A stretch of DNA of 30,401 nucleotides from a virus. The position numbers were made by a program, and so were the translations under genes. The stretch's first letter is position 1. Each line of letters opens with the position of its first letter. The stretch is taken from IMG/VR virus record IMGVR_UViG_3300025137_000173, positions 1 to 30,401 of that record. One strand, 5' to 3'. Shown one piece after another: positions 1 to 30,401 of this stretch. Below the pieces are notes generated by a model. It had not been told where the DNA came from. It did not search any database and saw only the letters and a list, made by a program, of their open reading frames with translations.

Positions 1-653
1 AAAAGATAAGAAAAGATAGCTTCATTGTTAGGATAGAAAAAATCAGTCTCGTTGTGAGTGTTTCTTATAGTTTCAATGAGCTCTACACATCTTGGTAGTC
101 TTTCTAAAAATTTTATTTTTTTAATATGTTCACTTTTTCCAATCATAATTCCTGTGTTGATTACGTTACAATCACTATGACCTAACATTTGTTGAGTTAT
201 AAAAAACTTACAAGTAGGGTTCTTTTTTGCGATTTCAAATATAACACTCTCGGTTAAATCTTTTGTTACAATATCTTCGTTACTATCTTTGACAGCAATA
301 CCTTTAGATAAATCTATTTCTTTAAATATATTTTTTTTAGTATTGAAAACTACGTCCATATCAACATACATTATTTCATCATATTTTTCAGCAAGGTTAG
401 CCATAAGTATATGTTTAAATAAATTTACATTAACAAAGTTATCTTCATCACTATTGAAAGTATTAGTAGCTAGTTTTCTAATGCTTGGATTTACTTTATC
501 ATAATATATAAAATCTACTTCAATACTATCTGCATAGTCTTTTTTATTTTTAATAAGTCTATCTAAATATTCTTCTACATTTAATTGATTATTGCGTTCA
601 TGTTTGTAGTAGACATCCATCTGCTCATAGTAGGTAAATATAACTCTTTTCAT
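1..653 (-). CDS. Glycosyltransferase, GT-A fold, GT8-like (partial, 3' end outside window)
   Basis: The frame runs open from an ATG at 653 down to base 1, giving 217 codons without a stop, so the gene is cut by the window edge. The start overlaps the stop of the upstream methyltransferase gene as ATGA, which supports it. The protein opens MKRVIFTYYE. It has the sequence IMYVDMDVVF, whose Asp-Met-Asp (residues 98-100) fits the DxD metal and nucleotide-sugar binding motif of GT-A enzymes after a hydrophobic strand. Further on, NTGIMIG (about residue 166) resembles the conserved Asn-Thr-Gly motif of GT8-like enzymes. It would transfer a sugar from an activated donor in the host cytoplasm; the acceptor (tail fibre, baseplate protein or host glycan) is unknown. 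It is the last visible gene of a fibre-linked sugar cassette. Confidence 0.75.
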   Translation of the reverse strand, partial: MKRVIFTYYEQMDVYYKHERNNQLNVEEYLDRLIKNKKDYADSIEVDFIYYDKVNPSIRKLATNTFNSDEDNFVNVNLFKHILMANLAEKYDEIMYVDMDVVFNTKKNIFKEIDLSKGIAVKDSNEDIVTKDLTESVIFEIAKKNPTCKFFITQQMLGHSDCNVINTGIMIGKSEHIKKIKFLERLPRCVELIETIRNTHNETDFFYPNNEAIFSYL

Positions 654-1282
654 TTGCCTATTACCATATATCTTTCATACTTTTCTGTCTTCAAAACATC
701 TTTAAATAATACATCATTAAGTTTTAGATACTCTACAAACTCATCAAGTGATTTAGAAGTATTTACATGACTATTTATTTCTACATAATTGTTAGATTGT
801 AAGACCACTACTGCATCTTTATCTTTTAAGTTATTCATCAATTGAATATCTTCTTTGCTCATATGCTCACAAGAAGTGTTAATGATAACATCCCACTTTT
901 TGCTTTTCTTGTTTTGAATAAAATAATCTACTGCATCTTTACATCTAACCATTACATCTGGTGATGGGTTAAATTTCTTAGCTATGTTTTTTGTAAAATC
1001 ATCGGAATCTACTAAAGTAATTTTACCTTTAAATCCATTTTCTTTTAACATACTCCCTAATAAACCATACCAAGATCCAGCGATAAGAATATGTTCTTTA
1101 TTTTTTATAAAAGAAAGAGATTCTCTAACTAACCATTCCTTACTTTTAAATTGATTTTCATTTACAGAATTAATTATATCTACTATTCTATAAAGGTCTA
1201 CTTCTTTATTGTATCTCGATCTTTGATAGATTTCTAAAACTACGTCTAAAGCTTTTTTGTATATAAATTCTTTATAACTCAT
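650..1282 (-). CDS. Class I SAM-dependent methyltransferase-like protein
   Basis: The 210-residue protein has a Rossmann-like core. HILIAGSWYGLLG (residues 64-76) fits the glycine-rich SAM-binding motif I, ITLVDSDDF (88-96) ends the second strand with the acidic residue that usually binds the SAM ribose, and DVIINTSCEHM (131-141) fits the motif IV region. The N-terminal 60 residues are helical and charged. It lies between two glycosyltransferase-like genes, overlapping the upstream one by 11 bases and the downstream one by 4 (ATGA), so the three are probably translated together. The context suggests methylation of a sugar or of a virion or host-surface component, but the substrate is not visible. 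The methyltransferase fold is fairly safe; the role is inference. Confidence 0.7.
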   Translation of the reverse strand: MSYKEFIYKKALDVVLEIYQRSRYNKEVDLYRIVDIINSVNENQFKSKEWLVRESLSFIKNKEHILIAGSWYGLLGSMLKENGFKGKITLVDSDDFTKNIAKKFNPSPDVMVRCKDAVDYFIQNKKSKKWDVIINTSCEHMSKEDIQLMNNLKDKDAVVVLQSNNYVEINSHVNTSKSLDEFVEYLKLNDVLFKDVLKTEKYERYMVIGK

Positions 1283-1892
1283 ACATTAATCCATTATACA
1301 AATCTATTGGACAGTTGGGTTTTGGATCTTTTACAATACTAACTAATCCATCTTCAAAAAGATTATAATTAAATTTTTCATGTACAATGAATCTATCAAT
1401 ACCAGAATACTTTCTCATGAAGTAATCTTTATTGGAACAAAAATGGTTCCAAATATGATCTTGTTCTTTTGCTTTCCATGTTATTACTGAACTGTTAACT
1501 GTTACATCATAAGCATGTTCTGCCATGTACAAATCTTTTTTAGAATAATTATTCAAAATTGTTAGTCCATCCCAAAAGAGCTTATCAGAAAAATAATCTT
1601 TTATGTTTATATCTAGATCAAAAAACAAACAAGAACCTCGATAAGGCATTGCTTCAGAAAACAAAGCTAGCTTAGGCCACCATTTTTTAAGGGAAGATAT
1701 GGGATTGATAATATAAATGTAATTGTTGATATGATACCAATCGTCTGTATAACACCAAAATTTACTGTAAGGAAAGTATTGTATCAGGTCATTATATAAT
1801 TTATTTACGTGTTTATAAGAATATAGATCACCAACTTTTACAAATATAATATTATTGGGTGGATTCATTTTGCAAAAACTCATATAAATCAT
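1272..1892 (-). CDS. Glycosyltransferase-like protein with DxD motif
   Basis: This protein of up to 206 residues begins its folded part at NNIIFVKVGDLYS, a typical first strand of a GT-A sugar transferase, and has CLFFDLDINI (residues 88-97), where Asp-Leu-Asp fits the metal-binding DxD motif. NSSVITWK (133-140) resembles the segment after the active site in related enzymes. The start is uncertain: codons 1, 4 and 9 are all ATG, none has a clear ribosome binding site, and the ninth (base 1868) would cut the overlap with the upstream coiled-coil gene from 41 to 17 bases. The gene ends 11 bases inside the methyltransferase gene. Acceptor and sugar are unknown; likely modification of virion fibres or host surface glycans. 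Confidence 0.65.
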   Translation of the reverse strand: MIYMSFCKMNPPNNIIFVKVGDLYSYKHVNKLYNDLIQYFPYSKFWCYTDDWYHINNYIYIINPISSLKKWWPKLALFSEAMPYRGSCLFFDLDINIKDYFSDKLFWDGLTILNNYSKKDLYMAEHAYDVTVNSSVITWKAKEQDHIWNHFCSNKDYFMRKYSGIDRFIVHEKFNYNLFEDGLVSIVKDPKPNCPIDLYNGLMYEL

Positions 1893-2745
1893 TTACAATA
1901 GCATAGCATTGAACAATAGATTTTGCTTTTCTTAATCTCAATTTAAATTCTCTAGGAGCTTTAGCAATTGTATCTACTTCAAATAGTGCTAATTTAAATT
2001 TAAAAATATCATCTGGATCTTGATTTCTTTCAAAGGTATCTACTATCATCTCTTGAATTTTAGTTTGATAAGATCTCTCAAATTTTTGAGTTATCTCTTG
2101 TTCCATAATACTTTCAGCTTGATTTAGCTTTACTTGCTTTTCTTTTTGTTTTTGTGCCGCTTCCTGAATTATTTTTTGTTTGGCTTTAACTCCAGATTCT
2201 TGTTTTTTCAACTTCTCCCATTGGTGATTCACATCTTTATATCTAGTTTCTAATTCAAACCTTTTACCTTCTAATTCAGTTTCCTTATTCTGTCTATACT
2301 CATCCACTTGATCATATCGCTTTTTGGTTTCATTATCAATCTCATCATATTTCTTTTTGGTTTGAGTTTCTAAATCGAGTGTTAATTGTTGTTTATGTTT
2401 ATCCAGCTTTTTCCATTGAGCATCTGATTGCTCAAACATTCTTTTCAGTTGTTCTTCTCTTTCATCAAGTCGCTGCATGCGTATATCTAATTTAGCATTT
2501 ACAATTTTGTCTATAGCCCTTACACTATTTAACTTATATAATGCAGTCGCATCTACAATTTTTTTCTTAGTCCAACCCTTTTTCCGAACGGCTTCATAGT
2601 ACGCATCGCCTTTGCGTACTTCAACTTCCATTTCTTGTACTTGAGGTTTTTCTTCTCTTTGATCACTAAACAATACTATTAGAGAATCTTGTTGTGGGTT
2701 TGCATAACGAACTTCATGAATTACAATATGATTATTATTAAACAT
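1852..2745 (-). CDS. Coiled-coil protein of unknown function, fibre-gene neighbour
   Basis: I do not recognise this 297-residue protein by name. Residues 1-80 look globular, with an N-terminal strand region and a short basic segment (KKGWTKKK, about 56-63). Residues about 85-235 are almost entirely charged heptad-like sequence rich in Lys, Glu, Gln and Asp, with an internal repeat seen as KKYDEIDNET followed by KKRYDQVDEY (131-150), which predicts a long coiled coil. The C-terminal 60 residues look globular and helical. No signal peptide or membrane segment is seen. It lies between a fibre-linked structural gene and the sugar cassette, so a structural rod or an assembly chaperone for fibres is plausible but unproven. 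Confidence 0.6.
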   Translation of the reverse strand: MFNNNHIVIHEVRYANPQQDSLIVLFSDQREEKPQVQEMEVEVRKGDAYYEAVRKKGWTKKKIVDATALYKLNSVRAIDKIVNAKLDIRMQRLDEREEQLKRMFEQSDAQWKKLDKHKQQLTLDLETQTKKKYDEIDNETKKRYDQVDEYRQNKETELEGKRFELETRYKDVNHQWEKLKKQESGVKAKQKIIQEAAQKQKEKQVKLNQAESIMEQEITQKFERSYQTKIQEMIVDTFERNQDPDDIFKFKLALFEVDTIAKAPREFKLRLRKAKSIVQCYAIVNDLYEFLQNESTQ

Positions 2746-2755
2746 TATATACTTT

Positions 2756-3712
2756 CTATGTGTCTTTATATATCCTCAATCTATATGTATTAATAGTTTG
2801 AGCTGTACCATCTGGAAACTCTTGCGCGCGATAATCATCAGCATTTATTTGTCTTGTCTGATAATTACCACTGCCATCAAGTTTTGTATCAGTCATACCA
2901 GAACCTTTATTGTTCCCTGAACCATCTATATTATATCTTAACTTATAACTTGCGAGATTAACTGCTCCATATCTAACCCCATTAGTTAACAGAGTTTCTA
3001 TAGCAGTGCTGGTATATTCCTGAATATCATTATCTGTATTTATTTGTAATAGGTTAGGGTATGTAAATTGAGTAACAGCATCAGTTTTCATCAGGAAAAA
3101 AGAAGTTATATCTTGAGGTTGATCTACCGTTTCAGGGATACCACCAGCTGTAAACAATGATGTATTTGCTCTTGTATCTTTGAATACAACATTAGAAGAA
3201 ACATTAGTGTGATCTGAAAGAGAGGTACTAGTATGAATTCTATATGTACCAGGCTGGTCTCCTGAACTTACTAAAACATCAATAGCTGGTTTAATAAAAG
3301 TATCATAAAAATCTGTCTTGGACATAGCTTGAATGTTATTGCTGCTATCCAAATAACAAGGAAAAGCTTTATTAGCCGTATCGCTAAGATCACTAACTGT
3401 GTCTGTAGCTTGTAGTATTCTTTGAAAGGTAACAGTAACGCTTCCTGGCTCTGCCGTTGAAGATTCAGCAGGTGCAGAAGACGCACCAGATGAAGAAACT
3501 CCAGCTGTGGTTCTTGTATCTGATAAAGTGGCTAGTGCACTACCATCATTAGTAGCAGAGATAGATAAATTTACTGAGGGGCTGGTTCCATACAAGTAAG
3601 CAGTCTGATTAATGATCGCAGTCAGCTCTGCACTTGAAACAGCTTGTATGTTGAAATTTGGGTTAGCGTTAGTTCCATCATTTACTAGCTTGAGAGGAGT
3701 TCTAGCAGTCAT
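2756..3712 (-). CDS. Putative tail fibre-associated structural protein
   Basis: The 318-residue protein starts MTARTPLKLVNDG and is rich in Ser, Thr, Asn and Asp, with few Cys or long hydrophobic stretches, as is usual for phage fibre and baseplate-decoration proteins. A flexible Ser/Ala/Pro linker (about residues 70-92) separates a short N-terminal part from a larger C-terminal domain that ends in NTYRLRIYKDT. It has a strong purine-rich ribosome binding site (AGAGGGGGG) before the start and lies 11 bases after the long tail-fibre gene. It resembles proteins found beside fibre genes in marine T4-like phages, but I cannot assign a T4 gene number. It could be a fibre tip, a fibre adaptor or a second short fibre. 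Confidence 0.55.
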   Translation of the reverse strand: MTARTPLKLVNDGTNANPNFNIQAVSSAELTAIINQTAYLYGTSPSVNLSISATNDGSALATLSDTRTTAGVSSSGASSAPAESSTAEPGSVTVTFQRILQATDTVSDLSDTANKAFPCYLDSSNNIQAMSKTDFYDTFIKPAIDVLVSSGDQPGTYRIHTSTSLSDHTNVSSNVVFKDTRANTSLFTAGGIPETVDQPQDITSFFLMKTDAVTQFTYPNLLQINTDNDIQEYTSTAIETLLTNGVRYGAVNLASYKLRYNIDGSGNNKGSGMTDTKLDGSGNYQTRQINADDYRAQEFPDGTAQTINTYRLRIYKDT

Positions 3713-3723
3713 ATATCCCCCCT

Positions 3724-5619
3724 CTAGTTAGATGTTGATAAGCTGATAATGGTTTTTACAGTTGTTCCAGCTGAGTTCTTTATTAACAACGTACCTCCTA
3801 CAGCCGCATTTACATCAATTGTCAACTTCCATGGATTTCCAGAAGTATCGAGAGTGGTAGAAACATTGTTCCCACCTTCAAATTGGATAGCTCTACTTCC
3901 TTCCACATTGGCAGTAGAAGCTGCATCACCTCTTATTATCCATTTGTTATAATTATCATACCTATCATCTAAGTCATCACTAGAGATTGCTGATATGTGG
4001 CCTCGTGCATCAACTGTTAATGATTTAATATATTGACCATCTTCAGTACCTGTCTGACCATAAGTGTTGGCAGTTACACCTGAGAATGGGTGTGTGATAG
4101 CTATTGATTTATTACTATCTTGATTTAGTCCAAAAAATGAAGAGTCACCAGTACTATCGATTGATAAGAAGTTATCTGTCTTAATAGAAATGGTACTATT
4201 GTTAATTGTTGGTGTGTTGGTAAAGTTATTATAATTTAAATAATAAGTACCTTGTTGATCATCTAATGTATCTGCATCTACATTTAAGTTATCAATATAT
4301 GACTTAATAATTTTATTTTGTATATCTGAATCAGTTCTTGTAGAAGTATAATAAAGGTTAGTAGTACCTTCAGATAATCCATCAGTTGTATTTGCTCCTA
4401 GACCAATGGTTTCGTTAAATGTCTGACCATCAGATGTAGCAATCGAAAGTACACCAGTAGCATTGTTGAAATCAACACTATCAATACCTGCAACATTTGC
4501 TGTAGAGGCAGAAGTTATTTGACCTCTTGCATTAACAGTAAGAACAGGTATGGCAGTCGAACTACCATAAGACCCAGATGGAATAGCTGGTGATAAATTA
4601 GTGAGTTTAAACTCACCAGTTCCTTGAGTATAAGTTAATCCAGTTCCTGCTATAAACCTGGCTCTAGAGTTTGTAGTAAAATTAGTTGTGTTAGAATCAA
4701 TAAGAACTTGAAGAGCTGAATCTGCTACTTTAAATCTATTAAGAATATCAGTACGATCACTGTCATCTCTCGCTATTGAAGATGTTCGATCACTATCTAT
4801 TCTAGCCCCTAGAGCTGTATCACCAGTATTAACTCTGTTAACAAAATATGTAAAGTTACTATCTGCTAAACTTCTAGCAAATACTCTTACAGATGAATCA
4901 CCAGCAGCAAAAGCTGAGAACTGAGAATCTAAGTTAACTGATGTTCCACTATCTAATAAATCCACTCTGAGTTTTAATTCATTGATAGCAGAGACTAAGT
5001 TACCTGTAGCTGAAGTCGCCAAAGAGCCCATCGTACCACGATTAGTGACAAGGCTGTTTAATGCATTTACTACAGTACTCTTTTGATCTGTAGTTAATGA
5101 GGCTAGATTTCCAAGGTCACTATCACGTTCTGCTTGTACACTATTGATAGCAGCAACCACTGTACTCTTTTGCTTGGTAGTAAGTGATGAAAGGGTACCT
5201 AAGTCGCTCTCCTGCATAGCTACTGCGCTATTGACAGCAGCCACTAATGTTCCACCTACTTTAGTATTTAAAGATGCAAATGCACCCATATCACTCTCAG
5301 CCATTGCAAGAGCACTATTGATTGCAGCAATGATAGTGGTTTGGACTTTTGTATTAAGGTTAGAGAATGGTTTACCTAAATCACTATCCACCATTACAAG
5401 TACATTATTAACAGCATCAACTAAACTTGAACCTGACTTTGTATTCAGACTTGCTCTGCTACCTTGGTTACTATCTACAGTGTTAAGTGCTGCAACAATC
5501 GTTGTTTTGACATCAGTAGTAAGTATATCCAAGTCGCCAATCGAATCAATGATCCGGTTAGTAGCCAGGCGGTGAGTGTTGACTGTATCAACTAATTCTA
5601 CGTGAGGTATCTTAGCCAT
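3724..5619 (-). CDS. Tail fibre protein with N-terminal 29-residue repeats
   Basis: This 631-residue protein has seven imperfect repeats of about 29 residues (about residues 30-220), each carrying a core like SLTTKQKSTVVAAINS followed by an acidic ESDLG or DSDLG turn. The next part is an Asp/Ser-rich coiled or fibrous region (DSDRT repeats, 270-320). The C-terminal half contains motifs common in trimeric phage fibres: LTVNARGQITSAS, TTNLYYTSTRTDSDI and SLTVDARGHISAIS. The composition and repeats indicate an elongated beta-rich trimeric fibre that contacts the host surface. The gene starts inside the end of the upstream small gene (8-base overlap), and a TATAAATA late promoter lies about 127 bases upstream. 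Which T4 fibre it replaces cannot be told from sequence alone. Confidence 0.8.
   Translation of the reverse strand: MAKIPHVELVDTVNTHRLATNRIIDSIGDLDILTTDVKTTIVAALNTVDSNQGSRASLNTKSGSSLVDAVNNVLVMVDSDLGKPFSNLNTKVQTTIIAAINSALAMAESDMGAFASLNTKVGGTLVAAVNSAVAMQESDLGTLSSLTTKQKSTVVAAINSVQAERDSDLGNLASLTTDQKSTVVNALNSLVTNRGTMGSLATSATGNLVSAINELKLRVDLLDSGTSVNLDSQFSAFAAGDSSVRVFARSLADSNFTYFVNRVNTGDTALGARIDSDRTSSIARDDSDRTDILNRFKVADSALQVLIDSNTTNFTTNSRARFIAGTGLTYTQGTGEFKLTNLSPAIPSGSYGSSTAIPVLTVNARGQITSASTANVAGIDSVDFNNATGVLSIATSDGQTFNETIGLGANTTDGLSEGTTNLYYTSTRTDSDIQNKIIKSYIDNLNVDADTLDDQQGTYYLNYNNFTNTPTINNSTISIKTDNFLSIDSTGDSSFFGLNQDSNKSIAITHPFSGVTANTYGQTGTEDGQYIKSLTVDARGHISAISSDDLDDRYDNYNKWIIRGDAASTANVEGSRAIQFEGGNNVSTTLDTSGNPWKLTIDVNAAVGGTLLIKNSAGTTVKTIISLSTSN
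4960..5532 (-). repeat. Seven imperfect 29-codon repeats in the tail fibre gene
   Basis: The encoded units follow the pattern SL-T-K---T-V-A-N-- with a following ESDLG/DSDLG turn, for example SLNTKVGGTLVAAVNSAV and SLTTKQKSTVVAAINSVQ. The units are clearly related in protein sequence but have diverged in DNA, so they look old rather than freshly duplicated. They would form a repeated shaft segment next to the attachment end. Confidence 0.75.
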
Positions 5620-5839
5620 TTATTTTCTCTAACAATTGTTTTAGCATTGATTTAATATCACCAACTTCAGATTTAAGATTATCTAACTCTTGTTTTTCTT
5701 TCAACTTATTTTGTCTTATTTTTTTATAATAATTAGAATTATGATTATTTATACTTACTATCATACCAGTATTTTCATTTCGGAAAAGGTTATTGTGTCC
5801 TTTAACAGGTGTTAAATAATCTTCTGGAGCTTCTATCAT
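5612..5839 (-). CDS. Small coiled-coil protein, unknown function
   Basis: A 75-residue protein is encoded between the 555-residue structural gene (ATGA overlap) and the tail-fibre gene (8-base overlap), which is good evidence for translation. Residues 1-35 are polar and include HNNLFRNENTGMIVSINN, a short segment that looks like a small beta hairpin. Residues about 38-73 form a charged heptad pattern (LKEKQELDNLKSEVGDIKSMLKQLL), predicting a short coiled coil. I know of similar small genes at this place in marine T4-like phages, but no function. A fibre-attachment clamp or small assembly helper is possible. An exact late-promoter sequence for the next gene lies within it. Confidence 0.65.
   Translation of the reverse strand: MIEAPEDYLTPVKGHNNLFRNENTGMIVSINNHNSNYYKKIRQNKLKEKQELDNLKSEVGDIKSMLKQLLEKING
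5746..5753 (-). promoter_or_regulatory. TATAAATA late-promoter match before the tail fibre gene
   Basis: This exact minus-strand TATAAATA lies within the 75-residue gene, ending 127 bases before the tail-fibre start. It would give the fibre and sugar-cassette genes their own late transcript. Because it is inside a coding region in AT-rich DNA, it is less certain than the intergenic copies. Confidence 0.45.
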
Positions 5840-7503
5840 ACTGTTGCTATAGTCCTTAAATTAGTAAATATTGGTACTTTAGTAGATCTAGAAGAATTCA
5901 AAGTAATTTTAATTTGATAGGTATTAAAATCTAATATGTCAAAAACATTAAACTCATATTGTCTAAAGGTATCGTGAAAACCTCTATCATTATAATTTGA
6001 AGCGTTAGGAGGATTGTTTGTTAAATTAAATGGAACCCAAGCTTGTTCTTGAATGTTACTTTCACTTCCAGGGGCGAGTGTTCTAAACCAACACTGGAAA
6101 TCAGTCCCCTCAGGCTTGATTGCATCTACTATAACTCTTATAGATGTTGCTGTATCTTCTAGTACATAAGCAATAGTAAGGTGCTTAGATGCAGTAGTTC
6201 CTCCATCTGAATTACTTTCTATAACATAAGGTAAAGTACTCATTGCATTTCTATTATTTGCAGAACCGCTTGAATCTTGATAATCAATAAAATGAGATAT
6301 AATATTTAACGAAGAAGCATTTACATTAAAATAAGGAGCAACATATTTGTTTTGAGTTTCTAATGTGACTCTAACTTTAGTTGAAACTTCTCCATTTAAT
6401 CTTGTTGCAGCTTCTTCTTGTTCTCTAGATGCTGCTAAATGTGGATCTTCAAAATAAGTAACATTATCAAACTCTATTGGAATTTTGGTATCAGTTTGAT
6501 ATGCAGTTTCCGAACCAGCGATAGATGTAGTTGTAGTAAAATCACCTTCTGCATACATTCTGGTCAAAGGAGGTGTGATCCTGGGCAATACCATTTTGAA
6601 TCCATCTATTGTATATTGTTCAGAAGCCAGTAAACTGGTACCTCCAGCTCTTATACTTGAATCCGCAGATTGCGCGAGAGTCATCGAGTAACCAAAAGCA
6701 TCCACAGCTGTGATAGTATGTGTCTTCAAAAGGTTAGCTCCAGATACACCATTTACTGTATCAGCACTATCTAAAGCTGTTGAATTTGATCTAAGTTTTA
6801 CTTTATCTCCAACTATAAATCCATGAGCAGGATGAATAACACTCATTGTAGTTGATCCTCCAGTAAACACTAATGGGTCAGCTGGATACTTAATAATATT
6901 ATCTGTGATAGTGTTTTCTGTCAGCGATTTCAGAGGTGGTGTATCTACTTCCATGTAAGCTACATTAAACTGGAAATTAAAACTTGCTCTATAAACTTTG
7001 AAAGCTAAGTCACTAGTTTGATCACCAGTCCATACTGTGCCGTTTGAAGATCTAAACAACACTCCACTATTAAGATCTTTAGTAACTAGTTTAGTTGTTG
7101 AACCAGCCACATGCTGTCCTTGAGTTCCTGACCAAACTTTGTAATGTCCTACTTTACCTGATGTAGCAAGTACAATAGCCATTTCTACATTTGCAGGGAC
7201 ATAAACAGGTTCTTTAAATGTAAATTTGTATTCAGTAGAAGAACTAAAAGTTTCAGATGCTATTGCTCTTATAGCAGCTGCGGTTGCAACAACTCTGGTT
7301 CCAGGAATAAATCTAGTAGCAGAGGGTGTTCCATTTACTGTTGGTCTTAACTCTAAAGTTATTGGAAGTTGTTCTTCACCTGTTGCAGGACCTCTTTGAA
7401 AAAAGACACCCACACTTGTAAGAACAGATCCACCTGGTTCAGTAACTCTGAACGTTTGTGCGAGTGGATTGAATTGATCTGTAAGTTGTAGTAATGCAGT
7501 CAT
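5836..7503 (-). CDS. Outer baseplate structural protein (marine T4-like family)
   Basis: The 555-residue protein starts with DQFNPLAQTFRVTEPGG and continues with SVGVFFQRGP and ITLELRPTVNGTPS, then EMAIVLATSGKVGHYKVW and GVLFRSSNGTVWTGDQTSDL (residues about 10-165). This strand-rich jelly-roll-like N-terminal domain is one I associate with baseplate or fibre-network proteins of T4-like marine phages that occur next to, or fused to, DUF4815 proteins. The C-terminal half (DFQCWFRTLAPGSE and the following 80 residues) looks like another compact beta domain. It follows the 443-residue gene after one base and overlaps the next gene by ATGA, so it is part of one operon. Probable role: peripheral baseplate component that carries or anchors fibres. 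Confidence 0.65.
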   Translation of the reverse strand: MTALLQLTDQFNPLAQTFRVTEPGGSVLTSVGVFFQRGPATGEEQLPITLELRPTVNGTPSATRFIPGTRVVATAAAIRAIASETFSSSTEYKFTFKEPVYVPANVEMAIVLATSGKVGHYKVWSGTQGQHVAGSTTKLVTKDLNSGVLFRSSNGTVWTGDQTSDLAFKVYRASFNFQFNVAYMEVDTPPLKSLTENTITDNIIKYPADPLVFTGGSTTMSVIHPAHGFIVGDKVKLRSNSTALDSADTVNGVSGANLLKTHTITAVDAFGYSMTLAQSADSSIRAGGTSLLASEQYTIDGFKMVLPRITPPLTRMYAEGDFTTTTSIAGSETAYQTDTKIPIEFDNVTYFEDPHLAASREQEEAATRLNGEVSTKVRVTLETQNKYVAPYFNVNASSLNIISHFIDYQDSSGSANNRNAMSTLPYVIESNSDGGTTASKHLTIAYVLEDTATSIRVIVDAIKPEGTDFQCWFRTLAPGSESNIQEQAWVPFNLTNNPPNASNYNDRGFHDTFRQYEFNVFDILDFNTYQIKITLNSSRSTKVPIFTNLRTIATV

Positions 7504-7504
7504 G

Positions 7505-8836
7505 TTACACCTTAACTCTCTTATCTTTAATCATCTTTCCAATTGCTCTACAAGATGGTACACCAATTGTAATTATAAATCTACCAAGTAAATTATCTTT
7601 GTGGTTGTCTGGTTCCATTCTATGTGCAATGTGTTTTGCCCAAGAAGAAACTAAAGGAAGTGCTAATGTGTAGAATCCAATTCTGGCTAACATAGTATCT
7701 CTCTCAATCCATTCTACAACAGGTTGAGCCCAAGCATAATAACCATCATAAACATCTGGATCTGTGTCTCTGGTCATTTGACCATAAGCAGTATCTAAAC
7801 GCCATATCTCTTCGCTAAGATATCCTCTCCTGTGCAACAAGCTACAAAGAACTGTCTGATTACCAGTAGTTTTTCTTGGTTTTGGTTTGTTTTTGGATCC
7901 ATCTTTATTAGTAAAACTCATGTTATCGTTATTTATTCTGATGTTTGCAGCCTCTTCATTCATATAATAAGTGGTTTTATTTCCGTTTTTGTCGGTTTCT
8001 ACTACGTGTTTCATTTTAGTACCACCGCCACCTTTACTGGAGCTCTTAGTAGTAGTAGTTTCAGAAGAACCACTTTCTATTACAGCTGGAGTCACAGGTG
8101 GTTCTTCCTCAGGAGGTGGAACTGGAACAAAAGGAGTATCAGGAGCCACAGGGTCAGGTACAACAGTCGGAACATGAGGAGGCACAGGTGGATCGTCGAC
8201 CCAAGTCTGTACATTATATTGATATTCTTCTTCATAAGAAGTAGTGTATTGATAAGTTTCTGAATAAGCTTGTTGATATGCATGCTGATATTGATAGTAT
8301 AGTTCATATTCACCAACAGCTGCATATTCAGCTTGAGCCCAAGACAAACATTCTTCTTTGTCTAAAATACTTATATCACTTACAACTAAGGATCGATTCC
8401 CAGTTGGAAAACTTGTTGCTGCGTTACTTTGAATGTAAAATAAACCATCTAGATTACCAGACGCGTCTGAATAGACAGGCTGACCTACAGCTGCAGTAGG
8501 ACCACCAAGTTCAGCAGGAAAACCTGTTTCATGAATGTATTTGTCACCTGGATTCCTTATAGAATTATTTCTATTTAAAGTATTATATGTTGCCGAATTG
8601 AATGAAGTATTGCAAAAGTGTGTTATTCTTTTACCATCAAAAAATATCCAATGAGGAGAGTTAGGCCTCAATCCACTAAAGGAAAAATATGAAAAATTTG
8701 GTCTTATGATTGGAATAAGATCAAACCCTAAATTAGCTTCCATAGTTGAATAAGCTGTTTTATATGCAGTCCTGGTACCAGTATTCTGCTTATCAAGAGT
8801 TCTAGTGCCTGTTCTGCTTTCTGTTATATAACCCAT
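7505..8836 (-). CDS. Baseplate/fibre structural protein with Tyr-rich and Pro-rich linker
   Basis: The 443-residue protein has three visible parts. The N-terminal domain (1-165) contains SGLRPNSPHWIFFDGKRITH (55-73), a segment I associate with structural proteins near the baseplate of marine T4-like phages. Residues about 171-207 are unusually rich in Tyr, Gln and Glu, then 214-252 are Pro/Val/Glu-rich, followed by a Gly/Ser/Lys stretch; together they would form an extended linker. The C-terminal domain (328-443) is compact and helical, with CSLLHRRGYLSEEIW and DGYYAWAQPVVEWI. It has a good ribosome binding site (AAGGA) and lies between the DUF4815 gene and the 555-residue structural gene. 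No T4 name can be given. Confidence 0.6.
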   Translation of the reverse strand: MGYITESRTGTRTLDKQNTGTRTAYKTAYSTMEANLGFDLIPIIRPNFSYFSFSGLRPNSPHWIFFDGKRITHFCNTSFNSATYNTLNRNNSIRNPGDKYIHETGFPAELGGPTAAVGQPVYSDASGNLDGLFYIQSNAATSFPTGNRSLVVSDISILDKEECLSWAQAEYAAVGEYELYYQYQHAYQQAYSETYQYTTSYEEEYQYNVQTWVDDPPVPPHVPTVVPDPVAPDTPFVPVPPPEEEPPVTPAVIESGSSETTTTKSSSKGGGGTKMKHVVETDKNGNKTTYYMNEEAANIRINNDNMSFTNKDGSKNKPKPRKTTGNQTVLCSLLHRRGYLSEEIWRLDTAYGQMTRDTDPDVYDGYYAWAQPVVEWIERDTMLARIGFYTLALPLVSSWAKHIAHRMEPDNHKDNLLGRFIITIGVPSCRAIGKMIKDKRVKV

Positions 8837-8845
8837 ATTTCTTCC

Positions 8846-11794
8846 TTAATTATTCCTATCACCTTGTGAGGATGGCATCAGTGTGCCACTAGCAACAAAA
8901 GAATTAGTTTGTTGTGCTACATAAGTTTGATCTTGCAATTTGCGGACTGTCCAAGTATCAATATTAGGATCAAGAAATCCAGCACCAATTGATTTTGTAA
9001 TCTCAAATGAATTAACATTAGTAGCTTCAGAGGCTAAGTCTTGATTTACCATAACTTCTTCAATATATTTAGGCCATATTGTATTACCTACTATAACAGT
9101 ACCCCACGAAGCATCAGAATCATACTTCATAGGTAAGTTTCTTGCAAAAGCTATTGGAGCTATAGATCCTGTGCTCTTGTTTATAAGAACTCTATTATCA
9201 TTATCATAAACATCTGTTTGCCTGTTATCTCTAAATCCATCTGCAGTTAATCCTAACTTTACTCTGTCAGGCATTGAGGAATCTAACGGATCAGGAATAG
9301 TGGTTTGCAATGTAGCTATTTCAGCCATATTGAGGACAGAATTTACTTCTAGGTCACTTATCCTATTTTCTAGTTCATCAATATCTTTCATTTGATAACC
9401 TAGATTACCAAACTTAGAAATTGTTAGATCGTGCTTATCCAATGTGAATGGATTAAGAACTATTCCATGCAAAGGATAATTCTGTAATGGAACATTGTTT
9501 GGATATTGAGCTGTCGAACCTGAATTACTACTATGTATTTCTAATTCACCTTTTGGACTCATAGAAATAACATCAACTCTTGGGTTCCAGTATGTTGCTG
9601 ATCCAAGAGTAATTGTTCCACCATTCTTTGGAATGTTTTCTACATAGGCTCCAGTCCCAGTAAAGGTATCTGTATTTGCAGTATCTTTAACAGGTCTCAT
9701 ATCAATTACATCGGTAAGTCTAAATTCTTCTCCTGTTTTTAAAGTATGCACGGGAACATTTTGATAATCAACGTCTGGATATGAAGGTTTACCTGCAAAG
9801 AAGTCTCCACTTGAATGAGAGAAGAAATCATATGTAACAGTCAACGCGCCTGTTGGTTCTCCAACACCATTTTTAATTCTACCAGAACCTACTGTATAAA
9901 AATTATCTCTATGTCCATTATCAAAGATAAACTTATATGTTATATCCTCATTGGTAACATTATCTACTACACTAGTAAACCTATAAATGTCAACATTGGA
10001 TAGATAGAATTTACCTGCCACAAATGTTACATTATTTTCTACTGTAGCTACATTTAATGTTTTAGTTTTTCTAGTGGCAGATGTATTTTCATATGCCAAT
10101 AAATTAATATCTTTGCTTGCTGGTAATCCTGTCACAGTTACAGATGTGTTAATGGTACCAGAAGTAGTTGGAGGATTAATTACTGCTGAGCTGTAAGCAC
10201 TGTCTGCTGCTACAATCCAATCTTCTTGATTTGCAAATGTATTTGATGATCCGGTACTAAAAGTAGCTTGACCAGATCCATTTGCTGTAGCTGTATAAAC
10301 TTTTCTAACAGCCATTGTAACATTGGATATAGTATTTGCTCTTTCTCTTGCAAGAGGAAACATAAATGTATTTTGGAAAGGATCTTGTAAATCAAACTGG
10401 CCTTTTTTATCTCTTATTAATTCTGCAACACCAGTAGTAGAAGTACCCAGAGAACGTGTCTGACCTATACGAAATTGTGTACCAGTACCATCACTATCCA
10501 TTTCAACATCGAAAACATGGATTCTATATTTGTTATCAAACTCATCAATATTACGTATTCTAGCTTCACCAATTATACCGCCAGTGCGAGTGTCGCCAGC
10601 AAAGAGTTCTACTTCGGCAAAATTAGTAATGTTACCAATTAAGCCATGAATACTATCAGCTAAGAAATAATTTCCATAGTTAGCTGAAACGAACTCAGGT
10701 TCGTTTTCATAAATGTTTTGAGGGTCTGATCTAGGTTTCTTTACTCTGAGTGTAGTAGATTTAGTTCTTTCATTTCTATTACCACCGACAAAAGCCACAC
10801 CGCCTGCTATTCTATATTTCAGAAAATCATTATCACTATCATCTTCTACGTGAAGATCAAATACTCCATATTGACTACTACGCTCAATAAAATCACCAGA
10901 AATACTACTAGTTCTACTATTAAGTATAACACCCATTTCATTAAGAACGTTGTCTCTGTTTTTTATAGCCCTTGCTCTACCTTGGACAATGTCATAAACA
11001 GGATAAAAAGTCTCACCTGATTGTATATCTTCTTTTTTAATTAAAGTCATTAAGATCTGATATCTATCTGCACCAGGAGATGTAAGATTTGGAGTCGACC
11101 CACTATTATCAAATAATGCTATCTCATCACCTGAAGTAATAATTTTTTCTTCAAGCTTAAATCCTACTACAGCTGTTGGAGCTTTAGTATATTTTGAAAT
11201 GACCAAAGATTGAGCTTCCACCATAACAATGTGACCAGCTACAAAAGTTGAAAAGGAAGGAACTTCAATTAAGGATCCTCTGCCTGTTGCAGGATTAATA
11301 GAAGTGTTAGTTGTTTGTACAGTCAAGGATCCAGTTGAATATGTTAGTACATCGTTGGGAACAAACTTAACTGCTTTAGTTGTATCAGATTGAGCTACAT
11401 TGTTAGAATCAATGTACCTTACAAATAAGGTATCCGGATCACCATCAGCGGCAGGTATTACTACTTTGATTGTAGCTGAAAGACCAGCAGCGTTGGTAAT
11501 AGTCTGACCTAATAAAGAATTAGAATTGGTTGGTAATGAATTTACTTTTACAAAATCAACAGCATTAGTTCCTGATTGCAAAGAACCATAAGAAGTGTTA
11601 AACACACTTCCTTCTTTAAATATGAACGCTCCAACTCTTGACAGCTCAGTTTGAATAATAGTCTGTAGCTGAGTTAACTCACGTGCCTGAAGAGCACGAC
11701 CGTTATTAAACAATACTCTATGATAGTGATCACTATCTTTAAAGTCATCGTTATACTGACTAAGAAAAGTTGATTGTGTTACATTAGTCGCCAT
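8846..11794 (-). CDS. DUF4815-type baseplate/tail structural protein
   Basis: The largest complete protein here (982 residues) opens with SQYNDDFKDSDHYHRVLF and then GRALQARELTQLQTIIQTEL (residues 12-51), the signature of the DUF4815 family of phage baseplate-associated proteins. The middle is strand-rich with many Gly, Thr, Asn and Ser residues. KDIDELENRISDLEVNS (about residue 810) looks like a coiled-coil trimerisation segment, after which the chain continues through PDPLDSSMPDRVKLGL to a C-terminal part ending in SFVASGTLMPSSQGDRNN. It lies between gp8 and two other structural genes. In marine T4-like phages this protein is thought to belong to the outer baseplate ring that replaces the T4 gp10-gp12 pin and short-fibre system; that role is inference here. 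Confidence 0.8.
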   Translation of the reverse strand: MATNVTQSTFLSQYNDDFKDSDHYHRVLFNNGRALQARELTQLQTIIQTELSRVGAFIFKEGSVFNTSYGSLQSGTNAVDFVKVNSLPTNSNSLLGQTITNAAGLSATIKVVIPAADGDPDTLFVRYIDSNNVAQSDTTKAVKFVPNDVLTYSTGSLTVQTTNTSINPATGRGSLIEVPSFSTFVAGHIVMVEAQSLVISKYTKAPTAVVGFKLEEKIITSGDEIALFDNSGSTPNLTSPGADRYQILMTLIKKEDIQSGETFYPVYDIVQGRARAIKNRDNVLNEMGVILNSRTSSISGDFIERSSQYGVFDLHVEDDSDNDFLKYRIAGGVAFVGGNRNERTKSTTLRVKKPRSDPQNIYENEPEFVSANYGNYFLADSIHGLIGNITNFAEVELFAGDTRTGGIIGEARIRNIDEFDNKYRIHVFDVEMDSDGTGTQFRIGQTRSLGTSTTGVAELIRDKKGQFDLQDPFQNTFMFPLARERANTISNVTMAVRKVYTATANGSGQATFSTGSSNTFANQEDWIVAADSAYSSAVINPPTTSGTINTSVTVTGLPASKDINLLAYENTSATRKTKTLNVATVENNVTFVAGKFYLSNVDIYRFTSVVDNVTNEDITYKFIFDNGHRDNFYTVGSGRIKNGVGEPTGALTVTYDFFSHSSGDFFAGKPSYPDVDYQNVPVHTLKTGEEFRLTDVIDMRPVKDTANTDTFTGTGAYVENIPKNGGTITLGSATYWNPRVDVISMSPKGELEIHSSNSGSTAQYPNNVPLQNYPLHGIVLNPFTLDKHDLTISKFGNLGYQMKDIDELENRISDLEVNSVLNMAEIATLQTTIPDPLDSSMPDRVKLGLTADGFRDNRQTDVYDNDNRVLINKSTGSIAPIAFARNLPMKYDSDASWGTVIVGNTIWPKYIEEVMVNQDLASEATNVNSFEITKSIGAGFLDPNIDTWTVRKLQDQTYVAQQTNSFVASGTLMPSSQGDRNN

Positions 11795-11803
11795 GGTTTA
11801 CCC

Positions 11804-13213
11804 TTAAAGTTTTATAACAAGTTTTATGTCTTCAGTTTGATCTGCATCTCTTGTAGTAGCTGTAGATTTATTATCTATAAACAATAGATCACCTGTAAAT
11901 TTATCGAAATCGGGAGTGACCAACGCTTGATTGATAGTTAGAGTAGAAGCAGTATATCCATCTATTGTTACAACTTCACTATTTGTAAATGCTACAAATC
12001 CAGTAGTTTCATCTTGGTGATACCACAAACCATTTGAATCATCATGAAAGTCTAACCATGCTTGAGCTCCAGAAGTGCCACCAGTAATTTTTATATCATT
12101 GGCATATTGAATTGTGTTTGCACCAGGAGAAGTTGTTAATGTTATTCTATTTTGAGCAATCCCAGAGGCATCCGTAAATAAAGTTGTTGATCCAAACTGT
12201 GTTGGATTTCTTAAAATACCCAGTTGTCTATAATCATTATCTACAATCCAATCTCCACTAACATTACCAGCTGGTTTCACATTAAACATAATAGAACCAG
12301 ATCTAAGATCTTCTCTAGCATCTGCACCCATACCGGCTGGTGAAGCAAATACAGGAACAGCAGCGGCTGTTATGCCACCTACTGATAGATTAGTACCATT
12401 TACTACAACGTTGGCATAATCATAACCTGAACCCATTCTGGTAACAATATTACCAGCTCCATTACTATCATCTATTTCAATAGCTTCTACACCACCAGCT
12501 GTGTTCAATACAGCTTTAGCTCTAGCACCCGTTCCGTTACCCTCTACACTAATAGAAGGCGCAGAAGAGTAAACTCCACCTTTAGTAGTTACTCTATAAC
12601 CAATTATCTGGCCAGGGACCGCTGCGTTTTGCACTGAAAATTGTGAGAATTCAGGATCAGTACCTACTGCAGAGTCAATAAACTTGACTGGCATAAACTC
12701 ACCTGTTAGAAAGTTGTTAGCATTAGTAGTTGTAATAGTGTATAGAAATTTCCAAACGTATCCATCTGTTTCAATAGGAAGTGTAGTATCAGTGTGATCA
12801 GGTTTTACAGTTGAGACTTGAACTGTACCATTAGCATCTTTACCAGTTCTTATAACAATGTAAACATTATTGTCTTCAGTTCTTACATAATATGATGTAG
12901 CTGGTTGTCCAGCTACATTGTCATTGTACTGAGAGTAGTTTGAGTTTGCTGACCAATCTTTTAAAGGAATAACAAACGAAAAGTTATTGATTGCTATAGA
13001 AGATTGCATATTGTATCTTAGCAGCCTTCGTTCTCTTTCTGTGTTAACTGGTGATGGGGAAACATCTGTATTTTCCACAGGCTGCCAAGACTGAGATCGA
13101 CCTACAGTAATATAATAGTGATTGTTTGAATCACCCACATTTGTTCCTTCGTTCTCATCAAAAAGATCTTGAACTAAAACTTTTTTTAATTGATCTGTAA
13201 TAATAGCTACCAT
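11804..13213 (-). CDS. 8: Baseplate wedge protein gp8
   Basis: The 469-residue protein keeps several blocks of T4 gp8: YYITVGRSQSW (33-43), VIPLKDW (81-87), DGYVWKFLYTI (150-160) and the C-terminal DQTEDIKLVIKL (458-469). T4 gp8 has 334 residues, so about 135 are extra. A good part of the excess lies at about 205-280 and has the look of a Gly-rich beta repeat (KGGVYSSAPSISVEGNG, then GSGYDYANVVV). gp8 is a wedge component that joins gp7 and gp10 in the T4 baseplate. The gene has a 12-base gap after the gp9/gp10-like gene and a 9-base gap before the DUF4815 gene, in one late operon. Assignment is secure from the shared motifs. Confidence 0.9.
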   Translation of the reverse strand: MVAIITDQLKKVLVQDLFDENEGTNVGDSNNHYYITVGRSQSWQPVENTDVSPSPVNTERERRLLRYNMQSSIAINNFSFVIPLKDWSANSNYSQYNDNVAGQPATSYYVRTEDNNVYIVIRTGKDANGTVQVSTVKPDHTDTTLPIETDGYVWKFLYTITTTNANNFLTGEFMPVKFIDSAVGTDPEFSQFSVQNAAVPGQIIGYRVTTKGGVYSSAPSISVEGNGTGARAKAVLNTAGGVEAIEIDDSNGAGNIVTRMGSGYDYANVVVNGTNLSVGGITAAAVPVFASPAGMGADAREDLRSGSIMFNVKPAGNVSGDWIVDNDYRQLGILRNPTQFGSTTLFTDASGIAQNRITLTTSPGANTIQYANDIKITGGTSGAQAWLDFHDDSNGLWYHQDETTGFVAFTNSEVVTIDGYTASTLTINQALVTPDFDKFTGDLLFIDNKSTATTRDADQTEDIKLVIKL

Positions 13214-13225
13214 GTTATTTTCCTA

Positions 13226-14188
13226 TTACGTAACTGTAATTCCCTGACTTCCTGTTAAGTACCATTTAGCTCCATCCCACACACATTGAGCTGACGCAAA
13301 TTGTGGCAAAGCAAATGAAGTACCGTGAGCAAAGTTCCCAGGTGTTATAGTTGCAGTACCTGCTCCTTTATTTGTAAATATTTTTATTTCACCGTCCACT
13401 GTTCCATTACTCATAGTGAGAGCTAACGTAGATCCTTTATTGCAAATAGTATAAGTCTGATTACTATTAACTGTTCCATTTGCTGTAACTGTGACTGGTT
13501 CAAAAGCAAACTTATCTGATCTAACTGCGCCAGATCCTTTGCTTCTTAGATTCATTGATACATTTAAATCACCACCAAGCCCTGAAGCTGTTAATCCAAC
13601 AAAGCCTGAAGAATCAGCGTTGCTGACTGTAAGTTCTCTTACAGCAGATCCAGTAGCATCTAATTTAATAATAGCAGATGTGTTAGCATCATTTATTTGA
13701 GAAACACTGGGTGTAGTGATAACTGGTGATGTGAGTGTTTTATTAGTTAGAGTTTGTGTATCAGTTGTTCCAACAACAACCCCAGCTGGAATTGTTTTAG
13801 CTGCTACTGAACCATCAATAACCCCAGAAGCATTTGATAAAACAAAACTAGAAGCAGCAATACCAGTGATAGTGTTACTATCTGCGTTTAAAGATTTATT
13901 TATTAACGTCGCAGTACTATTATTTGTGAGAATAGTTCCATTGCTATCTGGCAATAAAACATCTACTTGTGCTGCTGCTGAAACAAAACCTAGTTTAGTT
14001 CTTGCATTGTTTCCAATAAAATCTATACCACTATCAGTGTGTACTATCACTTGTGCAGCGCCAGCACTATCTCCTAATATAAGATATAATTCTCTAAAGT
14101 TATCATTCATCTTATTCCCAGCAATACGTAATGTATCACCTGTACCATCGTTGGCAGAAGAACCTGTGTTGATAATTTGTCTTGTCAT
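13226..14188 (-). CDS. Baseplate connector/tail pin-like protein (gp9/gp10 N-terminal domain)
   Basis: The 320-residue protein starts with IINTGSSANDGTGDTLR then NKMNDNFRELYLILGD (residues 5-40), matching the N-terminal domain shared by T4 gp9 (fibre connector) and gp10 (pin). It continues with the repeat-like TLINKSLNADSNTITGI and TDTQTLTNKTLTSPVI (93-160), common in phage fibres, and ends with a small beta domain containing CVWDGAKWYLTGS. It is therefore a short trimeric connector or pin that would bind a fibre or cap the wedge. Its closeness in length to T4 gp9 (288) favours gp9, but the N-terminal wording is closer to gp10, so I leave the number open. It begins a transcription unit: an exact TATAAATA lies just upstream, in one of the rare longer gaps. 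Confidence 0.75.
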   Translation of the reverse strand: MTRQIINTGSSANDGTGDTLRIAGNKMNDNFRELYLILGDSAGAAQVIVHTDSGIDFIGNNARTKLGFVSAAAQVDVLLPDSNGTILTNNSTATLINKSLNADSNTITGIAASSFVLSNASGVIDGSVAAKTIPAGVVVGTTDTQTLTNKTLTSPVITTPSVSQINDANTSAIIKLDATGSAVRELTVSNADSSGFVGLTASGLGGDLNVSMNLRSKGSGAVRSDKFAFEPVTVTANGTVNSNQTYTICNKGSTLALTMSNGTVDGEIKIFTNKGAGTATITPGNFAHGTSFALPQFASAQCVWDGAKWYLTGSQGITVT

Positions 14189-14214
14189 ATTTTATTCCAG
14201 TTTAAACTTAGAAG

Positions 14215-14222
14215 TATTTATA
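14215..14222 (-). promoter_or_regulatory. T4-type late promoter (TATAAATA) for the outer baseplate block
   Basis: On the minus strand this is an exact TATAAATA in the 38-base gap between gp7 and the gp9/gp10-like gene, ending 27 bases before its start codon. The gap is one of only three longer minus-strand gaps in the window, all of which carry this element. Confidence 0.75.
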
Positions 14223-14226
14223 AGGT

Positions 14227-15291
14227 TTATATTGAAGAATCAAAGGAGGTATCATACTTATGCTGATCAAATGTAAATATACCTGCATAAGCAGTACTAT
14301 CTGAATCATAATATGTATCACTCATTAATGAATGATCTCTGATTGTAGCACCACCATCTGATTCATCAAATGAGATTGAGTTAGGTGTGAGCAATTGGTT
14401 AAGGCTCGTCTGACCAGTAGCAAGTTCTTGCATTGTAACACTTTGTAACTGATCCATTGTTTGTCTGGTTACTTGTCTGTACAAATTACTATCCGTATAA
14501 TCGTCTTTGTTTATTAATGTAATATCTCCAACTGCGTTTGCAGTTAGTGTAGCTGAAGCAGATGTACCAATTGCCTGATCTATACCTGCACCTGCTTGAT
14601 CTTGAATAATTGTTAACCCTGTTTCGTTTACAGCAGTTATAACTAGCTCTGACCCAAGAAATATTCCTGCTGGATGTACAAAGAGTTTATATACATCTCT
14701 CCAAACTCCAATGGGAAGATCTGTCTTAATTAAGATAGAAAGAGCTTGAAATAGTTTATCATCGGTTATAAACTTCAAAGACTCAGGTCCCATTTTAGAA
14801 GCTGGTTCTCTTATCTGCTCACCTCCTAAATTAGCACTATCTAATGCAAAATCAATTACCGGACCAACTTTAAAAACATTTGCTTTGGGATAAGATATTA
14901 ATGGATCAATTCCATAAAAACCTCTAAAGAATTGTTCTATAGAATACTTCGTACCTTTTGATCTGTAAAGTAGATTAGAAAATTTTATAGCTTCTCTTTT
15001 GTTTTGAAAACCTCCAAAGTAAGCAGTACCAAGTAAATACTCATCTTCTAAATTTTCTAGTTGAGAAGCTGGTGTACTTGTTGCATCTTTAAGTGTATAA
15101 AGCTGATTGATAATATCAGTACTTCCACCACTTGAATCCATAAACTCATAATATTTTTCAAGTAAAGTAATTAGTAATGGATAATCTTCCTGAAAGTATT
15201 CAGGCAAGACACTTTTAATATCAGCTTTCTTAAAGTTAATATCTGTACGTCTGTTATCCAGTAAGGTTTTATCTCTACTATATTCAGGCAT
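14227..15291 (-). CDS. 7: Baseplate wedge protein gp7, short form
   Basis: The 354-residue protein resembles only the C-terminal third of T4 gp7 (1032 residues). Shared features are the pattern of DYPLLITLLEKYYEFMDSSG (53-72), then KREAIKFSNLLYRSKGTKYS (about 117-136) before QFFRGFYG, corresponding to the T4 stretch with RDAVARFFESR and the KGIEASYKFLF segment, and finally FVHPAGIFLGSELVI, corresponding to FVHPVGFGFIAITLL of T4. In T4, gp7 starts wedge assembly and this C-terminal part binds gp6. It follows gp6 with a one-base overlap (TAATG type), in the T4 order 6-7. The match is from memory of the T4 protein, not from an alignment. Loss of the large N-terminal arm is the oddity. Confidence 0.75.
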   Translation of the reverse strand: MPEYSRDKTLLDNRRTDINFKKADIKSVLPEYFQEDYPLLITLLEKYYEFMDSSGGSTDIINQLYTLKDATSTPASQLENLEDEYLLGTAYFGGFQNKREAIKFSNLLYRSKGTKYSIEQFFRGFYGIDPLISYPKANVFKVGPVIDFALDSANLGGEQIREPASKMGPESLKFITDDKLFQALSILIKTDLPIGVWRDVYKLFVHPAGIFLGSELVITAVNETGLTIIQDQAGAGIDQAIGTSASATLTANAVGDITLINKDDYTDSNLYRQVTRQTMDQLQSVTMQELATGQTSLNQLLTPNSISFDESDGGATIRDHSLMSDTYYDSDSTAYAGIFTFDQHKYDTSFDSSI

Positions 15292-17285
15292 TAATTATCT
15301 ACCGTCACAATTAATGCTGTTGTAGAAGATCTATCTGGATCAAACAAAAGTATATCATTTCTTATTGGTGATACTGCACTTGGATTACTAGGAACAACAG
15401 ATAATTTTATATCTGTTCTTCCACCAGCTATACTTGAAGGATTGAAAAAATCAATAGTAACTGCACCTGTACCTGCATTGTAAGACCCCACATTATCAAT
15501 AACTACATCTCCATTAGCTGCTATCACTTGAATGGCATTGGAACTCAACTTGTTCCTTAGAAAAGATAATCTACCATTTAGAGTAAATTCTGTACTTCTT
15601 ATAATAAAGTTTATATCATCAGGTGATGCTATTGAAGTAGGAAATTCAATTACCTGAGTAAGATTACTTGCGGTTGCAGCTAGTTTATTTTTTACATCAG
15701 TAAAGTTGCTAGTAGTGTACTCTCCATTTACTAAGAAAGAAGCTGCTGAGTCAAACTTACGTTTGGAAACTAAACCTACCACATTATTTATTTGCGCAGC
15801 TTCTAAGGAATTTAAAGTTAACTGGTTAATCACTGCTATTAAGGAAGGAGCTGTTGGAGTAAATCTTCGTTGTATTCTTACATCAGCTCTTGATGATAAG
15901 ACAGCAGTGCTAGATTCATCAACTAGAGTTAACAAATTAGATCGTCTAAAGGATTTGTTAAATAAACCAAACGCTCCAAAGTAATTTGCCGCGACGGTTG
16001 TTACTTGATTTGTTATTGCATTTAAATTTTTATCTGTTAAGTCTGGATTAAATTGAAAGGTAGTATCCAGTTCTATAAAAGTTTGAACTGGGTCAACAAA
16101 TCTTACTTTAAATGATATAATAGCTAATTGATTACCTAAATCTACTATACCTCTCTTTATGGAATCTTTTGTACTTTGATCTACATTATCATTAAATAAA
16201 ATGGAAACATACACAGCACCAAATTCTGGTTCTGCATTATCTTCTCCACCCCATGTTGAAATATCTTGAATAAAAGTTGAATAGTTTTTCTTTATAAGAG
16301 CTGTATAGTCTTCTGCTGTAACCATCCTGTTTTGAGAAACATATTGGAAAGGAGCATTTTTTCTTATTGATTCAATTGTTTGTTTTGCTTGGCCCCCAGA
16401 AGCGTTTGAAGATGTGATAACTGTTAACGGTGTTGTTACTCCACCTCCACTTAAAGAACTAGAAGGTGTAAAGGTTGAAGCTGAATTAGCATCTGCTCCA
16501 TTTGTAGAAAGATAAGTTATCTCAATCCTGCTACCAGTTTCAGGAGCATTACCAAAGGTCACTCCATCTCCAAATGATAATTCAAAATTACCATTAGGGG
16601 ATTCTTTTAACACATAAGCAGTTGTGCTAGCGCTTACTGTGGATATGTTATTGATATTTTGATATGCAGTAGCATCTGTGCTTGTAGCACTAGGAAAAAT
16701 ATTTACTGTAGCAGTTGCTGCATCTAATTTGGTATCAGGAATAACATATACAGGATTTTCTTCATACTCTCCAGCTAAAAATGTTTTAGTTTTTCTCGAT
16801 CCTTCCCTCAATGGAATAAGATTAGAACCGGTTGTTGTCAAGAATTCATAATAACCAGAACCATTATCAGTAGCAAAAAAGCTTTGAGTAGTTTGAAATG
16901 TGTATGTTATTTCGTCCACGACAGCTGTAAATTCTGTGAAAGCAGGCAAAGAAATAATACTATCTCTAGGAGTAGTACTTGTAGTAAATGAGATACGAAC
17001 TAGTGCTTGAGCAGAAGTATCAGTGTTTGGAGTATAACCAATACCTTCAGCGAGAGATACAGCAGAGCTTCTTAATTGTGCTGTATTAAGATAAGATTCA
17101 TTTAATGCAAAGTTAGCGATCAAACCATTTATGTGAGTGTTGTATGCTAACACATCTAAAATGTTTGATAGACCAGATGCTTCAAAGTTATAATCAGAAA
17201 ACTCAGTTTGATTAGCCAAATGATTTTTAAGATTATTCTTTATACTGCTAAAGTCTAATGCTGTTGATTTAATTGTTGTTGCCAT
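15291..17285 (-). CDS. 6: Baseplate wedge protein gp6 (baseplate J family)
   Basis: The 664-residue length is nearly that of T4 gp6 (660). The N-terminal sequence has ALDFSSIKNNLKNHLANQ, then SGLSNILDVLAYNTHINGLI (about 43-62) and LNESYLNTAQLRSSAVSLAE (about 65-84), the standard opening of gp6. The middle has the baseplate J-like features GDGVTFGNAPETGSRIEITY (about 239-258) and RKNAPFQYVSQNRMVTAEDY (about 312-331). gp6 dimers join neighbouring wedges into the baseplate ring that opens when the tail contracts. It lies one base after gp25 and overlaps gp7 by one base, and gp25-gp6-gp7 is the core wedge trio. Assignment is secure. Confidence 0.93.
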   Translation of the reverse strand: MATTIKSTALDFSSIKNNLKNHLANQTEFSDYNFEASGLSNILDVLAYNTHINGLIANFALNESYLNTAQLRSSAVSLAEGIGYTPNTDTSAQALVRISFTTSTTPRDSIISLPAFTEFTAVVDEITYTFQTTQSFFATDNGSGYYEFLTTTGSNLIPLREGSRKTKTFLAGEYEENPVYVIPDTKLDAATATVNIFPSATSTDATAYQNINNISTVSASTTAYVLKESPNGNFELSFGDGVTFGNAPETGSRIEITYLSTNGADANSASTFTPSSSLSGGGVTTPLTVITSSNASGGQAKQTIESIRKNAPFQYVSQNRMVTAEDYTALIKKNYSTFIQDISTWGGEDNAEPEFGAVYVSILFNDNVDQSTKDSIKRGIVDLGNQLAIISFKVRFVDPVQTFIELDTTFQFNPDLTDKNLNAITNQVTTVAANYFGAFGLFNKSFRRSNLLTLVDESSTAVLSSRADVRIQRRFTPTAPSLIAVINQLTLNSLEAAQINNVVGLVSKRKFDSAASFLVNGEYTTSNFTDVKNKLAATASNLTQVIEFPTSIASPDDINFIIRSTEFTLNGRLSFLRNKLSSNAIQVIAANGDVVIDNVGSYNAGTGAVTIDFFNPSSIAGGRTDIKLSVVPSNPSAVSPIRNDILLFDPDRSSTTALIVTVDN

Positions 17286-17286
17286 T

Positions 17287-17733
17287 TTATCTCAACCTTG
17301 AAAGTGTGGTATTTAGTTCTACTGTTTCTTCTGTACTTATTACTTGAAATTCAATTTTAATAGAAATGCTGTTGTAATCAGCTGTTTCAGACACAGATAT
17401 ATTTAATATCCTTGCCCTTGGTTCATATCTCTCAATTGCATATACAACATCATCTACTATCTCATCATCTATATCTTCATCAGCTAGTTCAAATAGTAAC
17501 CCTCTAAGGTTCCCACCAAAGTTGGGTTCAAATGGTTTTTCCAAATGATTAGTTAGTAATAAATTTTTAACTGCTTGTTTAACAGCAGCTGCGTCTTGTT
17601 TCTTAAATATCTCTCCACTTGGCTTGGCAGTGAAAGAAAGATCAATATCTTTGTACAACTTATCACGAGCATTGATAAGCGTAAACTCATTGAGCTTGCC
17701 ATCCTCATTTGAAAATACTCTGTTAGTTGCCAT
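17287..17733 (-). CDS. 25: Baseplate wedge protein gp25
   Basis: The 148-residue protein is close in size to T4 gp25 (132) and has the GPW/gp25 fold signs: AVKQAVKNLLLTNHLEKPF, the PNFGGNLRGLLFEL segment and the hallmark Glu-Pro-Arg in AIERYEPRARI (about 93-103), followed by alternating strands. In contractile tails gp25 sits at the hub-facing end of the wedge and nucleates sheath assembly. It begins a transcription unit: the 31-base gap upstream holds an exact TATAAATA, and gp6 follows after one base. Confidence 0.93.
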   Translation of the reverse strand: MATNRVFSNEDGKLNEFTLINARDKLYKDIDLSFTAKPSGEIFKKQDAAAVKQAVKNLLLTNHLEKPFEPNFGGNLRGLLFELADEDIDDEIVDDVVYAIERYEPRARILNISVSETADYNSISIKIEFQVISTEETVELNTTLSRLR

Positions 17734-17752
17734 AGGGTTTCTCTTTTTCCAT

Positions 17753-17760
17753 TATTTATA
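17753..17760 (-). promoter_or_regulatory. T4-type late promoter (TATAAATA) for gp25-gp6-gp7
   Basis: On the minus strand this is an exact TATAAATA in the 31-base gap between the spike gene and gp25, ending 20 bases before the gp25 start codon. A purine-rich stretch (GGAAAAAGAG) for ribosome binding lies between the two. Confidence 0.75.
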
Positions 17761-17764
17761 AGTG

Positions 17765-20299
17765 TTACTTGCCAGTATCTGACCAATGAAAGGGATCTAC
17801 TGTTTGAAAATAAGTGGTATCCAGTTGGAACCATCCACCATTTTCTGGTTTATGGCCATTAGCCTTTACCCAATTCCACAAAGGACTTTTGTAAGTACAA
17901 TCTGCTATCTTAATTGCTTCTCCAAGACCAGTTCTAGAAACAGTAGCAGCTGGTACTGATGAGTTACCACCATCACTATATTCTCTTGACTGATAGTAAA
18001 ATGACTTGTATCCAGCGTTCAGCTTGAGGTCAAAACCATCTACAGCCGCGGCCTTTTTAAGCTTGTTAAATCTAATTGCACCTGTCTTAGATAATAGTAC
18101 TGGTCCTTGGCCTTCTCCATTTACTGGAAGATCCTGCACTTTAACTAATTGAGAAGGATCTATTTTACCTCTAGTTCCATCATATCCAATTTGAGGAGGG
18201 TTGACATTTTGGTTAGACAAAAATCTGTGAGTTGTTTTTTTCCATTGTAAATTACTTTGAGATAGATTAGTAGCAGGATCAACCCCTGCCTCAAGAACTT
18301 CAACCAATTCATTTTCAGCAATTGTATTACTGTTGTAATGAGTTTCAATCTTTCTATTAAAGTTAGCTGACCACACAGAAGAAGAATCTTCACCATCTGT
18401 GGATGATACTTTTAGTTCAGGAAGTATAACTATTATTCTTGCTTCTAATCCTTTGAGTGAATCTATGGTATCATAATCTAAAATTAATTTATCAAAGTTT
18501 TGAGTCTTACCCCAGAGAGAAGCTAGGTCAAAAGTTTTGGCTAAAGAAGTATTCCCAGTTTGATCAATCAATCTATACACCACTGCTTTACCTGTTTTCT
18601 TTAGATCATTTAGTCCTCCTGGAGTTATTGTTTCATTTGGTCCAGGTCTATACAATCCTTCAGAAACTGTCAATCTGTAATTTTTAAATTCATTCTTATC
18701 ATTTTTTACTAGTTGAATTAATTGACTGTGTAGATAATAGTATCGAGCAAGATCAGATCTATCCTCTACATCTCTTACCCATTCAATATTAGTAGGATCT
18801 TCAGTACCTAAAAATTTAGCCATACTGATCCCAGGAGCAAATTTTAACTTTGAATTTATAAATTGTTTATCGACTGTATCTGGATTAAACTTATTATCAG
18901 GTATTATGTTTACAGCTTTTGTGGGAGGTAGTTTGCTGTTGTAAGCAAGTACAGTAGGATTCAAAGTAGTTATTAATCTTGGGTCCCCTTGGTTCACGAC
19001 TCGGTTTACTTGTTCAGGTATCTTCTCAAAGTAAGAAGGATCCAGTACATTAGTTTCTAATATATTAGTAATAAAATCTAAATTGTTTTGATTTGATACA
19101 TCTCTTAACTTTGATCTTATTTGATCAGAGGACATTACTTTATCAGATATACCACCATTCAAAAGATTTTTCAACAAATGTTTTCTAATAATTTCATCTT
19201 GATCTATCTTGACTCTTCTTATACCACCTGTTGATTTACCTAACCATTCAGTCATCATACTTTCAGTAGGCTTAGCTGTTTCAACAGTATCAGTAGCTGT
19301 ATTATCAGCTGTAAATCCAGCTGCGCTACCTGTGTTACCAGCGCTTCCATCATGAGTATCCGGATCAGAATAAGCTTGAGAATTAGTAATATCTGATCTA
19401 ATAGCTGTAACCGCTGTTCCTTGTAGATCTCCATGAAAAGCTGGAGCAGTAACCCCTGCTGAATAAGTAGCTGACTGAGCATAAGCATTTTGATAATACA
19501 TAGTTACTGTTTGCCCACCAATTGTTCCAGTGTTACTTTGCACAGTCATATCTTGAGCAGAAAGCGTCATATTGTTAGAAGCTAAGTTCATATCAGTCTC
19601 AGCAGTCATGTAAGTATAACCACTTGCAAAGAAGTTTGCATCGCCGTTTACATTATTACTAAATGTACCTTTGATATTAGCTGAGTATCCACCAAGATAA
19701 GTATTTGTTGTTTGTCCAGTCGCCGTGGTTGAATATCCACCAGCTACTTGCTCACCAAAATTTCCAGCTACAATCTTTCTGTGTGATCCACCAATGTTCT
19801 CAGTCTTGTTACCACTAGCATTAACATTAAAGTTTACACAATCGATATCCAAATCACCAGCCACATTTAACTTTAGATTACCTTTGAAAGTAAGTGCTCC
19901 ATCAGCATCTACATGCAAAGAATATTCTTTGCCAACATAATCTTCTCTAGCAGATGGAGAGGAAAATGTTAATGATCCATCAGCGTGGTATTCAATTCCA
20001 CCACCTTCTGAATGTATTACAACTAATTTATTTTCAGCATCATTGAAGTGGATCTCATGACCACCAATAGTATTGATAACTCTATTCTTTCTATACTGTG
20101 ATTCCGCGCTCGATTGATTAGCAAATTGTTGAGGAGAGAGAGCTACATCTCCACCACCAGTCCACACATTAGGTGAACTACTATTAATAATATCTTTGTT
20201 TAAACTAGATACACCAACATATTCAGCTAACGGAAATTCTTTGCTACCTTTACTGGGTACATCTCCACCAACTTTTGGAACATCATCTTCTATTGACAT
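17765..20299 (-). CDS. Central spike-like protein with gp5-C-type repeats and degenerate M15 peptidase-like C-terminus
   Basis: The 844-residue protein has a low-complexity start (1-75), then INTIGGHEIHFNDAENKLVV and EYHADGSLTFSS, typical of the VgrG/gp5 C-terminal spike, followed by short beta repeats rich in Asn, Gly, Thr and Asp (about 105-290) that fit a trimeric beta-helix needle. A helical middle (350-550) is unassigned. The C-terminal part (about 730-844) resembles M15 D,D-carboxypeptidases: LNAGYKSFYYQSREY, SRTGLGEAIKI, SPLWNWVKANGHK and DPFHW. The M15 motif HxxxxxxD would fall on Thr790 and Lys797; only His838 of the three zinc ligands remains, so it is probably inactive. It has a good AAGGA ribosome binding site and lies one base after the amidase-like gene. 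Confidence 0.7.
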   Translation of the reverse strand: MSIEDDVPKVGGDVPSKGSKEFPLAEYVGVSSLNKDIINSSSPNVWTGGGDVALSPQQFANQSSAESQYRKNRVINTIGGHEIHFNDAENKLVVIHSEGGGIEYHADGSLTFSSPSAREDYVGKEYSLHVDADGALTFKGNLKLNVAGDLDIDCVNFNVNASGNKTENIGGSHRKIVAGNFGEQVAGGYSTTATGQTTNTYLGGYSANIKGTFSNNVNGDANFFASGYTYMTAETDMNLASNNMTLSAQDMTVQSNTGTIGGQTVTMYYQNAYAQSATYSAGVTAPAFHGDLQGTAVTAIRSDITNSQAYSDPDTHDGSAGNTGSAAGFTADNTATDTVETAKPTESMMTEWLGKSTGGIRRVKIDQDEIIRKHLLKNLLNGGISDKVMSSDQIRSKLRDVSNQNNLDFITNILETNVLDPSYFEKIPEQVNRVVNQGDPRLITTLNPTVLAYNSKLPPTKAVNIIPDNKFNPDTVDKQFINSKLKFAPGISMAKFLGTEDPTNIEWVRDVEDRSDLARYYYLHSQLIQLVKNDKNEFKNYRLTVSEGLYRPGPNETITPGGLNDLKKTGKAVVYRLIDQTGNTSLAKTFDLASLWGKTQNFDKLILDYDTIDSLKGLEARIIVILPELKVSSTDGEDSSSVWSANFNRKIETHYNSNTIAENELVEVLEAGVDPATNLSQSNLQWKKTTHRFLSNQNVNPPQIGYDGTRGKIDPSQLVKVQDLPVNGEGQGPVLLSKTGAIRFNKLKKAAAVDGFDLKLNAGYKSFYYQSREYSDGGNSSVPAATVSRTGLGEAIKIADCTYKSPLWNWVKANGHKPENGGWFQLDTTYFQTVDPFHWSDTGK

Positions 20300-20300
20300 A

Positions 20301-21665
20301 TCATATCCTTGCGTTAACTATTTCATCTGCAGTATAAGGCCCTTGTGTTAAATCCTTGTTAATTAGGCCTCTACTAAATCTTGTCTTATTAAATTGTACT
20401 ATGTCTATATGGGGACCTTTTTTAGGTGATTGTAAAAGATCACTTCCAAATATTTGTATTCCGGGTATACTCTCATAAGCTATTTTAAACATACCTGCTA
20501 TATTATTTAATTGATTAGAAGAATAAGTGTTTCCCATAATAAAGTTTTCTGTTTCTTTAGGATGCGGTCCTTTGATTCCTCCAACTAACATTACGACAAT
20601 ACTATTTTGATTGTGATTGTAAGGTAATATAGTAGACTGTTCAGCTTCAAAATCTACAGGAAGTAATCTTTCTATTCCACTTGCAGTTATTACATAATGA
20701 ACAGGAGGAACTTTATTATTACTTGCTTTCTCAATATCAAATATTCTTTTAGAATTTACAAATAAATCTTTTCCTGTGTTAGAAGAAAAAACTACAATTT
20801 CAGTTACTTGTCTAGTTAAAGTGAGAAATTCTGATTTGAGCTCATCGGGTGATACATTTACATTATTCCAATAGTTACTAGTAGCTTCTCCATTAGACCA
20901 CAATGCTTTTATTGATTCTGTATCATTGGAAAATGGAATAATACTGACAGCATTTCTGTCCACAGTATTAGAAAAGGTATCAGAAAGTAATGATTTATAG
21001 CTGCTAGATGATTTAGCAGATAAAGAATTAATATTTGTTCCCGAAGAAGTTTTAAGAGCAGTCCTATCAGGTAATTTTTCTAGTGCAGCAGTAACATCTG
21101 ATTGAGGATTTGTATCTGCTTTATAATGTTTGGATACAGAAACTTGTTCTGCCAGTCTTGGAAGTTCTACTTTATTAACATCTGTTGTCACATTAGTTAC
21201 TGCTAATAATTCATCTTCGGTAGCAGTAGGAACAGCTGCTTTGGTGGCAGCTGATATGGCCTCAGGAGTAACAGCTGTAGTGACGACATCAAGTTGTCCT
21301 GGCGCAGTTAAGGTTGAATTGTTTGAGGACTTTTGTAAATCACTTGAAATAGAACTACTAATATCTTGTATCAATTTATCACTCTGACCAGTAACATCAG
21401 AATTCATTTTTGCTATTGCTATAAATTTATCATTAACTATATTTTTTGGAAATGAGTTAGGTATGGAGCTAATTGTATCGTCTACATTAGATGCGATAAG
21501 TTCAAAACCTCCTACCTTTTCTCCTAAGGTACTTCCTAACTTACTTGAATTTGCAACTGCATTTACAGTCTGCAACTCAGCAGTTTCTTTTATTGCTTGG
21601 GTCACAGTTTGATTCTTATTAGAAGTGTTATTAAAACTCTTTGATAAATTAGCTCTTTCAGACAT
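20301..21665 (-). CDS. Baseplate hub-associated protein with degenerate amidase-like domain
   Basis: The 454-residue protein has a long Ser/Thr/Asn/Ala-rich N-terminal part (1-240) without clear domains. Residues about 283-425 have the pattern of an N-acetylmuramoyl-L-alanine amidase (amidase_2/PGRP fold): VTEIVVFSSNTG, then HYVITASGIERLLPVD, NSIVVMLVGGIKG and SSNQLNNIAGMFKIAYESIP before IQIFGSDLLQSPKKGPHID. The zinc ligands expected from T7 lysozyme-like enzymes (His after the first strand, His near GSD, Cys or Asp before PG) appear as Phe/Ser, Ser408 and Gly417, so hydrolysis is unlikely. It overlaps the gp5-like gene by one base and lies one base before the spike gene, which suggests a structural or peptidoglycan-binding job at the hub. 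The fold is inferred from pattern only. Confidence 0.55.
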   Translation of the reverse strand: MSERANLSKSFNNTSNKNQTVTQAIKETAELQTVNAVANSSKLGSTLGEKVGGFELIASNVDDTISSIPNSFPKNIVNDKFIAIAKMNSDVTGQSDKLIQDISSSISSDLQKSSNNSTLTAPGQLDVVTTAVTPEAISAATKAAVPTATEDELLAVTNVTTDVNKVELPRLAEQVSVSKHYKADTNPQSDVTAALEKLPDRTALKTSSGTNINSLSAKSSSSYKSLLSDTFSNTVDRNAVSIIPFSNDTESIKALWSNGEATSNYWNNVNVSPDELKSEFLTLTRQVTEIVVFSSNTGKDLFVNSKRIFDIEKASNNKVPPVHYVITASGIERLLPVDFEAEQSTILPYNHNQNSIVVMLVGGIKGPHPKETENFIMGNTYSSNQLNNIAGMFKIAYESIPGIQIFGSDLLQSPKKGPHIDIVQFNKTRFSRGLINKDLTQGPYTADEIVNARI

Positions 21666-22756
21666 TAAAAAGGTCCAGTCGCTGTTGCAACACTAGGTGT
21701 TGATTGTTTAGGTGTCGCTTTTTTTATAGCATTTTGAAAATCTATCATAGCTTCATTAGCAAACTTTTCTCTTTTTTGTAATTCCACTACCTTATTAGCA
21801 GGGTTTTCATATATGTCTAACCATATCCATGTAGCATTATTATCATTAGGACCACCGACATACTCTGAAGTCTTCAACATTTTTTTGTAAACATTACTTT
21901 GTGCTGACGCTCCGTCTGCAGATGTTCCCACACCATATAAAGTATGACATATGAATTCAGCTTGAAGAAAAAAGTCATCCCAAGGCAGTTTTCTTTTCTT
22001 TGAATACTCTAGTAAGTGTTGAAATCTTCCCACATTAGCATTCCATTGAGCAAGACCAAACGAAGGTTCATTACTACTATTGGCATCAGGAACTACTTGC
22101 TGAAGTCCTTCTGGAAATGAGGCTGCAAAAGTAGATGTTCTTTTTGTACTGGGGACTCCTGATTGAGCCGAAGGATCAAATAGAGAATTTTCTCCTTGTA
22201 AGTTTCCAACTATCCCAGCACACATTTCAGGAGTAAATCTAGGCTTAGGTCCATCAGGAGTTTCAAACGTTTGATTTGCAAAAAATAACATAAGAGCCAA
22301 GCGCTTTACTAAAATATCATCAGGATTGTTCTCCACCATCGTTCTTATTTCTCTATCAGTTACTATACCTTGATAAAAAGAAAATGGATCTGTAGTGTTA
22401 GTCAAACCTTGAGATACCAAGGCTTGATCTCTCAATGACCCAGGATGTACTATTCCATGATGAACTAGCGATCCTAATACAAGAGGCATTTGGGATTCTT
22501 TACCATCTAAAAAGATACCAAATACTCTTGCAGATTCTAATAGTCCTGGTCCTTGTCCTATACCAGATACTCCACCTTCTGTAACTGGAAGTAATACTTG
22601 AGCCCAAGGATAATCTCCAGAAGGGATATCAGATTCATCATCAGAATGTATTCCATGTATCTTTATTTGTACTCTTCCTTCTTGCCTAGGATCATCATAG
22701 ACATTAAGAACAGTTCCAATAAACCATCTTACATTATCTCCATAAAAATAATTCAT
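21665..22756 (-). CDS. 5: Baseplate hub protein gp5-like: OB fold plus phage tail lysozyme
   Basis: The 363-residue protein has an N-terminal OB-fold domain as in gp5/VgrG/gpV hubs (WFIGTVLNVYDDPRQEGRV, IKIHGIHSDD, YPWAQVLLPVT, then FLDGKESQMPLVLGSLVH; about 10-100). A second domain (about 145-315) contains CAGIVGNLQGENSLFDP, with Glu189 as the likely catalytic acid, and SFGLAQWNANVGRFQHLLEY (232-251), the pattern of the phage tail lysozyme family (Phage_lysozyme2) rather than the T4 gp5 lysozyme. The spike needle found at the C-terminus of T4 gp5 is absent; the separate 844-residue gene two places downstream may supply it. Start overlaps the upstream hub gene as ATGA. It would digest peptidoglycan as the tail tube crosses the envelope. 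Confidence 0.8.
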   Translation of the reverse strand: MNYFYGDNVRWFIGTVLNVYDDPRQEGRVQIKIHGIHSDDESDIPSGDYPWAQVLLPVTEGGVSGIGQGPGLLESARVFGIFLDGKESQMPLVLGSLVHHGIVHPGSLRDQALVSQGLTNTTDPFSFYQGIVTDREIRTMVENNPDDILVKRLALMLFFANQTFETPDGPKPRFTPEMCAGIVGNLQGENSLFDPSAQSGVPSTKRTSTFAASFPEGLQQVVPDANSSNEPSFGLAQWNANVGRFQHLLEYSKKRKLPWDDFFLQAEFICHTLYGVGTSADGASAQSNVYKKMLKTSEYVGGPNDNNATWIWLDIYENPANKVVELQKREKFANEAMIDFQNAIKKATPKQSTPSVATATGPF

Positions 22757-24096
22757 TGTGTACTCTTATTGTTAAATATTCTAGTGCATTCCATAGTAAA
22801 CCCAACTGTTTGGTCAGCTATATCAAACATATATTTTCTAGCAGACATAACAAAATCACCTGATCTTTTTTCGTCAATGTTTGAAGAGCTACCGCTGTTT
22901 ATTTGTGCAAATTGATTTCTTTGTATGTTTATTTTAACTTGATTACCTACAGCCGTTTGCATATCTCCTGAGGTAAATATCATACCTGGTCCTGACATTA
23001 CATAAGTGTTTTTAGCCATAAAAGCAATCACACCTCGTCTTATAGCTCTTAGCCTCGATTGTTCCATACTTCCATTTTGAGAATAGTTACCAGCATCTCT
23101 ATATGTTTCCATTTCTAAACTATTAAAAACATTTGAAGTAAATGAAAATAAAGCTTTTCCATCTTCTTCACCTGGAGTAAATCTTCCGTCTACGAGACCT
23201 CCTTTACCTTCTGATAGTTCATTATCTGCCAATTCATGGGGTATAATAATTCTTGAATTATATTCTTCCAGTGTAGTAGCGCTTATATGATTGAGCTCAG
23301 TAGCTAAAGCTCCTACTTGAGCCATTGATAAAGTATCTTCGTTTGTGTTATGATTAAAAGTATCAAGGTTGAACATTTGATCAAAAGGATTCTCAGATGT
23401 ATTATCAGCTTGTGAAAATGAAAATGGATTATTTGTATTAAAAGAAGAATTAGTTAACATAGTTTTAAAATCTTTTAATACCAACTGGTCAGAGAACAAG
23501 GTGGAATAAAGAAAAAAAGGATAACCATCTATTGTAGTCATTTTTTTAGTTATAATTGCTGCAGCTTGAAGAGGAGATAAGAAAGGTACAATATATTTAA
23601 AAAATGGTTGAGCAGATGGATTTCTACCAATGGGGAACAATGTTTTATCTAATTTATCTACTAATATTTTTTCTATAATAGATTCACCAGTTCCAGTATA
23701 AGATTTACTAAAATTTATTAGACCATCCACATATCCATGATCTTCAATTAATTCACAATATAGTAATGAAGTATTATCATTACTTTTTTCACTGGTAATT
23801 GAATTTATAATAAAAGTTTTTGTTATTCGTTTGCCACTTGATCTTTGAAATGGTTCACTAGAAAAAGTAAAAATTATTTTTTCAGTTCCTGACATATTTA
23901 ATAATGAAAACATATCCTGGTCATCAAAGATAGTCATTGCTCCAGTAAGAAAAGCTAAGTTAATATTTTCGTAAATGTTAATTTGTTGAGTAAGACCTGT
24001 GATGTCAATTTCTCTACTGCCATCTCTAGGTATTATCCTATTAGTGGATAGTTTAACACTTTCAATATTTACTTTGTTTGCAATCGCTCTTGACAT
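22753..24096 (-). CDS. 27: Baseplate hub protein, gp27-like
   Basis: The 447-residue protein lies directly before the gp5-like gene (ATGA overlap) and directly after gp53 (one-base gap), the place expected for the torus-forming hub protein gp27 (391 residues in T4). The sequence fits the gp27/gpD pattern: strand-rich N-terminal region (ITGLTQQINIYENINLAFLT, DDQDMFSLLNMSGTEKIIFT about 50-80), a middle with FKYIVPFLSPLQAAAIITKK, and a C-terminal region with ETYRDAGNYSQNG and RLRAIRRGVIAFMAKNTYVM, similar in layout to the T4 region with [20 protein letters not shown]. The identification rests on position, length and layout more than on identical residues. Confidence 0.65.
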   Translation of the reverse strand: MSRAIANKVNIESVKLSTNRIIPRDGSREIDITGLTQQINIYENINLAFLTGAMTIFDDQDMFSLLNMSGTEKIIFTFSSEPFQRSSGKRITKTFIINSITSEKSNDNTSLLYCELIEDHGYVDGLINFSKSYTGTGESIIEKILVDKLDKTLFPIGRNPSAQPFFKYIVPFLSPLQAAAIITKKMTTIDGYPFFLYSTLFSDQLVLKDFKTMLTNSSFNTNNPFSFSQADNTSENPFDQMFNLDTFNHNTNEDTLSMAQVGALATELNHISATTLEEYNSRIIIPHELADNELSEGKGGLVDGRFTPGEEDGKALFSFTSNVFNSLEMETYRDAGNYSQNGSMEQSRLRAIRRGVIAFMAKNTYVMSGPGMIFTSGDMQTAVGNQVKINIQRNQFAQINSGSSSNIDEKRSGDFVMSARKYMFDIADQTVGFTMECTRIFNNKSTQ

Positions 24097-24097
24097 A

Positions 24098-25126
24098 TCA
24101 ACTGTTCACTAAACTTTGGAATTCATCTGAAATCCGATCAATTAATTCTGGTTTCAATATTTTAATTATTCTTAAACTTTGATTACTTTCAAACATTCTT
24201 TCTTCATTAGTCACAGCTGTTAATCCAACTAGTCCTGTATTTAAGTTCAGTGCATTCCCAGCGACAGAAGATAAAGGTATGTCAACTATTTCTTTTGAAC
24301 TATTCTCATAATGATGCACAGCTTTATTTTGCTTAGCTGTTGAAAATACTCTTAATAAATTTACTTCGTCATCATCCCATAGAGTAGTATCAGATTGATT
24401 TCTTTGAGAGTAGACAACAGCGTTTGCAGATATAGCATTAGAGGACAATGTAGCAGTAGCTGTTGCATTAGTACTACCTTTAACGTCTGGTTCCGATATT
24501 GTTACTGTTGGAGCTGTTTCGTAGTCTTCACCACCTGATGTTACTACTATTGAAGTCACAGATCCACTAGTTACAATAGCTGTAGCCACGGCTCCTGAAC
24601 CTCCACCCTTTGTGAAAGTGACTGTAGGTACAGTAGTATAACCTTCTCCACCATTAGTTACTGTAATAGTTCTTACTTCTTCTAACGGTCTTACTACTAG
24701 TTGACCCATATCATAATTTTTTTCTAATATTTTAGCTTTGAAAGGAGGATTATCAAAAGGTTTTGTTGCAAGTATGTTATTTAGATAAAATTTACTATGC
24801 ATGGATTCTTGAGTTGTTAAAACTGTATTGGGATAAAATACTTCTGCTCGTGTATGTTGCTCTTGGTACGTCAAAGGCCAGCCTTGGATTCTTAATTTAT
24901 TATTTAGAAGATAAAATGTCCAATAATGATTTACAGTTCCATATAACTTAAAAGAAAGAGAGTCAGGTCTTTCTCCATCTTGGATGGTGTAAGTATTATA
25001 TAATGAACTATTATCAATTACTTGATCTATTAAATCAACATAAACTGTAAGGTTTTGAAACAAAGATGTGTCAACTTCGTTACCAAATTTATAATCGACT
25101 ATAGGGAAATTTGAAAAGAAACTCAT
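24098..25126 (-). CDS. 53: Baseplate wedge protein gp53 with beta-repeat insertion
   Basis: The N-terminal 130 residues match the gp53 pattern: a [13 protein letters not shown] opening, [20 protein letters not shown], then [20 protein letters not shown] (63-82), equivalent to the T4 GNPQLYWVLLMCND segment. T4 gp53 has 196 residues and this protein has 342. Much of the excess is an insertion at about 153-236 made of two Gly-Tyr-Pro repeats ([19 protein letters not shown] and [18 protein letters not shown]). After it come KAVHHYE-type residues and a helical C-terminus. gp53 joins the inner baseplate ring between neighbouring wedges. It overlaps gp48 by 4 bases (ATGA) and precedes the gp27-like gene by one base. 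Confidence 0.85.
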
Positions 25127-26076
25127 GACTTATATTTTCCTGCTAAGTTTTGTCTTCGATGATCTTCGACAATGTCTGGTTTAGTAAGTGCTCTTTCTTC
25201 TATGAACGCAAGATCTACTACTGTCTCTTGAGGCTCTCCATCAGTATGAAAAGCCATTGAATTAGGATTGTATGTAACATTAACGTGTTCTAAAAACATG
25301 GGAAGAGTCATTGCACCAACTCTTTTTTTTCCATATACCATTGATATTTCAAACTTACTAGGAAAGGTAAAAGCAGCTGATGTTCCAGCCAGGTTTCCAA
25401 ACTGTCCTTTTATATCTGGATACATATTGTGTCTAAAGAAACCTATAATTTCTTTTATTCTAAATGCTTCTGTAGCTGAAGTTGGTATTAGTTGAAATGA
25501 AAAATTAAATCTTCTTAGTCCAACACCTTTGAAAGTAGAACGTCTATTAGGATTAAGAGTGATTCCTGTTTCTGTTTCAATAGCTCCTCCTACTCCTTCA
25601 CTTAATCTACCTACAGTTCTTAATGCTGCCACTTGAGCTGTCTCACTTCTCAAACCGTTTACAAAAGCGTCTTGTAAATCTTCAAATGAAGGAACAGAGG
25701 ATGCCATTGCATCAAACGCTGCTCTAGCTCCACTTCCCCCTTCTCTCAAGGCTAAAGCGGCAGCACCTCCAATCATTCCCAAACTTACATTTTGGTACTC
25801 GGCTGCATCTCTAAAATTTATTTGATTAGGTAAATATAATATAGCTGTATCTAGTGGAGTCTTACTAACTTTATTTCCAGTTTCAAGTCTAAGACCTTCA
25901 AACGCGACTTTTTGAGAGGTTTTTCTTCCAAACCTATCGACAGCATCACCTCCAAGTGGCCCAGTGACTTCGATAGCTTTATCTAAAACTGTCTTATAAT
26001 CTTCTCGAATAGCTCTGAATTTTATTTTTCCTTTGTAAGAAGTAGTACCCTCTAAAGGAAATTGAAAATTTGTCAT
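25123..26076 (-). CDS. 48: Baseplate tail tube cap gp48
   Basis: The 317-residue protein opens [20 protein letters not shown], a start I associate with gp48 of marine T4-like phages. A Gly/Ala-rich helical middle (about 105-135) is followed by [20 protein letters not shown] (about 190-209) and [14 protein letters not shown], then a strand region with [13 protein letters not shown] and [20 protein letters not shown] near the C-terminus, the tube-like fold shared by gp48, gp54 and gp19. T4 gp48 has 364 residues. It caps the hub and, with gp54, starts the tail tube. This is the first gene of the minus-strand arm, with a TAAGGA ribosome binding site and an exact late promoter in the divergent gap. 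Confidence 0.85.
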
Positions 26077-26087
26077 AGTTTTTCCTT

Positions 26088-26095
26088 AATAAATA
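26088..26095 (+). promoter_or_regulatory. Probable T4-type late promoter for gp4 (AATAAATA)
   Basis: AATAAATA differs from the T4 late consensus TATAAATA only in the first base. It lies 23 bases before the gp4 start codon in the short divergent gap, at a distance that allows a short leader. It is the only candidate in the gap for the plus strand. Confidence 0.45.
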
Positions 26096-26111
26096 TAGAA
26101 AACGTTTAGAG

Positions 26112-26119
26112 TATTTATA
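26112..26119 (-). promoter_or_regulatory. T4-type late promoter (TATAAATA) for the tube/hub block
   Basis: Read on the minus strand this is an exact TATAAATA, the promoter element recognised by gp55-type late sigma factors in T4. It ends 36 bases upstream of the gp48 start codon. Its last base overlaps the A of the gp4 start codon on the other strand, so the two arms share the gap fully. Confidence 0.75.
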
Positions 26120-26643
26120 TGGCTTATTCAGGAAAGTATACAGTAAAACACAAAAGCAAATATAACGGTGCTGTTGACAACGTAGTATTTAGATCTATGT
26201 GGGAAAGACACTGCTTTTATTGGTGTGATCATAATCCAAATGTAAAGCATTGGTCTAGTGAAGAAACCATTATTCCATACTTCTATGATGTTGATAAAAA
26301 ATATCACAGATACTTTATGGATCTAAAGATAAGTTTTAAAGATGGAAGAACTATTTTAGTAGAAGTTAAACCAGAGAAAGAGACTCAACCACCTAAAAAA
26401 TCTTTTGGTAAAGCTGTGGACAGATCCAAAAGATATATCAAAGAGTCATTAACATATGTAAAAAATATGAACAAGTGGGAAGCAGCTAATGAATACGCTA
26501 AAGATCGTGGGTGGGAATTTCAAATATGGACAGAAAAAACTCTTATGGAAATGGGAATAATGCCAAAGCCTTCTAGGAACGAGATGGCTCCTTTGAAACC
26601 ATTAAAACCTTTTAGAAGAAAAAAGACTCGTAAAAAGCTATAA
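26119..26643 (+). CDS. 4: Head completion protein gp4 (nuclease fold)
   Basis: The 174-residue protein opens MAYSGKYTVKHKSKYNG, close to T4 gp4 (150 residues; also called gp50/65), and has the TnsA-like PD-(D/E)xK nuclease layout: FRSMWERHCFYWCD with Glu29, YFMDLKI with Asp68 and ILVEVKP with Glu82 and Lys84. In T4, gp4 is needed to finish filled heads before the tail joins. The C-terminus is an unusually basic tail (KPFRRKKTRKKL). It is the first gene of the plus-strand arm, next to the divergent promoters; the next gene begins 8 bases after its stop. Assignment is secure from the motifs, but whether it cuts DNA is not known here. Confidence 0.9.
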   Translation: MAYSGKYTVKHKSKYNGAVDNVVFRSMWERHCFYWCDHNPNVKHWSSEETIIPYFYDVDKKYHRYFMDLKISFKDGRTILVEVKPEKETQPPKKSFGKAVDRSKRYIKESLTYVKNMNKWEAANEYAKDRGWEFQIWTEKTLMEMGIMPKPSRNEMAPLKPLKPFRRKKTRKKL

Positions 26644-26646
26644 ATA
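26639..26646 (+). promoter_or_regulatory. TATAAATA late-promoter match at the gp4/next gene junction
   Basis: An exact TATAAATA spans the gp4 stop codon and ends only 5 bases before the ATG of the next gene. With the usual spacing the transcript would begin at or within a base or two of that ATG, giving a leaderless message. It could instead be a chance match, or act for genes further downstream. Confidence 0.45.
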
Positions 26647-26651
26647 CAGTC

Positions 26652-27236
26652 ATGAGTAATTTATTTCAAACATTAGAGCTGGAAGCTTTCCGAAAAGGAA
26701 TTAACCCCCGCACAAAAGAATCACGCGCTTGGTTTAGAAGAAAAGCAAGCTCACTAGGTCGTGTGAACAGAAACCAATTGATGAAAGAAGAACCTCTGGC
26801 ATTAAAAACCAAGTTTCAACCTGGTGCAATGGCTATGTTTTTTTATGATCCCAAAACTAAAGACAAGCTACCTTACTATGATTCTTTTCCTTTAGTAATT
26901 GTAGTAGATAGTGCTGATGGAGGATTCTATGGTCTCAATTTGCACTATCTTCCACCTGCGTTAAGAGCTAAATTCTTAGATGGTTTAATGGATAAATTAT
27001 CAGATAAAAAATTTGATGAGAAAACTAAGTTTGCAGTATCTTATCAATACTTGAAAAGTGCCTCCACAATGAAGTACTTTAAACCATGTTTTAAACATTA
27101 TCTAACTTCAAATGTTAGGAGTAGATTTGCAGTAGTTCCAGCACCTGAATGGGAGATAGCTACTTTTCTTCCAACAGCAGATTTTCAAAAAGGTTCTAGA
27201 AGTAGAGTATATAAAGATTCACGAGGAATGATCTAA
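26652..27236 (+). CDS. Conserved T4-like phage protein, possible gp2 DNA end protector
   Basis: The 194-residue protein has a basic N-terminal helical part (KGINPRTKESRAWFRRKASS, 15-34) and then a very conserved-looking core: GAMAMFFYDPKTKDKLPYYD (57-76), then FPLVIVVDSADGGFYGLNLH and YLPPALRAKFLDGLMDKL. The C-terminal part has FKHYLTSNVRSRFAVVPAPE. I associate this core with a protein lying beside gp4 in marine T4-like phages, and by neighbourhood it may be gp2, which in T4 caps the DNA ends in the head against RecBCD. I am not sure of the name. It has no clear Shine-Dalgarno sequence, overlaps the gp54-like gene by one base (TAATG) and is preceded by a TATAAATA at only 5 bases. Confidence 0.55.
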   Translation: MSNLFQTLELEAFRKGINPRTKESRAWFRRKASSLGRVNRNQLMKEEPLALKTKFQPGAMAMFFYDPKTKDKLPYYDSFPLVIVVDSADGGFYGLNLHYLPPALRAKFLDGLMDKLSDKKFDEKTKFAVSYQYLKSASTMKYFKPCFKHYLTSNVRSRFAVVPAPEWEIATFLPTADFQKGSRSRVYKDSRGMI

Positions 27237-27988
27237 TGTCGGTTGATGAATTTAAAAGTTTAGTTACAAACAAAAGAGGCCTGGCCAGGTCCAATCTCTA
27301 TAGAGTTAAGCTACCAGCATTGCCTGGAGCCTCTTCACGCGAGATAAATTTACTTTGTAAAAATGTGGAGCTTCCTGGTAGACAAATACTTACTAATCAG
27401 AGAATCATTGGAATTAAAAGAGAAAATGTTCCTTATGGATATGCAGTAAATGATGTTAACATGACGTTTACTTTATTAAATGATTATGGAATAAAAAACT
27501 ATTTTGAAACATGGCAAAGTAGAGCTGTTAATCAAAGCTCTTATGAAGTAGGCTATAGAGATGGTCCAGGTGGATATGGTTTTAATATTCAAATAGAACA
27601 GCTTGAAAAAGGATTAGGCAACGTACCTTTCTTCTCTACTAATATTGGTTTTGTTAACTTCGCTCTAAACTTTTTTATTGGAGCGCCAGCTGTATACACG
27701 TGTACATTAATCGATGCATTCCCAACTACAATGAATAGTATTTCGTTAAGTAATGATTTAGATGGACTGTCAGAACTTACTGTAACTTTATCATATGTGG
27801 ATTGGAGATCAGGAATTATGTCTGGATCCAATACAAACCTATCGACAGCTAGCGGGTTGTTAAATACAGGTTTACAACTATTAACTAGATCCCTTAATCT
27901 TCCGTTAGGAGATTTTGGATTAACTGCAAATACAAAGCCCAAAAACTTACCAGCAGGTTTACCAAATTTATTGAATTTATTTACATAA
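27236..27988 (+). CDS. 54: Baseplate tail tube initiator, gp54-like
   Basis: The 250-residue protein has the layout of the gp19/gp54 tail-tube fold: KRGLARSNLYRVKLPALPGA (13-32), VNDVNMTFTLLNDYGIKNYF (about 71-90) and ETWQSRAV, and near the C-terminus a strand pair VYTCTLIDAFPTTMNSISLS followed by ELTVTLSYVDWRSG (about 181-194), comparable to the end of T4 gp54. T4 gp54 has 320 residues. gp54 sits on the hub with gp48 and starts tube polymerisation. A main tail-tube protein gp19 is a possible alternative, but T4 gp19 is shorter (163) and the position beside gp26 and the tape-measure-like gene favours gp54. A Gly/Leu/Pro-rich C-terminal tail follows the fold. Confidence 0.6.
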   Translation: MSVDEFKSLVTNKRGLARSNLYRVKLPALPGASSREINLLCKNVELPGRQILTNQRIIGIKRENVPYGYAVNDVNMTFTLLNDYGIKNYFETWQSRAVNQSSYEVGYRDGPGGYGFNIQIEQLEKGLGNVPFFSTNIGFVNFALNFFIGAPAVYTCTLIDAFPTTMNSISLSNDLDGLSELTVTLSYVDWRSGIMSGSNTNLSTASGLLNTGLQLLTRSLNLPLGDFGLTANTKPKNLPAGLPNLLNLFT

Positions 27989-28006
27989 TTATTAAGGATG
28001 AAATGA

Positions 28007-28717
28007 ATGGCACTACCCAAGATTAATGAGCTTCCGAGCTATGAATTAGTCATACCCTCCTCACAACAAAAAATAGAATACAGGCCTTTCTTAGTTAAAG
28101 AGCAAAAAATACTTATGATGGCTCTTGAGACACAAGATGAGAAAGCTATATTAAAATCAATTGTAGATACAATAGAGTCTTGTGTGACAACTGAATTAGA
28201 TGTTCAAGCACTTACAACATTTGACATTGAATATCTCTTTACACAAATTAGAGCAAAGAGTGTAGGAGAACAAGCAAAAGTAAATTTGAAATGTGGAGAA
28301 TGTGAAAAGGATACAGAAGTAGAAATACCTTTGGACGAAGTAAAAATAAATTTAACTAATATTGATAAAAAAATAAAACTTAATGATCAATATACAGTTT
28401 TAATGAAATATCCTAACTTCAAAGCAATATTGTTAGCTCCGGAAGATAAGAAAGGAGACTCTCTTACTGAAGCTATACTTGACTTAGTTATAATGTGTAT
28501 GGATAAACTTCAAACCGAAGAAGAACAAATTGAATTTCAAAATGAAACCAAACAATCTATAAATGATTTTTTAGAAAGTTTAAATACAAAACAATTTGAA
28601 AAGTTGGTACATTTTGCTAACAATCTCCCCAAACTAACACACAAAGTGAACTACACATGCGAACATTGTAAAAAGGAAAATCAAATAACGTTGAGTGGTA
28701 TCCAGGATTTTTTTTAG
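28007..28717 (+). CDS. 26: Baseplate hub assembly protein gp26 (zero-frame product)
   Basis: The 236-residue protein has the T4 base plate (gp26) family signature at its start: INELPSYELVIPSSQQKIEY then RPFLVKEQKILMMALE (6-41). It carries two Cys pairs, CGEC (96-99) and CEHC (218-221), that could form a four-Cys zinc site. T4 gp26 has 208 residues and is needed for hub assembly but is not a main virion component. Start is supported by AAGGA 8 bases upstream; another ATG four bases before is out of frame. The stop codon falls at the end of a run of eight T directly before a -1 frame extension, so a longer product is likely as well. Confidence 0.85.
   Translation: MALPKINELPSYELVIPSSQQKIEYRPFLVKEQKILMMALETQDEKAILKSIVDTIESCVTTELDVQALTTFDIEYLFTQIRAKSVGEQAKVNLKCGECEKDTEVEIPLDEVKINLTNIDKKIKLNDQYTVLMKYPNFKAILLAPEDKKGDSLTEAILDLVIMCMDKLQTEEEQIEFQNETKQSINDFLESLNTKQFEKLVHFANNLPKLTHKVNYTCEHCKKENQITLSGIQDFF
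28708..28714 (+). promoter_or_regulatory. Slippery heptamer for -1 frameshifting (T TTT TTT)
   Basis: In the gp26 frame the sequence reads GAT TTT TTT TAG, giving the X XXY YYZ heptamer T TTT TTT immediately before the stop codon. Slipping back one base makes the ribosome read TTT TTT TTA GTA AAC and on into an open frame. The run holds eight T, so transcriptional slippage is an alternative cause. Confidence 0.75.
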
Positions 28718-28905
28718 TAAACCTCTCCCATGACACGTTAGTTAATTATTATCAAGTCAATTATCAGCTAGTTCAGAACTATAAATACTCATTAACAGAT
28801 ATTGAAATGATGATACCATGGGAGAGGGAGATCTATCTCTCAATGTTGATAGATCAAATAAAACAAGAACGAGACCAAGCTCAAAGACAACAACTACAAC
28901 GGTAA
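28714..28905 (+). CDS. -1 frame extension of gp26 (63 codons; about 299-residue fusion)
   Basis: The -1 frame is open from 28669 to the TAA at 28903-28905, with no ATG, GTG or TTG codon before 28807, so its first 46 codons cannot be reached by ordinary initiation. After the FF of gp26 the fusion would continue LVNLSHDTLVNYYQVNYQLV, then YKYSLTDIEMMIPWEREIYL, and end in a charged helix rich in Gln. This is amphipathic, coding-like sequence with normal amino acid use, not random frame-shifted sequence. It sits between gp26 and the tape-measure-like gene, which suggests a long chaperone form like gpGT of lambda. The sequence facts are direct; the function is inference. An independent 32-residue product from ATG 28807 is the weaker alternative. 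Confidence 0.7.
   Translation, partial: LVNLSHDTLVNYYQVNYQLVQNYKYSLTDIEMMIPWEREIYLSMLIDQIKQERDQAQRQQLQR
28722..28827 (+). promoter_or_regulatory. Downstream stem of the gp26 frameshift site
   Basis: CCTCTCCCATG at 28722-28732 is the exact reverse complement of CATGGGAGAGG at 28817-28827, giving an 11-bp perfect stem with 7 G-C pairs in AT-rich DNA. The 84-base loop can hold a smaller hairpin (TAGTT CAG AACTA). The stem starts 7 bases after the slippery heptamer, within the 5-9 base spacing usual for -1 frameshift stimulators. Confidence 0.65.
28780..28787 (+). promoter_or_regulatory. TATAAATA late-promoter match before the tape-measure-like gene
   Basis: An exact TATAAATA lies within the gp26 -1 extension, ending 122 bases before the next start codon. 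It could give a separate late transcript of the tape-measure-like gene. It also encodes Tyr-Lys-Tyr in the extension frame, so a chance match is possible. Confidence 0.45.
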
Positions 28906-28909
28906 CAAT

Positions 28910-30401
28910 ATGGCATCTTTAACAGAAGTAGTAGAAGAACTCAGAGGACAGAATGACACCTTAGAAGATGTTAAGTCATCTCTTAAAAGTATACTAGATG
29001 TTGATATAGCTGGACAAAGAGAAGCTGCATCCCAAGAACTTCAAGATAAAGAAAACGCTATTGAAGCAAGAAGGTCTAAAGCTGCTAACATGTCAGGTGC
29101 ACCCAAATCTATGGGTGCAGGTGTATCAAAAGCTTTTGGAATAGATAGCCTTCTTGGTGGCCTTCAAGGCTTAGGTGCTGGGTTTTTAGCTGGAGCTAGT
29201 ACGTTAGGAGGGGGGGCTTCTCTTGGTGGTTTGCTGGGTCTAGCTCTTGGTAAAACATTTATAGGAGCGGCTGGAGCTTACTTTGGTAGTCAAATGTTTT
29301 CTGATGAAATGGTTAACAAATTAATTCCAGATGTTCTTGAAGACATTAATATAACGAAGGATATAAAAGTAGGAGATATAGCCGCCGAGTTAGGAGGTGC
29401 TTTTCTTTTATTATTTGGTCCAAAACTTATAAAAGGAATATTTAAAACAGGCTTCGGATATATTAGTAGTTTAATGATAGCCAAGATTGCAGTTTCATCA
29501 GGACAAGATTTACTTGGGGAAGACGGTAAAAAAAATATAGATGATGAAACTAAAAAAGGTAAAAAAAGATTTGGTAGACGCCTTTCTGGAGGAATTGGAA
29601 TTGCAAGTCTATTAGCTTTTGTTGGTGCTGGTATTGGAGAGGAAGTGGGTAAGTTAACAGGAAGTGAAGAACTTGGCGATGCTATATCTGCAGCAGCAGT
29701 TGGTGCAGGTCTTGGATCCATGTTTGGACCTAAAGGTGCAATTATTGGTGCAGCAATTGGACTTGCATATGCAGCTGGAGTAATGTTGTATGGATGGATG
29801 CAGAATACAAGAGAAGAAGCTACAGTTAAATTAAAAGAAGATCTTGACCGACAAAACAAAGAATTTAAAGATGCATTAGAATCAGGTGACTTAGAGGCAG
29901 CTTCACAAGTATTAAACAATGATAGAATACGAGTCGATACAGTTACAAATGAAGGTCTAAGAGATGCATATACTCAAAATGCAGCTCAACGTAATGAGCT
30001 AGCTGATGCATTGACAGCTACTGGCCAAATTGAAGAAGCTAATAAGAGAAGATATGAAGCCGCTATGATGGGTTTTGTAAACACCACTGATCCTGCTGAA
30101 AAAATTAGCATATTAAAAGATTTTCAGAAACTAACTGGATTAGACAAAACAACAGCTATTGAAAGACTTAATCCTAATTACAAATCAATGTATCAGAATC
30201 CTGACACTACTATGGCAGATATGTTTAGAGCTTTACCAGACAAATTTGTAGACTCAAATGCTCGTCCAGACAATTTTGATAATACTTCTATGCCAGCATC
30301 GCGATTGATACCAAGTGATCCTTACAGTAAACTTCGAGAAAAAGTAACGTCGCCATATATGGTACCGTTTGGACCGGTTGGTGGGTTGGGAGGATCAGGA
30401 T
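28910..30401 (+). CDS. Putative tail tape-measure/hub protein (partial, 3' end outside window)
   Basis: An open frame runs from ATG 28910 to the window end: 497 codons without a stop. Residues 1-60 form a charged, coiled-coil-like start (VVEELRGQNDTLEDVKSSL). Residues about 81-128 and 153-195, and again 227-245 and 257-297, are Gly/Ala/Leu/Ile-rich hydrophobic stretches, several long enough to cross a membrane (LGGLLGLALGKTFIGAAGAY; SAAAVGAGLGSMFGPKGAII). After 300 the chain is charged and helical. Such a mix is typical of tape-measure proteins, which line the tail tube and enter the host inner membrane. It follows the gp26 frameshift site by 4 bases, as tape-measure genes follow their chaperones. 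It may be the counterpart of T4 gp29, but I see no signature to prove it. Confidence 0.65.
   Translation, partial: MASLTEVVEELRGQNDTLEDVKSSLKSILDVDIAGQREAASQELQDKENAIEARRSKAANMSGAPKSMGAGVSKAFGIDSLLGGLQGLGAGFLAGASTLGGGASLGGLLGLALGKTFIGAAGAYFGSQMFSDEMVNKLIPDVLEDINITKDIKVGDIAAELGGAFLLLFGPKLIKGIFKTGFGYISSLMIAKIAVSSGQDLLGEDGKKNIDDETKKGKKRFGRRLSGGIGIASLLAFVGAGIGEEVGKLTGSEELGDAISAAAVGAGLGSMFGPKGAIIGAAIGLAYAAGVMLYGWMQNTREEATVKLKEDLDRQNKEFKDALESGDLEAASQVLNNDRIRVDTVTNEGLRDAYTQNAAQRNELADALTATGQIEEANKRRYEAAMMGFVNTTDPAEKISILKDFQKLTGLDKTTAIERLNPNYKSMYQNPDTTMADMFRALPDKFVDSNARPDNFDNTSMPASRLIPSDPYSKLREKVTSPYMVPFGPVGGLGGSG

Follow-up and report, generated by a model that had tools for sequence, protein, structure and literature searches.

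How are gp26 and gp51, two long-standing puzzles of T4 hub assembly, made from a locus where the gp51 reading frame follows gp26 with no start codon in its first part? Both proteins are given as T4 hub assembly chaperones, and reports on whether gp26 is present in the particle are contradictory (PMC3004832). It was noted in 2010 that cyanophage gp51 has only ~20% of the T4 length (PMC3037559), and in many database records of marine T4-like phages the locus is split into two genes or gp51 is annotated in truncated form. The locus examined here lies in a stretch of 30,401 nucleotides, the whole of which we call the window (IMG/VR virus record IMGVR_UViG_3300025137_000173; positions refer to this stretch), and an initial annotation had proposed a -1 programmed frameshift at the end of its gp26 gene.

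The probable slip site and the gp51-type extension

The gp26 homologue (28007-28717, plus strand) encodes a zero-frame product of 236 aa that matches PF12322 (E = 1.6e-57) and phrog_150, baseplate hub (E = 1.9e-59), and as a gp26-family member it corresponds to the short form, TAC-N. The gene ends with the codons GAT (28706-28708) TTT TTT TAG; hence, within a run of 8 T (28708-28715), the heptamer T TTT TTT (28708-28714, plus strand) stands in X XXY YYZ phase, with TTT in both the P and the A site. The zero-frame stop TAG (28715-28717, plus strand) abuts its 3' end. In-phase T TTT TTN sites number six in the ~9,955 codons of the window; at the other five the -1 frame closes after only 2-18 codons, compared with 63 at the gp26 site, which lies 0 codons from the stop. 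From the slip site onwards, the -1 frame runs through 63 codons and a stop (28714-28905, plus strand; stop codon at 28903-28905), encoding LVNLSHDTLVNYYQVNYQLVQNYKYSLTDIEMMIPWEREIYLSMLIDQIKQERDQAQRQQLQR. Its first start-type codon is the ATG at 28807, halfway through the gp51 domain, and the open -1 stretch of 12 codons that precedes the slip contains none. When re-derived, the heptamer, its phase, the adjoining stop and the open frame with no start in its first part all agreed with the initial annotation.

The extension matches phrog_634, baseplate hub assembly catalyst (E = 9.4e-23, profile positions 59-117 of 121), as well as the C-terminal end of phrog_150 (positions 235-279, E = 3.1e-8), and judged by these profiles it is a gp51 family (TAC-C) domain and not an anonymous tail. 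In T4, gp26 on the minus strand and gp51 on the plus strand are separate genes whose products are both PF12322 proteins. T4 gp51 has a PF12322 match over 1-201 and a phrog_150 match over profile positions 13-280, and its phrog_634 domain is placed after the gp26-like part, the long form being one uninterrupted gene. A virtual fusion of the two frames in the window aligns with T4 gp51 from the gp26 region through the extension (BLASTP, E = 1e-9), and it has the phrog_634 domain, in the order seen in T4 gp51, that marks the long form. On the strength of the phrog_634 match, the shared domain order and this alignment, a single locus with a frameshift appears to make in the window what T4 makes from two genes.

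To place the site among its relatives, junctions from two IMG/VR scans and four isolates were combined into a set of 165 including that of the window (146 unique). An in-phase T TTT TTN at the gp26 end is present in all 165, with A (67), C (71), T (26) or G (1) as its last base, and so are a zero-frame stop 0-2 codons past the heptamer and, in the -1 frame, the same gp51 peptide family, which extends over ~60 codons on contigs that reach far enough. In the junctions compared, T is without exception the last base of the codon preceding the slip, and TTT is the only first slip codon seen; elsewhere in gp26, TTC accounts for 21% of the Phe codons, and C-ending Asp and Asn codons are common. The heptamer is also found in 10 of 11 distant T4-like isolates, among them Emdodecavirus, Cr30, Menderavirus, nt-1, Ceceduovirus, Pootjesviridae, Nanhuvirus, a Methylophilales phage and S-PM2, the exception being Vibrio phage K476. 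The nearest relative, L006, comes from another metagenome and has a junction identical to that of the window. Its gp26 shares 87% aa identity with the window protein and differs from it by 30 nonsynonymous and 49 synonymous codon changes, while the extension, with 0 and 3, respectively, is conserved and changes synonymously. The initial annotation had named a conserved T-run phase and purifying selection in the -1 frame as signs of a functional site, both of which are thus seen, and a T number that simply fuses the frames as a sign against it, which occurs in no relative compared.

The heptamer, its phase and the conserved, start-less extension with its gp51 identity are read from the sequence. 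As heptamer and gp51 frame persist throughout the junction set and in nearly all distant isolates, we infer that ribosomes slip here: the site is very likely a -1 programmed ribosomal frameshift yielding gp26 as a short and gp26-gp51 as a long product, a mechanism with which the comparisons of T-run phase, extension and stem (see below) agree.

The window and L006 also differ in how similarity is distributed along the locus. In the comparison of 28714-29070, an identity of 98% in the extension contrasts with a far greater divergence of gp26, and similarity ends ~250-350 nt past the gp26 stop, which suggests a mosaic boundary in the downstream gene.

RNA stems downstream of the probable slip site

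A spacer of 7 nt (28715-28721, plus strand) separates the heptamer from a stem in which the 5' arm CCTCTCCCATG (28722-28732, plus strand) and the 3' arm CATGGGAGAGG (28817-28827, plus strand) form 11 of 11 pairs, 7 of them G-C, and close an 84-base loop. The inverted-repeat search thus recovered spacer, stem and loop as initially described, and the stem is the sole inverted repeat of at least 9 bp in 28600-29000. A perfect 11-bp stem with a spacer of 4-9 bases arises within 200 nt in ~0.02% of first-order Markov sequences, and 7 nt is inside the typical 5-9 nt spacing for -1 frameshift stimulators. Folding of the RNA at this site gives z-scores of -3.5 to -4.0 relative to dinucleotide shuffles, and of -2.5 when the shuffled copies keep codons and protein. 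No transcription terminator was found at the locus, and Rfam returned no match above the gathering score for 28600-29000.

Conservation of the stem was analysed in a gapless alignment of 113 extensions of <92% identity, including an LSH group of 56 relatives in which extension codons 4-6 read LSH, as they do in the window. In this group, 85.9% of the stem cells are paired, and 64% of the sequences form at least 10 of the 11 pairs, compared with 0 of the M group. Cells with double changes number 35, against 16.7 +/- 3.5 after shuffling and at most 12 in slid registers. On a tree of the gp26 proteins, and hence of sequence outside the stem, pair 28722-28827 has undergone 9 inferred, independent and pair-preserving double changes, from C-G to T-A or back, and its mutual information of 0.88 is the highest among all wobble pairs tested; compensatory changes, which the initial annotation had expected of a functional stem, are therefore found. 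The mean folding z-score against codon-preserving shuffles is -2.4 in the LSH group and -1.9 and -1.7 in the other two groups (113 relatives), and control stretches inside gp26 give -0.2 to -0.7 in the same test.

Could the frameshift be real and the stem a by-product of conserved LSHD and PWER codons? Both arms do encode conserved residues, and pairing reaches up to 71% in a slid register. RNAalifold predicted no consensus structure for the long-stem relatives, for which reason covariation was counted directly. However, synonymous resampling of the arm codons leaves at least 10 of 11 pairs in only 3% of cases, against the 64% observed in the LSH group, a comparison in which kinship is ignored, and the coupling at pair 28722-28827 is at wobble positions. 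We regard the by-product explanation as unlikely and retain the stem as a candidate stimulator.

Other relatives have different structures. In P-SSM2-type cyanophages the long stem is absent and a local hairpin of 10-11 bp is present whose 5' arm overlaps the same region, for example AGTATGGCTCA with TGAGTCATACT in P-SSM2. RNAalifold gives 9 pairs for it, and at columns 21/35 UA, AU, GC and GU are all seen, with 9 double-change cells. The hairpin set, A3, comprises 25 of 41 M-type sequences picked for at least 7 of 11 pairs; its paired percentage is consequently biased, and covariation is the informative part. Across all 41 M-type sequences, unselected, the highest number of co-changing branches in the row, 5, falls on the partner wobble pair. 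A third group (L012, L015, L034 and others) has an 8-bp mini-hairpin, GGACTATC...GATAGTCT. With slightly more confidence than doubt, we hypothesize that gp26/gp51 frameshifting is driven by conserved, clade-specific RNA stimulators, either the stem with the 84-nt loop or the local 10-11-bp hairpin, in which the 5' region would have been reused and the 3' partner switched.

From the conservation and covariation of the stem, which are likewise sequence readings, we infer stimulation and an influence on slippage efficiency. Most ribosomes would end at TAG 28715-28717 and release the 236-aa gp26 (TAC-N). A minority, which the stem 28722-28732/28817-28827 would hold on T TTT TTT, would slip back one base and translate 63 more codons, giving a 299-aa gp26-gp51 fusion (TAC-NC). 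E. coli ribosomes slipped less on U UUU UUA and U UUU UUU than on A AAA AAG, according to work cited in PMC5009743. The covarying stems offer a testable handle on how the ratio of short to long form is set.

Other routes to the gp51 frame

Most cyanophage records annotate gp51 as a separate short gene, which would be translated by termination-reinitiation. This has some basis in P-SSM2-type cyanophages, where an ATG in the gp51 frame lies 2 nt past the gp26 stop, and in phages whose gp26 stop overlaps a start codon, as TGATG in phiM7, Cr30, Mendera and RHph_Y68 and as TAATG in nt-1 and K476. In the window, however, the first -1 start-type codon lies mid-domain, and 90 of the 146 unique junctions have either no ATG in the extension or none before its codon 18. 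Moreover, the annotated gp51 genes of C48C1 and HTVC008M begin at internal starts and are truncated, and reinitiation leaves the invariant T TTT TTN unexplained. Reinitiation is therefore very unlikely as the general explanation; a separate gp51 gene is rejected for the window, where the early -1 frame has no start, and is left open for the K476 group, which may use reinitiation.

In K476 itself (L170, 2217-2230), the gp26 homologue is without the heptamer and a gp51-like ORF starts from the TAATG overlap, which suggests that reinitiation replaced frameshifting in this group. Five other phages, phiM7, Cr30, Mendera, nt-1 and RHph_Y68 (L167, L168, L169, L171 and L177), combine the heptamer with a TGATG or TAATG overlap at the gp26 end, and with both elements present a free gp51 could be made besides the fusion. 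In three public records (L001, 3723-3896; L002, 3783-3887; L003, 3753-3890), gp51 is given as a short gene that is separate or has an internal start, in each case likely a misannotated frameshift extension. Frameshifting would also account for the short cyanophage gp51, as the C-terminal part of a fusion.

The frame might instead be changed by RNA polymerase slipping on the T run, which comprises 8 T in a row in the window. This we consider extremely unlikely: in most relatives the run is just T6 and then A or C, which is short for polymerase slippage; in addition, the codon phase of the heptamer is exactly kept, and an RNA stem that covaries and lies at a typical distance speaks for the ribosome. 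An assembly error, or a disabling indel in a truly fused gene, might be suspected at a homopolymer in a metagenome-derived record, but its probability is negligible, as independent contigs and isolates with differing third heptamer bases keep the frames apart and L006 has the same junction in another metagenome.

The tail assembly chaperone reading and known systems

By sequence comparison and by analogy with lambda G/GT (PMC5009743) and the T4-like chaperone genes of Vladimirov et al. 2022, the predicted gp26 and gp26-gp51 pair is a tail assembly chaperone arrangement (TAC-N/TAC-NC). If the analogy with lambda gpG/gpGT holds, short and long form alike would cover the tape measure protein while the tail is being assembled, and the gp51 domain would serve to bring in subunits of the tail tube or hub. 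An AlphaFold2 model of the window gp26 (pLDDT 90.9) has gp26-type proteins among its matches to viral models. No solved homologue was found by sequence, and the highest-probability match of the model in the PDB is the HK97 tail assembly chaperone 2OB9 (prob 0.90, TM 0.52 on target), at an E of 0.57 that is not significant. The upstream neighbour (27236-27988, plus strand) belongs to the tail tube family (phrog_45, E = 1.9e-29). The next ORF (28910-30401, plus strand), Gly/Ala-rich and with 497 aa before it runs off the window, is a candidate tape measure protein by position only; it has no family match except weak, chance-like ones, and the C48C1 ORF at the corresponding position resembles it only very weakly. 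In HTVC008M and Cr30, ORFs resembling tape measure genes come right after gp51.

Two other structural families are distributed over several genes on the minus strand of the window. The 2056-aa profile of phrog_358 is spread over three adjacent ORFs at 5839-11794 (8849-11794, profile 583-1123; 7508-8836, 1164-1383; 5839-7503, 1765-2054), and a large structural protein appears to be split into three genes. Similarly, phrog_430, the gp5-like hub/tail lysozyme family, is split at 17768-22756 (21668-22756, profile 15-106; 17768-20299, 327-579), with an amidase-like ORF (20304-21665) between the parts.

According to PMC10274946 and PMC12846349, which cite the study, Vladimirov, Gautam and Davidson (Virology 2022; 566:9-15; doi 10.1016/j.virol.2021.11.003) identified the T4-like chaperone genes and reported frameshifting in them; in the citing passages, PRFect (PMC10274946) refers to it for T4-like phages with separate short and long genes and PMC12846349 for poly-T slippery sites in T4-like TAC-N genes. 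Going by these citing papers, the frameshift in the window belongs to a known kind, and the initial suggestion that one at T4-family gp26 may be new has to be withdrawn. The abstract of the 2022 study reportedly describes frameshifting as conserved in several T4-like groups, with T4 using genes 26 and 51. No RNA structures at T4-like chaperone genes were found in the literature searched, where the 2022 study is represented through its citing papers, and the new part may mainly be the covarying, clade-specific RNA stems.

Several known systems resemble the window in part. HIV-1 gag-pol combines a U UUU UUA heptamer with a downstream stem-loop, as outlined in a passage of PMC4373837, and T TTT TTA is one of the heptamers seen most often in the relatives compared (67 of 165); however, virus and ribosome are unrelated, and the window stem closes an 84-nt loop. 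The TAC of phage Adele (Vandenendeviridae/Andersonviridae) has a -1 frameshift at a GTTTTT motif at the TAC-N end, comparable with the gene-end site of the window, but in other phage families, and the passages of PMC12846349 on this gene make no mention of a downstream stem. In lambda G/GT, too, a chaperone gene ends in a -1 frameshift, which yields a minor form with a C-terminal extension (PMC5009743), whereas heptamer and protein family differ; a passage of the same 2016 review gives T4 as the exception. The T4-like chaperones themselves resemble the window in having the same families (PF12322/phrog_150 for the short form, phrog_634 for the C-terminal domain) and the same short/long logic. 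The lambda frameshift and its relatives are said to have been described by Xu, Hendrix and Duda in 2004. T4, in contrast to the window with its one locus and a frameshift, has the two forms in two divergent genes.
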